Below are positions 1 through 64,000 of a stretch of 64,000 nucleotides of DNA, piece after piece (within the stretch, counting starts at the first letter, position 1; each line of letters starts with the position of its first letter). Source of the DNA: an uncultured Acidobacteriota bacterium. Its GTDB lineage: Bacteria > Acidobacteriota > Vicinamibacteria > Vicinamibacterales > CAVVIG01. Under the pieces are notes generated by a model, which was given only the letters and a program-made list of their open reading frames with translations, had not been told where the DNA came from and ran no database searches. The stretch spans positions 40,524-104,523 of the forward strand of contig CADEDC010000007.1 of NCBI GenBank assembly GCA_902825985.1, in the 5' to 3' direction. The translations under genes and the position numbers were made by a program.

Positions 1-935
1 GCGATGACCGGCAGCCGCCCGGCTTGGGATGGCGGACGGGCCTCACGACCCGCCGATGACGTGGCGGCGCCGCTTTCGGTGAGCGTGGGCACAGCGCCAC
101 GCACAGGTGTCGAGCGCTCCGCAGGCTCCGGCTGCGCCGATGGCGGAGCGGCAGAAGTGGGGCGCGCGACCGGCACCGGCGGCGTCGAGGAGCGAGCAGA
201 TGGCGGCGGCGCCGGGCGCGCGGTCGTGGTGTCCGATGACGCAGTCCGCTCACCTATGCGCAGGCGATACCACGCGGCGGCGGTCAGCGCCAGCATGACG
301 ATCGCAACCGTCGCCAGGCGCCATGGCCAGGCCGCACGGCGCCGCTCGAGAACCGCCAGCTCGGCGAACGCCAACGCGACATCCATGCGTTCGGGCGACC
401 TGGACTGCGCCTCGGCAAGCAGAAGACGCGCGCCGCTCAGGCGTCCCTTCGCCATCTTCTTCCTGGCGCTGGCGAGACACCCATCGGTCCGACGTTCGCG
501 GGCCACAACGTCCAACCCGGACGGGCCGGCGACGGTCGCTTGAGGAGCCATGTCGAAGAAGGAGAAGGCGGCGCCGGTCAACTCCGGATCCGCTGACGCT
601 GGAGCGCCGGGCCGCAAGTCCACGGCGTCGGCGCTGCGCGCATCTGGGTTCAGCCAGAGATCGGGATCCGACGGAGAGGGCGGAAGGCGGGCCGGGCCGA
701 CCGCGGCGTGCGACTCGTCGGTGGCGTGCGGTCCGACACCCATCTGGGATTGCGACTTGCGCGTGGACTGTTCGAGTATCGTCTCGCGCAACGCACGAGC
801 TGCCAGGAATTCAGGGTCCAGGCGCAATGCGGCATCGACCAGTTGCAACGCTTCGGCGGCGAAGCCGCGGTCCAGTTGCGACCTGGCGCGCGTGAGATGG
901 TCGTGCAGAGTCAGCCAGCGTGTCCGGGGGTCCAC
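1..935 (-). CDS. TPR-like protein with one membrane segment, C-terminus beyond the window
   Basis: Reading the minus strand from a GTG at 935 gives 311 codons without a stop before the left edge, so the C-terminus is missing. The first ~55 residues look like a tetratricopeptide helix pair (alternating Leu/Ala with LRLDPEFLAARAL). A Ser/Pro-rich linker follows, then a second helical stretch, a single membrane helix near residue 210 (WRLATVAIVMLALTAAAW) and a Pro/Ala/Ser-rich tail. It follows glnS on the same strand after 32 bp, so it may be co-transcribed, but no clear Shine-Dalgarno sequence is visible. The function is unknown. A role as a membrane-anchored scaffold is only an inference from the TPR-like and Pro-rich segments. 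The start is uncertain; the reading frame itself is well supported by its composition and length. Confidence 0.6.
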   Translation of the reverse strand, partial: MDPRTRWLTLHDHLTRARSQLDRGFAAEALQLVDAALRLDPEFLAARALRETILEQSTRKSQSQMGVGPHATDESHAAVGPARLPPSPSDPDLWLNPDARSADAVDLRPGAPASADPELTGAAFSFFDMAPQATVAGPSGLDVVARERRTDGCLASARKKMAKGRLSGARLLLAEAQSRSPERMDVALAFAELAVLERRRAAWPWRLATVAIVMLALTAAAWYRLRIGERTASSDTTTARPAPPPSARSSTPPVPVARPTSAAPPSAQPEPAERSTPVRGAVPTLTESGAATSSAGREARPPSQAGRLPVI

Positions 936-967
936 GTCTGTCGAGGTGCAAGTTGGGTTCCGGGTTG

Positions 968-2668
<1,701 letters not shown>

Positions 2669-2678
2669 GGTTTGACCC

Positions 2679-2684
2679 ATTTTA
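2679..2684 (-). promoter_or_regulatory. Possible -10 element of glnS
   Basis: TAAAAT on the minus strand just upstream of glnS, in an otherwise GC-rich gap. A transcript from it would begin close to the ATG at 2668, giving a very short or absent leader. No convincing -35 is visible at 16-18 bp. Confidence 0.35.
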
Positions 2685-2911
2685 TCGGAATGGCCGACGC
2701 ACGCGCGGGTTCGATACACCAGCGGTCGGATTCTCGCCTGACCCGGTCGCACGGTGCGGCCACCATCCCACCCGGACGTGCGCCGACCGCCGCCGTTCCC
2801 GACCGTTCCGACGACACGTCGTCCGCCGTGCCCGCGACGACGGCCCCGGCGACGGGGCGGCGCGGCGTCCGCCTGCAACGTTTGCGGGGCCGGACGCGTC
2901 AATGATAGCTG

Positions 2912-3385
2912 ATGCAACTGCATACCGAAGTCTGGCTCCCCGTGCCGCGGCAGCGCGTGTTCGCGTTCTTCGCCGAAGCGGAGAATCTGCAGGCGCTGAC
3001 GCCGGAGTGGCTTGGATTCACGATCCTGTCGCCGCGGCCGATTACGATGGGCCGCAACACCATCATCGACTACCGGATCAGCCTGCGCGGCATCCCGATG
3101 AAGTGGCGCACCGACATCATCGTGTGGGAGCCGCCCGACCTGTTCGTCGACTCGCAGGTCCGCGGTCCCTACAAGCGCTGGGTGCACACCCACCAATTCT
3201 CGGAGACGGACGGCGGCACCCTGGTGGAAGACACCGTCGACTTCGACATGTTCGGTGGGCGGCTGATGCTGTGGTACGTGGCGCGTGACCTGCGTCGGAT
3301 CTTCACCTACCGCCATGACGCGCTGCGGCGTTCGTTCGATCTGCCCGCCGCGCCGGTTCCGGACATCCAGATCACGGCAGCCTGA
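2912..3385 (+). CDS. SRPBCC-family ligand-binding protein
   Basis: A 157-residue protein with the layout of the START/Bet v1-like SRPBCC fold. The opening is typical ([22 protein letters not shown]), the middle has [23 protein letters not shown], and a long C-terminal helix follows. Close relatives are called SRPBCC proteins or cyclase/dehydrase-like proteins and are thought to bind hydrophobic ligands in the cytoplasm. Nothing here names the ligand. It is transcribed divergently from glnS and followed after 39 bp by the sulfurtransferase gene on the same strand, so the two may form a small operon. The ATG at 2912 gives the family's usual N-terminus. Confidence 0.8.
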
Positions 3386-3424
3386 CACTGGTCAGACCCG
3401 GGGGCCGGCTGGTATCGTTCCGCC

Positions 3425-4291
3425 ATGGCGTTCACCACTCTCGTCGACGTGCGAACCGCCGCCGGGCTGCTCGGGCGTGCCGACGTCGCCTTCGTCGACT
3501 GCCGGTTCCAGCTGCATGAGCCCGGTTGGGGCCTCGCGGCCTACCGGTCGAGCCACATTCCGGGTGCGGCCTATGCGGATCTCGATCGCGATCTGTCCGG
3601 AACGAAGACCGGCGAGAACGGCCGCCACCCGTTGCCCGATCCGGACGCCCTGCGCGGGACGCTCGGCCGGCTCGGCATCGCCGGCGGCATGCAGGTGATC
3701 GTCTACGACCAGGACTCGTCGATGTACGCCAGCCGTCTCTGGTGGTTGCTGCGATGGATGGGGCACCGCGACGTCGCGGTGCTCGATGGCGGGTTCGCGG
3801 CGTGGGGTGCGGCGCAGGGTCCCACGCGATCGGGCGAGGAGACGATCGTGATGCGCGCGTTCGTCGGCGCCCCGGATCACACGATGGTGGCGTCGCTGGC
3901 CGAGGTCACCGCGCTCGTGACCGGGCAGGCCGGTGCCGGACCCGGATCGGTGCGACTGGTGGATGCCCGCGCCCCCGAACGGTTTCGCGGTGACGTCGAA
4001 CCCCTGGACAAGGCGGCCGGCCACATTCCCGGGGCGCTGAACCATTTCTTCAAGGACAACCTCGACGAGGCCGGACGTTTCCGGCCCGCCGACGCGTTGC
4101 ACGCCCGTTTCGCGACGCGGCTCGGCACTACCCCACCCGACCGCGTCATCGCGTACTGCGGTTCCGGCGTCACCGCCTGCCACAACCTGCTGGCGCTGGA
4201 GCATGCCGGACTGCCGGGCGGGCGCCTGTATCCAGGCTCGTGGAGTGAGTGGGCGAGCCAGCCCCAGCCGCCGATCGCCACCGGGGATTGA
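3425..4291 (+). CDS. Sulfurtransferase, 3-mercaptopyruvate type, two rhodanese domains
   Basis: A 288-residue tandem rhodanese protein. The N-terminal inactive domain starts with a VDCRF strand-loop, and the C-terminal domain carries the active-site loop CGSGVTA (Cys near residue 242). A CGSG loop is characteristic of 3-mercaptopyruvate sulfurtransferases, whereas thiosulfate rhodaneses usually have CRKG-type loops, so SseA-like activity is favoured. It would move sulfane sulfur from mercaptopyruvate or thiosulfate to cyanide or thiol acceptors in the cytosol. No signal peptide is visible. The stop is followed by a terminator-like hairpin oriented for the opposite strand, so transcription from both sides ends here. 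Confidence 0.9.
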   Translation: MAFTTLVDVRTAAGLLGRADVAFVDCRFQLHEPGWGLAAYRSSHIPGAAYADLDRDLSGTKTGENGRHPLPDPDALRGTLGRLGIAGGMQVIVYDQDSSMYASRLWWLLRWMGHRDVAVLDGGFAAWGAAQGPTRSGEETIVMRAFVGAPDHTMVASLAEVTALVTGQAGAGPGSVRLVDARAPERFRGDVEPLDKAAGHIPGALNHFFKDNLDEAGRFRPADALHARFATRLGTTPPDRVIAYCGSGVTACHNLLALEHAGLPGGRLYPGSWSEWASQPQPPIATGD

Positions 4292-4307
4292 GGCGGCCGC
4301 CTGAACG

Positions 4308-4340
4308 AAAAAACGGCCGCGCCCGATGAGGACGCGGCCG
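4308..4340 (-). terminator. Rho-independent terminator of the protease-GNAT operon
   Basis: On the minus strand an 8-bp perfect GC stem (CGGCCGCG pairing with CGCGGCCG, 11-nt loop) is followed directly by six T residues. It lies 77 bp past the stop of the GNAT gene, in the convergent gap with the sulfurtransferase gene. Confidence 0.85.
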
Positions 4341-4417
4341 GCAGGTGATGGACAGCCCGCGGTGCGTTGCACCGCGGGCCGGCGGAGTGCGCGACGGCCG
4401 CATGCCGTCGCGCCGTC

Positions 4418-5095
4418 TCAGTGGACCGTCTCGCGAATCACGGTCCGCGTCCACTGCTGGGCGTCGCGCGCTCTCCAGTCGTCCTCGACGATCGCGTAGA
4501 GGGTCTGGTCCAGATATTCCCCGTTGCGCAGGAACGACTGCCGCAACACGGCTTCCGGAACGGCGCCGACCTTGAGCAGCGCGGCGTTGCCGCGACCGTT
4601 GCGAACCGCGGCGCGCGCTTCCAGACGATGCACGCCGAGGACGTCGAATGCGAACTCCATCGTGAGCCTGGCGCCCTCGGCGAACACGCCGGTGCCCCAG
4701 TACGGCGACCCGATGGCGAAGCCCCACTCGGCCGTCTCGAAACCTTTCTCGAGTTCGCGAACCTGGAAGATCCCGATGGCCGCATCGGAGCCTTCGACGG
4801 TCACGGCGAAGCACACGTAGGTGCCGGCGGCCCGCTGACGCTGCGTCCACGCGATGAAGCGTTCGAAGCCTTCAACGGTCGACGGCGGCGGCGAGATGAA
4901 GCGCGACACTTCTTCGGTCGTGAGCATGGCGAACAGCGACGGCGCGTCGCTGATGCGCAGCTCCCGGAGGGTAACCTGGTTGGACGTCAGCACCGGCAGT
5001 GCCTGCCGCCAATCCGTGGTGGTCACCTGTTCGGTCGGGCACCCCATCTGGAAGATGCCGCCGTCGAGCTCGGCGCGATATGGCATCTTTTCCAT
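4418..5095 (-). CDS. GNAT N-acetyltransferase, RimJ/RimL type
   Basis: A 225-residue acetyl-CoA-dependent N-acetyltransferase. Family marks include the LRELRISDAPSLFAMLT start of the domain near residue 40, AEWGFAIGSPYWGTGVFAEGA for the beta4/acetyl-CoA pyrophosphate region, and VLGVHRLEARAAVRNGRGNAALLKVG for the C-terminal helix-strand. This subgroup acetylates ribosomal-protein N-termini or small amines; the substrate here is unknown. Its ATG is only 2 nt after the stop of the secreted subtilisin gene, so the two are probably one transcript. A clear terminator follows. The pairing is odd, since a secreted protease and a cytosolic acetyltransferase have no evident shared pathway. Confidence 0.85.
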   Translation of the reverse strand: MEKMPYRAELDGGIFQMGCPTEQVTTTDWRQALPVLTSNQVTLRELRISDAPSLFAMLTTEEVSRFISPPPSTVEGFERFIAWTQRQRAAGTYVCFAVTVEGSDAAIGIFQVRELEKGFETAEWGFAIGSPYWGTGVFAEGARLTMEFAFDVLGVHRLEARAAVRNGRGNAALLKVGAVPEAVLRQSFLRNGEYLDQTLYAIVEDDWRARDAQQWTRTVIRETVH

Positions 5096-5097
5096 GA

Positions 5098-7227
5098 CTA
5101 GAGACCCCCGTCCACGAGTTCGAAGAGGTCTGCGGAGGGTGCTTCGAGTTCGGCTTCGACGTCAGCGACCGGTTCGGTCGCCGAGTCGGAGAACAGCAGG
5201 TCCGGCGTCTGCCCGTCACTGCTGCCCCAGACGATGTTGTCGTCACCGTTGGTGCCCCAGACGATGTTGTCTTCGCCGTTGGTGCCCCACACGATGTTGT
5301 CGTCGCCCTCGGCGGTGCCCCACACGACGTTGTCGCCGTCGCTGGTGCCCCACACCACGTTGTCGCAATCGCCGCCACCGCAGTCGGTGCCCCAGACCAC
5401 GTTGTCGTCGTCGCCCGAGGTGCCCCACACGACGTTGTCGTCACCCGAGGTCCCCCACACGATGTTGTCGTCGTCGGTGGTGCCCCACACGACGTTGTCG
5501 TCGTCTGACGTCCCCCAGACGATGTTGTCGCCGGAGGCGTCCTCGGTGCCCCAGACGATGTTGCCGGAGCCCTCTTTCAGCGTGCCCCACACCACGTTGT
5601 CGCCCGTGTCGGTCTCGGCAGCGCCCCATACCATGTCGGTCGCCCAGGCGTTGGCGAGCGGGCTGAGATAGCCGCCCTTGATCAGGCGGTTGCCCCAGAT
5701 CACGCTCTTGCTCCAGCCGGCCTGCGTCGGCATCACGGATCCGACAGCGTTCAGGCCGTAGAAGCGGGAGAGACGCACGGCGCCCAGCGTATTCAGGAAG
5801 CCGGCGCCCTGCTGCAGCGGCTTGTAGCCGTTGTAGGTCTGCGCCGTGTACTGCAGGATCGCCTTGATCATGTTCGGCGTCAGGCTCGGGTTGGCCTGCA
5901 GCATCGTCGCGACGGTTCCGGCAACGACCGGCGCCGCCATGCTGGTTCCGCTCAGCGACAGGTAGACATTGCTCGCATGGCTGCCATTCGAGAGCGACGA
6001 TGCCTTGGTCGTGTACATCGTGCTGCCCGGAACCGACAACGAGACCGTCCCGGTGCCCGGCGCGATGAGGTCCGGCTTCGCGAGGTAATCGTACTTCGTC
6101 GGACCGGCCGAGCTGTAGTTGGCCAGCAGGTCGTCGCGGCGGGTGGTCGTCCCCTGCGTGCTGGAGGCGCCGACCGTCAGGACCCACGGCGCGTTGCCGG
6201 GAGCCGTGATGCTGCCGTACTGCTGGCTGCCGTCGCTCGCCTTGCCGAAGTTGCCAGCGGCCGTGACCACGGTGATGCCCTGGTCGGTGAGCTGTTTCGC
6301 GGCGAGGGTCAGCGGGTCGGTCCAGTAGGACTCGCTGATCCTGGCGCCAATCGACAGGTTGACGACCCGGATGTTGTACGTGTGCGCGTTCACCGCGATC
6401 CAGTTCATCGCCGCGATGACGTTGCTGATGGAGCCGCCGCCGTTGGCGTCGAGCACCTTCAGCACGACGAGGTGCGCGCCCGGCGCGACACCCGCCTTCT
6501 GGCCGTTCGAGTCGTAGCCGTTGCCGGCGATGATGCCAGCGACGTGCGACCCGTGGCCGTTGTCGTCGTACGGCAGCGTCTGGTTGTTGACGAAGTCGAC
6601 GAATTTCGAGACGCGCTGGTTGCCGTATGGGTAGACCTTGGCGCTCGACCCCTTGGTGAGGTCATTGTGCCAGGCGGTGATGCCCGAGTCGATGACGGCG
6701 ATGCCGACACCGGCGCCCGTATAGCCGAGGCCGTAGCGGACGCTCATCGCACCGATCGTGATGCTCGTGCGGTAGTTGTGGGCGTTAATCGGCCGGTCGT
6801 AATGGACCCGGAAGATTTCGGGCCGGGCTTCGAGCTGGGCCAGCACGCGGTTCGGCAGGTTCAGTTCGATACCGTTGATGAGGTCGAGTTTGCGATCGCC
6901 GCGGGCAAATCGCTTGAACTCTGCCGGCAGCTGGGCGCCCTTGACCAGCGTCACGATGACCTTGGTGCGGCTGTCGGGATTGCCGCGCTTGCGGCGCGTC
7001 AGCTCATCGTCAATCTTGTAGCGGCGGACGTTCCGGCTGGGTGCGCCAGAACGGGCAACGGCGGCCGACTGGAAGTGGCGCGACTGGCGCGCCTCTCGTC
7101 GTCCGTTACGACCGGCAGCCTGAGCCTCGGGAGAAAGACCGAGGGCCAGGATGGCGAGCGCTGTCAGGAGGCGTTTGGGACCCCAGACGGCTTTGCGTCT
7201 GGCTGGGCACGGAATCAACGTTTTCAT
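5098..7227 (-). CDS. Secreted subtilisin-like serine protease (S8) with VWGT-repeat tail
   Basis: A 709-residue exported peptidase. A basic N-terminus, hydrophobic core and AQA site indicate a signal peptide ending near residue 38. An inhibitor-I9-like propeptide (KVIVTLVKG) lies near 90-150. The catalytic domain spans about 160-480, with Asp in AVIDSGI (~180), His in GHGSHVAG (~225), oxyanion Asn in AAGNFG (~326) and Ser in SGTSMAAP (~429). All catalytic residues are present, so it should be active. After a short linker the last ~140 residues are tandem D-N-(V/I)-V-W-G-T units with acidic spacers. The ATG at 7227 is preferred; TTG at 7236 is possible. A low-GC 400-bp gap lies upstream and probably carries its promoter. 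The GNAT gene follows after 2 nt. Confidence 0.93.
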   Translation of the reverse strand: MKTLIPCPARRKAVWGPKRLLTALAILALGLSPEAQAAGRNGRREARQSRHFQSAAVARSGAPSRNVRRYKIDDELTRRKRGNPDSRTKVIVTLVKGAQLPAEFKRFARGDRKLDLINGIELNLPNRVLAQLEARPEIFRVHYDRPINAHNYRTSITIGAMSVRYGLGYTGAGVGIAVIDSGITAWHNDLTKGSSAKVYPYGNQRVSKFVDFVNNQTLPYDDNGHGSHVAGIIAGNGYDSNGQKAGVAPGAHLVVLKVLDANGGGSISNVIAAMNWIAVNAHTYNIRVVNLSIGARISESYWTDPLTLAAKQLTDQGITVVTAAGNFGKASDGSQQYGSITAPGNAPWVLTVGASSTQGTTTRRDDLLANYSSAGPTKYDYLAKPDLIAPGTGTVSLSVPGSTMYTTKASSLSNGSHASNVYLSLSGTSMAAPVVAGTVATMLQANPSLTPNMIKAILQYTAQTYNGYKPLQQGAGFLNTLGAVRLSRFYGLNAVGSVMPTQAGWSKSVIWGNRLIKGGYLSPLANAWATDMVWGAAETDTGDNVVWGTLKEGSGNIVWGTEDASGDNIVWGTSDDDNVVWGTTDDDNIVWGTSGDDNVVWGTSGDDDNVVWGTDCGGGDCDNVVWGTSDGDNVVWGTAEGDDNIVWGTNGEDNIVWGTNGDDNIVWGSSDGQTPDLLFSDSATEPVADVEAELEAPSADLFELVDGGL
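5216..5634 (-). repeat. Tandem VWG repeats in the protease tail
   Basis: Thirteen copies of a VWG(T) unit lie in tandem with a spacing of about 9-16 residues. Most read DN(V/I)VWGT, and the spacers are Asp/Gly/Ser-rich. One spacer is DCGGGDC, which contributes two cysteines. The coding DNA repeats the block CCCCA(C/G)AC(C/G)A(C/T)GTTGTCG on the plus strand. A divergent IWGN unit lies just before the array. Repeat number may vary by slippage because the units are near-identical at DNA level. Confidence 0.95.
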
Positions 7228-7605
7228 ACGCACCAAGAGAGAGCAACCGGTACGCCAGCTGTGCCTTTCGGAGTGAATCTCTCATCTCGTTTATTGTGAG
7301 CTGTTTACAGACATTGAAAAATCACGCATCGGCACCAACTGCCCGTCGACCGTGTGCCGTCCGGGTACAAGCTCTGGCGCGGGATGACGGAAACGCCAAA
7401 ATCATTAGGAAAACAGCCCAGTTCAGGCTCGTGTTCTAAGCGAGTACACAATTCCTAAAATAGACCACGCAAACAGACCTCAATGTCAGTCCTTGTCATA
7501 TACAGACTCTTATTTGTCTTTGTGGGCGTATTGCACGAAAGAACACGACGCTGCACACACGGGGAGTTGGGCGAGCCAGCGCCGGGGCGCGTGAGCGGCG
7601 TGAGT
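7228..7605. other. Gene-free, lower-GC spacer upstream of the protease
   Basis: About 380 bp between the protease start and the end of metH. It is noticeably richer in A/T than the surroundings, especially 7300-7560. No ORF in it has family-like sequence. It probably holds the protease promoter. On the minus strand a TTCAAT-N17-AATAAA arrangement near 7285-7315 is a weak candidate. No known riboswitch consensus was recognised. Confidence 0.5.
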
Positions 7606-7631
7606 CCGCGTGCCTCGAGCGAGGCACGCGG
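7606..7631 (-). terminator. Strong hairpin after metH, no U-tract
   Basis: A perfect 11-bp stem (CCGCGTGCCTC / GAGGCACGCGG) with a 4-nt loop, 10 bp past the metH stop. No T-run follows on either strand, so it could act as a 3'-end stabiliser or a non-canonical terminator. Confidence 0.5.
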
Positions 7632-7641
7632 TTCCCATCCT

Positions 7642-11331
<3,690 letters not shown>

Positions 11332-11342
11332 GGATGTGCCTT

Positions 11343-12320
11343 TCACGAGGTGGCGGTGGCCACCTTCGTCGGGGAGATCGGTTTCACGCCGGAGGCGATG
11401 AGCACCGTGAACGGGTCGCCGCTCTTGCGGGCGCCGACCGCCACCTTGATGTCGTGCAGTCCGTTCGCGACGAGCATGTCGCGAAGCGCGGTGTCGCGGA
11501 AGCCGAGCGAGCGGTCGCCGAGCTTGCTGCGCACCCACTCTTCCTGGTGTTCGCGCAGATCGAGAATCAGCACCCGGCCGCCGGGGCGCGTGATGCGCAC
11601 CGCCTCGGCGATCGCCGTCTCGGGCTTGCCGGCATGATGCAACGCCTGGGACAGCAGGGCGACATCGACCGACCGATCCTTGAGCGGCAGGCGTTCCAGC
11701 TCGCCCTGCTTCCACACGACGTTCGCGATGCGCCGACGGCGGGCCAGCGCGCGGGCGCGGTCGAGAACCGCGGCCGAGCGATCGACGGCAATCACCCGCC
11801 TGGCCCAGCGTGCCGCTTCGATGGTCAGGAACCCTTCGCCGCAGCCGAGGTCGGCGACCTCGAGCGGCGGCAACAGCATGCCGAGGGCGCGAGCCCAGGC
11901 CGCCCAGCTGCGCCCCGGCACCAGCTGCCGGGCGTCACGGGAGTCGGCCGTGCCGTGCGTCTCGAAATTCTCGGTCCGCAGGCGCAGCACCTCCTGCAGC
12001 CGCGCCTCGTCGGCGCGCACCGCCGGGTCGCCGGCCGCCGCCGCGAACTGGCGCTCGAGCACCTCCCAGAGAGGGCGGCGGTCGCCGTCCTGCAGTGCGG
12101 CGGCGAGCCGATAGTAGGTGAAGCCGGCGTCCCGTTCCTCGGTGACCAGCCCGGCCTCCTTCAGCAGCCCGAGATGCCGCGACACGCCGGACTGCGCCAG
12201 TCCGAGCACGCCGGTCAGCTCGGTCACGTTCAGCCGCTCGCGCTGCAGCACGCGAAGCAGGCGCAGACGCGCCTCGTCGCCGAGCAGCTTGTAGAGGGCG
12301 GACGCGTGCTTCATATCCAT
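11343..12320 (-). CDS. ArsR-family regulator fused to a SAM methyltransferase domain
   Basis: A 325-residue fusion. An ArsR-type winged helix occupies residues ~1-85 ([15 protein letters not shown]; recognition helix [19 protein letters not shown]). After a linker comes a class I methyltransferase domain from ~150 with an intact SAM site ([10 protein letters not shown]) and acidic loop (IAVDRS). The ArsR metal-binding CxC motif is absent (ELTGVLG), and only one cysteine is present, so arsenic sensing or ArsM activity is unlikely. It sits first in an operon with metH and has a paralog beside ahcY. This fits a SahR-like regulator of the methionine cycle that senses SAM or S-adenosylhomocysteine through the methyltransferase fold. 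That role is inferred from context and from known SahR proteins. The start ATG overlaps its own probable operator, suggesting autoregulation. Confidence 0.88.
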
Positions 12321-12344
12321 CAATCTACATTCATTGATTGAGTG
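12318..12344 (-). promoter_or_regulatory. Probable ArsR-type operator over the start of the regulator-metH operon
   Basis: Two overlapping inverted repeats lie here: ATCAAT-N8-ATTGAT (12319-12338, perfect) and, on the minus strand, CACTCA-N5-TGAATG (12344-12328, one mismatch). The minus strand then reads GATTGATG, whose ATG is the regulator's start codon. TTGCAT (12351-12346) and TAGATT (12327-12322), 18 bp apart, are a plausible -35/-10 pair. If they are used, transcription would start at about the ATG at 12314. The ahcY-side regulator has a matching arrangement. Confidence 0.6.
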
Positions 12345-12366
12345 GATGCAAGCGCCAACCCGCGGC

Positions 12367-13257
12367 TCACTCGACGCGGCGCGGCCAGGCGTCCCGCAAC
12401 AGCCGCGACAGCGCCCGGTCGGCGAGCCGACGGCCGCCGGTCTGGCAGCGCGCGCAGTAGTTGCACTCGTTGGCGGTGTAGACGATCCGCTGCACCGGGG
12501 CCCCGCACACCGGACATGGCGCACCGAAGCGCCCGTGCACCGCCATGCCATCGCGAAACGCCGTGACCTTCTCCGGAAACCCGGCCCCGCACTCGAGCCG
12601 CAGCCGCTCGATCCAGGCGACCAGGGTCGACCGCGTCGCCTCGTACAGCCGCTGCCACTCCGCTTCGCTCAGCGCGCCGGTCAACTTCAGCGGCGACAGG
12701 CGGGCAGCGTGCAGGATTTCGTCGGAGTAGGCGTTGCCGATGCCACCGATCAGCCGCGGGTCGGTCAGCGCCCGCTTGAGCGTGTGACTGTCGCGCGACA
12801 ACGCGGCGCGGAACGCCGCCGGCGACACCTCGAGCGGCTCGACGCCGCCAGGGTCGAGCGCCGACAGCGCCGCCCGGCCGCTCACGAGCTGCAGCGACGC
12901 CCGTTTCCGGGTGCCCGCCTCGGTGAAGAAGAGGCGGCCATGCGCGAACTCGAGAACCGCCAGGGTCAGCTTCGCCGCCGGCGGCGCCAGCGGCGCGTCT
13001 GCCGCACGCCAGCGCAGGCGGCCGGCGATCATCAGGTGCAACACGACAAACAGCTCGTCATCGGCCGAGAAATCGAGGACGATGCGCTTGCCGATGCGCG
13101 AGACGCCGCGCGCCGTCCGGTCGCGGAGCGACTCGACGGGCGGCGTCACCGACCGCAGGACGAACGGACTGCGCAGGCGGAGCGCGACCAGCGGATGGCC
13201 GACCACCGCCCTGGTCAGCGCGTCTACGTACAAGGTGACGTCAGGGAGCTCGGGCAT
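12367..13257 (-). CDS. Formamidopyrimidine-DNA glycosylase / endonuclease VIII family
   Basis: A 296-residue base-excision repair enzyme. Its N-terminus MPELPDV supplies the catalytic proline and glutamate at positions 2 and 3 (after Met removal, Pro1/Glu2), which fixes the ATG at 13257. The H2TH region contains LIGGIGNAYSDEILHAARLSP (trimmed from the family signature). A C-terminal zinc finger is formed by CPVC...CNYCARC. It should excise oxidised bases and cleave the resulting abasic site. The exact Fpg-versus-Nei specificity cannot be settled by eye, because this branch (ELPDVTLYVDAL) differs from classical MutM. It lies 46 bp upstream of the ArsR-methyltransferase gene on the same strand. 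The operator between them suggests separate regulation. Confidence 0.88.
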   Translation of the reverse strand: MPELPDVTLYVDALTRAVVGHPLVALRLRSPFVLRSVTPPVESLRDRTARGVSRIGKRIVLDFSADDELFVVLHLMIAGRLRWRAADAPLAPPAAKLTLAVLEFAHGRLFFTEAGTRKRASLQLVSGRAALSALDPGGVEPLEVSPAAFRAALSRDSHTLKRALTDPRLIGGIGNAYSDEILHAARLSPLKLTGALSEAEWQRLYEATRSTLVAWIERLRLECGAGFPEKVTAFRDGMAVHGRFGAPCPVCGAPVQRIVYTANECNYCARCQTGGRRLADRALSRLLRDAWPRRVE

Positions 13258-13324
13258 GCCCGATGCATCGTACACGGCGAGGCAGGCCAGTGCGCGGCGG
13301 TGACGGTTCAGGAGTGCCGACGGT

Positions 13325-13912
13325 ATGCGCCTTACAGCTCTGACATTTGCGGCGATCCTGCTGGCGACGCCGCTGGCCGCGCAACAGCCGGATCCGTCCC
13401 CGGCACAGGCCAGCCCGACGTCCCCTGCCGGGCCACCGGCACAGTCCGGCTCCGACCTGCCGGTGTCGCTCGACCGGATCCGCGAGGGGCTCGCGAAACC
13501 GCCGCAGGGCACCCTGAAGAACCTCGACCTCAAGCCGAACTTCATCATCCGGATCGAGGAACGCGACCACGTCCAGGCGATCCTGTCGAAGCTCGAGTTC
13601 AAGAGCGGTCCGGCACCGTTGGGCGGGCTGTACGCCTACGAGCAGCAGCAGCGGGCGTTCAGCAAGACCGAGCGGCCGCTGCAGCAGCCGTATGCCGCGT
13701 TCAGTGGTGGCGAGCTGATTACGCTCGCCATCGAGGGGCTGATGCAGAAGTATCTCGGCGGTGCCCTGATCACGGCGATCACCGGCGCCCAGCGCACGCG
13801 GGCCGAACAGGAGGCCCGCGAAGAGGTCGCGGCGGCAATCGTCAGCTACTGCGACGCGCAACCGGACGGCGGCCGCAGTCTGCACCTCTGCCAGGAGGTC
13901 GTCACCCGCTGA
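13325..13912 (+). CDS. Secreted hypothetical protein
   Basis: A 195-residue protein with a clear signal peptide (MRLTALTFAAILLATPLAAQ, cleavage near 20) and a Pro/Ser/Ala-rich segment. The mature domain contains SLDRIREGLAKPP, LKPNFIIRIEER and a late YCDAQPDGGRSLHLCQEV with two cysteines that could form a disulfide. I do not recognise the family. Its gene is divergent from the DNA glycosylase and precedes the metalloprotease-barrel gene by 70 bp on the same strand, so both products may act in the periplasm or at the outer membrane. Confidence 0.75.
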   Translation: MRLTALTFAAILLATPLAAQQPDPSPAQASPTSPAGPPAQSGSDLPVSLDRIREGLAKPPQGTLKNLDLKPNFIIRIEERDHVQAILSKLEFKSGPAPLGGLYAYEQQQRAFSKTERPLQQPYAAFSGGELITLAIEGLMQKYLGGALITAITGAQRTRAEQEAREEVAAAIVSYCDAQPDGGRSLHLCQEVVTR

Positions 13913-13982
13913 CGTCCCGGCGCCCCCGGGCGCCCGGCGCCGACCGTGAGGACGGCGTATCCATTGCAAACGTGAGGACGCC

Positions 13983-16900
13983 ATGTCCGAACGAATGCGG
14001 CTGCTTCCCCTCGCGCTGCTCACGTTCGCCCTGTCCGCCGTTCCGGCCTCACCCGTGGCGGCGCAGTACTTCGGGCGGAACAAGGTCCAGTACAAGCAAC
14101 TCGATTTTCAGGTGCTGAAGACCGAGCACTTCGACATCTACTTCTATCCCTCGGCGCGCGAGGGCGTCGACCTCAGCGCCCGGATGGCCGAACGCTGGCT
14201 GGCCCGGCTGCAGCGCGCCCTCAATCACGAGTTGCGCGGACGCCAGGCCCTGGTGCTCTACGCCTCCCACCCGGACTTCCAGCAGACCAACGTCATCATG
14301 GGGGACATCGGTGAAGGCACGGGCGGTGTCACCGAAGCGCTGCGGCGGCGCATCGTCCTGCCGCTCGGCGGGCCGCTGGCCGACACGGACCACGTGATCG
14401 GCCACGAGCTCGTGCACGCGTTCCAGTACGACATGACGACGCTGCCCGGCGCCGCACCGGGACAGACGGGAGCGAACGCCCTGCCGCTGTGGTTCATTGA
14501 AGGGATGGCGGAATACCTGTCCATCGGACCGGTCGATCCGCACACGGCGATGTGGCTGCGCGACGCGGCGCGCGATGACGAACTGCCGGCCATCGGGGAC
14601 CTCGATGACCCCCGCTACTTCCCGTATCGCTGGGGACACGCGTTCTGGGCCTACGTCGCCGGCCGCTACGGCGAGGAGGTCATCCCGCGGCTGCTGGCGC
14701 TCGCCGGTGCCGCCGGCGCCACGGAGGTCGCGTTCGAACAGATCCTGGGCACGTCGTCGGAAGCACTGTCCACGGCCTGGCACACGGCGATCCGCAGCAG
14801 CTATCGCGGCGTCCTCGAATCGACCACGGCGCCAGCCGACGCCGGGACGATCATCCTCGAGGACGAGGGGCTGGGCGGCAGCCTCAACGTCGGCCCGTCA
14901 CTCAGTCCCGACGGGTCGCTCGTCGCGTTCCTGTCCGAACGGAGTCTGCTGTCGATCGACCTCTTCGTCGCTGATACCGCGACCGGCACGATCGTGCGGC
15001 GGCTCACCAGCACGGCGACCAGCCCGCACCTGACGAGCCTGCAGTTCATCTACTCCGCCGGTACCTGGGACCCAGAGGGCCGGCGGGTCGCGATCGGGAC
15101 GATCAGCGACGGACGGGCGGCACTGGCGATCTACGATGCGCGGTCGGGGCGCCAGGAGCGCGACCTGACCATTGCCGAGGTCGACGAAATCTTCAACCCG
15201 GCGTGGTCGCCGGACGGCCGCACGATCGTCTTCACCGGCATGGCGCGCGGGCTGACCGACCTCTACGCGGTCGACCTGGAATCCGGCGCGGTCCGGGCGC
15301 TGACGAACGACCCGTTTGCCGACCTGCAGCCGGCGTGGTCCCCGGACGGCCGCCGGATCGCCTTCGTGACCGACCGGTTCTCATCCCGGCTCGACGTCAT
15401 CGCGATTGGCGACTACCGGCTGGCGCTGATCGATCCGGCGAACCGGCAGGTGGAGCAGGTGCGGGCGTTCACGAGCGGCAAGAACATCAACCCGCAGTGG
15501 GCGCCGGACGGCCGATCGCTGTACTTCATCTCGGACCGCGACGGCATCGCCAACCTCTATCGCGTCTCGCTCGAGGGCGACGTCGAGCAGCTGACGACCG
15601 TCGCCACCGGAATCACCGGCATCACCGCCCAGAGTCCGGCGCTGTCGGTGGCGTCGCGACGTGGACTCGCGGCATTCAGCGTCTACGACCACGGGGATTA
15701 CGTCATCCACACGCTCGACGTCTCCGCCCGCGGCGCCGGGACGCTGGCGCCGGCCGGCGGGCCCGGTCGCGCGGTGCTGCCGCCGGCCGAGCGGCCGGAC
15801 AGCCCGATCGGCGCGATGCTGAGCGACCCCGAGTTCGGCCTGCCGCCGGCGACGGCATCGTACGACACCATCGACTACAAGCCGCGTCTGCAGCTCGACG
15901 CCATCGGCCAACCGTCGATTTCATTCGGCGCCGACCGCTTCGGCGCGGCCCTGGGCGGCGGACTGTCGTTCCAGTTCAGCGACATGTTGGGCAATCACAA
16001 CCTGGCGGCGGCGGTGAACCTCAGTCAGGGGGTTGGCGGCAACTTCGCGCTGTCCAACACCGCCGCACAAGTTGCCTACTTCAACCAGACCCATCGCTGG
16101 AACTGGGGCATCGTCGGCGGCCAGCTGCCCTACGTCTCCGGCGGCTTTCAGAGCGGGGTGGCGAACATCGACGGGCAGTCGGTGTTCATCGATCAGACCA
16201 TCGTCTTGCGGCAGACCCAGCGGAGCGCCGCGGGGCTGATGGCCTATCCGTTCAGCCGGGCGCGCCGACTCGAGTTCCAGGGCGGCATGTCGCAGATCGC
16301 GTTCGATCAGATCGTCCAGACACAGGGCTACTCGCTGAGCACCGGCCAGCTGCTGTTCGACGAGACGGAGGAGACCCAGATCGGCGACACGCTGTCGCTC
16401 GGTACCGCCTCGGCCGCACTCGTGTTCGATACGTCCAATTTCGGCGCCACCAGTCCGGTCGCCGGCGCCCGCTACCGCTTCGAGGTCGCGCCGACGTTCG
16501 GTTCGGTCCGCTACACGAGCCTGCTCGCTGACTACCGGCGCTACCTGATGCCGCTGCGCTTCTACACCATCGCGATCCGCGCGATGCACTACGGCCGCTA
16601 CGGCACCGGCGGCGGCGATGACCGGCTGTTCCCGCTGTTCATCGGCTATCCGAACCTGGTGCGCGGTTATGACGTGCTGTCGTTCACCGCCGACGAGTGC
16701 CAGCCGACCGACACGAGCGACTGCCCGGTGTTCGATCGGCTGCTCGGTACGCGCACGCTGGTCGGCAACCTCGAGGTGCGCTTCCCGCTGCTGCGGCCGT
16801 TCGGAGCGGGACAGTCGATGTACGGACCGGTCCCGGTCGAGGTCGCGTTGTTCGCGGACGGCGGCGTGGCGTGGAACGGCGGTGAGCGTCCGTCGCTGCT

Positions 16901-17051
16901 GGGCGGAACGCGGCGCGGGGTGGCAAGCTATGGCGTGGCGCTCCGGGCCAATCTGCTCGGGTTCGCGATCGGCGAGTTCGCCTTCAGCCGACCACAGCAG
17001 CGTCCGGGGCGCGGCTGGATCTTCCAGTTCAATCTGTCGCCGGGATTCTAG
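13983..17051 (+). CDS. Gluzincin-like protease, PD40 propeller and BamA-like barrel in one protein
   Basis: A 1022-residue envelope protein. The signal peptide ends near residue 27 (PVAAQ). A peptidase-MA-like domain follows, with zinc motif HELVH at ~141-145 and a downstream Glu in WFIEGMAEY. Five or more TolB/WD40-like PD40 repeats lie at ~290-590, several reading W(S/A)PDGR. The last ~380 residues alternate hydrophobic and polar residues like an Omp85/BamA-type barrel, and the chain ends NLSPGF with a terminal aromatic, as outer-membrane proteins do. Relatives with PD40 plus BamA/TamA domains are known in Acidobacteria-like genomes. It presumably sits in the outer membrane with the propeller and protease on one face. 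The protease substrate is unknown. Confidence 0.88.
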   Translation: MSERMRLLPLALLTFALSAVPASPVAAQYFGRNKVQYKQLDFQVLKTEHFDIYFYPSAREGVDLSARMAERWLARLQRALNHELRGRQALVLYASHPDFQQTNVIMGDIGEGTGGVTEALRRRIVLPLGGPLADTDHVIGHELVHAFQYDMTTLPGAAPGQTGANALPLWFIEGMAEYLSIGPVDPHTAMWLRDAARDDELPAIGDLDDPRYFPYRWGHAFWAYVAGRYGEEVIPRLLALAGAAGATEVAFEQILGTSSEALSTAWHTAIRSSYRGVLESTTAPADAGTIILEDEGLGGSLNVGPSLSPDGSLVAFLSERSLLSIDLFVADTATGTIVRRLTSTATSPHLTSLQFIYSAGTWDPEGRRVAIGTISDGRAALAIYDARSGRQERDLTIAEVDEIFNPAWSPDGRTIVFTGMARGLTDLYAVDLESGAVRALTNDPFADLQPAWSPDGRRIAFVTDRFSSRLDVIAIGDYRLALIDPANRQVEQVRAFTSGKNINPQWAPDGRSLYFISDRDGIANLYRVSLEGDVEQLTTVATGITGITAQSPALSVASRRGLAAFSVYDHGDYVIHTLDVSARGAGTLAPAGGPGRAVLPPAERPDSPIGAMLSDPEFGLPPATASYDTIDYKPRLQLDAIGQPSISFGADRFGAALGGGLSFQFSDMLGNHNLAAAVNLSQGVGGNFALSNTAAQVAYFNQTHRWNWGIVGGQLPYVSGGFQSGVANIDGQSVFIDQTIVLRQTQRSAAGLMAYPFSRARRLEFQGGMSQIAFDQIVQTQGYSLSTGQLLFDETEETQIGDTLSLGTASAALVFDTSNFGATSPVAGARYRFEVAPTFGSVRYTSLLADYRRYLMPLRFYTIAIRAMHYGRYGTGGGDDRLFPLFIGYPNLVRGYDVLSFTADECQPTDTSDCPVFDRLLGTRTLVGNLEVRFPLLRPFGAGQSMYGPVPVEVALFADGGVAWNGGERPSLLGGTRRGVASYGVALRANLLGFAIGEFAFSRPQQRPGRGWIFQFNLSPGF

Positions 17052-17215
17052 GTTGGCGCTGTCGCTGGGTCAGCGGCGGCAGCCGGGCCAAGCCTGACGA
17101 ATCGCTGAGTGGCGGGGCGGCTCTCCACTCTGGACTGCGTTGCGCCCCGGCCCGGCTCGAAACGCCCCGGACCGGCTGGAAAATGGCCGTAAACCGTCGG
17201 ACGTCGCGCTCAGGG

Positions 17216-17244
17216 TTGACTTCTGCGCCGGACCGTCGCACAAT
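17216..17244 (+). promoter_or_regulatory. Promoter of the regulator-ahcY operon
   Basis: TTGACT at 17216-17221 (-35) and CACAAT at 17239-17244 (-10) are separated by 17 bp. Transcription would begin near 17251, inside the palindrome that follows. Confidence 0.65.
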
Positions 17245-17247
17245 TAA

Positions 17248-17267
17248 CCGTTCATCCGGCTGAACGG
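17248..17267 (+). promoter_or_regulatory. Operator palindrome upstream of the regulator-ahcY operon
   Basis: A perfect inverted repeat, CCGTTCA-N6-TGAACGG, covers the predicted transcription start and ends 4 bp before the ATG of the regulator gene. It is the expected position for repression by the ArsR-type protein encoded immediately downstream. Its half-site (CGTTCA) resembles the half-site (CACTCA/CATTCA) at the metH-side regulator. Confidence 0.7.
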
Positions 17268-17271
17268 ATTG

Positions 17272-18273
17272 ATGCGAACACCCATCCTCGACCATCTCAC
17301 GGCACTCGCGGACACCACCCGCAACCGGCTGCTCCTGCTGTTGGAGCGGCAGGAGCTGACCGTGTCGGAGCTGTGCGGCGTGACGCAGCTGCCGCAATCC
17401 ACCGTCAGCCGTCACCTGAAGGCGCTGTCGGACAGCGGCTGGGTCACCGCCCGGGCCGAAGGCACGAGCCATCTCTATGCGATGGCTCGCCCTGGAGCGA
17501 CCGGCGGCGAAGGGCTCGACCCGTCGGCCAGGCGCCTATGGCACCTCGTCCGGGAACAGGTCGCCGCCGCGCCGGCGGCGCTGCAGGACCAGCGGCGGCT
17601 CGACGAGATTCTCTCGCGCCGGCGTGCCCGCTCACAGGAGTTCTTCTCGTCGGCGGCCGGTCAATGGGACCGCCTGCGCGACGAACTCTTCGGCGATCGC
17701 TTCCATCTCGCCACGTTCGCGGCGATGGCGCCGCCCGACGCGGTGGTCGGCGATCTGGGCTGCGGCACCGGTGAGATGACCGCGACCCTGGCGCCGTTCG
17801 TCGCACGCGTCATCGCCGTCGATGCGTCGGTGGAGATGCTGCAGGCGGCCAGCCGGCGCGTCGAAGGGGCGACCAACGTCGACCTCCGTCGCGGCGACCT
17901 CGAGGCGCTGCCGATCGACGATGCGCGTCTGGATCTTGCGCTGGTGACGCTGGTGCTGCATCACGTGCCGGATCCGCTCGCCGCATTGGCGGAGGTCGCC
18001 CGCGTGCTCGCGCCGGACGGCCGGATCGTCCTGGTCGACATGCAGCCGCACGATCGCGACGCCTACCGCCAGCAGATGGGTCACGTCTGGCTCGGCTTCT
18101 CCGATGGCCAGATTGCCACCTGGCTGGCCGACGCCGGCTTCACCGGCATCCGCATCGTTCCGCTCGCGCCCGACCGGCGCGCCAAGGGGCCGGGCCTGTT
18201 CGTGGCGACCGGACGCCGGCGCACGACAGCCACGACATCGACCGACCGCACCGAGGGAGCACCGTCCGCGTAA
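17272..18273 (+). CDS. ArsR-family regulator fused to a SAM methyltransferase domain (ahcY side)
   Basis: A 333-residue paralog of the metH-side regulator, with the same architecture. The winged helix occupies ~1-85 (ALADTTRNRLLLLLER; recognition helix LPQSTVSRHLKALSDSGWV). A class I methyltransferase domain runs from ~150, with VGDLGCGTGEM and IAVDAS intact. The metal-binding CxC of ArsR is lacking (ELCGVTQ). The gene is 39 bp upstream of ahcY on the same strand, behind a promoter whose start is covered by a palindrome. The likely role is a SahR-type repressor tuned to SAM/SAH that controls S-adenosylhomocysteine hydrolase and itself. Alternatively the C-terminal domain is an active methyltransferase. 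ATG 17272 is chosen over TTG 17269. Confidence 0.88.
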   Translation: MRTPILDHLTALADTTRNRLLLLLERQELTVSELCGVTQLPQSTVSRHLKALSDSGWVTARAEGTSHLYAMARPGATGGEGLDPSARRLWHLVREQVAAAPAALQDQRRLDEILSRRRARSQEFFSSAAGQWDRLRDELFGDRFHLATFAAMAPPDAVVGDLGCGTGEMTATLAPFVARVIAVDASVEMLQAASRRVEGATNVDLRRGDLEALPIDDARLDLALVTLVLHHVPDPLAALAEVARVLAPDGRIVLVDMQPHDRDAYRQQMGHVWLGFSDGQIATWLADAGFTGIRIVPLAPDRRAKGPGLFVATGRRRTTATTSTDRTEGAPSA

Positions 18274-18312
18274 GCGCAATGCCGGGGCAGGATCCCCCGG
18301 ACAAGGAGAGTT

Positions 18313-19812
<1,500 letters not shown>

Positions 19813-20315
19813 CGGCCTGGGGCCGCGGGCGGGCACGCGTCTCCACTGAAGGGGCGGCCGGAAGATCGGCCGCACCTTCCCCGTGCACGCCGTCCGCGGT
19901 GCAGCGGCAGACGACACACGCGGCAGGGATGTCGAGTACGGTTGGGTTCTCCGCCCGTCGAGGTGTCGTGGAAGCCAACCGAGCGGTAAGTCGTTCACGG
20001 CCGCGAGCGTGCAGGAATCCAAGACAAATCGCCATCGCCACCGCCAGCGCGTAACTTCTTCCCAAACAGACCAGTCACCCGGCTGACACACCGGCCGCCG
20101 GCGCCGGCCCGATGTCGGCCAAGTCCCACCGTGCGCGCCACTTGCCGCGCCCGGCTCCAGGATTGCGCTCACCCTCGCGCGGGGACCGTGCGGCCTGCAC
20201 GCGCCACCCTCCGTGAATCCCGTTCGTGAGGCGACACGACGCGCGCGCGACTCCGGTCGCGCGGTTTGGTCGCGCCGCGTCACGAGCGCATATCACTCAA
20301 CAGCATGAGGTTTCC
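19813..20315. other. Gene-free region after ahcY, with one GC hairpin
   Basis: About 500 bp without a convincing ORF on either strand. GCGGCCG-N6-CGGCCGC at 19854-19873, 41 bp past the ahcY stop, forms a 7-bp stem, but only a short pyrimidine run follows. It is a weak terminator candidate. The rest presumably carries the promoter of the CBM6 gene; I could not place it. Confidence 0.45.
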
Positions 20316-21611
20316 ATGTACCTGTGTTCGATGCTGACGCGGTCCACGTGCGTTGCACACCTGGGCCGGGCTGTCTTGCTGACCTGTATGACGCTCGGCG
20401 TGCTGCTGGCGCCGGGGCGCGCCGACGCGTCGTGGCCGTTCGGCAGCGGCCCGGCGCCGATTCCGGGATTGCTCCAGGCCGAAGGGTACGATCACGGCGG
20501 CGCCGGCGATGCGTACCACGATTCGGGCCCGGCGAACGCCGGCGGATTCTACCGGCAGGATGGTGTCGACATCACGCAGGCCTCCGGCGGCACCGGCCTC
20601 GTCGGCTGGGTGGCGGCCGGTGAGTGGCTGAAGTACACGGTGAACGTGCAGAGCGCCGGCGTCTACGACGTCGATGTCCTGGTCGCCAGCCTCGGACAGG
20701 GCGGCCGGTTCCACATCGAGATGAACGGCACCGACGTGTCAGGCGGCATCACCGTCCCGAACACCGGCGGCTGGCAGTCGTGGCGGACGGTGACGACCCG
20801 GGTGACACTGGCCGCCGGCCAGCAGGTGCTGCGGCTCGTGATGGACAGCATCGGGACCTATGCGGTCGGCAATTTCGACTGGATCCGGTTCCGCGCCGCC
20901 GGCGCGGCGGGCACCACCTCGTCGTCCGGCGGACAGCTGCGCGTGATGACCTGGAACATCCGCAGCGGCCGGGACGCCTACAACAACTGGAACCTCGACG
21001 CCCAGGTGCGCTTCATCGCCGATCAGAATCCGGACGTCGTGATCCTGCAGGAAGTCTCGATCTACGACTACGACCAGCCGTCGCACTACCGCGACCTGCT
21101 GCAGGCCGTGACCGGCCGCACCTGGTATCGCTCGTGGGCGCCGAGCTGCCAGAGCGGCGGGTGCCTCGGCAACCTGATCCTGAGCCGTCTGCCGATGACC
21201 TCCGCGTCGATGATCTTCATGCCGCCGACGGCGGCGGCGCAGGCGACGGTCAATGTCGGCGGCGTCGCGGTCACCCTGTTCGGGGCGCACCTCGACGCGT
21301 ACAACGGCGACCTCCGGACCGCCGAGATGCTGCAACTGCTCGGCTGGGCCAGCGAATTCTGGGGTCCCAAGATCATCGGCGGCGACTTCAACGCATGGTG
21401 GGGCCAGTGGTGGATCCAGTACATGGTCAACGCCTTCGGCGGTGACACCTGGCGCGAGGTATCGGGCAACCAGGACGGCGGCTACACCATCGGCAACGTC
21501 CGCTTCGACTACCTGTTCCGCCACGGCAGCATCACGGCCCTCAACTGCTGGGTGCCGTACACCGAGCTGTCGGATCACCGACCGGTGGTCGCCGACTATC
21601 GCGTGCAGTAG
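20316..21611 (+). CDS. Secreted CBM6-like plus endonuclease/exonuclease/phosphatase protein
   Basis: A 431-residue exported protein. The signal peptide spans ~1-39 (hydrophobic core AVLLTCMTLGVLLA, then GRADA). A carbohydrate-binding domain of family-6 type follows at ~45-200, with the hallmark start LQAEGYDHGG and end GNFDWIRF. The second domain has all endonuclease/exonuclease/phosphatase landmarks: MTWNIRSG, VILQEVS, GGDFNAWWG and the terminal SDHRPVVADY. This superfamily includes DNases, sphingomyelinases and inositol-phosphate phosphatases; the substrate here is unknown. Attachment to polysaccharide through the CBM is an inference. The ATG at 20316 follows a GAGG ribosome-binding site. 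The gene is monocistronic and convergent with fabV. Confidence 0.9.
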   Translation: MYLCSMLTRSTCVAHLGRAVLLTCMTLGVLLAPGRADASWPFGSGPAPIPGLLQAEGYDHGGAGDAYHDSGPANAGGFYRQDGVDITQASGGTGLVGWVAAGEWLKYTVNVQSAGVYDVDVLVASLGQGGRFHIEMNGTDVSGGITVPNTGGWQSWRTVTTRVTLAAGQQVLRLVMDSIGTYAVGNFDWIRFRAAGAAGTTSSSGGQLRVMTWNIRSGRDAYNNWNLDAQVRFIADQNPDVVILQEVSIYDYDQPSHYRDLLQAVTGRTWYRSWAPSCQSGGCLGNLILSRLPMTSASMIFMPPTAAAQATVNVGGVAVTLFGAHLDAYNGDLRTAEMLQLLGWASEFWGPKIIGGDFNAWWGQWWIQYMVNAFGGDTWREVSGNQDGGYTIGNVRFDYLFRHGSITALNCWVPYTELSDHRPVVADYRVQ

Positions 21612-21703
21612 CGTCCGGCCTGGGGACGGGCCCGACCGGCCGTCGACGCCGGCGCCGGGGTGGCAGGGGATGCCGCTCCGGCGGGCGTCGTGCCGCCGCG
21701 TCG

Positions 21704-22882
21704 TCAGACGACCGGCGACACGTCGGCGTCGTAGTCGACGCCCTCGACACCGAAGCCGAAGATGCGGAGGAAGTCGGCGCGGTAGCCGTCGAGGTCGCCG
21801 AGCGCCGGCAGCGTGTCGGTGCTGACGAGAGCCCAGCGCCTGAGCACCTCCGCCTGGGTGTCGTCCCGCAGTTCGAGATCGTCGACCCGCAGTCGTCCGT
21901 TCCCGTCGGTGTGGGCGGCGGTCTTCGGCCCGTAGAGGACGTCGCGGAACAGCCGATCGATGTGCGTCAGACAGTCCTCGTGCGTGCCCTGCCGCTTCAT
22001 CACCTCGAACAGCAGCGAGATGTAGAGGGGAACGACCGGGATGGCGGAACTCGCCTGCGTCACGACCGCCTTCAGGACGGCGACGCGGGCGTCGCCGCCC
22101 AGCGGTGCGAGCACGGCGCGCAGTGCCGTGGCGGCGCGGTCGAGGTCCTCCTTCGCCTTGCCGAGCGTTCCCTCCCAGTAGATCGGCCACGTCAGCCGGC
22201 TGCCGATGTAGGTGTAGGCCACGGTCGCGAAGCCGGGCGCCAGCAGGTGCTCGCGCTGCAGGTGCGCGACCCAGCGTTCCCAGTCCTCGCCGCCCATCAC
22301 CTTCACCGTCGCGGCGATCTCGTCATCGGTCGCCGGCGGCAGATCGACGTCGCTGACGACCCCCTTGTCGACGTTCAGCGACTTGATGTGAACCGGCGAG
22401 CCGACCGGCTTGATCGCGCTGCGGTACTGGATGCCGGTCTCGGGATCGGATCGCACGGGTGAGGCGAGGCTGTAGACGAGCAGGTCGATCGGTCCGAGGT
22501 CCTGCCGGATCGCCTGTGCCACCGCCGCCTTCGTCGCATCACTGAACGCGTCGCCATTCAGCGAGCGCGCGTACAGGCCCTGCGCGGCTGCCAGCCGGTC
22601 GAACGCGGCGTTGTTGTACCAGCCGGCGGTTGCCGTCTTCGCGGCCTCCGGCTCCTTCTCGAACGACAGGCACAGCGTGCTCGCGCCGTAGCCGAACGCC
22701 GACACGATGCGCGACGCCAGCCCGTAGCCGCCGGATCCGCCGAGCACGAGCACCTTGCGCGGTCCGCCGCTCACCGCCGGCCGCTGCCGCTCCCATTGCG
22801 CGTGGCGTTCGACCAGCGCGGCGCATCCGGTCGGGTGCGCCGTCGTGCAGATGAAGCCACGAATGCGTGGTTTGATGACCAT
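21704..22882 (-). CDS. fabV: Enoyl-ACP/trans-2-enoyl-CoA reductase, FabV type
   Basis: Reduces the trans-2 double bond of enoyl-ACP (or enoyl-CoA) with NADH, the last step of each fatty-acid elongation cycle. At 392 residues it matches the FabV/TER family. The N-terminus MVIKPRIRGFICTTAHPTGC is diagnostic, the nucleotide-binding loop is VLVLGGSGGYGLASR, and the catalytic Tyr-x8-Lys is in YWEGTLGKAK. FabV is a triclosan-tolerant alternative to FabI; whether it is this organism's only enoyl reductase cannot be told from the window. It starts 31 bp after the HlyD-type adaptor gene on the same strand, so it may be the last gene of the exporter operon. Confidence 0.96.
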   Translation of the reverse strand: MVIKPRIRGFICTTAHPTGCAALVERHAQWERQRPAVSGGPRKVLVLGGSGGYGLASRIVSAFGYGASTLCLSFEKEPEAAKTATAGWYNNAAFDRLAAAQGLYARSLNGDAFSDATKAAVAQAIRQDLGPIDLLVYSLASPVRSDPETGIQYRSAIKPVGSPVHIKSLNVDKGVVSDVDLPPATDDEIAATVKVMGGEDWERWVAHLQREHLLAPGFATVAYTYIGSRLTWPIYWEGTLGKAKEDLDRAATALRAVLAPLGGDARVAVLKAVVTQASSAIPVVPLYISLLFEVMKRQGTHEDCLTHIDRLFRDVLYGPKTAAHTDGNGRLRVDDLELRDDTQAEVLRRWALVSTDTLPALGDLDGYRADFLRIFGFGVEGVDYDADVSPVV

Positions 22883-22913
22883 GGATCTCAAAGTGTAGTC
22901 GAAGGCGCGTCGC

Positions 22914-24110
22914 TCACGACGGCGGTGACACGACGACGCGGACGTCATCCGCGAGGGTGTCGCCGGGGTGCAGGATCACCGTCTCGCCGGCAGCCAGCCC
23001 GGCGAGCACTTCCGCCTCCTGTCCGGTCCGCTGCCCGAGAGTCAGGCGGCGCACCCGTGCCCGTTCGCCGTCGACGACGTAGGCGGCCCAGTCTTCGCCC
23101 TGACGGAAGAGTGCGCTCGTCGGCAGCTTGAGCACGTCGGCGGATTCCCAGATGACGATGCGAATCTCGACACGGTAGGCGTCGCCGAGCGAGGCGAACG
23201 CCTTCGCGGCGTCGACGAAGTCGAGCACCACGTTGACCCGCTGCTCCTCGACGCCGAGCGCCGACACCTTGGTGAACCCCGACGGCTCGACACGCCGGAC
23301 CGTCGCGTCCAGCGGTCGCTCGCCACCCCACTGATCGACGATGGCGCGGGCGCCGGCCTTGACGCGGACCGCGTCGGTCGACAGCAGGTCCGATACGATC
23401 TCGAGCTGCGACGGGTCGCCGATCTCCAGCAGCGGATCGCCCGGCGGCACGACCGACTCGCTTTCGCGGACGCGCTTCAGGATGACGCCGTCGACTGGTG
23501 CGGTGACGGTGACGACCCGGTCGTTCCGCACGTTCGCCATCGGCGCGACCCGCGCCTGGGCGCGGAGGACGTCGGACTCGGCGGCGCGGGCGGCGAACGC
23601 CGCCGCCTCGACCGCGTCGCGCGCGACGCGCACGTCGGCCTCGCGGGTGTCGAGTTCCTGCCCGGTGGTGAGGCCGCCCTGGGTCAGCTCGCGGGCGCGC
23701 GCCAGTTCCCGCTCGGCCTGCGCCAGCGTCCCCCGCATCCGCTGCTCTTCGGCCCGGGCGCGCCCGAGCGCCGCGCGGGCGGTGTCGACCGCGGCACTGC
23801 CTTCGGCCCGCGTCCTGGCGTCGAGAAACGGCAGCGTCTCCGGCTGCAGGCGCGCGACCACGTCGCCCTTCTTCACGCGGTCGCCCGGTTCCAGTTCAAT
23901 CCGCAGCACGCGACCCGCCAGCGGCGCCGACACGACATAGCGGTTCCGCACCCGCGTTTCGCCCTCCTCGTCGACCGTCACGACGAGCGGTCCGCGGCCA
24001 ATCGTCGCGACGTCCACCGGCAGCGGCCGCGGCCACAACGCGACGGCGAGCAGCCCGGCGACCGCCAGGACGCTGAGAATGACACGGGGATTCCGGAGCA
24101 GGCGCACCAT
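22914..24110 (-). CDS. HlyD-type periplasmic adaptor of the ABC exporter
   Basis: A 398-residue membrane-fusion protein. An N-terminal membrane anchor (~7-26, VILSVLAVAGLLAVALW) is followed by the first lipoyl half (APLAGRVLRIELEPGDRVKKGDVVARL). A coiled-coil hairpin rich in Ala/Arg/Glu spans ~90-190, then the second lipoyl half (VTAPVDGVILKRVRESE) and beta-barrel domains. It should link the inner-membrane ABC complex to an outer-membrane channel such as TolC; none is encoded nearby. The ATG is 5 nt past the permease stop, so it is part of the ATPase-permease-adaptor operon. The layout recalls DevBCA/MacAB-type exporters, but the permease is larger than DevC. Confidence 0.9.
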   Translation of the reverse strand: MVRLLRNPRVILSVLAVAGLLAVALWPRPLPVDVATIGRGPLVVTVDEEGETRVRNRYVVSAPLAGRVLRIELEPGDRVKKGDVVARLQPETLPFLDARTRAEGSAAVDTARAALGRARAEEQRMRGTLAQAERELARARELTQGGLTTGQELDTREADVRVARDAVEAAAFAARAAESDVLRAQARVAPMANVRNDRVVTVTAPVDGVILKRVRESESVVPPGDPLLEIGDPSQLEIVSDLLSTDAVRVKAGARAIVDQWGGERPLDATVRRVEPSGFTKVSALGVEEQRVNVVLDFVDAAKAFASLGDAYRVEIRIVIWESADVLKLPTSALFRQGEDWAAYVVDGERARVRRLTLGQRTGQEAEVLAGLAAGETVILHPGDTLADDVRVVVSPPS

Positions 24111-24115
24111 GATGG

Positions 24116-26506
24116 TTACTCGCGCGTCTTCAAGACGCCGATGAGATCGAGCGTGTCGAGCCGCCGGCGCACCACCAGGCCCGACACGAAGGCCGCGGCA
24201 ATCACCGTCAGGTAGGCCCACGCGACGGTCGCCGCGGTCACGGCGAAGGTGAGCCGGTAGATCTCGTTGTTGAAACCGAGCATGATGAGCCGGCCGAGGC
24301 CGTAGCCGATGGCCGTGCCCATCGGCAGCGCCAGGACCGTCAGGACGGCGAGCTCACCGAGCAGGATCAGGGAGATCTCGCCACGGGTGAACCCGAGCAC
24401 CCTCAGGCTCGCCAGCTCGCGGGCCCGCTCCGACAACGACACGCGGGCCGAGTTGTAGACGACGCCGAACGCGATGACCCCGGCGAAGAAGACGTTGATG
24501 AACACCTGGATGTACATCGTTTCGGCCATCGTCTCACGGAAGTTCTGCAGCGCCAGGTCGCGCAGGCCGACGCCGGCCACCGCCGGCATCAGCTTGACGT
24601 CGCGATAGAAGCGATCGAGCGCCGCCGGATCCACCGTGAGATACGCGCCCGAGACCACCGGCCCCTCGCGCAGCAGCCGGCGGAGGCCGTCGATGCGCAG
24701 GTAGGCCTGCAGTCCGAGCGCGTCGTCGATGAGTGCGGCCACCGGCAGGTCGAACGTCGGCCGGCGGCCTTCGAGCACCTCGACCTGGACCGTGTCGCCG
24801 GGTGCGGCGCCGAGGATGTCGCCCAGCATCTTCGACATCACCAGCCCGCTCTCGGGCAGCACGTACGTCCGATCGCGCCGATCGGCGATGCGGTTGAGGC
24901 GCGGCACCGCCGGCACGCCGCTGATGGCCAGCGTCCGCGTCCGGTGGCCGGAGCGGATTCGCACCGGCACGGAGCGGAACGGTTCGACGTCCATCACCCC
25001 CGGCAGGTGCGTCACGTCGTGAACGGCGGCCGGCGAACGCGCCCGCACGAACGACACGGTCGCGTCCTGGCGCATGGTCTGCGTGAACTGCTGGTTCACG
25101 AGGGTGTCCATGATGTCGATGAAGCTGAGGCCGACCACGAGCACCGCGACGGCGAACGAGATGCCGGTCACCGAGAGGAACGACCGCATCGGTTGTCGCT
25201 CGATGTTGCGCAACACCATGCGCGTCGCGTGCGACAGCTGCCGGTGCCGCCACGGCCGCTCGAGGAAGGAGAAGCGATAGTCGCCCGGCGGCTCGGGTCG
25301 CATCGCTTCCGCCGGCGGCACCCGCACGGCGCGGCGGACGGCGGCCTGGGCGCCGAGGGCGGCCACCAGCAGGCTGCCGACCACCGACTGCACCGCGACG
25401 TCGATCGACAGGTGGTAGTCGAGCTCCGGGAAGCGGAAGTACTGGTTGTAGAGCGTGATCATGCCGGCGCCGAGCTGGCCGCCGGCGACCACCCCGAGGC
25501 CGGCGCCGGCCGCCGCGATCAGCAGCGCCCACTTCACGTAGTGCCACGCCAGCTCGCCGTTCGAATAGCCGAGCGCCTTCAAGGCCGCGATCTGCGGACG
25601 CTGCAACGCCAGGGCGCGCGTCAACGCGACGTTCAGGATGAACGCGGCGACGCCGAAGAACACCGCCGGCAGGATGAACCCGAAACTCTGCAGCTGGGCC
25701 AGCTCGTTCTCGAGCGTCCACGCCGACGATTGCAGCCGGCGCGGCACGGCGCCGAGGCCGCCGAACGGCTCGATCAGCCGGTCGAGCGCCTGGATGACCT
25801 CGGCCTCGGACGCGTCGCGGCCGAGCGCCAGCGACACGTCGTTGAAGCCGCCCTCCATGTCGAACGCCGAGGCCAGTGCCCGCCGCCCGATCCAGAAGAT
25901 GCCGAAGTGCCGGCGATCCGGGAAGATCTCGCCCGGCTTCACGGCGTAGATGTATTCCGGCGACAGGGCGATGCCGACGATCGTCAGAATGCGGCGGCGG
26001 CCGTTGATGATCGCCGCGACGCGATCTCCCGGCCGGAAGCCGTTGGCCTCGGCGAACATCTCGCTCGCCAGCACCTCGTCGGGCCGATCGGGATCGATCC
26101 AGCGGCCGCTGCGCAGGTAGAGGCCGTTCAACGCCGGCTGTTCCCGCTCCGGGATGCCGACCAGCCGCCCGCTGGCCGGCTCGGCGAGCCCCGGCACATC
26201 GAGGGTCACGTCGGCGACGACGCGGGTCGACACCGTCTCGACGCCGGGGATGGCGGCGATGCGCCCGGCGAGCGTCTGCGGCGCCCGTGTCATCGACGCG
26301 AAGACCTCGGCGAATCGCTGGCTTTCGTAGTACTCGGCCCGCGTCCGCTGCAGCGAATCGAAGTTCGACAGGTAGGTCACGTACATGGAGACGCCCGCCG
26401 CGATCACCGACGCGATGGCGAGCGCCTGCCCCTTCATCTCCCACACGTCGCGCAGGAGCTTGCGGTTGAGCGCCGACAGCCTGAAGCGGTCCAGCCGGTT
26501 CACCAT
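24116..26506 (-). CDS. ABC exporter permease with two FtsX-like units
   Basis: A 796-residue inner-membrane protein that looks like two fused FtsX/MacB permease halves. A first membrane helix (~27-47) precedes a large extracytoplasmic domain (~60-265). A set of helices (~270-390, with [19 protein letters not shown] as the coupling region) ends the first half. A second starting helix (~440) then precedes another extracytoplasmic domain and a final helix set (~665-790, with [19 protein letters not shown]). Such mechanotransmission-type permeases usually move lipids, lipoproteins or peptides out of the inner membrane rather than by classic channel transport. Its ATG overlaps the ATPase stop by 7 nt. 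The cargo is unknown. Confidence 0.88.
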
Positions 26507-27222
26507 TGCAGATCGTGGACGGGGCGCTTCTGCGCATTGCGCTCGACGCCGACGACGACACCGTCGGCGAGGCGCACGACGCGATCGGCCATCCCGGCAA
26601 TCGCCGCGTTGTGGGTGATGACGACCGTCGCGGTGCCGAGTTCGCGGTTCACCCGATCGATCGCGTCGAGCACGACGATGCCGGTGGTGATGTCGAGCGC
26701 GCCGGTCGGCTCGTCGCACAGCAGCACGTCGGGCCGCTTCGCGATGGCGCGCGCAATTGCGACGCGCTGCTGCTCGCCGCCCGATAGCTGCGCCGGAAAG
26801 TGATCGAGCCGGTGGTCGAGGCCGACCATGCCGAGGGCCGCCTCGGGGGTCATCGGCTGCTCGACGATTTCGGTGACGAGGGCGACGTTCTCGCGCGCCG
26901 TCAGACTCGGAATCAGGTTGTAGAACTGGAAGACGAAGCCGACGTGGGTGCGCCGGTAGTCGGTGAGCGCCGCCTCGTCGGCCGACGTCAGGTCGTGATC
27001 CTGATAGATGACCGAGCCGGCGGTCGGCACGTCGAGGCCGCCGAGGATGTTCAGCAGCGTCGACTTGCCGGAGCCGGACGGTCCGAGCAGCACGACGAGC
27101 TCGCCGGGGAACAGATCGAAATCGATGCCGCGCAGGGCGTGGACGGTGACCTCGCCCATCTCGTAGATCTTGGTCAGGCCGCGGGCGGCGAAGACGGGCG
27201 CAGCAGCAGGGGCAACGGACAT
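26500..27222 (-). CDS. ABC exporter ATPase, LolD/MacB/DevA type
   Basis: A 240-residue nucleotide-binding subunit that powers the permease encoded downstream. Walker A is GPSGSGKST, the signature is [14 protein letters not shown], Walker B is [12 protein letters not shown] and the H-loop is VITHN. The PTGALD variant and the [16 protein letters not shown] region are typical of the MacB/LolD/DevA group. I chose the ATG at 27222 (MSVAPAAAP), with AGAGGG 6-11 nt upstream; ATG 27240 would add six residues. It is first in the operon ATPase-permease-adaptor(-fabV). Its promoter should lie in the gap shared divergently with the histidine operon. Confidence 0.93.
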
Positions 27223-27394
27223 CGCAGTCCCTCTGAGCATGTGCGCTCGGCTGCACGAAATCAACCGGTCGGCGGCGACCGCCACCTCGACCTTGTCCGG
27301 GCGACGGGTCTCGCTCCCCCGGGGTCGACGTCGCCGCGGGGAGCGGCGCGGCGGGACGACCGCAGCACACGACGGTCCTGGATCGATCTTTCGG

Positions 27395-27424
27395 TTGACT
27401 TGTGGGATCCGGCCGCGCTACGCT
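27395..27424 (+). promoter_or_regulatory. Promoter of the histidine operon
   Basis: TTGACT (27395-27400) and TACGCT (27419-27424) are separated by 18 bp. The predicted transcription start is at about 27430-27432, right at the ATG of the leader peptide, so the leader peptide may be translated from a nearly leaderless transcript. Confidence 0.65.
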
Positions 27425-27432
27425 GGCTCGTC

Positions 27433-27507
27433 ATGTTCGTTCGCCTCCACCCCGTGCACCATCACCATCATCCGGCCATCGCCGGGCAGGTGGAGTTGCG
27501 CGCGTAG
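27433..27507 (+). CDS. hisL: His-rich leader peptide of the histidine operon
   Basis: A 24-codon ORF (ATG to TAG) encoding HPVHHHHHP in its first half, so six of the first thirteen residues are histidine, including five in a row (codons 27457-27471). It lies between the predicted promoter and an intrinsic terminator, upstream of hisI. The role is that of a ribosome-position sensor: stalling at the His codons when charged tRNA-His is scarce permits the antiterminator. The peptide itself probably has no other job. Its tail codons form the antiterminator arm. It is too short for ordinary gene calling. Confidence 0.92.
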   Translation: MFVRLHPVHHHHHPAIAGQVELRA

Positions 27508-27547
27508 TCGGTCCTGACCGAACGAACCAAGCGATCTGCAACCCGCC
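27445..27547 (+). promoter_or_regulatory. Pause and antiterminator pairing segments of the his attenuator
   Basis: Segment 1 (CTCCACC, 27445-27451) pairs perfectly with segment 2 (GGTGGAG, 27489-27495). Segment 2 extended (GGTGGAGTTGC, 27489-27499) pairs with segment 3 (GCAACCCGCC, 27538-27547) over ten pairs, one a G-U, with a single bulged A. Segment 3 contains the left arm of the terminator, so the 2:3 and 3:4 pairings exclude each other. A ribosome stalled on the His codons masks segment 1 and frees segment 2. Confidence 0.85.
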
Positions 27548-27564
27548 GCCAGGCGGGTTTTTTT
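27540..27564 (+). terminator. Intrinsic terminator of the his attenuator
   Basis: AACCCGCC (27540-27547) pairs with GGCGGGTT (27552-27559) around a 4-nt loop. The T-run is seven long (27558-27564). It ends 24 bp before the hisI start codon and would stop transcription when histidine is plentiful. Confidence 0.93.
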
Positions 27565-27588
27565 GTGTCTGCACACACTGAGAGACTT

Positions 27589-27915
27589 ATGGATTTCACG
27601 AAACTCGACGGCCTGATTCCTGCCGTGATCCAGGATGCGGTGAGCAACGAAGTGCTGATGGTCGGCTTCATGAACGACGAGGCGTGGGCGCTGACGCAGA
27701 AGACCGGCTACGCCACGTTCTTCAGCCGCACCCGCAACACGTTGTGGATGAAAGGCGAGACGTCCGGCAACCGGCTGCGGGTGCTCCGCACCCTCGTCGA
27801 CTGCGACGACGACACCGTGCTGCTGCAGGTCGAACGGGAAGGCGACGGCAATGTCTGCCACACCGGCGAGCGCACCTGCTTCTACCGCGCCGTGCCGAGC
27901 GAAGGAGCCGCGTAG
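27589..27915 (+). CDS. hisI: Phosphoribosyl-AMP cyclohydrolase
   Basis: Third step of histidine synthesis, opening the purine ring of phosphoribosyl-AMP. This 108-residue stand-alone form has the metal and active-site segments DCDDDTVLLQV and CHTGERTCFY, plus FFSRTRNTLWMKGETSGN. The C-terminal HisE (phosphoribosyl-ATP pyrophosphatase) domain found in HisIE fusions is absent, and no hisE is in the operon. The ATG at 27589 follows a GAGAG site; the GTG at 27565 overlaps the terminator and is unlikely. It is the first structural gene after the attenuator, which is unusual for his operons. Confidence 0.96.
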   Translation: MDFTKLDGLIPAVIQDAVSNEVLMVGFMNDEAWALTQKTGYATFFSRTRNTLWMKGETSGNRLRVLRTLVDCDDDTVLLQVEREGDGNVCHTGERTCFYRAVPSEGAA

Positions 27916-27921
27916 GCCGCC

Positions 27922-28809
27922 ATGAAACTCAAACTTGGCATTCCGAAGGGTTCCCTGCAGGATTCGACGATCCAGCTGTTCGCCCGCGCCGGCTTCAACA
28001 TGGTGGTCAGCTCGCGATCGTACTTTCCGGCGATCGACGATCCGGAGATCGAATGCATGCTGATTCGCGCCCAGGAGATGGCGCGCTACGTCTCGGACGG
28101 CGTCCTCGACGCCGGGCTCACGGGCCTCGACTGGATTGCCGAGCACGAGGCGGGCGACGGCACGACCGGCGTCATCGAGCCGATTGCCGACCTGATCTAC
28201 GCGAAGCAGAGCTTCGGCAAGGTGCGCTGGGTGCTGGCGGCGCCCGAGGACTCCAGCTTCCGCTCGGCGGCCGACCTCGAAGGCAAGACGATTGCGACCG
28301 AACTGGTGCGCGCCACCAAGGCCTACTTCAAGCGGCAGAACGTCAACGTCAAGGTCGAGTTCTCGTGGGGCGCCACCGAGGTCAAGCCGCCGATGCTCGC
28401 CGACGCCATCGTCGAAGTCACCGAGACCGGGTCGTCGCTGCGCGCCAACCGGCTGCGCATCCTCGATACGGTGATGGAGTCGAACACGCAGCTCATCGCC
28501 AACAAGACGGCGCTGGCCGACGCCTGGAAGCGCAACAAGCTGGAGAACATCGCCCTGCTGCTCAAAGCGGCCATCGAAGCGCAGGGCCGCGTCGGGCTGA
28601 TGCTGAACGTCCGGCGCGCCGACCTCCAGGCGGTGCTGTCGCTGCTGCCGGCGCTGCAGCGGCCGACGATTTCGTCGTTGAGCGACGATGAGTGGGCGGC
28701 GGTGAACACCATCATCGAGGAGAAGACGGTGCGCGACCTGATTCCGAAGCTGAAGAAGGCGAACGCCCAGGGCATCGTCGAGTATCCGTTGAACAAGATC
28801 GTGCTCTAG
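27922..28809 (+). CDS. hisG: ATP phosphoribosyltransferase, long form
   Basis: Catalyses the committed step of histidine synthesis, joining ATP to PRPP. The 295-residue length and the C-terminal ~80-residue ACT-like regulatory domain (from about [10 protein letters not shown]) mark the long hexameric HisG type, which is feedback-inhibited by histidine without needing His[10 protein letters not shown] at the start and the PRPP-binding region [13 protein letters not shown] are visible. It begins 6 bp after hisI. Control is therefore expected at two levels: attenuation of the operon and allosteric inhibition of this enzyme. Confidence 0.97.
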
Positions 28810-28824
28810 GGGCGGGGCAGGCAG

Positions 28825-30063
28825 ATGCGCATCATCCACTCTCGACAGCGGGCCGCCCTGCACGCCGTGCTGACGCGGGACGACGGGGCGGCCGACCGGG
28901 CGTTCGAGCGGCGTGTCCAGGCGATCGTCGACCGCGTCCGGCGCGGCGGCGACGCGGCACTGCTCGCCTGCGCCCGCCGGTTCGACGGCGTGACCGGCGG
29001 GCTCGCCATCGGTCGCCAGGAGATGCTCGCGGCGGCGGCGACCGTCCCGGCCGATGTCGCACGGGCGGTCCGGCAGGCAGCCAAGCACATCGCCCGCGTC
29101 GCGGCCAGACAGGTGCCCAAGCCGTGGACCATGGCGGTGGCGAAGGGGGTCGTCGTCGAACAGCGCGTCGAGCCGCTCGCACGGGCCGGCTGCTACGTGC
29201 CGGGCGGCCGCTTCCCGCTGCCGTCGTCGCTGCTGATGACCGCGATTCCGGCGCGCGTCGCCGGCGTCCGCGACATCATCGCCGTCTGTCCGCGCCCCGA
29301 GCCGGTCGTGATGCTGGCGGCGCTCGAAGCCGGCGTCACGACGCTGCTGCGCGTCGGCGGCGCCCATGCCGTCGCCGCCCTCGCGTACGGCACCGAGAGC
29401 GTGCCGAAGGTCGACAAGATCGTCGGTCCTGGGAACCGCTATGTCGCGGTCGCCAAGGCACTCGTCGCCGCCGACTGCGCCATCGACTTCTTCGCCGGCC
29501 CCACCGAGATCGTCATCGTCGCCGGCGGCGGCCGGGCCGACTGGATCGCCGCCGACCTCATCGCCCAGGCCGAGCACGACCCCGACGCGCGCGCCATCTT
29601 CATCACCTGGAGCCCGGCCCTGGCCGAGCGGGTCGGCCGGATGACGACCCGGCTCGCCAGGGGACGCGACATCGTCCAGCAGTCGCTCGCCGCCAACGGC
29701 GTCGTCATCGTCGCCCGCGACGCGACGGAGGCGATGGCCATCGCGAACCGCATCGCTCCCGAACATCTCGTCGTCGATCGCGAGTCGCTGATCGCCGGGC
29801 CAACCATCGCGGGAGCGGTGTTCGTCGGTCCGTTCACGGCACAGGCGGCCGGCGACTACGCGACCGGATCGAATCACGTGCTGCCCACCGCGGGCGCGGC
29901 GCGGTTTCGCGGCGGCCTGAGCGCGGCGGACTTCGTGCGCGTCATGGCGGTGCAGCGCGTCACCCGCGACGGCATCCGCCGTCTGGCGCCGACGGTCGTA
30001 GCGCTGGCCCGCGCCGAAGGGTTGCGGGCACACGCCGAGTCGGTCGAGGCGCGGGTCAGGTGA
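28825..30063 (+). CDS. hisD: Histidinol dehydrogenase
   Basis: Oxidises histidinol to histidine in two NAD-dependent, zinc-dependent steps, the end of the pathway. The 412 residues carry the family landmarks YVPGGRFPLPSSLLM, GGAHAVAALAYGTE, KIVGPGNRYVAVAK, DFFAGPTEI, AEHDPDARAIF and NHVLPTAG. The ATG has a GGCAGG-like ribosome site. It lies 15 bp after hisG and 4 bp before hisC. Confidence 0.97.
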   Translation: MRIIHSRQRAALHAVLTRDDGAADRAFERRVQAIVDRVRRGGDAALLACARRFDGVTGGLAIGRQEMLAAAATVPADVARAVRQAAKHIARVAARQVPKPWTMAVAKGVVVEQRVEPLARAGCYVPGGRFPLPSSLLMTAIPARVAGVRDIIAVCPRPEPVVMLAALEAGVTTLLRVGGAHAVAALAYGTESVPKVDKIVGPGNRYVAVAKALVAADCAIDFFAGPTEIVIVAGGGRADWIAADLIAQAEHDPDARAIFITWSPALAERVGRMTTRLARGRDIVQQSLAANGVVIVARDATEAMAIANRIAPEHLVVDRESLIAGPTIAGAVFVGPFTAQAAGDYATGSNHVLPTAGAARFRGGLSAADFVRVMAVQRVTRDGIRRLAPTVVALARAEGLRAHAESVEARVR

Positions 30064-30067
30064 TGCG

Positions 30068-31129
30068 ATGGCGAGGACACGGAGCATGACGGGCAGCCGG
30101 CGCCCGGCCGAGCTCTACGCCGGACTGCGCCTGCACCAGAACGAGCACACCGGCGGCTGTTCGCCGAAGGTGATCGAGGCGCTGGCCGGCCTGACCGGCG
30201 CGCAGATCGCCGCCTACCCGCCCTACACGGCAGCCGTCGAGGCCTGTGCGGCGCACGTCGGCGTCACCGTCGACGAGGTGCTGATGGTCAACGGCCTCGA
30301 CGAGGGGATTCTCGCCGTCGCCATGGCGTTCCTCAGGACGCAGGCGGACGGCATCGTGCCGGAGGCGATCATCCCGCGGCCGGCGTTCGAGGTCTTCGAC
30401 GTCGCCGTCTCGGTGGTCGGCGCGAGCGTCGTGCAGGTGATGCCGGCGCCGGACTTCGCGTTCCCGCTCGACGACGTGCTGGCGGCGATCACCGCGAGGA
30501 CGCGGGCCGTCTTCATCACGAACCCGAACAATCCGACCGGCGTCTCGACGCCGGTGGCGACCATCCGCACCGTGGCGCGCAGCGTGCCGCCTGGCGCCAT
30601 CGTCTTCGTCGACGAGGCCTACATCGACTTCGGCGGCGAACCGTTCGTCCGCGAGCTGGCCGACTTCCCGAACGTCATCGTCGGACGGACGTTCTCGAAG
30701 GCCTACGGTCTGGCCGGCTTGCGTGTCGGCCTGCTGCTCGGCCGGCCCGAGTCGCTCGAGCCGCTCCGCCTCGCGGTGCCGGTCTACAGCATCAACGTCG
30801 CCGCGGCGGTCGCGGTGGTGGCCGCCATCGAGGACCGCGCCTACCGCGACGCCTACGTGCGCGAGGTCGCCGAGTCGAAGGCGCTGCTCTACGAAGCCTG
30901 CGCCCGCTGGGGCGTCCACCACTGGCCGAGCGACGGCAACTTCGTGCTGGTGCGCACCGGACCACGAACGCCGGCCATCCTCGCGGGCGCGCTGGCGCGC
31001 GGCATCTACCTGAAGGACCGGTCGGGCGAACCGGGATGCGCCGGGTGCGTCCGGATCACCACCGGCGTCGTGGCTCACACCCGGCAGCTGATTGCCGCCA
31101 TGGAGGAGATTCTGTGCGGCGCGCGCTAG
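30068..31129 (+). CDS. hisC: Histidinol-phosphate aminotransferase
   Basis: PLP enzyme that converts imidazole-acetol phosphate plus glutamate to histidinol phosphate. At 353 residues it is a normal HisC. NPNNPTG (~152-158) and [11 protein letters not shown] (Asp~182, Tyr~185) hold the cofactor, [13 protein letters not shown] contains the Schiff-base lysine (~211), and a conserved arginine lies in CVRITTG near the end. The 3' end overlaps hisB by 16 nt. Confidence 0.95.
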
Positions 31130-31701
31130 TCAATCGGCAGACGACGGAAACGCAGATCGCGCTGGCGCTGACCATCGAGGGTCGGGGGCGCTATCAGGTC
31201 CGCACGGGCATCCGCTTCCTCGATCACATGCTCGAGCTGTTCGCCAGGCACGGCGGCTTCGATCTCACGGTGACGGCGACCGGCGACCTCGACGTCGATC
31301 AGCACCACACGGTCGAGGATCTCGGCATCGCGCTCGGCGACGCGGTGGCGAAGGCGCTCGGCGATCGGAAGGGGATCAACCGCGCCGGCTATTTCGTCAT
31401 GCCGATGGACGAGACGCTGGCGGTCGCGGCCGTCGACCTCGGCGGCCGGCCGGCGACGGTGGTCAACCTGAAGGTCAGGACACGGCTGGTCGGCGACCTG
31501 CAGACCGAGCTGGTGCACGATTTCTTCGAAGGGTTCGCCATGGGCGCGCGCGCCAACGTCCATCTGAACGTGATGTACGGACGGTCCAACCATCACAAGG
31601 TCGAAGCGGTGTTCAAGGCGTTCGGGCGCGCGCTGCGGGTCGCGTGTGCGAAGGACAAGCGGCTGGCACGGATGCTGCCGTCCACGAAGGGTCTCCTGTG
31701 A
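31114..31701 (+). CDS. hisB: Imidazoleglycerol-phosphate dehydratase
   Basis: Manganese-dependent dehydration of imidazoleglycerol phosphate. The 195-residue monofunctional form lacks the histidinol-phosphatase domain of enterobacterial HisB, so a separate phosphatase is needed. Metal-binding motifs are [33 protein letters not shown] and [21 protein letters not shown] start at 31114 is preferred: GGAGGAG lies just upstream and the protein then begins [13 protein letters not shown], as in the family. It overlaps hisC by 16 nt and hisH by 4 nt. Confidence 0.96.
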
Positions 31702-32333
31702 TTGCTCTGGTCGACTACGGCGCCGGCAACCTCACGTCGGTCAGGAAGGCGCTGGCCGCGATCGCGGCGGACGTCTACGTTCCGGCGACGCCGGCCGATC
31801 TCTCGCATGCGAGCGGCGTGATCGTCCCGGGCGTCGGCCATTTCAGCGCCACCCGCGCCCTCGATGCCGCCTGGCGCGACGCCATCATCGCGCGGCTCGG
31901 CGAGGGGCGACCGCTGCTCGGCATCTGCGTCGGCATGCAGTGGCTGTTCGAAGGAAGCGCCGAGGCGCCGGACTGTCCCGGTCTCGGGCTGCTTGCCGGA
32001 TCGTGTTTCCGGCTCACCGGCGGCACCTACCGGCAGCCGCACGACCGCGCCGACGCCACCGGGGTTCTGAAGGTGCCACACGTCGGCTGGAACGCGCTGC
32101 GCATGACCCGGGACGCCGCGATCGTCGACGGCGTCGCGTCCGGATCGCAGGTCTACTTCACCCACAGCTACGCCGCACCGGTCACCGGCGACACCGTCGC
32201 CGCCGCCGAGCACGCGGAGCCGTTCGCCTCGATCGTCCAGCGCGGCCAGGTGTCGGGCGTGCAGTTCCACCCCGAGAAGTCCGGCGAGGTCGGACTCCGG
32301 ATTCTCCGCAACTTCATCGAGATTGCGCGGTAA
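31698..32333 (+). CDS. hisH: Imidazole glycerol phosphate synthase, glutaminase subunit
   Basis: Class I glutamine amidotransferase that releases ammonia from glutamine and channels it to HisF. At 211 residues the nucleophile Cys is in [13 protein letters not shown] (~79) and the His/Glu pair is in [17 protein letters not shown] opens the protein as usual. The start is GTG in a GTGA overlap with the hisB stop, indicating translational coupling. hisF follows after 5 bp, so the two subunits of the synthase are made together. Confidence 0.97.
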
Positions 32334-32338
32334 GCCAG

Positions 32339-33094
32339 GTGCTGTCGAAACGGATCATCGCCTGTCTCGACGTCCGCAACGGGCAGGTCGTCAAAGGCAT
32401 CAACTTCGAAGGGCTGCGGAGCGCCGGCGATCCGGCCGAACTCGCACGCCGCTACAACCGCGAGCTGATCGACGAGCTCGTCATCCTCGACGTCACCGCG
32501 ACGCTCGAGAGCCGACGGGCGCTCGCCGACACCATCCGCGCCGTCGCGCAGGAGCTCTTCATCCCGCTCGCCGTCGGCGGCGGCATCCGGACCGAAGCCG
32601 ATGCGGCGGCGGCGATCGAGGCCGGCGCCGACAAGGTCAGCCTCAACACCGCGGCGATCGCCAGCCCGCCGCTCATCACCACGCTGGCCAGCCGCTACGG
32701 CAGCCAGGCCGTCATCGTCGCCATCGACGCCAAACGGTCGGGCGATCACTACGCCGTCTACGTGCGCAGCGGGTCGACGGCCGCCGAGCGCGATGCCGTC
32801 GACTGGGCGCGCGAGGCCGAGGCCCGCGGCGCCGGCGAGATCCTGCTGACGTCGATCGACCGCGACGGCACCAAGGCCGGATTCGAGTGCGAGATGACGG
32901 CGGCGGTGTCGCGCGCCGTCTCCATCCCGGTCATCGCGTCGGGCGGCGCCGGCGGCCTCGACCACTTCGTCGACGTCTTCACCGCCGGTGCCGCCGACGC
33001 GGCGCTGGCCGCCTCGATCTTCCACTACGCCGAAACCAGCGTGCACGCGCTGAAGGCCCACCTGCGGGCGCACGGCATTCCGGTTCGCCTCTGA
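32339..33094 (+). CDS. hisF: Imidazole glycerol phosphate synthase, cyclase subunit
   Basis: A (beta/alpha)8 barrel that uses ammonia from HisH to form imidazoleglycerol phosphate and AICAR. The 251 residues include the catalytic Asp in [15 protein letters not shown] (Asp~11) and in [13 protein letters not shown] (Asp~130), plus phosphate loops LAVGGGIRT and [11 protein letters not shown] at 32339 gives the standard [11 protein letters not shown] start. It precedes hisA by 21 bp; the more common order is hisA before hisF. Confidence 0.97.
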
Positions 33095-33115
33095 CCGGTT
33101 ACACTGGGCAGACCG

Positions 33116-33796
33116 ATGCTGATCCCCTCGATCGACCTCAAGGGCGGCGCCGTCGTCCAACTCGTGCAGGGCGAGCGGCTGGCGATTCGCGACGACGACG
33201 TGTTCGGCTGGGTACGCAGGTTCGAGCGCTATCCCAAGGTGCAGGTCATCGACCTCGACGCCGCGATGGGCGCCGGCGACAACCTCGCGCTGGTGCGGCA
33301 GATCGCGGCAGCACTCTCGTGCCGCGTCGGCGGCGGCGTGCGATCCATCGAACGGGCGCAGGACATCCTGTCGGCCGGGGCACGCGCCGTCATCGTCGGG
33401 TCGGCGCTCTTCAAGGACGGGCAGCCGGATCTGGAGTTCGCGAGGCGGCTGGCGGACGCCGTCGGCGTCGAACGGGTCATTGCCGCGGTCGACAGCCGCG
33501 GCGGTCACGTGGTCGTCCACGGCTGGAAGACGGTGCTGCCGATCACCGCCGCCGACGCGATGGCGGCGCTGGCGCCGTACTGCGCCGAGTTCCTCTACAC
33601 CCACGTGGACAAGGAAGGGCTGATGGGCGGCACCGACCTCGGCGCCATCCTCGAACTGCGGCGGGCGACGACGCGCCGATTGACCGCCGCGGGTGGCATC
33701 ACGACGAAGGAGGAGGTCGACACGCTGCACGAACATGATGTCGACGCCGTCGTCGGCATGGCCCTGTACACCGGCAAGCTGGCGCTCGACCGCTGA
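33116..33796 (+). CDS. hisA: ProFAR isomerase
   Basis: Phosphoribosylformimino-5-aminoimidazole carboxamide ribotide isomerase, the fourth pathway step. The 226-residue barrel is slightly shorter than the common ~240. The first catalytic Asp is in IPSIDLKGG (~7), the second in YTHVDKEGLMGG (~165), with CRVGGGVRSI and TAAGGITTKEE as phosphate loops. It closes the hisIGDCBHFA run. A small hairpin (CCGGCA/TGCCGG at 33806-33821) follows but lacks a T-run, so the operon end is not firmly marked. The following GNAT gene begins about 100 bp later. Confidence 0.94.
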   Translation: MLIPSIDLKGGAVVQLVQGERLAIRDDDVFGWVRRFERYPKVQVIDLDAAMGAGDNLALVRQIAAALSCRVGGGVRSIERAQDILSAGARAVIVGSALFKDGQPDLEFARRLADAVGVERVIAAVDSRGGHVVVHGWKTVLPITAADAMAALAPYCAEFLYTHVDKEGLMGGTDLGAILELRRATTRRLTAAGGITTKEEVDTLHEHDVDAVVGMALYTGKLALDR

Positions 33797-33899
33797 CGGC
33801 GGCGACCGGCACGGGTGCCGGGCGCCGTGGCGCTTCCAGTTCGCCCTGTTCTATGCTGGAGCGTGGAGGCGGGACCGCCGGCGATCGCGGCCCGCGCGC

Positions 33900-34382
33900 A
33901 TGGACCTCATCCTCGACATCCGACGCGACGACCTGACCGGGCCCGAGATCGGCGAACTGCTCGACGAGCACCTGCGCAGCATGCACAGCATCTCGCCGCC
34001 CGAGAGCGTCCACGCGCTCGACCTCGATCGCCTGCGCCGGCCGGAGATCACGTTCTGGACGGTGTGGTCGGGCGCCACGCTGCTGGGATGCGGGGCCCTC
34101 AAGCAGCTCGACCCGCAGCACGGCGAGATCAAGTCGATGCGCACGGCCACCGCCCATCGCCGCAAGGGGGTGGGGCGCGCGATGCTGCGCCACCTCCTCG
34201 ACGAGGCGACGCGGCGGGGCTACGACCGGCTCAGCCTCGAAACCGGATCGCAGGCAGCGTTCGAACCGGCGCGCCGCCTCTACGCGGATTTCGGCTTCAT
34301 GCCGTGCGCGCCGTTCGACGGCTACGTCGCCGATCCCAACAGCGTGTTCATGACCAGGCGGCTGCGCCACGACGGCTGGTGA
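33900..34382 (+). CDS. GNAT N-acetyltransferase
   Basis: A 160-residue acetyltransferase with the acetyl-CoA loop RRKGVGRAMLRHLLDEATRRG, followed by LSLETGSQAAFEPARRLYADFGF and ending in VFMTRRL. It resembles the PhnO/YiaC-like group of small GNATs that acetylate unknown amines. The ATG at 33900 gives the expected beginning of the domain; the frame stays open further upstream but without family-like sequence. It is downstream of hisA by about 100 bp and need not belong to the his operon. Confidence 0.82.
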   Translation: MDLILDIRRDDLTGPEIGELLDEHLRSMHSISPPESVHALDLDRLRRPEITFWTVWSGATLLGCGALKQLDPQHGEIKSMRTATAHRRKGVGRAMLRHLLDEATRRGYDRLSLETGSQAAFEPARRLYADFGFMPCAPFDGYVADPNSVFMTRRLRHDGW

Positions 34383-34476
34383 CGGCCGGGACATCGGCGC
34401 GCCCGCCGGCCGGCGGTAGATTCACGCCGGCCAGCACGGCCGGCGATCGCTCCCGGCCCGCACGAGAAGAGGTTGC

Positions 34477-36135
34477 ATGCGTGTAGTGCCCGCCGTCGCT
34501 CGTCACCGCCGCACGCTAGTCACCACCGTCATCGCCGGGCTGAGCCTGTCGCTGCTGATCAGGGCCCAGCCGTCGCCGTTCGATGTCGTCATCCAGGGCG
34601 GGCGTGTGGTCGATGGCACCGGCAATCCCTGGTTCATCGCCGACGTCGGCATCAAGGGCGACACGATCGTGGCGGTCGCCCCGCGACTCGATGCCGCGGG
34701 GGCGCGCGTCATCGACGCCAGTCGCCAGGTCGTGGCGCCCGGATTCATCGACGTGCACTCGCACGCGGAGGCGCGCGAGAGCGGCGAGGACATGATCGGC
34801 AACCCGGCCGCCCTGAACAACGTGTACCAGGGCGTCACGACGGTCATCGCGAGCCCGGACGGCGGCGGCTCGGTGCACGTCGGGGAGTACCTCAACCGGG
34901 TGGCGGCGGCGAAGCCGGCGATCAACGTCGGATCGTTCATCGGTCACGGCGCCGTGCGTGACGCGGTCATCGGCCAGGCGAACCGGCCGGCGACGCCTGA
35001 CGAACTCGAGGCGATGCGCCGACTCGTGCGCACCGGTATGCGCGACGGCGCCTTCGGCCTGAGCACCGGGCTCTTCTACGTGCCCGGCAACTTCGCGCCG
35101 CTCGACGAGGTCGTCGCCCTCGCCCAGGTGGCCGGGGCGATGGGCGGCATCCACCAGTCACACATGCGCGACGAGACGTCGCGCATCCTCGACAGCGTGC
35201 GCGACACGATCGCCATCGGCGAACGCGGCGGCCTGCCGACACAGGTGACGCACCACAAGATCATCGGCAAGGCGAACTGGGGCAGGAGCGTCGACACCCT
35301 CCGCCTCATCGACGAGGCGCGGGCCCGCGGCGTCGACGCCACCATCGACCAGTATCCGTACACCGCCTCCAGCACGTCGATCCAGGGGGGGCTGGTGCCG
35401 CAGTGGGCCCAGGAAGGCGGCCGAGAGGCGCTGCTGGTCCGCCTCGGCGAGGAGGGCAGCCGCCGGAAGGTGCTCGCAGATGTGACGGCGTCCCTCGCGA
35501 CCGACCGGGGTGGTGGCGACCCGCGCAACGTCGTGCTCGCGTCGTGCTCGTGGGACGCCTCGCTTGCCGGCAAGAGCCTCGCCGACGTGCTCCGCGAGCG
35601 GCAGCGGCCGGTCACCCTCGACCAGGCCGCGGACCTCGTGCTGGAGATCGTCCAGAAGGGCGGTTGTGCGGCCATCTATCACGCGATCAGCGAAGACGAC
35701 CTGGTTCGCATCATGAAGCACCCGGCGACGATGATCGCCTCCGACGCGGCACCCGGGATTCCGAGGATCGGTTCCGGCGTGCCGCATCCGCGTGCCTACG
35801 GCACGTTCGCCCGCGTCCTCGGCGTCTACGTGCGGGAGAAGCGGGTGCTCACGCTCGAAGACGCCGTCCGCAAGATGTCGGGCTATCCGGCGCAACGCAT
35901 GGGCATGGCCGACCGCGGACTCATCCGTGTCGGCATGAAGGCGGATGTCGTCGTGTTCGATGCCGCGAGCATACGCGACACGGCGACGTTCGACCGGCCG
36001 CACCAGTACGCGGCCGGCGTCGCGCACGTGCTGGTCAATGGCGAGGCGGCGTTCAGCGCCGGAGTGCCGACGAGCGCGCGGGCCGGACGCGTCCTGCGGG
36101 CGACAGAGGTGCGGCGCCCGATCGTCGGCCGCTGA
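34477..36135 (+). CDS. Exported amidohydrolase, N-acyl-D-amino-acid deacylase type
   Basis: A 552-residue metal-dependent hydrolase with a signal-like N-terminus (hydrophobic [14 protein letters not shown], then RAQPS). The urease-type fold shows [18 protein letters not shown] at the beta-sandwich start and metal ligands HSH ([16 protein letters not shown]). Further ligands are in [17 protein letters not shown] and a terminal Asp in MIASDAAPG. The family removes acyl groups from D-amino acids or cleaves dipeptide-like substrates; the exact substrate is unclear. In classical D-aminoacylase a cysteine also binds zinc (NCG-type loop), and here the corresponding loop reads VIASPDGGG, so it may be a different subgroup. 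Export suggests peptidoglycan fragments or environmental peptides. Confidence 0.88.
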
Positions 36136-36301
36136 GTCGGTGCTGCCGACGCGGCTGGTGGCGCCGCCGGTCGCCCGGGTATGCTGTCCCGGTGCCGGCG
36201 CGGCGCGCCGGCCGCTCCATCGCGGTCGGCGGCGCGGGCGAGCCGGTGATTCGCGGTCGGCCGTGCCTCGTCGCGGCAGCCGCCCTCAGCTGGAGATCGA
36301 G

Positions 36302-36622
36302 ATGATCGTCACCACCACTCCGAGCATCGACGGCAAGCGCGTCACGAAGTACTGCGGCGTCGTCACCGGCGAAGCGATTCTCGGCGCCAACGTCTTCAAG
36401 GACCTGTTCGCCGGCATCCGCGACATCGTCGGCGGCCGCTCGGCGACCTACGAGCGCGAACTGCAGCGAGCGCGCGACATCGCGATGAGCGAGCTCCAGC
36501 AGCGGGCCGGCGACCTGGGCGCCAATGCCGTTATCGGCATCGATCTGGACTACGAAGTGCTCGGTGCCGGGAACGGCATGCTGATGGTGTCGGCCAGCGG
36601 CACCGCCGTGGTCGTCGAGTAG
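36302..36622 (+). CDS. YbjQ/UPF0145 family protein
   Basis: A 106-residue member of the YbjQ (UPF0145, putative heavy-metal-binding) family. [26 protein letters not shown] and the late [13 protein letters not shown] are the family's strongest signatures. The protein is a small cytosolic pentamer-forming fold of unsettled function. It starts at ATG 36302, with a 166-bp gene-free gap upstream that contains a GC palindrome. It converges with the NHL-propeller gene, 30 bp apart. Confidence 0.9.
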
Positions 36623-36652
36623 CGTCGGCCAGGCCGGCAACCGCCGCCCCGG

Positions 36653-37714
36653 CTACGGCCGCACCCGCACGTACTTCTGCAGCCGCTTCGGCGCCGGCTC
36701 GCCGCCGTAGATGTTGCCGTCCCGATCGACGGCGACGAATTCGGCGCCGTTGCCGGCGGTCGTCCGCGGATCGCCCCACGGGTACTGAATGAAGTGCGAC
36801 ACCCAGCCGGACCTGGCGTCGCCGATGCGAATCCCTTCTTCCCAGCCCGGGTTCTGGACATCGTCGGACTCCGAGTCGGCGACGTAGATCCGCCCCTGCG
36901 TGTCGAAGGCGATGCCGCTCGGCTTGCCGAACTGCGTCCACGGCACGGTGAGCGTTTTGCCGCTCTGGTCGAAGATCTGGATCCGGTTGTTGCCGCGGTC
37001 GCCGACGAAGACGCGCCCCTGCGGATCGATCGCAATCGCATGCAGGGAGTGGAACTCGCCGGGCGCCCAGCCGCTCTTGCCCCACGCGGCGATGAACGTC
37101 CCGTCCTTCGAGAACTTCACCACCCGGTTGTTGCCGTCGTTGCCGTGGCCGTCGGCGACGAAGACGTCGCCGTTGGCCGCCACCGCCACGTCGCTCGGCG
37201 CCGTGAAGTGATCGGCGCCAGCCCCCTCGATGCCGGGCGTGCCGAGCGTCATGAGCACCTTGCCCTCCGGGCTGAACTTCACGACGATCTGCCCGCGCTT
37301 GTCGCCCTTCGGCGTTCGGCCCGTCGCCACCGCGTCGGTGACCCAGACGTTGCCGTCCTTGTCGACGTCGAGGCCGTGTGGCCAGATGAACATGCCGCCG
37401 CCCATGCTCTTGACGACCTTGCCGTCGGGTGCGAACTTCAGGATCGGGTCCGCCTTCGAGTCGCGGCACTCGTCGCCGAACCGCTTCGGGTCCTCGAGGC
37501 GTTCGCAGCGGACCACCGCCCAGACGTGACGGCCGTCGGGATCGATCACCGCCTTGCCGACGGCGCCCATCGGGCGGCCATTGGGCAGCTGCGCCCACCC
37601 CTCGGCGATTCGGTAGGGATTGCCGTAGGCTTGCGCCAACGCCGATCGTGAGGTCGACGACGAGACGAGGAGAACGGCCGCACCGACCGCCGCGAGCCAG
37701 AAGCGATTCCGCAT
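36653..37714 (-). CDS. Secreted NHL-repeat beta-propeller protein
   Basis: A 353-residue exported protein. The signal peptide ends near residue 28 (SRSALAQ). NHL/SMP-30-like blades follow, with repeated cues such as PHGLDVDKDGNVWVTD, APSDVAVAANGDVFVADG, LHAIAIDPQGRVFVGDRGNNRIQIF and PSGIAFDTQGRIYVADSESDD. Such propellers often bind ligands or act as peptidyl-alpha-hydroxyglycine lyase-like enzymes; no catalytic residues can be assigned here. It probably resides in the periplasm. The ATG at 37714 gives the signal peptide, and the 5' gap to the divergent methyltransferase is about 210 bp. Confidence 0.88.
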   Translation of the reverse strand: MRNRFWLAAVGAAVLLVSSSTSRSALAQAYGNPYRIAEGWAQLPNGRPMGAVGKAVIDPDGRHVWAVVRCERLEDPKRFGDECRDSKADPILKFAPDGKVVKSMGGGMFIWPHGLDVDKDGNVWVTDAVATGRTPKGDKRGQIVVKFSPEGKVLMTLGTPGIEGAGADHFTAPSDVAVAANGDVFVADGHGNDGNNRVVKFSKDGTFIAAWGKSGWAPGEFHSLHAIAIDPQGRVFVGDRGNNRIQIFDQSGKTLTVPWTQFGKPSGIAFDTQGRIYVADSESDDVQNPGWEEGIRIGDARSGWVSHFIQYPWGDPRTTAGNGAEFVAVDRDGNIYGGEPAPKRLQKYVRVRP

Positions 37715-37928
37715 GTCTGTACCTCTCGTTGAACGCCGACCCCGACGCCGGATATTGCAGAACGCCGGATTATACGCCGTGCGTCGGCCCACCGGCGGCG
37801 GGCGCCGCCCGCGCCGTATACTCGGACCGAGTGGCCGACTACTACATCGCCGCGCCTGCGCCAGGCGCCGACTGGCGGGTCGAACCGCGTCTGGCACCTG
37901 CCGGCACGCCGGTCGACGGCGGTGCGTC

Positions 37929-38552
37929 GTGACGGTCCGCGAGAGCTACGACGCCGCCGCGCCGGCCTACGCGGCGCAGCTCGCGTCCGAGCTCGAGCGC
38001 AAGCCGCTCGACCGCCATCTACTGCACCGTTTCGCGGAGGGCACCCGTGGTCGCGGACTCGTCGCCGACCTCGGTTGCGGCCCTGGGCACGTCGCCCGCT
38101 ATCTCCACACGCGCGGCGTGCGGGTCACCGGCATCGATCTGTCTCCGGGCATGGTTCGCATGGCGGCCCGGCTTCACCCACTGATCGAGTTCCGGGTCGG
38201 TGACATGCTGGGGCTCGATTGTGTCAGCGCCTCGCTCGCCGGCATCGTCGCGTTCTACGCCATCGTGCACTTCGACGACGCCGCGCTGCGCGCCGCGGCG
38301 CGCGAGATGCGACGGGTACTCGCGCCGGGCGGGCTCGTGCTCCTGTCCTTCCACGTCGGCGATGCGGTGATCCACGTCGACGATCTGTATGGCGCTCCGG
38401 TCGATCTGGACTTCCGCTTCCATCCGACCGCCGCGGTCGTGCAGGCGCTGCAGGCGGCTCAACTGACCGTCATCGAACAGACCGAGCGCGAGCCGTACGA
38501 GGGGGTCGAGTTCCCGAGCCGGCGGGCCTATCTGCTCGCTCGAGGCGACTGA
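37929..38552 (+). CDS. Class I SAM-dependent methyltransferase
   Basis: A 207-residue methyltransferase (Methyltransf_11/25 type) starting VTVRESYDAAAPAYAAQ. Motif I is VADLGCGPGHVARYL, the acidic ribose-binding residue is in VTGIDLSPGMV, and the post-motif region is RRVLAPGGLVLLSFH. The substrate is unknown. The GTG at 37929 is chosen because it gives the usual S-Y-D-x-x-A start; the frame is open upstream but without homologous-looking sequence. A 10-bp inverted repeat follows the stop. Confidence 0.85.
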   Translation: MTVRESYDAAAPAYAAQLASELERKPLDRHLLHRFAEGTRGRGLVADLGCGPGHVARYLHTRGVRVTGIDLSPGMVRMAARLHPLIEFRVGDMLGLDCVSASLAGIVAFYAIVHFDDAALRAAAREMRRVLAPGGLVLLSFHVGDAVIHVDDLYGAPVDLDFRFHPTAAVVQALQAAQLTVIEQTEREPYEGVEFPSRRAYLLARGD

Positions 38553-38910
38553 GCGTTCGGCGCGGGCGAGAGGACGGGCCACGCATGGACCGCCGTACTC
38601 GCCCGCGACAGGGGCGCCTGACTGCCGCCGCGGCGGGCGGAAGCGCCGGTCGCCGTGGCGGGGGCTCTCAGCCACGCGCCGGCCCGGCCGTGCCGGACCT
38701 CGGTCGCGGGCGGCCCCGGCCGCGCTGGCTTTCAGTCGTGGGCGGCGCCCGTCGGCGATGAAGGCCGCCGGTTCCGTGACCGCCGGCCCGGCGCCGGCGG
38801 CCAGCGCTCGGAGGCGGGTCCAGACGAGCGGATCGGTCTCGTCGTCCGCCGGCCACTCGGCCTATAATCGCCGCCTCACACCGCGTTTTCGTCAACCCGG
38901 GAGGCTTACG
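38553..38910. other. Gene-free gap with a perfect 10-bp inverted repeat and a promoter element
   Basis: CGCGGGCGAG (38561-38570) and CTCGCCCGCG (38598-38607) are perfect complements with a 27-nt loop, 8 bp after the methyltransferase stop. This could act as a transcript end, but has no T-run. Further on, TATAAT at 38863-38868 is a perfect -10 for the quinoprotein gene, with no good -35. No credible ORF is seen in between. Confidence 0.5.
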
Positions 38911-41061
38911 ATGGTCCGTTCATTCGGCCGCTCCGTGCTCCTGTCGGTTCTCCTCGCCTGCGCCGGCGCGCTGCTGCTGACCGGCGCCCAGTGGTCGACC
39001 GCCACTCTCGAAGGGCAAGCCCAGTCCACCGGTCAGCCGAGCACCGCGAAGGGCGAATGGTGGCACTACACCGCGGATCTCAGCGGCAGCCGCTACTCGC
39101 CGCTCGATCAGATCAACGGTTCGAATTTCAACACGCTCGAAATCGCGTGGCGTTTCAAGACCGACAGCCTCGGCCCGTTCCAGGAGTACAAGCTCGAAGG
39201 CACGCCGCTGATGATCGGCGACACGATCTACACGACCGGCGGCACCCGGCGTTCGGTGGTGGCGCTCGACGCCCGCACCGGCGAGCTGAAGTGGGTCTAC
39301 AGCCTGCGTGAAGGTCGGCGCGCCGCGATGTCGCCGCGGCAGCTGTCCGGGCGCGGCGTGTCGTACTGGACCGACGGACGCGGCGACAACCGTGTCGTCT
39401 ATGTCACCACCGGCTATCAGCTGGTCGAACTCAATGCGGCGACCGGCCAGCCGGTCGCGTCATTCGGCCGTAACGGCGTCCTCGACCTGAAGCAGGGGGT
39501 CGTCTACGGCAACGAGGCACAGATCAACATCGAGTCCGGTGAGATCGGGATCCATGCGACGCCGACCATCGTCGGCGACGTGATGATCATCGGCTCGGCC
39601 ATGCGCGAAGGCGCCACCGTGTCGACGCACAACAACACCAAGGGGCTGGTGCGCGCCTTCGACGTCCGCACCGGCAAGAAGCTGTGGCAGTTCGACACCA
39701 TCCCGCGTCCAGGCGCGCTTGGCGCGGACACCTGGGAGGAGAACTCGTGGTCGTTCAACGGCAACACCGGTGTCTGGACGCAGATCAGCGCCGACCCGGT
39801 CGCCGGGCTCGCCTACCTTCCGGTGGAGACGCCGACCTCCGACTTCTACGGCGGCCATCGTCCCGGGAACAACCTGTTCGCCGAGTCGATTGTCGCGGTC
39901 GACATCAAGACCGGACAGCGCAAGTGGCACTACCAACTGGTCCACCATCCGCTGTGGAACTTCGACAACTGCTGCGCGTCGCTGCTCGCCGACATCGTCG
40001 TCGACGGCAAGCCGATCAAGGCCCTGGCGCAGCCGAGCAAGATCGGCTGGCTCTACGTGCTCGACCGCATCACCGGCCAGCCGGTGTGGCCGATCGAGGA
40101 ACGACCGGTACCGCAGTCGGACGTCCCCGGTGAGAAGACGTCGCCGACACAGCCACACGTCACCAAGCCGCCAGCCTACGCGCGACCGTTCATGCGCGTG
40201 CCCGAGGACGTCATCGACTTCACGCCGGAGCTGCGGGCGCAGGCGCTGGAGCTGCTCAAGCGCTACCGATACGCGCCGTCGCCCTTCAATCCGCCGATGC
40301 TCGGCAACCTCACCGGCATCGTCGGCGCGGTCGGTGCCTCGACGGCCACCAACTGGCCGGGATCGGCGTACGACCCGGAGACGCACACGGTGTTCGCGCA
40401 GGCGGGCAATCTCGGCGCCCAGGTCCGGTCGCTGGTGGCGCCGCCGGCCGGATTCTCGGACATCCGCTACGTGTCCGGTTACGCGGGACGCCCGTTCCGC
40501 GAAGTCATGGGCCCGGGCGACTGCTGCGCCGCCGATGCCGGACGACGGGTGCGGGAAGAGGCACCAGCGCCGCCGCCGCCGGCAGCGACCGGCGGTCAGG
40601 CGGCCATCGAGCCGGGTCTCGTCGTCCAGGGGCTGCCGATCCCGAAGCCGCCGTACGGGGTGCTGTCGGCGGTGAACCTCGATCGCGGCGAGCTGCTGTG
40701 GCAGGTGCCGCACGGCGACACGCCCGACAACGTCCGCAATCACCCGGCGCTGCGGGGGCTCACCATCCCCAAGACCGGGCAGCCCGGAACATCCGGCGTC
40801 GGCCTGATGGTGACCAAGACGCTGGCGGTGATGGGCGACCCGCAGGTGACCTCGCCGCCCGGCCGGCCGCGCGGCGCCATGCTGCGCGCCTACGACAAGA
40901 CGACAGGCGCCGAAGTCGGCGCCGTCTTCATGCCGGCGCCGCAAAGCGGCTCGCCGATGACCTACTCGGTGGGCGGCAAGCAGTACATCGTCGTTGCCGT
41001 CAGCGGCGGGGCCTATTCGGGCGAGTACCTGGCATTCACGCTGCCGCAGACCGCGCAGTAG
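38911..41061 (+). CDS. PQQ-dependent dehydrogenase, secreted
   Basis: A 716-residue periplasmic quinoprotein. The signal peptide spans ~1-27 (VLLSVLLACAGALLLTGAQ). Propeller W-motif blades are visible from GEWWHYTADLSGSRYSPLDQI onwards (GTPLMIGDTIYTTGG, VVALDARTGELKW, LVRAFDVRTGKKLWQF). The last blades include GAMLRAYDKTTGAEVG. Family members oxidise alcohols, sugars or polyols and pass electrons to the respiratory chain through a cytochrome or ubiquinone. Two Cys-Cys pairs (FDNCCASLL ~354; GDCCAADAG ~537) occur; a vicinal disulfide is known near PQQ in alcohol dehydrogenases. No cytochrome c domain is fused, and no pqq genes are in the window. The ribosome site GGGAGG precedes the ATG. Confidence 0.9.
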   Translation: MVRSFGRSVLLSVLLACAGALLLTGAQWSTATLEGQAQSTGQPSTAKGEWWHYTADLSGSRYSPLDQINGSNFNTLEIAWRFKTDSLGPFQEYKLEGTPLMIGDTIYTTGGTRRSVVALDARTGELKWVYSLREGRRAAMSPRQLSGRGVSYWTDGRGDNRVVYVTTGYQLVELNAATGQPVASFGRNGVLDLKQGVVYGNEAQINIESGEIGIHATPTIVGDVMIIGSAMREGATVSTHNNTKGLVRAFDVRTGKKLWQFDTIPRPGALGADTWEENSWSFNGNTGVWTQISADPVAGLAYLPVETPTSDFYGGHRPGNNLFAESIVAVDIKTGQRKWHYQLVHHPLWNFDNCCASLLADIVVDGKPIKALAQPSKIGWLYVLDRITGQPVWPIEERPVPQSDVPGEKTSPTQPHVTKPPAYARPFMRVPEDVIDFTPELRAQALELLKRYRYAPSPFNPPMLGNLTGIVGAVGASTATNWPGSAYDPETHTVFAQAGNLGAQVRSLVAPPAGFSDIRYVSGYAGRPFREVMGPGDCCAADAGRRVREEAPAPPPPAATGGQAAIEPGLVVQGLPIPKPPYGVLSAVNLDRGELLWQVPHGDTPDNVRNHPALRGLTIPKTGQPGTSGVGLMVTKTLAVMGDPQVTSPPGRPRGAMLRAYDKTTGAEVGAVFMPAPQSGSPMTYSVGGKQYIVVAVSGGAYSGEYLAFTLPQTAQ

Positions 41062-41100
41062 CCGCCGAACGATCAACCAGGCAACCGGGGAGGTTCGCGC

Positions 41101-41589
41101 GTGGCCGTACGAGGGGCGGGAATGGTGCTGATGGCGTGGCTCCTCGGCGCCGTATTGGGACTTGGGAGCCCCCTGCTGGCTCAGCAGGGTGACGACCCGG
41201 CGATCCTGGCCGCGCTCGACGCCTTCCTGGATGGCTGGAACTCACGCGATGCGAGGCGCTATGCGGCGGCGCTGCACTTCCCGCACCTGATTCTGGAAGC
41301 CGGCCGGTTCCGTCAATGGGATACCGAAGCGGCGCTGGTCGACGTCGGCGCCGGCCATTGGGCGAACGTGCAACCGGAGTGGGAGCGCACGGTCTGGGAG
41401 GAGAAGCGGATCCTCCAGCGGATTGGCGACACCGCGCACGTGGCCGGACGCTGGGTCCGGCTCGACAAGTCGGGCCGCGCCCTGCAGAAGGCGGACGTCC
41501 TGTACGTCGTGCTGCGCAAGGACGGCAAGTGGGCGATCTTCGCCCGGTCGGGCAGCCGCGCGTCACAGCGCGCGACCGGCGCGCGATAG
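41101..41589 (+). CDS. Secreted NTF2/SnoaL-like protein
   Basis: A 162-residue protein with a signal peptide (~1-27, ending PLLAQ). Its compact domain of the nuclear-transport-factor-2-like fold reads ILAALDAFLDGWNSRDARRYAAALHFPHL, followed by VAGRWVRLDKSG and WAIFARSG. These domains bind small hydrophobic ligands or act as cyclases; the role here is unknown. The GTG start has GGGGAGG ten bases upstream; ATG 41122 is the alternative. It lies 39 bp after the quinoprotein gene on the same strand and may be co-transcribed. Confidence 0.75.
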   Translation: MAVRGAGMVLMAWLLGAVLGLGSPLLAQQGDDPAILAALDAFLDGWNSRDARRYAAALHFPHLILEAGRFRQWDTEAALVDVGAGHWANVQPEWERTVWEEKRILQRIGDTAHVAGRWVRLDKSGRALQKADVLYVVLRKDGKWAIFARSGSRASQRATGAR

Positions 41590-41626
41590 CGATACTGCTG
41601 GTATGCTCGGGTGAGGAGTGTTCGCC

Positions 41627-42028
41627 GTGTGGAAGCTCGTCACTGCCCTGGTCTGTGCCGCATCGGTCGCCATCTCGGCCCAGTCGTCGCCGTTCGACGG
41701 AGTCTGGATCGCCGAAGTGCCCATGCCCGGCAGCGAGCCGGTGGAGTTCATGATCCGCCTCGACGTCGAAGGCAGCGAGGTCAAGGGGATGCTGCAGATC
41801 GGGGACAGCAAGGCGGTCGCGATCGAGAACGCCGTCATCCGCGGTGACGTCCTCTCGTTCCGCCGCAGCCTGGGCGAAAACGGCGGCACCATCGTGTTCC
41901 TCGCGCGTGTCCTCGACGATGGGCTGCGGGTCGGGTTCACGCAACGTCCGGCCGATGGCGCGCCGCCATCCACCGGCTCGGGTAAGGTCATCAACTTCAC
42001 CGCCAGCCGGATGCAGTCGCCGCACTAG
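41627..42028 (+). CDS. Secreted small beta-rich hypothetical protein
   Basis: A 133-residue protein. The signal peptide MWKLVTALVCAASVAISAQ is followed by a single small domain with SPFDGVWIAEVPMPG and VEFMIRLDVEGSEVKGMLQIGD, likely an eight-strand barrel-like fold. I cannot name the family with certainty; it resembles small exported proteins common in Acidobacteria-like genomes. The GTG at 41627 is chosen, with GAGGAG eight bases upstream; GTG 41618 is possible. It follows the NTF2-like gene after 37 bp. Confidence 0.65.
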   Translation: MWKLVTALVCAASVAISAQSSPFDGVWIAEVPMPGSEPVEFMIRLDVEGSEVKGMLQIGDSKAVAIENAVIRGDVLSFRRSLGENGGTIVFLARVLDDGLRVGFTQRPADGAPPSTGSGKVINFTASRMQSPH

Positions 42029-42109
42029 GCCGGCTCGCCGGTCGGCTCGGACGATGGCTACGTCGCAACGGCCCGGCTCGCGGGAACACCGGTTACACCA
42101 GGCAGACCG

Positions 42110-43135
42110 ATGAGCCCCGTCGCGCCGCCGCCGAAGCGTATGCCCCGAGAGGCGCTCGTCAGCGCGATTCTCGAGTTCCTTGGCGAACAGGACCTGCTGA
42201 CGCTCCACGACATCCGCGTCGCATTGGAACAGGAGATCGACGCCGCCGGACCTCGGGCGCTGCTCGAGCTGAAGGATCGCCTGACCGCCGATTCCGGCTG
42301 GAGCTACTACCCCGCCGACCCGCTGGTCCGGCGCATTCACCGGCTGCTCGCGGACCGGTTCCTCAGCCCCGACTCCCAAATCCTGCGGCCCGACCACCTG
42401 GCGTCCGTCGCCGGCCGGCGTCTGGTGCTCTGTGCGAATCATCTGTCGTACGCAGACGCCAACGTCGTCGAGGTCCTGCTGCACCGTGGCGGCGGGTCGG
42501 TGCTGGCGGATCGGCTGACGGCTCTCGCGGGGCCGAAAGTGTTCTCGGAACGGCAACGCCGCTTTTCGAGCCTCTGCTTCGGCACGATCAAGGTCCCGCA
42601 GAGCAGCGAGGTGTCGAGTGAGGATGCGGTGCTGTCGACGCGCGAAGTGGCACGCGCGGCGCGTCGCGCGATTGCCGTCACCCACGAACGCCTCGCCGCC
42701 GGCGACGCGGTGCTGCTGTTTGGCGAGGGGACGCGAAGCCGCAGCGCTGAAATGCGGCCGCTGCTCCACGGCGTCGCCCGCTATCTGGAGCTGCCCGACA
42801 CGTGGGTGCTGCCGGTCGCCCTCATCGGGCCTGAACAGTTGTTTCCGATCGGCGATTCGACACTCAGGCCATGCCGCGTCGTGATGCACCTCGGCACCCC
42901 GTTCCGGGCCGATGATCTGCTCGCCGCCGCGCTGCACGACCGGCGGACGGCGGTCGACGCCATCGGCCTGGCAATTGCCGACCTGTTGCCGCCGGGTTAC
43001 CGTGGTGCGTACGGGAATTCGGCGGCGCTCCTGCCGGCCGGCCGCGTGCTGACGCAGGCGAGGCGCCGGACGCACGCCCCGGCGGCCGTGGTCGGCGACG
43101 ACCCGAGCACCGTCCGCCGGGAAGAGCCGCGCTGA
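42110..43135 (+). CDS. PlsC-like phospholipid acyltransferase
   Basis: A 341-residue protein with the acyltransferase core at ~105-300. The catalytic NHLSYAD motif (N-H-x4-D) is near residue 105, and the phosphate-binding FGEGTRSR is near residue 205. An N-terminal ~90-residue helical extension precedes the core and is not typical of plain PlsC. The activity is probably acyl transfer to a lysophospholipid or glycerol-phosphate at the inner membrane face. No obvious transmembrane helix is seen. The C-terminal ~30 residues are Arg/Pro/Ala-rich and may be disordered. Confidence 0.82.
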   Translation: MSPVAPPPKRMPREALVSAILEFLGEQDLLTLHDIRVALEQEIDAAGPRALLELKDRLTADSGWSYYPADPLVRRIHRLLADRFLSPDSQILRPDHLASVAGRRLVLCANHLSYADANVVEVLLHRGGGSVLADRLTALAGPKVFSERQRRFSSLCFGTIKVPQSSEVSSEDAVLSTREVARAARRAIAVTHERLAAGDAVLLFGEGTRSRSAEMRPLLHGVARYLELPDTWVLPVALIGPEQLFPIGDSTLRPCRVVMHLGTPFRADDLLAAALHDRRTAVDAIGLAIADLLPPGYRGAYGNSAALLPAGRVLTQARRRTHAPAAVVGDDPSTVRREEPR

Positions 43136-43170
43136 CCCGGCGGCAGCCGCGCGGACGGTAACATTGTTCC

Positions 43171-43560
43171 ATGCCTGGTCTGTCCCGACTGGCGTCGGCG
43201 GTGGCATTTCTCTGGGTCCTCCCGGTCACGTTCTTCGCCTACTTCAGCCTCTTCCAGCCCTGGCCCGCCGCCCGGCAGGCGCTCGCCGACCTCGGGCCGG
43301 GTCCGCGAATCGTGGTGAGCATGTCGGTGCAGGGCAGCGCCGACGGCGCGAGCAGCCGCAGCCAGACGTTCCTCGTCCTGCCGGCATCGCTGTGGTCGTA
43401 CGAGGCCTACGAGGTCAGCCAGGTGGGCGGGCGGGTTCGCGTCTCGGCGCAGCGCAATGGCCTGTTCATCTACGGCGGGTTCTACGTCATCTGGATTGCC
43501 ACGTCGATCTGGTACGTCAGACGACGCGGATTGATTCCGTCGCGGCACGAGCTGCGCTAG
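43171..43560 (+). CDS. Small two-helix membrane protein
   Basis: A 129-residue protein with one membrane helix near residues 7-27 (LASAVAFLWVLPVTFFAYF) and another at ~97-113 (LFIYGGFYVIWIATSIWYV). Between them lies a ~65-residue probably extracytoplasmic segment. The family is not recognised. It is 35 bp after the acyltransferase gene and 29 bp before the DinB gene. Confidence 0.65.
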   Translation: MPGLSRLASAVAFLWVLPVTFFAYFSLFQPWPAARQALADLGPGPRIVVSMSVQGSADGASSRSQTFLVLPASLWSYEAYEVSQVGGRVRVSAQRNGLFIYGGFYVIWIATSIWYVRRRGLIPSRHELR

Positions 43561-43589
43561 CATTACCGCAGCCCGTATCCGGTCACCGC

Positions 43590-44078
43590 ATGATGAACCT
43601 CGATTCGATTGCCGCCGTCATCGACGCGCTCGAGCGCGCGCCGCGCATCGTCATCCCGCTCGTCCAGGAGGTGCCGGCGGCGATCGTCCGACGCCGGCCG
43701 TCACCGGGACGCTGGTCGGCGCACGAGCACGCCTGCCATCTCGCGGTGGTGCATCGCCTGTTCTTCGAACGGATCGATCTGATGCTGGCCTCGCCGCATC
43801 CGATCATCACTCCGTACGACCCGAGCCTCACCGCCCCCGACGATGCACTGCTGCGGCTGGAATTGCAGGACTCGCTGGCCTGGTATGCGCAGGATCGGGC
43901 GCGCCTGGTCACCCGCATCCGGTCGCTCACGCCGGCGGACTGGGCGCGGACCGCCGACCACGGCGAGTACAGCCATTATTCGGTGTTCATCATGCTGCGC
44001 CATGCAGCGCTGCACGACTTCCTCCACGCCTACCGGATCGAGGAGGCGCTGCTGCGCAAGTCGTGGGGCGACGACTAG
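43590..44078 (+). CDS. DinB-family protein
   Basis: A 162-residue four-helix-bundle protein of the DinB/YfiT metalloenzyme superfamily. The metal-binding histidines expected at the ends of helices 2 and 4 appear in RWSAHEHACHLAVVHR and HAALHDFLHAYRIEE. Relatives include thiol transferases acting with bacillithiol or mycothiol, but many have unknown substrates. The gene converges with serB, the stops being 24 bp apart. Confidence 0.85.
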   Translation: MMNLDSIAAVIDALERAPRIVIPLVQEVPAAIVRRRPSPGRWSAHEHACHLAVVHRLFFERIDLMLASPHPIITPYDPSLTAPDDALLRLELQDSLAWYAQDRARLVTRIRSLTPADWARTADHGEYSHYSVFIMLRHAALHDFLHAYRIEEALLRKSWGDD

Positions 44079-44102
44079 TCGCCGGCCGGGTGCACGCCGA
44101 GA

Positions 44103-45329
44103 CTACGCGAGCGCTTCGCGATCGCGGACGCCGAGCAGATAGAGGATGCCGTCGAGCCCCATCGTCGAGATCGACTGACGGGCGCTCTGGCGGACGAGCG
44201 GCTTGGCCCGGAACGCGATGCCGAGTCCGGCCAGGCGCAGCATCGGCAGATCGTTGGCACCATCACCCACCGCGATCACCTGGTCCATCGACAGCCCTTC
44301 GGCTTGGGCGATCTGCGCGAGGTAGTGCGCCTTGCGGGCGCCGTCGACGATTTCAGTGGTGACTTCACCGGTCACGACGCCGTCGACGATGTCGAGCTCG
44401 TTGGCGTGCAGGTAGTCGATGCCGAGGCGGCGCTGCAGTTCGCGGCCCATGAACGTGAACCCGCCGGACAGAATCGCGGTCTTGTAGCCCAGCCGCTTCA
44501 AGGTCGTCACCAGGCGTTCGGCGCCGTCCATCAGCGGCACGCTGTCGGCCACCTGCTGCAGCGCCGACGCCGGCAGCCCGGTCAGCATCGACACGCGCCG
44601 GCGGAAGCTGCCCTGGAAGTCGAGTTCACCGCGCATCGCCGACTCGGTGATCGCCGCCACCTGGTCGCCGACCCCGGCCAGCCGTGCGAGTTCGTCGATC
44701 ACCTCCGTGCGGATCAACGTCGAGTCCATGTCGAAGGCGACCAGGCGCCGGTGACGCCGATAGACCGTGTCGTGCTGGAACGACACGTCGAGATCGTATT
44801 CGTGGGTGAGCGCCAGCAAGGTTGCGCGCATCTCGTCTTCGTTCGCGAGATCACCCGACGTCGCCAGTTCGATGCAGGTGCGACCGGTGCCGTTGGCGTC
44901 GAGCGGGGTACGGCCGGACAGCCGTTCGATGCGATCGATATTCAGTCCGACCTTCGCGATGGCGCCGCTGACCGCCTCGAGGTGCGCGGCCATCAGCGCC
45001 GGCCCGAGCACCGTGATCAGGTAGCGCCCCTTGCCCTGCGTCTGCACCCAGGCGTCGTACTCGTCCGCCGAGATGGCACGAAAACGGATCTGGACGCCGA
45101 GTTCGTGGGCCTTGAGCAGCAGGTCGGTGAGCAGCGACGACGACTTGATTTCATCGGTCAGTTCGACCAGGATGCCGAGCGCCAGGGCGTCGTGGATGAC
45201 CGCCTGGCCGACGTCGAGGATGCGCGCGCCGCCGCGGGCCAGGATTCCGGTGAGCGAATGGGTGATGCCGGGATGATCGCGACCGGCGATGTCGATGTGA
45301 AGCACACGGGTATGCGGCTGTGTCGGCAT
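44103..45329 (-). CDS. serB: Phosphoserine phosphatase with two ACT domains
   Basis: Final step of serine synthesis, releasing phosphate from phosphoserine. The 408-residue protein has two N-terminal ACT domains (~8-85 and ~100-175), probable sites for serine feedback, and a HAD phosphatase domain from ~195. HAD motif I is FDMDSTLI (nucleophile Asp~200, acid Asp~202), motif II is ILSGGF, and motif III/IV is VAVGDGANDLPML-like with a trailing GLGIAFRAKP. This long ACT-ACT-HAD form is known from actinobacteria and others. Serine also feeds one-carbon units to the methionine cycle encoded elsewhere in the window, but linkage is weak. Confidence 0.97.
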   Translation of the reverse strand: MPTQPHTRVLHIDIAGRDHPGITHSLTGILARGGARILDVGQAVIHDALALGILVELTDEIKSSSLLTDLLLKAHELGVQIRFRAISADEYDAWVQTQGKGRYLITVLGPALMAAHLEAVSGAIAKVGLNIDRIERLSGRTPLDANGTGRTCIELATSGDLANEDEMRATLLALTHEYDLDVSFQHDTVYRRHRRLVAFDMDSTLIRTEVIDELARLAGVGDQVAAITESAMRGELDFQGSFRRRVSMLTGLPASALQQVADSVPLMDGAERLVTTLKRLGYKTAILSGGFTFMGRELQRRLGIDYLHANELDIVDGVVTGEVTTEIVDGARKAHYLAQIAQAEGLSMDQVIAVGDGANDLPMLRLAGLGIAFRAKPLVRQSARQSISTMGLDGILYLLGVRDREALA

Positions 45330-45390
45330 GAGAACAGGCGATTATCGCCCATCCGGCGGAGGTCGGCCAGAGACTAGAATCAGGCCTGTG

Positions 45391-45645
45391 ATGACGGTGG
45401 GATTCGCGATGCTGACCGGAGGCATCGTCTGTCTGCTGCTCGGCCTGGCGCTGTCGATGCTGTCGCGACGTGGCGACGTCACGCTGCTGGCCTGGTGGCT
45501 GGCCGGCCCGCTGCTGATCATGGAAATCGAACGGTTCGTACGACCCGATCGCCTGCCGGTGGTCCGCGGCTGCCTGCACGTCGGTGTCGTGATGCTGGTC
45601 CTCGGGCTCGCCATCATCTCGGTCGACGGCATGGTCGTCCGGTGA
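45391..45645 (+). CDS. Small two-helix membrane protein
   Basis: An 84-residue protein with two hydrophobic helices (about 4-24, and 59-78 with VGVVMLVLGLAIISVDGMVV). Its short loop carries MEIERFVRPDRLP. Unknown function; it may be a conserved small inner-membrane protein. It is divergent from serB, so the ATG at 45391 is preferred to the upstream in-frame ATG at 45328, which would overlap the serB start. Confidence 0.5.
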   Translation: MTVGFAMLTGGIVCLLLGLALSMLSRRGDVTLLAWWLAGPLLIMEIERFVRPDRLPVVRGCLHVGVVMLVLGLAIISVDGMVVR

Positions 45646-45770
45646 CGGCCGGCGGCGGGTGCGGCGTGCCGCCGTCGCCTGCCATCCTGTCGATCGGCAT
45701 CCGGTGATGTCGACGGCGCGATCGAGAGATTCGTGGCCGCCACAGCGGCGAACCACGAACATGGGACGAC

Positions 45771-45998
45771 ATGACTGAGCGTTGGCTGGAAGTACGGCGC
45801 TGTGCCCGGCTGCACGAGGCGGAGGCGCTGCGAGCCCGGCTGGCCCGGGCGGGCATCGCCGCCCGCGTGCCGGATCCGTCGATGATGGGCCGGCATCCGG
45901 CGTGCGCGAAGCGGCTGCCGGACGCCCGCCTGCTGGTGCCCGAGGACCAGGCCGAACGTGCGCGCTGGATCCTCGATCGCGACCCCGGGGGACCCTGA
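45771..45998 (+). CDS. DUF2007-type putative signal-transducing protein
   Basis: A 75-residue single-domain protein that fits the DUF2007 family (AEALRARLARAGIAARVPD, then ARLLVPEDQAERARWIL). The function is unknown, although the family is often annotated as signal-transducing. Its stop codon overlaps the next gene's start by one nucleotide (TGATG), so the two are translationally coupled. Confidence 0.8.
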   Translation: MTERWLEVRRCARLHEAEALRARLARAGIAARVPDPSMMGRHPACAKRLPDARLLVPEDQAERARWILDRDPGGP

Positions 45999-46684
45999 TG
46001 TTCACCCTGGACCAGGTGGTGCCGTGGGGCCGCTCGTTCGATGAGTACCAACGCATGTTCGCGCTCAGCGAGGCCGACCTGCGACGGCGCATCCTCGGTT
46101 GTGGCGACGGTCCGGCCAGCTTCAACGCGGAGGCGACGCGCCGCGGCGTACGCGTCACGTCGTGCGACCCGGTCTACCAGTTCACACCCGCGCAGCTGCG
46201 CGCGCGCATTGACGCGACCCGCAATGACGTCATCGAGCAGACACGGCGCAACGTCCATGAATTCGTCTGGACGGCGATTCCGTCGCTCGAGGCGCTGGAG
46301 CGGATGCGGATGGCCGCGATGACGGAGTTCCTGGGCGACTTTCCCGCCGGCAAGATCGACGCCCGCTACGTCGAGGCGGCGCTGCCGTCGCTGCCGTTCG
46401 CCGACCGGGCATTCGACCTCGCGCTCTGTTCGCACCTGCTGTTCCTCTACACCGTACAGCTCGGCGAGGCGTTGCATCGCGCGGCAGTCCGCGAACTCTG
46501 TCGTGTCGCCGACGAGGTGCGCGTCTTCCCGCTGCTCGCGCTCGGCGGCGAGCGTTCGCCGTTCGTCGCTGTCGTCGCCGCCGACGCGCAGGCGACCGGA
46601 ATGGTCGCGTCGATCGAGAACGTTCCGTACGAGTTCCAGCGTGGCGCCCGCGAGATGCTCAGGCTGACGCGAGCCGCCGGCTGA
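45998..46684 (+). CDS. SAM-dependent methyltransferase-like protein
   Basis: A 228-residue protein with a methyltransferase-like core. RILGCGDGPASFNAEATRRG resembles motif I with a GCGDG loop, VTSCDP is the acidic loop, and ALPSLPFADRAFDLALCSHLLFLY is a motif II/III-like region. Close relatives are annotated SAM-dependent methyltransferases of unknown substrate. It overlaps the DUF2007 gene by one nucleotide. Because the loop is slightly unusual, loss of activity cannot be excluded. Confidence 0.78.
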   Translation: MFTLDQVVPWGRSFDEYQRMFALSEADLRRRILGCGDGPASFNAEATRRGVRVTSCDPVYQFTPAQLRARIDATRNDVIEQTRRNVHEFVWTAIPSLEALERMRMAAMTEFLGDFPAGKIDARYVEAALPSLPFADRAFDLALCSHLLFLYTVQLGEALHRAAVRELCRVADEVRVFPLLALGGERSPFVAVVAADAQATGMVASIENVPYEFQRGAREMLRLTRAAG

Positions 46685-46739
46685 CGGCCGCTGACGGCGG
46701 ACTGGACGCGGACTCGGCTGTCCCGGTATCGTCAGACCG

Positions 46740-47837
46740 ATGCCCCCGAGGCCTGCGCGCGCATCGTCGTTCACCCGGTGGCTGGCGGGCGGCGCCGTGG
46801 CCGGCCTCCTGTCCGCCGGCGGGCTGTGGCCGAACGTCGCCGGGACGGCCGCCGCCGATGCCGTGCGCGCCTCGCGCGTCACACAGAATCCGCTCATCAC
46901 GGTGGCATCGTCGGGGTCGCTCGGTGGCAACGTCAACGGTCCCACCGTGATTCGGGTGCCGGCCTGGGTCGAGCGGCCGCTCGGCCGCTACTACATGTAT
47001 TTCGCGAACCACATGGGCGACGCCATCCGTCTGGCCTACGCCGACTCCCCGACCGGTCCGTGGCACGTCCACGAGCCGGGTGTGCTGCACGTGCGCGACA
47101 CCGCATTCTTCCGACCGCAGCCCGATCCCACGGAGGCGCTCGCCGACTTCTACACGCACGTCGCCTCCCCGGAGATCTACGTCGACGAGACGCGCCGGCG
47201 GATCGTGCTCTGGTCGCACGGCTGGTGGACCGGCGGCGAGCGGTGGCCCGCCGACCCGGCGGCAGCTCGCGCGTGGGCCAGACAGAAGGGCTACGGCCAG
47301 TTCACGCAGGCGGCCGAGTCGAGCGACGGCCTGCGCTTCGACAGCCGTCCGGGCATCACCAGGACCAGCTACCTGCGGGTGTTCCGCCACGACGGCATTT
47401 TCTACGGGCTGTCGCGGCTGGGGCTGCTGTCCCGCGCCAGCCACCCGCTGGAGACGTTCGTCCCCGGCCCCAACCCGTTCAGCCGCGGCGGCTACGCGGG
47501 CCGGGTCCGTCACCTGGCAGTGGTGGTGCGGGGGTCGCGTCTTCACGTGTTCTTCACGGCCATCGGCGATGCGCCCGAGCGCGTGCTGATGTCGTCGATC
47601 GACCTGTCGGGCGACTGGACCACCTGGCAGGCGTCGGCGCCGGTCGAGGTGCTGAGGCCGGAAGCGTCCTACGAGTGCACCGACCTGCCGGTGGCTGCGT
47701 CACTCGGCGGCGACGTGGACGTGCCGGTGCGACAGATCCGCGACCCCTTCGTCTTCGAGGAACCGGGTCGATTGCTGCTCTACTACTCGATCTGCGGCGA
47801 ACAGGGCATCGCCGCCGCCGCGATCGAGTTGCGCTGA
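46740..47837 (+). CDS. Exported glycoside-hydrolase-43-like propeller protein
   Basis: A 365-residue protein with an N-terminal hydrophobic segment (~12-35) that should direct export. The body has the feel of a five-bladed GH32/43/62 propeller: NGPTVIRVPAWVERPLGRYYMYFANH, RLAYADSPTGPW, YVDETRRRIVLWSHG and QIRDPFVFEEPGRLLLYYSICGE. The acid/base pair cannot be assigned by eye, so hydrolase activity is uncertain. It is monocistronic or starts a run with the DUF457 and hydrolase genes that follow. Confidence 0.72.
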   Translation: MPPRPARASSFTRWLAGGAVAGLLSAGGLWPNVAGTAAADAVRASRVTQNPLITVASSGSLGGNVNGPTVIRVPAWVERPLGRYYMYFANHMGDAIRLAYADSPTGPWHVHEPGVLHVRDTAFFRPQPDPTEALADFYTHVASPEIYVDETRRRIVLWSHGWWTGGERWPADPAAARAWARQKGYGQFTQAAESSDGLRFDSRPGITRTSYLRVFRHDGIFYGLSRLGLLSRASHPLETFVPGPNPFSRGGYAGRVRHLAVVVRGSRLHVFFTAIGDAPERVLMSSIDLSGDWTTWQASAPVEVLRPEASYECTDLPVAASLGGDVDVPVRQIRDPFVFEEPGRLLLYYSICGEQGIAAAAIELR

Positions 47838-47897
47838 GCGCGGACCGCCGGCGGGCGCCTGCGGGGCCCGCGGCGAGGCGGTCGAAGTGAGGACATC

Positions 47898-48566
47898 GTG
47901 TTCGCTGGACATGCCGCCGTTGCGCTCGCCGCACGACCGATGCTGCCACGCCACTCGCTGGGCGTGCTGTTCGCGGCCACCTATCTCATCGATCTGATCT
48001 GGCCGCTGCTCCTCCTCGCCGGCGTTGAACGCGTCGACATCGCACCTGGCGACACCGCCTTCACGCCGCTGAATTTCGTCCACTACCCGTGGACGCACAG
48101 CCTGCTGGCGGCGACCGTCTGGGGGTGCGCGTTCGCGATCGTCGTCCGGCGCGGCCGTGTCCGGCCGATTCGCGATGCGTTGTGGCTCACCGTCATCGTG
48201 GTCAGCCACTGGTGGCTCGACTTCCTGACCCATCGCCCGGACCTGCCGCTCGCGCCGGGCAACTCGCCGCGCCTCGGGCTCGGACTCTGGCACTCGATTC
48301 CCGCGACGCTGCTGGTCGAGGGAATCGTGTTCGCCGCCGGCATCGCCGTCTACGTGCGCCGGACGCGCCGCCGCGACGGCACCGGCTCGTTGGCGCTGTG
48401 GACGCTGCTCGGGCTGATCTTCGTCATCTGGGCGTCCGGTCCGTTTGCTGCGCCGCCGCCGAACGCGCAGGCGGTCGGCGTCGTCGGGCTGGCGATGTGG
48501 CTGCTCCCGCTGTGGGCCCACTGGGCGGATCGCCGGCGATCCATCCGGCCGTCAGGCGGCGAATGA
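47898..48566 (+). CDS. DUF457/YdjM-like multi-pass membrane protein
   Basis: A 222-residue integral membrane protein with about five hydrophobic helices. Conserved histidines lie near membrane faces in HYPWTHSLLA and SHWWLDFLTHRPD. This pattern is that of the YdjM/DUF457 family, sometimes annotated as membrane-bound metal-dependent hydrolases. Its activity is unproven. The stop overlaps the ATG of the alpha/beta hydrolase gene by 4 nt (ATGA). Confidence 0.82.
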   Translation: MFAGHAAVALAARPMLPRHSLGVLFAATYLIDLIWPLLLLAGVERVDIAPGDTAFTPLNFVHYPWTHSLLAATVWGCAFAIVVRRGRVRPIRDALWLTVIVVSHWWLDFLTHRPDLPLAPGNSPRLGLGLWHSIPATLLVEGIVFAAGIAVYVRRTRRRDGTGSLALWTLLGLIFVIWASGPFAAPPPNAQAVGVVGLAMWLLPLWAHWADRRRSIRPSGGE

Positions 48567-49375
48567 CCAGACGAGGCGCGGTTCATCACCGCGGCTGTGC
48601 GCTCGCCGTCCGCGTGGACGGCAGCGGACCCGGCGTGCTGTTCGTCCAGGGCGTCGGAGTTCACGGCGATGCCTGGGCGCCGCAACTGGACGCGCTGCGC
48701 CGCGACTTCACGTGCGTGTCGTTCGACAATCGCGGCATCGGCCGCAGCCTGCCAGCCGCGTGCGCAATCACGGTCGAGCAGATGGCCGACGACGCACGGG
48801 CCATCATGGATGCCGAGTCATGGACGTCGGCGCATGTCGTCGGGCACTCGCTGGGCGGGCTCGTGGCCCTCCAGCTCGCCATCAGCCACCCGCGTCGCGT
48901 CCGGAGCCTGGCCCTGCTCTGCACGTTCGCAGCGGGTCGGGCGGCAGCTCCGCTCGGCCTGCGGATGGCGTGGCTGGGCCTTCGCGCGCGGGTCGGCACG
49001 CGGCGCATGCGCCGGCAGGGCTTCATGAGGCTCGTGATGCCACCCGGACCATTGATCGAAAGCGACGCCCTGGCTCAGCGGCTCTCCGCGCTGTTCGGCC
49101 ACGACATCGCCGATCAGCCGCCCGTCGCGGCGGCGCAGCTCCAGGCGATGCGCGCGGCCGACCTCACCGGCCAACTCGGCGCACTCGGCGGAATCCCGAC
49201 GCTCGTGGTGACCGCACGACACGATCCGATTGCACCGCCGTCGGCCGGCCGGGCGCTCCGTGACGGCATTCCAGGATCGCGCTATGTCGAGGTGGCCGAC
49301 GCCTCGCACGGTCTGCCCATCACGCATCACGCGCTGGTTAGTGGTCTTCTCCGCCGGCATCTTGAGGCATCATGA
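48563..49375 (+). CDS. Alpha/beta-hydrolase
   Basis: A 270-residue hydrolase. The nucleophile elbow is VGHSLGG (Ser~95), the acid is in VTARHDPIAPP (Asp~217) and the general base is in ADASHGLPI (His~250). The oxyanion strand is LFVQGVGVHG. It has no signal peptide. Substrates in this fold range from esters to haloalkanes and cannot be told here. It is translationally coupled to the preceding membrane protein by a 4-nt overlap. Confidence 0.88.
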   Translation: MTRRGAVHHRGCALAVRVDGSGPGVLFVQGVGVHGDAWAPQLDALRRDFTCVSFDNRGIGRSLPAACAITVEQMADDARAIMDAESWTSAHVVGHSLGGLVALQLAISHPRRVRSLALLCTFAAGRAAAPLGLRMAWLGLRARVGTRRMRRQGFMRLVMPPGPLIESDALAQRLSALFGHDIADQPPVAAAQLQAMRAADLTGQLGALGGIPTLVVTARHDPIAPPSAGRALRDGIPGSRYVEVADASHGLPITHHALVSGLLRRHLEAS

Positions 49376-49388
49376 GTCGAGACCCCTC

Positions 49389-50108
49389 ATGCGACCGAGA
49401 CGGCTCGTCACGTTTGGCGCCACACTGCTGACGCTGGCCCTGGCCCGGGATACCGGGGCCGGGCAACCGCCGGCCAGGCCCGACCCGCGCGATGCCGACC
49501 GCCGGCGCATGGTCGAGGGGCAGTTGCGGGCCCGCGACATCACCGACGCACGGGTGCTCGAGGCGATGCAGAAGGTGCCGCGCCACCAGTTCGTCCCCGA
49601 GTCACAGCTGGCGAGCGCCTACGACGATGCGCCGTTGTTCATCGGCCACGGCCAGACCATCTCGCAGCCGTACATCGTCGCGTTCATGACCCAGGCTCTT
49701 CGCGTGCAGCCGGACAGCGTCGTGCTGGAAATCGGCACCGGGTCTGGCTACCAGGCGGCGGTGCTCAGCGAGTTGGCGCGGACCGTCTACACGATCGAGA
49801 TCATCGAACCGCTCGCGACGCAGGCGCAGGCGACGCTCACGGCTCTGGGCTATCGGAACATCACCGTCCGCCACGGCAACGGCTACTCCGGCTGGCCTGA
49901 ACATGCGCCCTACGACCGTATCATCGTCACCGCGGCGCCGGACACCATTCCGCCGGCGCTGGTGGACCAGCTGAAAGTCGGCGGGTTGCTCGCCATCCCG
50001 GTCGGCACCGGCGAACAGCACTTGCGCATCCTGCGCAAGACGCCGGCGGGACTGGAGACGGTGACCACGCTGCCGGTACGGTTCGTCCCGATGACCGGCA
50101 AACCCTAG
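49389..50108 (+). CDS. pcm: Protein-L-isoaspartate O-methyltransferase with a signal-like N-terminus
   Basis: A 239-residue PIMT that methylates isoaspartyl residues to start their repair. The catalytic body is complete: MVEGQLRARDITDARVLEAMQKVPRHQFVP, GHGQTISQPYIVAFMTQ, VLEIGTGSGYQAAVLSEL and IVTAAPDTIPPALVDQLKVGG. The first ~25 residues (RRLVTFGATLLTLALARDTGAGQ) look like a signal peptide, which is odd for a SAM-dependent enzyme, since SAM is cytosolic. ATG 49389 is the natural start; a shorter start that removes the hydrophobic stretch would be ATG 49509 (MVEGQLR). Confidence 0.9.
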   Translation: MRPRRLVTFGATLLTLALARDTGAGQPPARPDPRDADRRRMVEGQLRARDITDARVLEAMQKVPRHQFVPESQLASAYDDAPLFIGHGQTISQPYIVAFMTQALRVQPDSVVLEIGTGSGYQAAVLSELARTVYTIEIIEPLATQAQATLTALGYRNITVRHGNGYSGWPEHAPYDRIIVTAAPDTIPPALVDQLKVGGLLAIPVGTGEQHLRILRKTPAGLETVTTLPVRFVPMTGKP

Positions 50109-50190
50109 GGCATCGCGCAGCTGAATCGGACGTGGAACGCGGGGCGTCTCAACCGGTGACGCATCACCCATCACTGAACCGGAGGTACGC

Positions 50191-50637
50191 GTGACTGAGT
50201 CGAACGAAGTCGTGGTCCAGCACCTGGAACGATTGCTGGCGACGAGCTACACGCTGTATTTGAAGACCCACAACTTCCATTGGAACGTGACCGGTCCAAT
50301 GTTCACGACCCTGCATACGCTCTTCGAGACGCAGTACACCGAGCTGGCCCTGGCGGTGGACGAGATTGCCGAGCGGATCCGGGCGCTGGAGGCCAAGGCT
50401 CCCGGCAGTTACAGCGACTTCCAGCGGCTGAGCCTGATCGGCGAGGAGACCGGCCATCCGTCGGCGCACGAGATGATTCGGATCCTGGGCAGCGACCAGA
50501 AGGCCATCGTCGGGTTGGCTCGCGACCTGTTCGATGCGGCTGACGAGATCGACGACCAGGCGACCGCCGATCTGGCCACCCGCCGGCTCAACATCCACGA
50601 GAAGAACGCGTGGATGCTGCGCAGCCACCTCGAGTAG
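50191..50637 (+). CDS. Dps/ferritin-like DNA-protection protein
   Basis: A 148-residue Dps family protein. The ferroxidase-site signature is HNFHWNVTGPMFTTLHTLFETQY followed by ELALAVDEIAERIRALE. Dps forms hollow dodecamers that oxidise and store iron with peroxide and protect DNA under starvation or oxidative stress. A GTG start follows a good GGAGG site. No long basic DNA-binding tail is visible, so DNA binding is uncertain. It precedes the glycan operon by 210 bp. Confidence 0.94.
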   Translation: MTESNEVVVQHLERLLATSYTLYLKTHNFHWNVTGPMFTTLHTLFETQYTELALAVDEIAERIRALEAKAPGSYSDFQRLSLIGEETGHPSAHEMIRILGSDQKAIVGLARDLFDAADEIDDQATADLATRRLNIHEKNAWMLRSHLE

Positions 50638-50802
50638 TCCTCCTGGCCTCTCTGCCCGCCCGGGTACGGCCTGGTGTGCCGCATTGCCCGTGCCACCGAT
50701 GGCCTGCTGATGGCCAGTCACATGCATGCCATTCGTCCCGATCACAGCCGGCTCGACCGCCAGTGCCGATCGGGCGATCGGAAACCAGCGGCAAATCGCT
50801 GA

Positions 50803-50808
50803 TAAAAT
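50803..50808 (+). promoter_or_regulatory. Possible -10 of the seven-gene glycan operon
   Basis: TAAAAT in the 210-bp gap between the Dps gene and the glycosyltransferase fusion, about 40 bp before its GTG start. No good -35 could be found 16-18 bp upstream. Confidence 0.3.
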
Positions 50809-50847
50809 GAGATTTCGTCATCACCGTCGTGCTGACTTCTTGAGAAC

Positions 50848-53800
50848 GTGAGCATCGCCCTTCCGGACGTCTCAGATCTGCGCCGACCGGCGTCTCCGGA
50901 CCGGGCGGCGCCCATCGCCGCAGATGGCAAGTTCCTGCGCGCGGGCGCCGAACGGTTCCTGGTCAAAGGGGTCACGTACGGCACGTTCGCACCGGATGGG
51001 AGCGGCTACCAGTTCCCGACCCGGGCGCGCGTCGCCCAGGACTTCGCGTTGATGCGGCAGCTCGGCATCAACACGGTCCGGGTCTACACGCCGCCGTCGC
51101 GAGACCTGCTGGATGAGGCGGCTCGCAACCATCTCCGGGTCATGGTCGGGCTGCCCTGGTCGCAGCACGTCGCGTTTCTCGACGATCGAAAGCTGACGCG
51201 CACCATCCAGCGCGATCTGCTCGAGCAGGTGCGCGCCCTCGGCGATCACCCGGCGCTGCTGATGTTCGCGCTCGGCAACGAGATTCCGCCGGGTATCGTC
51301 CGCTGGCACGGCCGCCTGCGTATCGAGCGGTTTCTCCGGCAGCTCTACAGCGACGCGAAGGCGGCGGCGCCCGATCGCCTGTTCACCTATGTGAACTTCC
51401 CGCCGACCGAGTTCCTCGACCTCTCGTTCTTCGACGTCTGCGCGTTCAACGTCTACCTGCATCGTGAGGCCGATCTGCGCGCCTACCTGGCGCGATTGCA
51501 GCACATCGCCGGTCACAAGCCGCTGCTGCTGGCCGAGGCTGGCGTCGACAGCATCCGCGAAGGCGAGCAGGGCCAGGCAGACCTCACTGCCATGCATCTG
51601 CGAGCGGCGTTCGAAGAGGGTGCCTGCGGTGCCGTGGCGTTCGCGTGGACCGATGAGTGGTGGCGGGGCGGGCACGACGTCGTCGACTGGGCGTTCGGCC
51701 TCGTCGACGGGAGTCGGCGGCCAAAGATGGCGGCAGCGGCGGTGTCGCGCGTCTTCGCCGACGCGCCGTTCTCGCCGGCGGCCCGCAGCGCCTGGCCGCG
51801 CGTCTCGGTGATCGTCTGTGCCTACAACGCGGCCGACACGCTCGAGAGCAATCTCGCGTCACTCGAGCGGCTGAACTACCCCGACTACGAGATCATCCTC
51901 GTCAACGACGGTTCGCGCGATCGCACCGGCGAGATCGGCCGCCAGCATCCGGGTGTCCGGCTGGTCGAAGTGCCGAACGGCGGCCTGAGTGCGGCGCGGA
52001 ACATCGGCCTGTCGCACGCGACCGGCACGATCGTCGCCTACACCGACGCCGACACGTGTGTCGACCCGGACTGGCTGACGTTCCTGGTACAGCCGTTCCT
52101 CACCTCCGACGTCGTCGGATCCGGCGGGCCGAACGTCGTGCCGCCCGACGATCCACCGATGGCGCAGTGCATCGCGCGCGCCCCCGGCGGTCCGACGCAC
52201 GTCCTGCTCGACGATCGGATTGCCGAGCACGTTCCCGGCTGCAACATGGCATTCCGCCGTGAGGCCCTGCTCGCCATCCGCGGCTTCAATCCGATCTACC
52301 TCCGCGCCGGCGACGACGTGGACGTCTGCTGGCGTCTGCAGGCGCGCGGCGGGAAGATCGGCTTTGCCGCCTCGGCTCTGGTCTGGCATCACCATCGCGC
52401 GACGATCAAGGCGTACTGGCGGCAGCAGGTCGGCTACGGCGAGGGCGAACGCTGGCTGATGGCGCACCACCCTGAGAAGTTCCTGGATGGCCGGATGCTG
52501 TGGCACGGGCGGATCTACAGTCCGCTGCCGTTCGTCCGCTCGTTGTGGGGGGCCCGCATCAACGCCGGGGTCTGGGGGACGGCGGCCTTCCCGTCCGTGT
52601 ATCGGACCGACGTCCATCCGTTTGCCTTCCTGCCCCACTCGGTGAACTGGCAGGTGCTGGCGATTCTGCTGATCCTGGCCGGCATGGTGGTCGCCGGCAT
52701 CGGCGATCACGAGTGGGCGGCGGCGCTGCTGCTCGGCACCGGTCTCATCGGCCTGGCGGCGACCCTCCAGAAGAACCTGTCGTACTCGTTGCGCTCCGAC
52801 GTCTCCGGCCTGCCGGGCAGCCGCCTGTGGTATCGGGCGACGGTCGCCTACCTGCACTTCCTGCAGCCGTTCGCCCGGGTCTGGGGGATCATCCGCGGCA
52901 TCCTGGCGCCGCCGGAGGTGGCGCTGCCGCAGGCGGAGCCGCAGACGAGCCGCGGACCGACGCCGTCGCTGCGCGAGGCGGCGCGCGCCATGCTGCTCGG
53001 CGCCGGCAGCGTCGCCGAGGATCGCTTTTGGAGCGAACAGTGGACCTCGTCCGATCGGGTGCTGACCGAACTGGTCGACTGGCTGCGCCGGTCGCGGGCC
53101 GTCCGCCGCATCGAAGTGGACGAGGGCTGGTCGCAGGATCGCGACATCTCGATCCTCATCGGCCGCTGGGCCTGGGTCGATCTGCGGGCGCTGGTGGAGG
53201 AACATGCCAGCGGCAAGGTCCTGCTCCGCATCGGCACCTACTTGCGGCCGACGACGGTCGGCGCCGTGACGTCGATTGGGCTCGCCGCCATCCTGATCGC
53301 CAGTACCGTCGCCGGCGTGGCACTGCGCTATCCGCTCGCCGGCGCCAGCGCGGCGCTGCTCGCCGTCGCCACCGTGGGTTTCGCCGGCTATCGCATCGCG
53401 CAGGCGACCGCGATTCTCAATCGCGGCGTCGTCGCGGTCACGGTCGGGCGCGGCATGTCGGCCCTGAAGTCCGGTCCGGCCCGGCTGCCGCTGCTGTCGC
53501 CGTCGCTGCTGCGCGTCTACGGCCTGCGTACGGCGGCGGTGTTCGTGGTCGCGCTGCTGGCGGTCGGCGTCGGCACCGTCATGCTCCGCGAGGCGGCGAC
53601 GGCGCAGATCATCGGTGCGCGGAAGGGCTACTCCGGCGACAACGGTCCGGCGATCGAGGCGTGGTTCGACACGCCGGGTGGCGTCGCCGTGTCACCGAAC
53701 GGCGAGCTGTTCATCGCCGACTCGAACAACCACGTCATCCGGCGCGTCGACGCCGAGAACCGCAACATCTCGACGGTGGTCGGCAACAACTCGCTCGGTC

Positions 53801-54684
53801 CCGGCTTCTCCGGCGACTTCGGTGACGCGACCGCCGCGCAGCTCAACACGCCCGATGGCGTCGCCATCGCTCCCGACGGCGATCTCATCGTCGCCGATTC
53901 GCACAACCATCGCGTGCGTCGTGTGGATCGCGAGACCGGCGCGATCATGACGATCGCCGGCTCCGGCGAGGATGGCTTCGCCGGCGACAACGGTCCGGCC
54001 ACCGCCGCCGAGCTCAATACGCCGAGCGCCGTCGCCGCGGCGAGCAACGGTGACATCTACGTCGCCGACACGCTGAACTACCGCGTCCGGATGATCGACC
54101 ACGCCACCGGCTTCATCTACACCATCGCCGGCACCGGCCAGGCGGGAGATCCGGTCGACGTCGGCGACGGCGGGCCGGCGGCGAACGCGACGCTGAACAT
54201 GCCGAGCGACGTCGCGATTGCGCCGAACGGCGACGTCTACATCGCCGACATGCACCACAACCGGGTCCGCCGGGTCGACGCCAAGACGCGGCTGATCACG
54301 ACGGTCGCCGGCAACGGCAAGTGGGGCTACGGCGGCGACGACGGGCTCGCCGTGCAGGCGTCGCTGGCCGGACCGGCCGGCATCACCGTCGTCCCTGAAT
54401 CGAACGACCGCGTGACGCTGTTCATCGCCGACTACTACAACGGCCACGTCCGCGCCGTCGCGCCGGACGGCATCATCCGCGAGATCTCCGACGGCGGCCG
54501 TGACGCGTTCGGTGCGCCGTCGCGGGTCGCCTATGCGCCGCAGCACGGCTGGCTGTACGTCGCCGACTCCAGCCGCGACCGCCTGGTCGTCCTCAACATG
54601 CAGCAGATCGCGCCGACGCTCGTGCCGCTGCCGGCACCGCCCGAGCCGGTGCGCGGCACGGCGCGCCGGCGGGTGACCGGATGA
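50848..54684 (+). CDS. Glycosidase-like, GT2 glycosyltransferase, membrane and NHL-propeller fusion
   Basis: A 1278-residue protein. Residues ~20-300 form a GH2/GH5-like barrel (FLVKGVTYGTF; acid/base Glu~145 in ALGNEIP; nucleophile Glu~229 in LLLAEAG). Residues ~315-560 are a GT2 domain (SVIVCAYNAADTLESNL, VNDGSRDRTG, DxD at ~399-401 in YTDADTC, AGDDVDVCWR, and a QxxRW-like QQVGYGEGERW). Hydrophobic helices lie at ~600-640, 803-846 and 891-911. An NHL propeller (~925-1260) with repeated VAIAPNGDVYIAD blades ends the chain. No signal peptide precedes the glycosidase. It is first in a seven-gene operon. It probably builds or remodels a surface glycan while the propeller senses or holds it; that is inference. 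The GTG start is modestly supported. Confidence 0.88.
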   Translation: MSIALPDVSDLRRPASPDRAAPIAADGKFLRAGAERFLVKGVTYGTFAPDGSGYQFPTRARVAQDFALMRQLGINTVRVYTPPSRDLLDEAARNHLRVMVGLPWSQHVAFLDDRKLTRTIQRDLLEQVRALGDHPALLMFALGNEIPPGIVRWHGRLRIERFLRQLYSDAKAAAPDRLFTYVNFPPTEFLDLSFFDVCAFNVYLHREADLRAYLARLQHIAGHKPLLLAEAGVDSIREGEQGQADLTAMHLRAAFEEGACGAVAFAWTDEWWRGGHDVVDWAFGLVDGSRRPKMAAAAVSRVFADAPFSPAARSAWPRVSVIVCAYNAADTLESNLASLERLNYPDYEIILVNDGSRDRTGEIGRQHPGVRLVEVPNGGLSAARNIGLSHATGTIVAYTDADTCVDPDWLTFLVQPFLTSDVVGSGGPNVVPPDDPPMAQCIARAPGGPTHVLLDDRIAEHVPGCNMAFRREALLAIRGFNPIYLRAGDDVDVCWRLQARGGKIGFAASALVWHHHRATIKAYWRQQVGYGEGERWLMAHHPEKFLDGRMLWHGRIYSPLPFVRSLWGARINAGVWGTAAFPSVYRTDVHPFAFLPHSVNWQVLAILLILAGMVVAGIGDHEWAAALLLGTGLIGLAATLQKNLSYSLRSDVSGLPGSRLWYRATVAYLHFLQPFARVWGIIRGILAPPEVALPQAEPQTSRGPTPSLREAARAMLLGAGSVAEDRFWSEQWTSSDRVLTELVDWLRRSRAVRRIEVDEGWSQDRDISILIGRWAWVDLRALVEEHASGKVLLRIGTYLRPTTVGAVTSIGLAAILIASTVAGVALRYPLAGASAALLAVATVGFAGYRIAQATAILNRGVVAVTVGRGMSALKSGPARLPLLSPSLLRVYGLRTAAVFVVALLAVGVGTVMLREAATAQIIGARKGYSGDNGPAIEAWFDTPGGVAVSPNGELFIADSNNHVIRRVDAENRNISTVVGNNSLGPGFSGDFGDATAAQLNTPDGVAIAPDGDLIVADSHNHRVRRVDRETGAIMTIAGSGEDGFAGDNGPATAAELNTPSAVAAASNGDIYVADTLNYRVRMIDHATGFIYTIAGTGQAGDPVDVGDGGPAANATLNMPSDVAIAPNGDVYIADMHHNRVRRVDAKTRLITTVAGNGKWGYGGDDGLAVQASLAGPAGITVVPESNDRVTLFIADYYNGHVRAVAPDGIIREISDGGRDAFGAPSRVAYAPQHGWLYVADSSRDRLVVLNMQQIAPTLVPLPAPPEPVRGTARRRVTG

Positions 54685-56600
54685 GCGAACCGACCCTCGA
54701 CGCGGCGCGCGATGCCGCGCCGGCGGCGGGCCGGCCCGGCGCCTGGCGGGCCGACCTCGGCACGCAGCGGCCGCTGCTGCCGTGGATGCTGGCGTTCCTG
54801 CGCCCGCATCGGGCCCGTGTCGGGCTGCTCGCCTTTCTGCTGCTGGCCCAGATCGTCCTGAGCGCGCTGCAGCCGTGGCCGCTCAAGATCGTCATCGACA
54901 ACGTGCTCAACTATCAGGAGCACCCGTTGCCGGAGCCGTTCGACCGTTGGATCGGCGGGGTCACCGGCGGCAGCATGGTCGCGATGCTGGCGCTCGTCGT
55001 CGCCGGCGGCGTCGTCCTCCAGCTGCTCTACGAGCTCGCCGCGGCCTACGGCACGAAGGTCCAGACGATGACCGGCCAGCGCATGGTCTACGACCTGCGG
55101 GCGCGCCTCTTCCAGCATCTGCAGGCGCTCGGCCTGCACCACCACATCACCACCAACACCGGCGACGCGGTCTACCGCATCGACGTCGATTCCTACGCCA
55201 TCGAGAACCTCATCATGAGCGGCATCATGCCGCTGGCGTCATCGGTGACGACACTGATCGTGATGTTCGTCATCCTGATGCGGCTCGACCTCACCGTCGC
55301 GCTGTTGTCGCTGTCGGTCGTCCCGTTCCTGTATCTCTGCCTGCGCTATTACATGAGCACCATCGTCTCGCGCAACGAGCGCGTGAAGGAGATGGAGGCG
55401 AAGCTGATCGCGCAGCTCTACGAGGTGTTCAACGCCATCCGCCTGGTGAAGAGCTACGCCCGTGAGCCGTACGAATCGAACCGCTACACCGGCTTCGGCA
55501 CCGAGGTGATGAACGCCCGGATTGCGATCACCTGGCAGGAATCGCTGTTCGGCGTCGCGGTCGGCCTGATCACCATTCTCGGCACGGCGCTGGTCGTCAT
55601 CGTCGGCGGCACGCACGTGCTGAACGGCGAGATGACGGTCGGCGAGCTGACGGTGGTCATCGCGTATCTCGGCTCGGTCTACGGCCCCCTCGCCTCGATC
55701 GCCCACACGACCGGCCGCCTGAACGGCGCGCTCGCCGGCGCCAAGCGCGTCCGCGAGATGTTCAGCATGATGCCGGAGACGGTCGACGCCCCCGATGCGC
55801 GGGAGGCCACCGCCATCGGCGGCCACATCGTCTTCGACCGGGTCCACTTCACCTATCCCAACGGCCGCGTCGTCCTCAACGACATCACGTTCGAGGCGAA
55901 GCCGGGTGAGATGGTGGCACTGGTCGGCCTCACCGGTGCCGGCAAGACGACGCTGGTCAGCCTGATCCCGCGGTTCTACGACACGACGGCCGGCCGCGTG
56001 TTGATCGACGATGTCGACGTCCGCGGCTACCGGATCCGCTCGCTGCGCGAGAAGATTGCGATCGTGCTGCAGGACCCGGTGCTGTTTGCCGGCACCATCG
56101 CCGACAACCTGCGCTACGGCCGGCTCGATGCCACCGACGCCGAGGTGCTCGAGGCGGCGCGCACGGCGCACGCCCACGATTTCGTGTCGCGCCTGCCGAA
56201 GGGCTACGACACGCCGGTGGCGGAAGCGGGCGGCGGACTGTCCGGCGGCGAGCGCCAGCGTCTGAACATCGCGCGGGCGGTGGTCAAGAACGCGCCGATC
56301 CTCATCCTCGACGAACCGACGTCGTCGCTCGACGCGATCTCGGAGGAGATCGTCTTCTCGGCGCTGAAGAGCCTGCGCCAGGGACGGACGACGATCGTCA
56401 TCGCGCACCGGCTGTCGACGGTCCGCGACGCCGACAAGATCCTGGTGCTCGACCACGGCCGCATCGTCGCCCAGGGACGGCACGACGCGCTGCTGCAGGA
56501 GAGCGAACTGTATCGGCGCATGTGCGCCCGGCTGTCGGTCGGCAAGTCGCTCGACGAGCCGGAGACCGTCGACGAACTGATCGAAGCGGCGAAGCGCTGA
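54681..56600 (+). CDS. MsbA-type ABC exporter, fused membrane and ATPase domains
   Basis: A 639-residue half-transporter with six membrane helices (~50-330) followed by an ATPase domain. Walker A is GLTGAGKTT, the signature is LSGGERQRLNIARA, Walker B is ILILDEPTSSLD and the H-loop is IVIAHRLSTV. The type is that of MsbA/lipid-linked-glycan flippases and would work as a homodimer in the inner membrane. Its ATG overlaps the previous stop by 4 nt (ATGA), and the next gene overlaps by 1 nt. In this operon it is the best candidate to move the glycan or glycolipid across the inner membrane. Confidence 0.95.
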   Translation: MSEPTLDAARDAAPAAGRPGAWRADLGTQRPLLPWMLAFLRPHRARVGLLAFLLLAQIVLSALQPWPLKIVIDNVLNYQEHPLPEPFDRWIGGVTGGSMVAMLALVVAGGVVLQLLYELAAAYGTKVQTMTGQRMVYDLRARLFQHLQALGLHHHITTNTGDAVYRIDVDSYAIENLIMSGIMPLASSVTTLIVMFVILMRLDLTVALLSLSVVPFLYLCLRYYMSTIVSRNERVKEMEAKLIAQLYEVFNAIRLVKSYAREPYESNRYTGFGTEVMNARIAITWQESLFGVAVGLITILGTALVVIVGGTHVLNGEMTVGELTVVIAYLGSVYGPLASIAHTTGRLNGALAGAKRVREMFSMMPETVDAPDAREATAIGGHIVFDRVHFTYPNGRVVLNDITFEAKPGEMVALVGLTGAGKTTLVSLIPRFYDTTAGRVLIDDVDVRGYRIRSLREKIAIVLQDPVLFAGTIADNLRYGRLDATDAEVLEAARTAHAHDFVSRLPKGYDTPVAEAGGGLSGGERQRLNIARAVVKNAPILILDEPTSSLDAISEEIVFSALKSLRQGRTTIVIAHRLSTVRDADKILVLDHGRIVAQGRHDALLQESELYRRMCARLSVGKSLDEPETVDELIEAAKR

Positions 56601-57718
56601 TGAAGATTCTGTTCGCCGGCATCATCGCCCGGTATCCGTTCGGCGGCGTGACCTGGTGCTCGCTGATGTACCTGCTCGGGCTGCGCGCCCTCGGCCACGA
56701 GGTGTTCTACATCGAAGACACCGGCGAGTGCGTCTACGACCCGATTCAGAACACCCGCGCCACCGATCCGTCATACGGCACCGCCTACATCCACGCGGCG
56801 CTCGAACCGCACGGGCTGGGCGATCGCTGGTCGTTCGTCAACTACGACGGCAGCTACCATGGCCGCAGTGCGGACGAGGTCAGGCGCTACTGCGCCGATG
56901 CCGACCTCTATGTCAATCTGTCGGGCGGCTCGTGGTTCTGGCGCGACGAGTACGCGCGGATTCCGCGCCGCGTCTTCATCGACTCGGATCCGGCCTTCAC
57001 GCAACTGGCGATCGCCAAGGGCGAGCCGTGGTACGTCGACTTCTTCACGCGTTTCAGCCACCTGTTCACCTTCGGCGCGAATGTCGGCACGCCGGCGTCG
57101 GCGATTCCGGTCGGCCGCTTCAACTGGCACAAGACGTGGCAGCCGGTGACCCTCGACGACTGGCGGACGACGCGGCCGCCGGGGCCGCAGTTCTCCACCG
57201 TCATGACGTGGCAGATCGAGAGCTTCGCCGACGTCGGCGGCAACAAGGATCAGGAGTTCGTCAAGTACATCGATCTGCCGTCGCGGACGGTCCAGCCGTT
57301 CGAGCTGGCGATCAACGGGCCGCAGGCGCTGCTGCGTCAGCACGGCTGGGGAACCCGGCCGGCGATGGAGGTCTCGCGGACGCCGGCCCTGTACCGCGAC
57401 TTCATCCAGGCGTCGCGGGCCGAGTTCGGCGTCGCCAAACATACCTACGTCGCCAGCCGCTCGGGCTGGTTCAGCGATCGCACCGCGTGTTACCTGGCCG
57501 CCGGCCGGCCGGCGGTGGTGCAGGACACCGGGTGGACGGCCCACCTGCCGTCCGGCGCCGGGCTGTTCGCCTTCTCGTCGCCGGACGAGGCCCTGGCCGG
57601 CATCGACGCCGTCAATGCCGACTACCCGCGCCACGCCCGCCGTGCCGAGGAGATCGCGCGCGAGCATTTCGACGCGGCGCGGATCCTGGCCCGCCTGCTC
57701 GACGTGGTGTCGGCGTGA
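56600..57718 (+). CDS. Glycosyltransferase-like protein, GT-B fold
   Basis: A 372-residue protein resembling CgeB/GT4-like glycosyltransferases. It has an N-terminal Rossmann start MKILFAGIIARYPFGGVTWC and a C-terminal donor-site-like run SRSGWFSDRTACYLAAGRPAVVQDTGW. The latter ends with the substrate-binding S-P-D-E loop FSSPDEALAGI. The donor sugar is unknown. Start and stop overlap neighbours by 1 and 4 nt, so it is translationally coupled inside the glycan operon. Confidence 0.8.
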   Translation: MKILFAGIIARYPFGGVTWCSLMYLLGLRALGHEVFYIEDTGECVYDPIQNTRATDPSYGTAYIHAALEPHGLGDRWSFVNYDGSYHGRSADEVRRYCADADLYVNLSGGSWFWRDEYARIPRRVFIDSDPAFTQLAIAKGEPWYVDFFTRFSHLFTFGANVGTPASAIPVGRFNWHKTWQPVTLDDWRTTRPPGPQFSTVMTWQIESFADVGGNKDQEFVKYIDLPSRTVQPFELAINGPQALLRQHGWGTRPAMEVSRTPALYRDFIQASRAEFGVAKHTYVASRSGWFSDRTACYLAAGRPAVVQDTGWTAHLPSGAGLFAFSSPDEALAGIDAVNADYPRHARRAEEIAREHFDAARILARLLDVVSA

Positions 57719-58776
57719 GCGACGCGGCCGTGCGTCCGCTGCGGATCGCACACGTTGGACCGGTCGCCACCGCCATCCCGCCGACGCGATCGAGTTCCGT
57801 CGAGACGATGACGTCGCTGCTCACCGAGGGGCTGGTGGCCGCCGGTCACGACGTGACGCTGTTTGCGACCGGTGAATCGGTCACCCGCGCGACACTGCAC
57901 GCGACGTTCGCGAAGGGCTACTGGCAGGATGGCTCGCTGTGGCCGTGGGAACTGTGCGAGATGTTCAATCTGGCGGCCGCCGTCGAACGGGCCGATGCAT
58001 TCGACATCATCCACTACGAGGCGATGTACTATCCGATGTCGCTCGCATTCTCGCGCCTGAGCCGGACGCCGGTCGTCCAGACCCTCCACCACGCGCCGAC
58101 CCCGGCCGAAGTGGCGATGTGGCTCCGCTATCCGGAGGCGCCGTTCATCGCCATCTCGCGCGAACAGGCAGCGCTGATGCGCGGCCTCCACGTCGTCGCC
58201 ACCGTCCTCCACGCCATCGACATCGATCGCTTTCCGTTCTGCGCCGAGCCGGACGACTACCTGCTGTTCCTCGGCCGGTTCACCGAAGGCAAGGGCGTGC
58301 TGCAGGCGATCGACGTCGCCCGGCGCGTCAAGTGTCGGCTGCTCCTCGCCGCCGCCGAAAACGACTATTATCGCGACCACGTGCAGGCGCAGGTGGATGG
58401 TTCGCAGATTGTCTACGCCGGGGAAGCCGACCACGCGACCAAGGTGCGGCTGTACGGCGGCGCGCGGGCCCTGCTCTATCCCGTCCAGGCACGCGAGCCG
58501 TTCGGCCTCGTGCTCGCCGAGTCGATGGCCTGCGGCACGCCGGTCGCCGCGCTGGATCGCGGCGCCGTCAACGAGATCGTCGAGGACGGCGTCACCGGCC
58601 GTGTCTTCGCGTCGCTCGACGACCTGGTCGCCGGCTTGGACGAGGTGATGGCACTGGATCGGCGGACGGTTCGCGACCGCGCGGTCCGTCGTTTCGGGGT
58701 CGCCCGGATGGTCGACGGCTACGTCTCGGCCTACCGGCACATTGTCGGAGGGGCGCGTGCACCGTCAGTCGGTTGA
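57715..58776 (+). CDS. GT4 glycosyltransferase
   Basis: A 353-residue glycosyltransferase family 4 enzyme of GT-B fold. The acceptor domain opens RIAHVGPVATAIPPTRSSSVE. The donor domain has LLFLGRFTEGKGVLQAID and the nucleotide-sugar EX7E motif in REPFGLVLAESMACGTPV, followed by DRGAVNEIVEDGVTG. The start is GTG in a 4-nt overlap with the previous stop. Together with the PIG-L deacetylase downstream, this is the same enzyme pair (GT4 plus LmbE-like) used to make bacillithiol and mycothiol, but the exporter and GT2 context points to a surface glycan. Confidence 0.92.
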   Translation: MSDAAVRPLRIAHVGPVATAIPPTRSSSVETMTSLLTEGLVAAGHDVTLFATGESVTRATLHATFAKGYWQDGSLWPWELCEMFNLAAAVERADAFDIIHYEAMYYPMSLAFSRLSRTPVVQTLHHAPTPAEVAMWLRYPEAPFIAISREQAALMRGLHVVATVLHAIDIDRFPFCAEPDDYLLFLGRFTEGKGVLQAIDVARRVKCRLLLAAAENDYYRDHVQAQVDGSQIVYAGEADHATKVRLYGGARALLYPVQAREPFGLVLAESMACGTPVAALDRGAVNEIVEDGVTGRVFASLDDLVAGLDEVMALDRRTVRDRAVRRFGVARMVDGYVSAYRHIVGGARAPSVG

Positions 58777-59581
58777 CCCCTCGCCCGTGACCGGGCTCTC
58801 AGGACAGAGCGTGCTGGTGGTGTTCGCGCACCCGGACGATGAGTCGCTCGCCTGCGGCGGCACGCTGGCACGGCTGTCGGACCTCGGCGCCCGCGTCATC
58901 CTGCTGTGCGCGACCCGTGGCGAGCGGGGCGGCGCGTCCGGGCCGGTGAAGGACGAGGCGCTGGGGCTCGAGCGGGTCGGCGAGCTGAGGGAGGCGGCGC
59001 GGATCCTCGGCATCCACGACGTCATCCTGATGGACCATCCGGACGGCGAGCTGCGGTGGGAAGACGTGCCGCTGTTCCACGCCGAGATCGTGGCGACGGT
59101 TCGTCGGTATCGGCCGGTCTGCGTGATCACGTTCGGCGCCGACGGCCTCTACTGGCACGTCGATCACATCGGTGTACACGAGCGGACCACGACCGCGCTG
59201 CGCTCCCTGGGAGATGCCGCCCCGCCGCTGTACTACGTGACGATGCCGCGCGGTGTCATGCGACCGATCTGGGAGGCCGCGATGGCGCGCGGCTGGACGG
59301 CGCCGGCCAAGGGCTTCTGGAGTCTCGTGCCGGATGCGTTCGGCCTGAGCGCAGAACCGCCGACCGTCGTCGTCGCGGTCCATGCCTGGGTGGCGCGAAA
59401 GGTGGCGGCCATTCGCTGTCACCGCACCCAGATGAGCACCGGCCATCCCTTCGATCAGCTGGCGCCCCGCGAAGCGGAACGCTGGCTCGGTGTCGAACAC
59501 TTCCATCGTGCGGCCGACGATCCGTCGCCGCTGCTCGTCCTCGAGCAGCTCGGAGAGCCGGCGCACACAGCGACGGACTGA
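58757..59581 (+). CDS. PIG-L/LmbE-type deacetylase
   Basis: A 274-residue zinc-dependent N-deacetylase. FAHPDDESLACGG holds the first zinc ligands and the catalytic Asp, and WHVDHIGVH is the third ligand region. Family members remove acetyl groups from N-acetylglucosamine linked to inositol, malate or lipid. GTG 58757 is chosen, close to a GGAGG site; it overlaps the GT4 gene by 20 nt. In the operon it probably deacetylates a GlcNAc-like residue added by the neighbouring transferases. Confidence 0.93.
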   Translation: MHRQSVDPSPVTGLSGQSVLVVFAHPDDESLACGGTLARLSDLGARVILLCATRGERGGASGPVKDEALGLERVGELREAARILGIHDVILMDHPDGELRWEDVPLFHAEIVATVRRYRPVCVITFGADGLYWHVDHIGVHERTTTALRSLGDAAPPLYYVTMPRGVMRPIWEAAMARGWTAPAKGFWSLVPDAFGLSAEPPTVVVAVHAWVARKVAAIRCHRTQMSTGHPFDQLAPREAERWLGVEHFHRAADDPSPLLVLEQLGEPAHTATD

Positions 59582-59588
59582 GGCTGCC

Positions 59589-60851
59589 ATGCGCATTGAC
59601 ACTCTGGAAATCCTGCGGTGCCCGTTCTGCGGCGGACGCCTGGAGCTGGTCGAGTCGATCTTCCACCGCCGCACCGCCGCCGAGATCGGCGACGGCGTGC
59701 TGGCGTGCGAGTGCTGCACGTTCCCGGTGGTCGACGGCATCCCGGTGATGCACCTGCAGGCAAACGCCAACGACGCCCGCGCCCATGTGGAAGACGGACG
59801 GCCGGACTTCGCGCTGCGCGCCATGGTCGGCCTCGAGCGACCAGAGGATGCCGAACGGTTCGAAGCGGCGGCGCAGTCGGAGACCTCGACGTTCCGCGAC
59901 ATCGTCGAGTCGCTCGGCCCCGGCTTCGAAGGCGGCTACTTCCTCTATCGCTTCTCGGATCCGACGTTCGTCGTCGCGCAGGCGGTCGTCGGCGCGGTCG
60001 CCGGCGCCGTGCTCGGCGGCGCCGCCGCGGGCGCCAATCGCCGCGCCATCGACGTCTGCGGCGGATCCGGCCATCTCACCCGATCGCTGCTGGAGGTGTC
60101 GTCGCCGGCGCCGGTGCTCGCCGATCTGTACTTCGCGAAGCTCTGGCTGGCGCGCCGCTTCACCGCCCCAGGATGCGAGCCCGTGTGCTGCGACGGCAAC
60201 GGGGCATTGCCGTTCGCCCGCGGCGCGTTCGGCTACGCGATGTGTTCCGACGCGTTCATGTTCATCTGGACGAAGCGGCCGTTCATCGGCGAGCTGTGCC
60301 GCCTGGTCGACGGCCCGCAGACACCCGGCACCGTGCTGGTCACCCACACGCACAATCAGCTGGTCTGGAGCCCGTCGCACGGAAATCCGTTGACACCCAA
60401 GGGTTACGCGAACCTGTTCGAGACGCGTCCGGTGCGGACCTTCGGCGAAGCGGGGCTGTTCCGCGATGTCGTCGCGGGAGGGCCGCTGGATCTGTCGCGC
60501 GTCGATGACGCCGCCACCCTCGACACCGACGCCGCCTTGACGTTGATCGCGACGCCCGACGCACGGGTCTTCGCACCCCACCCGATGACCGTGGACGCGG
60601 CGCCCCGGGGCGTCTTCCGGGTCAATCCCCTGTATCAGGCATCGACCGATGGCACGACGATGCGGTTGCGGCTGAAGTTCCCGGACGTCGACTACGAGTA
60701 CGAGTACGGGGCGTGCCGCCAGTACCTGCCGGAAGAGACGACAATCGACGTGGCGGCGCTGAAGCGGCTCGAGGCGGGGGGCGCGATTGACGAGCTCTCG
60801 GACCTCATCCGCCGTCGCGTCATCATCGATCTGCCGCGGCACTACTATTGA
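59589..60851 (+). CDS. Methyltransferase with Trm112-like zinc-ribbon N-terminus
   Basis: A 420-residue protein. The first ~60 residues are a Trm112/YcaR-like zinc ribbon (LRCPFCGG ... LACECCTFPVVDGIPVM). A methyltransferase domain follows at ~155-300 (RAIDVCGGSGHLTRSLL as motif I, DLYFAKLWLARRF near the acidic loop, and FGYAMCSDAFMFIWT). It ends with a ~150-residue tail of unknown fold. The SAM loop CGGSG is slightly degenerate from GCGTG but plausible. It may methylate the exported glycan. It follows the deacetylase by 7 bp. Confidence 0.82.
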   Translation: MRIDTLEILRCPFCGGRLELVESIFHRRTAAEIGDGVLACECCTFPVVDGIPVMHLQANANDARAHVEDGRPDFALRAMVGLERPEDAERFEAAAQSETSTFRDIVESLGPGFEGGYFLYRFSDPTFVVAQAVVGAVAGAVLGGAAAGANRRAIDVCGGSGHLTRSLLEVSSPAPVLADLYFAKLWLARRFTAPGCEPVCCDGNGALPFARGAFGYAMCSDAFMFIWTKRPFIGELCRLVDGPQTPGTVLVTHTHNQLVWSPSHGNPLTPKGYANLFETRPVRTFGEAGLFRDVVAGGPLDLSRVDDAATLDTDAALTLIATPDARVFAPHPMTVDAAPRGVFRVNPLYQASTDGTTMRLRLKFPDVDYEYEYGACRQYLPEETTIDVAALKRLEAGGAIDELSDLIRRRVIIDLPRHYY

Positions 60852-60853
60852 TC

Positions 60854-61501
60854 ATGGCCCTGCTGCGTGCCGCGAGGCTTCCCGCCGCGGTTGCGACAAT
60901 CCTCGCCGCCCTGGCGACGCCGCCGGCAGAAGCGCAGACCGATGGCTGGCTCTCGGTCGGCACCGGTATCATGGCGCGCGCGACGACGAGGGATGGCAGC
61001 GGCACCGACCTGGCGCCGATATTCATCGTCCGGCTCGGACGCGGCGGCGAAGGCTGGGGCATCCGCTACGGCTTCAACTGGTTCACCACGGACGTCGATC
61101 GCTCGCTTGGCGGGCTGTCACAGCCGTTCGGCCGCCTGCGCGTCCGCCCCGTCATGCTCGGCTACGGCTACGGCACCCGCTACCGGCGCGCGCGCTTCTC
61201 GTTCAACCTGAAGGGCGGTTATGCGTTCTCGTCGTTCGCCGTGCAGCCGACGTTCGCCGACGCCTACCGGGCGACGCTGAACACCAGCGGGGTGCGGGTC
61301 GACGCCAGCAACACGTTCGTCCTCAAGCCGGATGTCGTCGTGTGGGTCGATGTCAGCCGCAAGATCGGCCTGAACGTCGGCGCCGGCTACATGATGGCTC
61401 GGCCCCACGTCACGCTGACGAGCGCGGCCGCCGTCGACCGTCGGCGGGTCGACGCCGACATGTTCATGATCCAGGTCGGCGCCGTCTACTCGATCTTCTG
61501 A
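60854..61501 (+). CDS. Outer-membrane beta-barrel protein
   Basis: A 215-residue exported protein. The signal peptide ends near PPAEAQ (~27). The rest alternates aromatic/hydrophobic and polar residues in short strands (GWGIRYGFNWFTTD, PVMLGYGYGTRYRRARFSFNLKGGYAF, LNVGAGYMMARPHVTL). It ends MIQVGAVYSIF with the terminal Phe of outer-membrane proteins. It resembles small OmpA/OmpX-like barrels. The ATG lies 2 nt after the methyltransferase stop, so it ends the seven-gene operon and could be the outer-membrane partner of the exported glycan. Confidence 0.82.
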   Translation: MALLRAARLPAAVATILAALATPPAEAQTDGWLSVGTGIMARATTRDGSGTDLAPIFIVRLGRGGEGWGIRYGFNWFTTDVDRSLGGLSQPFGRLRVRPVMLGYGYGTRYRRARFSFNLKGGYAFSSFAVQPTFADAYRATLNTSGVRVDASNTFVLKPDVVVWVDVSRKIGLNVGAGYMMARPHVTLTSAAAVDRRRVDADMFMIQVGAVYSIF

Positions 61502-61590
61502 CGCGAGCGTTCGGGATCATCGCCTCCCGACGGATCGCGCACCGCCCCCGCGGCACGCCGGGCGAACCCCGGTGGATTATGCTGAGTTCC

Positions 61591-62046
61591 ATGAGCGAAC
61601 CGGCACGGGAGGGCTGGCCGTCCGACCACGAGCTCGACGACCTCGTCCGACGCTTCCAGGCCTGCGCCCTCGACAAACACGAGTGGACCCACACCGCCCA
61701 TCTCGCGGTCGGGGCGTATTACGTCGCCAGCTTCGGCGCCGACGACGCGCTCGCACGACTGCGATCGGGCATCCGCCAGCTCAACCTGTCGCTGGGCGGC
61801 GTCAACGACGACTCGAACGGGTATCACGAGACAATCACCGCTGCCTACGTGCGGCTGATCGCGCGGGCAGGCGGCGACGGATCGGCCGCGGCGATTCGCC
61901 GGTTGCTCGCCGGTCGGATCGCGGCGAGAGACATCCTGCTGGACTTCTACTCGAAAGACCGGCTGAACTCGGTCGCGGCCCGGCGCAGCTGGCTGGAACC
62001 CGATCTGGCGCCTTTCGACGGTTCGACGCTCACCCCCGCCGGTTGA
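61591..62046 (+). CDS. Conserved hypothetical protein
   Basis: A 151-residue cytosolic protein with conserved-looking segments FQACALDKHEWTHTAHLAVGAYYV and NGYHETITAAYVRLIARA, plus LLDFYSKDRLNS. I recall similar WTH-AHL proteins of unknown function. The His-rich WTHTAH could bind a metal, but that is speculation. ATG 61591 is used; ATG 61579 would add MLSS. It overlaps the end of the truncated-haemoglobin gene on the other strand by 17 bp. Confidence 0.7.
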   Translation: MSEPAREGWPSDHELDDLVRRFQACALDKHEWTHTAHLAVGAYYVASFGADDALARLRSGIRQLNLSLGGVNDDSNGYHETITAAYVRLIARAGGDGSAAAIRRLLAGRIAARDILLDFYSKDRLNSVAARRSWLEPDLAPFDGSTLTPAG

Positions 62047-62425
62047 TCATCATCGTCGCGACGCCCGCGAAGAAATCACGGAGGAGGGCTTCCGCCGGCG
62101 GCGGCAGCCTCGCCTCGTCGAGCGCCCGCCCCATCAGCGTCAGCCAGCGATCACGGCCGGCCAGATCGATCGGAAACGGCGCGTGACGCATCCGCAGACG
62201 CGGATGCCCTCGCTGTTCGATATAGCGGGGCGGCCCGCCGAATCGCCCGATCAGGAAGTCGCGCAGGCGCTGCTCGGCGCCCGCCATGTCTTCTGGTGGA
62301 TACATCGGCCCGAGGATGTCGTCGCCCGGCACCTGGCGGTAAAAAGCGGCGATCAGGCGCGTGAAGCCGTCTTCGCCAATGAGCGCGTAGAGTTCGTGGT
62401 CGTCCAACAATGGCCTGTCCGGCAT
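62030..62425 (-). CDS. Group II truncated haemoglobin
   Basis: A 131-residue 2-on-2 globin. The N-terminal FTRLIAAFYRQVPGDDILGPMYPPEDM and the FE-loop FLIGRFGGPPRYIEQRGHPRLRMRHAPFPI contain the proximal His (HAPFPI). RDRWLTLMGRAL holds the Trp at G8 typical of group II. Such proteins bind oxygen or nitric oxide in the cytoplasm. The gene converges with the hypothetical gene at 61591 and overlaps it by 17 bp. It diverges from the cupin gene across a 48-bp gap. Confidence 0.93.
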   Translation of the reverse strand: MPDRPLLDDHELYALIGEDGFTRLIAAFYRQVPGDDILGPMYPPEDMAGAEQRLRDFLIGRFGGPPRYIEQRGHPRLRMRHAPFPIDLAGRDRWLTLMGRALDEARLPPPAEALLRDFFAGVATMMINRRG

Positions 62426-62473
62426 TGTAACGTGCTAGCATCCAGCCGCTTGGCTGTTCACGAGGGGGCATGG

Positions 62474-63052
62474 ATGGCGAAATCACGGGCGGGCAAGGCC
62501 GGCAGGGCGGGCAGGACGGCGGCGGGGCACTCGGCATCGGCTGGTCGCCGGCCGTCCGGGCGCGGCACGCCGGGGAAGGCACGACGCGTCGCGAAGCCGG
62601 CATCGAAGAAGCCCGCGGCTCGCGCGAAGCGGCTGACGCCTCGGCGGCCGGCGAAGGCAGGCGCGGCGGTGAGGCCGGTGGGCCTGTTCGGGCCGGTCGC
62701 CGGCGCCGAACGGCGCGATATCGGCCGCGTTCAGCTCGACGTCGGGCGGGCCGGGGCAGCACGGGTCAAGCGGCTCATCTATCCGGCCGGTTTCCGCTGG
62801 TCGAAGGACATGAAGCCGGTCATCGGCGGCGATCGCTGCATGCACGCGCACGTCGGATTCCTCGCGCACGGCGAAATCCACATCGAGTATCCGGACGGCT
62901 GCATCATCGAACACAAGGCGCCGCACGTCGTCTGCATCGAGCCGGGGCACGAGGGCTGGGTGGTCGGCCGGGAGCCGGTCGTGATGATCGAGATCGACTT
63001 CGAGGGCGATACGGTCGCGCGGCTCGGCATGCCGGACAGCCACACGCACTGA
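62474..63052 (+). CDS. Cupin protein with Lys/Arg/Ala-rich N-terminal tail
   Basis: A 192-residue two-part protein. The first ~68 residues are almost all Lys, Arg, Ala, Gly, Pro and Ser (MAKSRAGKAGRAGRTAAGH, KKPAARAKRLTPRRPAKAG), like a histone H1 or HU-extension tail. The rest is a cupin barrel with MHAHVGFLAHGEIHI and a second motif PHVVCIEPGHEGWVVG. The tail should bind DNA or RNA or be disordered. The cupin metal site looks complete. I do not recognise the combination. ATG 62474 is used; the frame is open upstream. Confidence 0.78.
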   Translation: MAKSRAGKAGRAGRTAAGHSASAGRRPSGRGTPGKARRVAKPASKKPAARAKRLTPRRPAKAGAAVRPVGLFGPVAGAERRDIGRVQLDVGRAGAARVKRLIYPAGFRWSKDMKPVIGGDRCMHAHVGFLAHGEIHIEYPDGCIIEHKAPHVVCIEPGHEGWVVGREPVVMIEIDFEGDTVARLGMPDSHTH

Positions 63053-63082
63053 ACCTCTGGCGGCGCCGGCCCGGCCATTCCC

Positions 63083-63286
63083 CTAGCTGCTGCGCTTCGA
63101 CGAGCGCGCGAGGGCGAGCGCCGGGATGCCGACGCCCCAGCCGAGCAGCGCCAGCGCTTCCGGCCGGAACGTCTCCAAGCCGACCCCCTTCAGAAACAGC
63201 GACCGCAGGATCGCGAGGACGTAGCGCCGGGGGATGAGATAGGTGAGCGGCTGGATCCACGCCGGCATGTTCTCGATCGGGAAATT
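63083..63286 (-). pseudogene. C-terminal remnant of an ABC-2 type permease
   Basis: The last ~65 codons of an ABC-2 permease are recognisable: FPIENMPAWIQPLTYLIPRR, YVLAILRSLFLKGVGLETF and a final LALLGWGVGIPALALA, then a stop. The recognisable part ends abruptly at ~63286, just before the ATG of the plus-strand epimerase gene; the frame beyond encodes Arg/Pro-rich noise without membrane helices. This means the first ~300 residues of the permease were lost or replaced by the epimerase segment. The remnant is probably not functional. Confidence 0.75.
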
Positions 63287-63291
63287 GACCC

Positions 63292-64000
63292 ATGCAGATT
63301 GCCATCGCCGGCGGCTCCGGCTTCCTCGGACGGGCGCTGGTCCAGGCGCTGGCCGGAGACGGCCACCGCCTCCTCGTCCTGTCGCGCCGGCCCGCGGCTG
63401 CCGCGGCCGGCGTGGCAACCGTGCCCTGGGCACCGGACGGCACCGCCGGCGCCTGGGCCGACGCCCTGGACGGCATCGACGCCGTCATCAACCTCGCCGG
63501 CGAATCGATCGCCGCCGGCCGCTGGACTGCCGGCCGCAAGCGCCGCATCCTCGACAGCCGCCTTGCCGCCACCGCCAGCCTGGTTGCCGCCATCGGCCGC
63601 GCGGCGCGGCCACCCGCGGTGCTGATCAGCGGCTCCGCCGTCGGCTACTACGGCCGCTGCGGTGACGAAGTGGTGACGGAGACGCACGCCGCCGGCACCG
63701 ACTTCCTCGCTTCGGTCTGCGTCCGCTGGGAGCAGGCGGCGCTGCGCGCCGCCGGCCCGCGCACGCGCGTCGTCTGCGTCCGCACCGGTCTGGTGCTGGA
63801 CGGGACGGACGGGGCGCTGCCGAAGATGATGCTGCCGTTCCGCATCGGCGCCGGCGGCCGGCTCGGCTCCGGCCGGCAGTACATGCCCTGGATCGACCGG
63901 CAGGACTGGGTCGGACTCGTCCGCTTCCTGCTCGACGACAGCGGCGCCTCGGGTGCGGTGAATGCCACCGCGCCGCAGCCGGTGACCAACGCGGAGTTCA
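63292..64000 (+). CDS. NAD(P)-binding epimerase, TIGR01777 family, C-terminus beyond the window
   Basis: 236 codons are present and the gene runs off the right edge. The Rossmann start IAIAGGSGFLGRALVQAL and the family motif VINLAGESIAAGRWTAGRKRRILDSR are diagnostic, with SGSAVGYYG for the active-site Ser/Tyr region and RTGLVLDG later. The TIGR01777 (SDR39U1/YfcH) group has unknown substrates. The ATG at 63292 is chosen because the family begins (K/R)I(A/V)I(A/T)GG(S/T)G. It begins 6 bp from the edge of the recognisable ABC-2 permease remnant on the opposite strand. Confidence 0.92.
   Translation, partial: MQIAIAGGSGFLGRALVQALAGDGHRLLVLSRRPAAAAAGVATVPWAPDGTAGAWADALDGIDAVINLAGESIAAGRWTAGRKRRILDSRLAATASLVAAIGRAARPPAVLISGSAVGYYGRCGDEVVTETHAAGTDFLASVCVRWEQAALRAAGPRTRVVCVRTGLVLDGTDGALPKMMLPFRIGAGGRLGSGRQYMPWIDRQDWVGLVRFLLDDSGASGAVNATAPQPVTNAEF

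Follow-up and report, generated by a model that had tools for sequence, protein, structure and literature searches.

A subtilase gene in the window, i.e. the whole 64,000-nucleotide stretch of Acidobacteriota DNA that was analyzed, ends in an array of 13 Trp-Gly units, and homologs of this tailed protease are paired with a small set of downstream genes across the phylum. The computations show a repeat with a hexapeptide register and a spacing rule, a tail that is confined to a single clade of subtilases, the gene pairing and the exchange of partners. We suggest, at a probability of roughly 40%, that these belong to an undescribed phylum-wide Acidobacteriota module, in which a subtilase with a Trp-type hexapeptide solenoid and an exchangeable partner would link extracytoplasmic proteolysis to acetylation or c-di-GMP. 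Neither the Trp-type hexapeptide tail nor its phylum-wide GNAT/MASE9 pairing is present in the libraries and the open-licence literature searched. Acidobacteriota are widespread in soils, and many of their subtilases have roles yet to be assigned; if the pairing is functional, it ties an exported protease to intracellular acetylation or c-di-GMP control in a testable way, and the Trp-Gly hexapeptide provides a recognizable signature by which metagenomes can be searched for the module.

The exported subtilase and its coupled acetyltransferase

The subtilase ORF is intact, with a TTG at position 7236 as alternative start, and the encoded protein matches the Pfam subtilase model with an E value of 9.9e-51 (Table 1). 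The catalytic Asp, His and Ser are D180, H225 and S429, which are invariant in alignment A2, and the closest solved structure to the catalytic domain is that of Thermococcus Tk-SP (PDB 3afg). In the AF2 model, calculated with 23 relatives, the catalytic core had a pLDDT mostly >80, and a propeptide-like region at about residues 72–150 was folded as well, with pro-subtilisins as its best matches. The cleavage site of the signal peptide was read from the sequence by eye, after the hydrophobic N-terminal segment. Judged by its catalytic motifs, predicted secretion signal and putative propeptide, the window protein belongs to the S8 subtilases, and the protease itself is an ordinary family member (MEROPS S8A).

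Table 1. Coordinates of the subtilase and acetyltransferase features in the window
Feature	Position	Strand	Basis
Exported S8 subtilase with Trp-Gly repeat tail	5098..7227	-	ORF; 709 aa from ATG; Pfam PF00082
Signal peptide (predicted)	7117..7227	-	n-region motif RRKAVWGPKR and AQA-A-type cleavage site
Peptidase S8 catalytic domain	5824..6717	-	PF00082 match over residues 174-471 (TTG numbering)
Array of 13 VWG units, [DG]N[VI]VWG[TS], with acidic Gly-rich spacers	5212..5643	-	sequence; one predicted strand per unit
Two-cysteine spacer DCGGGDC	5365..5385	-	DCGGADC/DCAGADC in orthologs (alignment A1)
Acidic C-terminal segment	5098..5211	-	last codons GAC GGG GGT CTC TAG, likely Shine-Dalgarno of GNAT
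GNAT acetyltransferase (Acetyltransf_3, RimJ/RimL-like)	4418..5095	-	PF13302 E 4.7e-25; RimL-type PDB relatives

In 17 tailed subtilases the signal-peptide n-region keeps a WG motif (RRKAVWGPKR or a variant of it) right before the hydrophobic core; the carriers of this motif include the window protein, L043, L044, L052, L061, L062, L067, L068, L105, L108, L109, L111, L115 and L124, it is present even in distant MASE9-linked subtilases, and it echoes the tail motif. A reading of the protease as part of the anti-phage system IetAS was dropped, as the IetS models match through the generic subtilase part alone (NCBIfam IteS_antiphage, 55 bits against a cut-off of 900); no AAA partner was noticed beside the window gene.

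The GNAT start codon lies 2 nt past the protease stop. In orthologs the protease stop and GNAT start often overlap (TAATG, TGATG), and GGL/GGGL protein ends go together with GGAGG-type sequences and with TAATG/TGATG/TAGTCATG at the gene junction. Stop/start overlap together with a putative ribosome site within the last protease codons indicates translational coupling of protease and GNAT, as read from the sequences. The conserved C-terminal Gly-Gly-Leu follows from the GGAGG-type ribosome site encoded there; GGGL as a sorting signal was rejected, since the GNAT Shine-Dalgarno explains it better. Tandem duplicates of the protease–GNAT pair were found at L043, L044, L052, L064 and L066. The gene order metH, subtilase, GNAT, rhodanese (window 3425..4291 (+), 4418..7227 (-), 7642..11715 (-)) is retained in L043, from a related genus, where the subtilase–GNAT pair is doubled.

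Distribution and partner genes of the tailed subtilases

S8 matches were obtained in 108 of 149 genomes across the phylum, many of them with VWG tails of differing spacing, and the relatives lie in Acidobacteriota, several in Vicinamibacterales. The initial annotation had allowed for the repeat being absent from all related proteases; instead, it marks a whole Acidobacteriota subtilase clade, and the tree, which is unevenly sampled, with DNIVWGT loci picked by motif, separates tailed from tailless subtilases (SH-aLRT 89). Spread beyond the phylum was considered and dropped, because the 'Acidimicrobiia' loci (L073/L074, VFZL MAG) are G237, of the window's genus, and the 'Cyanobacteria' records (L052/L066, JAIEMQ MAG) are G167, of the window's order; both titles appear to be mistaken. 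On plasmids, all S8 matches were of the generic kind and spanned roughly half the query length.

A partner gene, counted as GNAT (two families), MASE9 membrane protein or HD-GYP, or sigma-54 activator, lies directly downstream in 54 of the 71 tailed subtilases with context versus 0 of 20 tailless ones (Fisher 2e-10), while 17 of the 71 have no recognized partner. Part of the counted loci had served as training data for the neighbor HMMs; with those excluded, the counts were 32 of 49 versus 0 of 20 (p 3e-7). The tailless set comprised 20 truly tailless proteins, since the initial controls (L125–L144) mostly carried hexapeptide tails, many without W, and were reassigned to the test group. Among 560 background genes, the window-type GNAT occurred in 1 and MASE9 in 9. 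The tail is confounded with the clade, so the pairing may be a property of the clade and not of the tail.

A second GNAT family, unrelated to the first and in some cases with a weak DUF4081 match, lies downstream of L127–L131 and L137. The other downstream partners are MASE9-like proteins (stand-alone or with a fused HD-GYP or histidine kinase), HD-GYP-GGDEF proteins and sigma-54 activators. One such locus, L041 2908..10150 (contig C5 of the window's own genome), holds a TIVWGS-tailed subtilase, a MASE9-HD-GYP-GAF gene and a TPR/sigma-54 activator in this order on one strand. When the search was run outward from the GNAT, 52 of the 67 loci with context in the window's taxonomic order had it directly after a VWG tail and 4 beside MASE9/HD-GYP. 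Protease-free GNAT homologs pair with MASE9-HD-GYP (L181–L184, and L186 in the own genome), and hence protease, GNAT and MASE9-HD-GYP are mutual neighbors. The protease tree requires partners to have switched between GNAT and MASE9/HD-GYP at least 6 times.

Two members of the second-GNAT branch, L128 (3332..5896 (-)) and L131 (1422..4031 (+)), carry, after the signal peptide, an N-terminal region resembling ClpB/ClpA nucleotide-binding domain 1 (NCBIfam E 4e-17 on L128). It gave no Pfam AAA match and apparently represents an exported, degenerate Clp-like domain, judging by the NCBIfam similarity.

The window's own genome encodes three further VWG proteins, i.e. two subtilases (C5, TIVWGS; C20, RVVWGD) and a short exported protein on C79 (G000:C79:20059-20337; L004 1327..1812), which has six DNIVWGT units without a protease domain and is the only clear non-protease carrier seen. 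This stand-alone secreted protein, together with the secretion of the protease and its regular, Trp-containing units, would suit a tail for surface attachment or self-association only, in which a sticky solenoid holds a nutritional protease near the cell and the neighbor is coupled for expression alone. But a digestive enzyme would not be expected to keep a long-lived association with MASE9-type proteins and with two GNAT families unrelated to each other, and tailless subtilases lack the pairing (0 of 20), so we consider attachment alone unlikely, if still a serious candidate.

The Trp-Gly unit and the fold of the tail

The 13 VWG cores of the window protein comprise eleven VWGT, one VWGS and one degenerate MVWGA; when the same residues were shuffled 20,000 times, no shuffle held more than 4 VWG. 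The units are spaced 10–14 residues, the net charge of the tail is about −31 over 144 residues, and the two-cysteine spacer sits at the corresponding unit across orthologs (alignment A1). The initial annotation of a 13-copy VWGT tail on a secreted subtilisin, with regular units and one spacer holding two cysteines, is thus borne out, and so is its remark that no named domain has this pattern: Pfam, NCBIfam and PDB sequence searches gave no significant match for the W-type array, and the open-licence literature yielded no description of a VWG motif, or of a subtilisin with a hexapeptide/beta-helix tail or MASE9 link.

The DNA of the units had been called nearly identical and their copy number easy to change. 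The 8-codon cores do share a mean DNA identity of 82%, but where codons specify the same residue their third positions match in 77% of comparisons, against 49–74% (by residue) expected from the codon bias of the gene, and so the likeness between units is largely protein constraint and codon bias, plus older multi-unit duplications of 105–135 bp; Tandem Repeats Finder reported multi-unit periods of 105 and 135 bp with about 80% match. Between species, copy number ranges from about 6 units in the congener L124 through 13 in the window to >20 in L014 and L123. Easy change of copy number is only partly borne out, because the position of the Cys spacer is fixed in orthologs. A stretch of 45 residues that takes in the Cys spacer is repeated exactly, in tandem, in the tail of L046/L014, which indicates that arrays grow by multi-unit duplication.

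Across homologous tails, the base unit is xx[VIL]WG[TSND], arranged back-to-back or split by inserts. Among 839 units, spacing 6 accounted for 229 cases and was among the commonest, spacing 7 occurred once and longer spacings peaked at 10–11, giving a rule of 6 or at least 8 that argues for a hexapeptide as the base unit. Some tails consist of near-perfect tandem hexapeptides (TLVWGD x16, GALWGD x20). At the corresponding position, sister subtilases carry DGYLWA, DAVMWS, DGVIWG or GALWGD, and then W-less units such as DGVLVS, DGVLIG and DGTLLA, in which W is swapped for I/V/L (e.g. DGVLIG), with DGVIWG and DGYLWA as intermediates. The W-less tail of L128 scored 39.7 bits against the Pfam Hexapep model PF00132, above the cut-off of 27, and also matched LpxD-type helices (NCBIfam E 1e-8); those of L130 (26.7 bits) and L140 (25.8 bits) fell slightly under the PF00132 cut-off. 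In the Pfam searches neither the window protein nor the W-type tails matched PF00132, and the Trp-Gly hexapeptide would constitute a beta-repeat class missed by the domain libraries searched.

Given its continuity with the W-less sister tails that match Hexapep, a modified hexapeptide solenoid is the probable form of the W-type tail. The regular strands expected by the initial annotation do appear in the AF2 model of the window protein (calculated with 23 relatives), where almost every unit is given a short strand, at low confidence (pLDDT ~50); single-sequence AF2 on the isolated W-hexapeptide tail of a relative gave a pLDDT of 34 and no usable model, and on these values the fold is not established. 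A classical left-handed helix may not have the room for three Trp in each turn, so that the W-type is perhaps not a canonical left-handed beta-helix (LbH).

The low AF2 confidence on the tails, together with tandem duplications in some relatives such as the exact repeat in L046, would also fit a flexible low-complexity linker without defined structure, grown by replication slippage. Against it stand the strict spacing, the clade-wide retention of WG, the conserved Cys spacer and the divergence of third positions between window units, and we regard such a linker as rather improbable.

Calcium binding, raised in the initial annotation, lost ground. An RTX-like roll folding on calcium outside the cell would read GDDN-I-V-W-G-T as close to GGxGxDxUx with one extra residue, in line with the acidic Asp/Gly spacers of the window lineage and a weak NCBIfam RTX match (E 0.13). 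However, PF00353 reached an E value of 4.8 only, on the tail of one relative, many homologous tails lack the Asp of the DN pair (NVIWGT, SVVWGT, TLVWGD, GALWGD), some DN-type spacers are basic (L055) and the period is 6 plus inserts, not 9, leaving the roll very improbable. Even less credit goes to a multicopy precursor, whose protease would cleave its own tail into Trp-Gly peptides read by the MASE9-type membrane protein: near-perfect hexapeptides inside a protease and beside membrane sensors would suit it, but the variable spacers of the window lineage and the conserved disulfide-type spacer fit a structural role, and no recurrent peptide transporter or modification enzyme was noticed alongside.

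Proposed module and comparison with known systems

The reading that we tentatively prefer is a tail acting as a beta-solenoid or stalk that positions the subtilase in the envelope, with the protease as the outer arm of a regulatory module shared with a GNAT or MASE9-type partner. Hexapeptide-type beta units, lengthened by inserted loops in the window lineage, would form the rigid solenoid or stalk, which would place the subtilase in the envelope or assemble it there. The extracytoplasmic arm would then be the protease. Its inner counterpart would be the cytosolic GNAT, apparently coupled in translation in the window; in other branches this role would fall to a MASE9 membrane sensor, either by itself or joined to HD-GYP, GGDEF or histidine kinase. 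We infer the solenoid fold, the envelope location and either signaling from the protease to its partner or control of the protease by that partner, as well as the biochemical step of the module. The six-residue unit, the Hexapep-matching W-less relatives, the coupled GNAT and the alternative MASE9/HD-GYP partners extend beyond the initial annotation.

With S8 subtilases such as Tk-SP, the window protein has in common a signal peptide, a propeptide-like region and a complete Asp-His-Ser domain, but differs by its C-terminal VWG array, which no model or solved chain covers, and by the coupled GNAT. With hexapeptide/LbH proteins (PF00132; LpxA/LpxD-type acyltransferases) the tail shares the six-residue unit and the [LIV]-G-x-x-[STAV]-x register, whereas it lacks the acyltransferase active site, carries Trp at the large-hydrophobic position and is fused to an exported protease; in addition, the window array has inserts between most units, and W-type arrays have no PF00132 match. 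The window lineage resembles RTX repeats (PF00353) in D-x-[IV] followed by Gly-rich turns, but the tail differs in its period of 6 plus loops, its extra Trp, an Asp that is not family-wide and the lack of a significant model match.

Systems of the LapG/LapD type are c-di-GMP-controlled periplasmic protease systems, in which the LapG-type enzyme is a cysteine protease. Here the protease is a subtilase, HD-GYP/GGDEF proteins with MASE9 stand in place of LapD, the window lineage has a GNAT instead and no adhesin was identified. The MASE9-HD-GYP branch likewise ties an exported protease genetically to an inner-membrane c-di-GMP protein.
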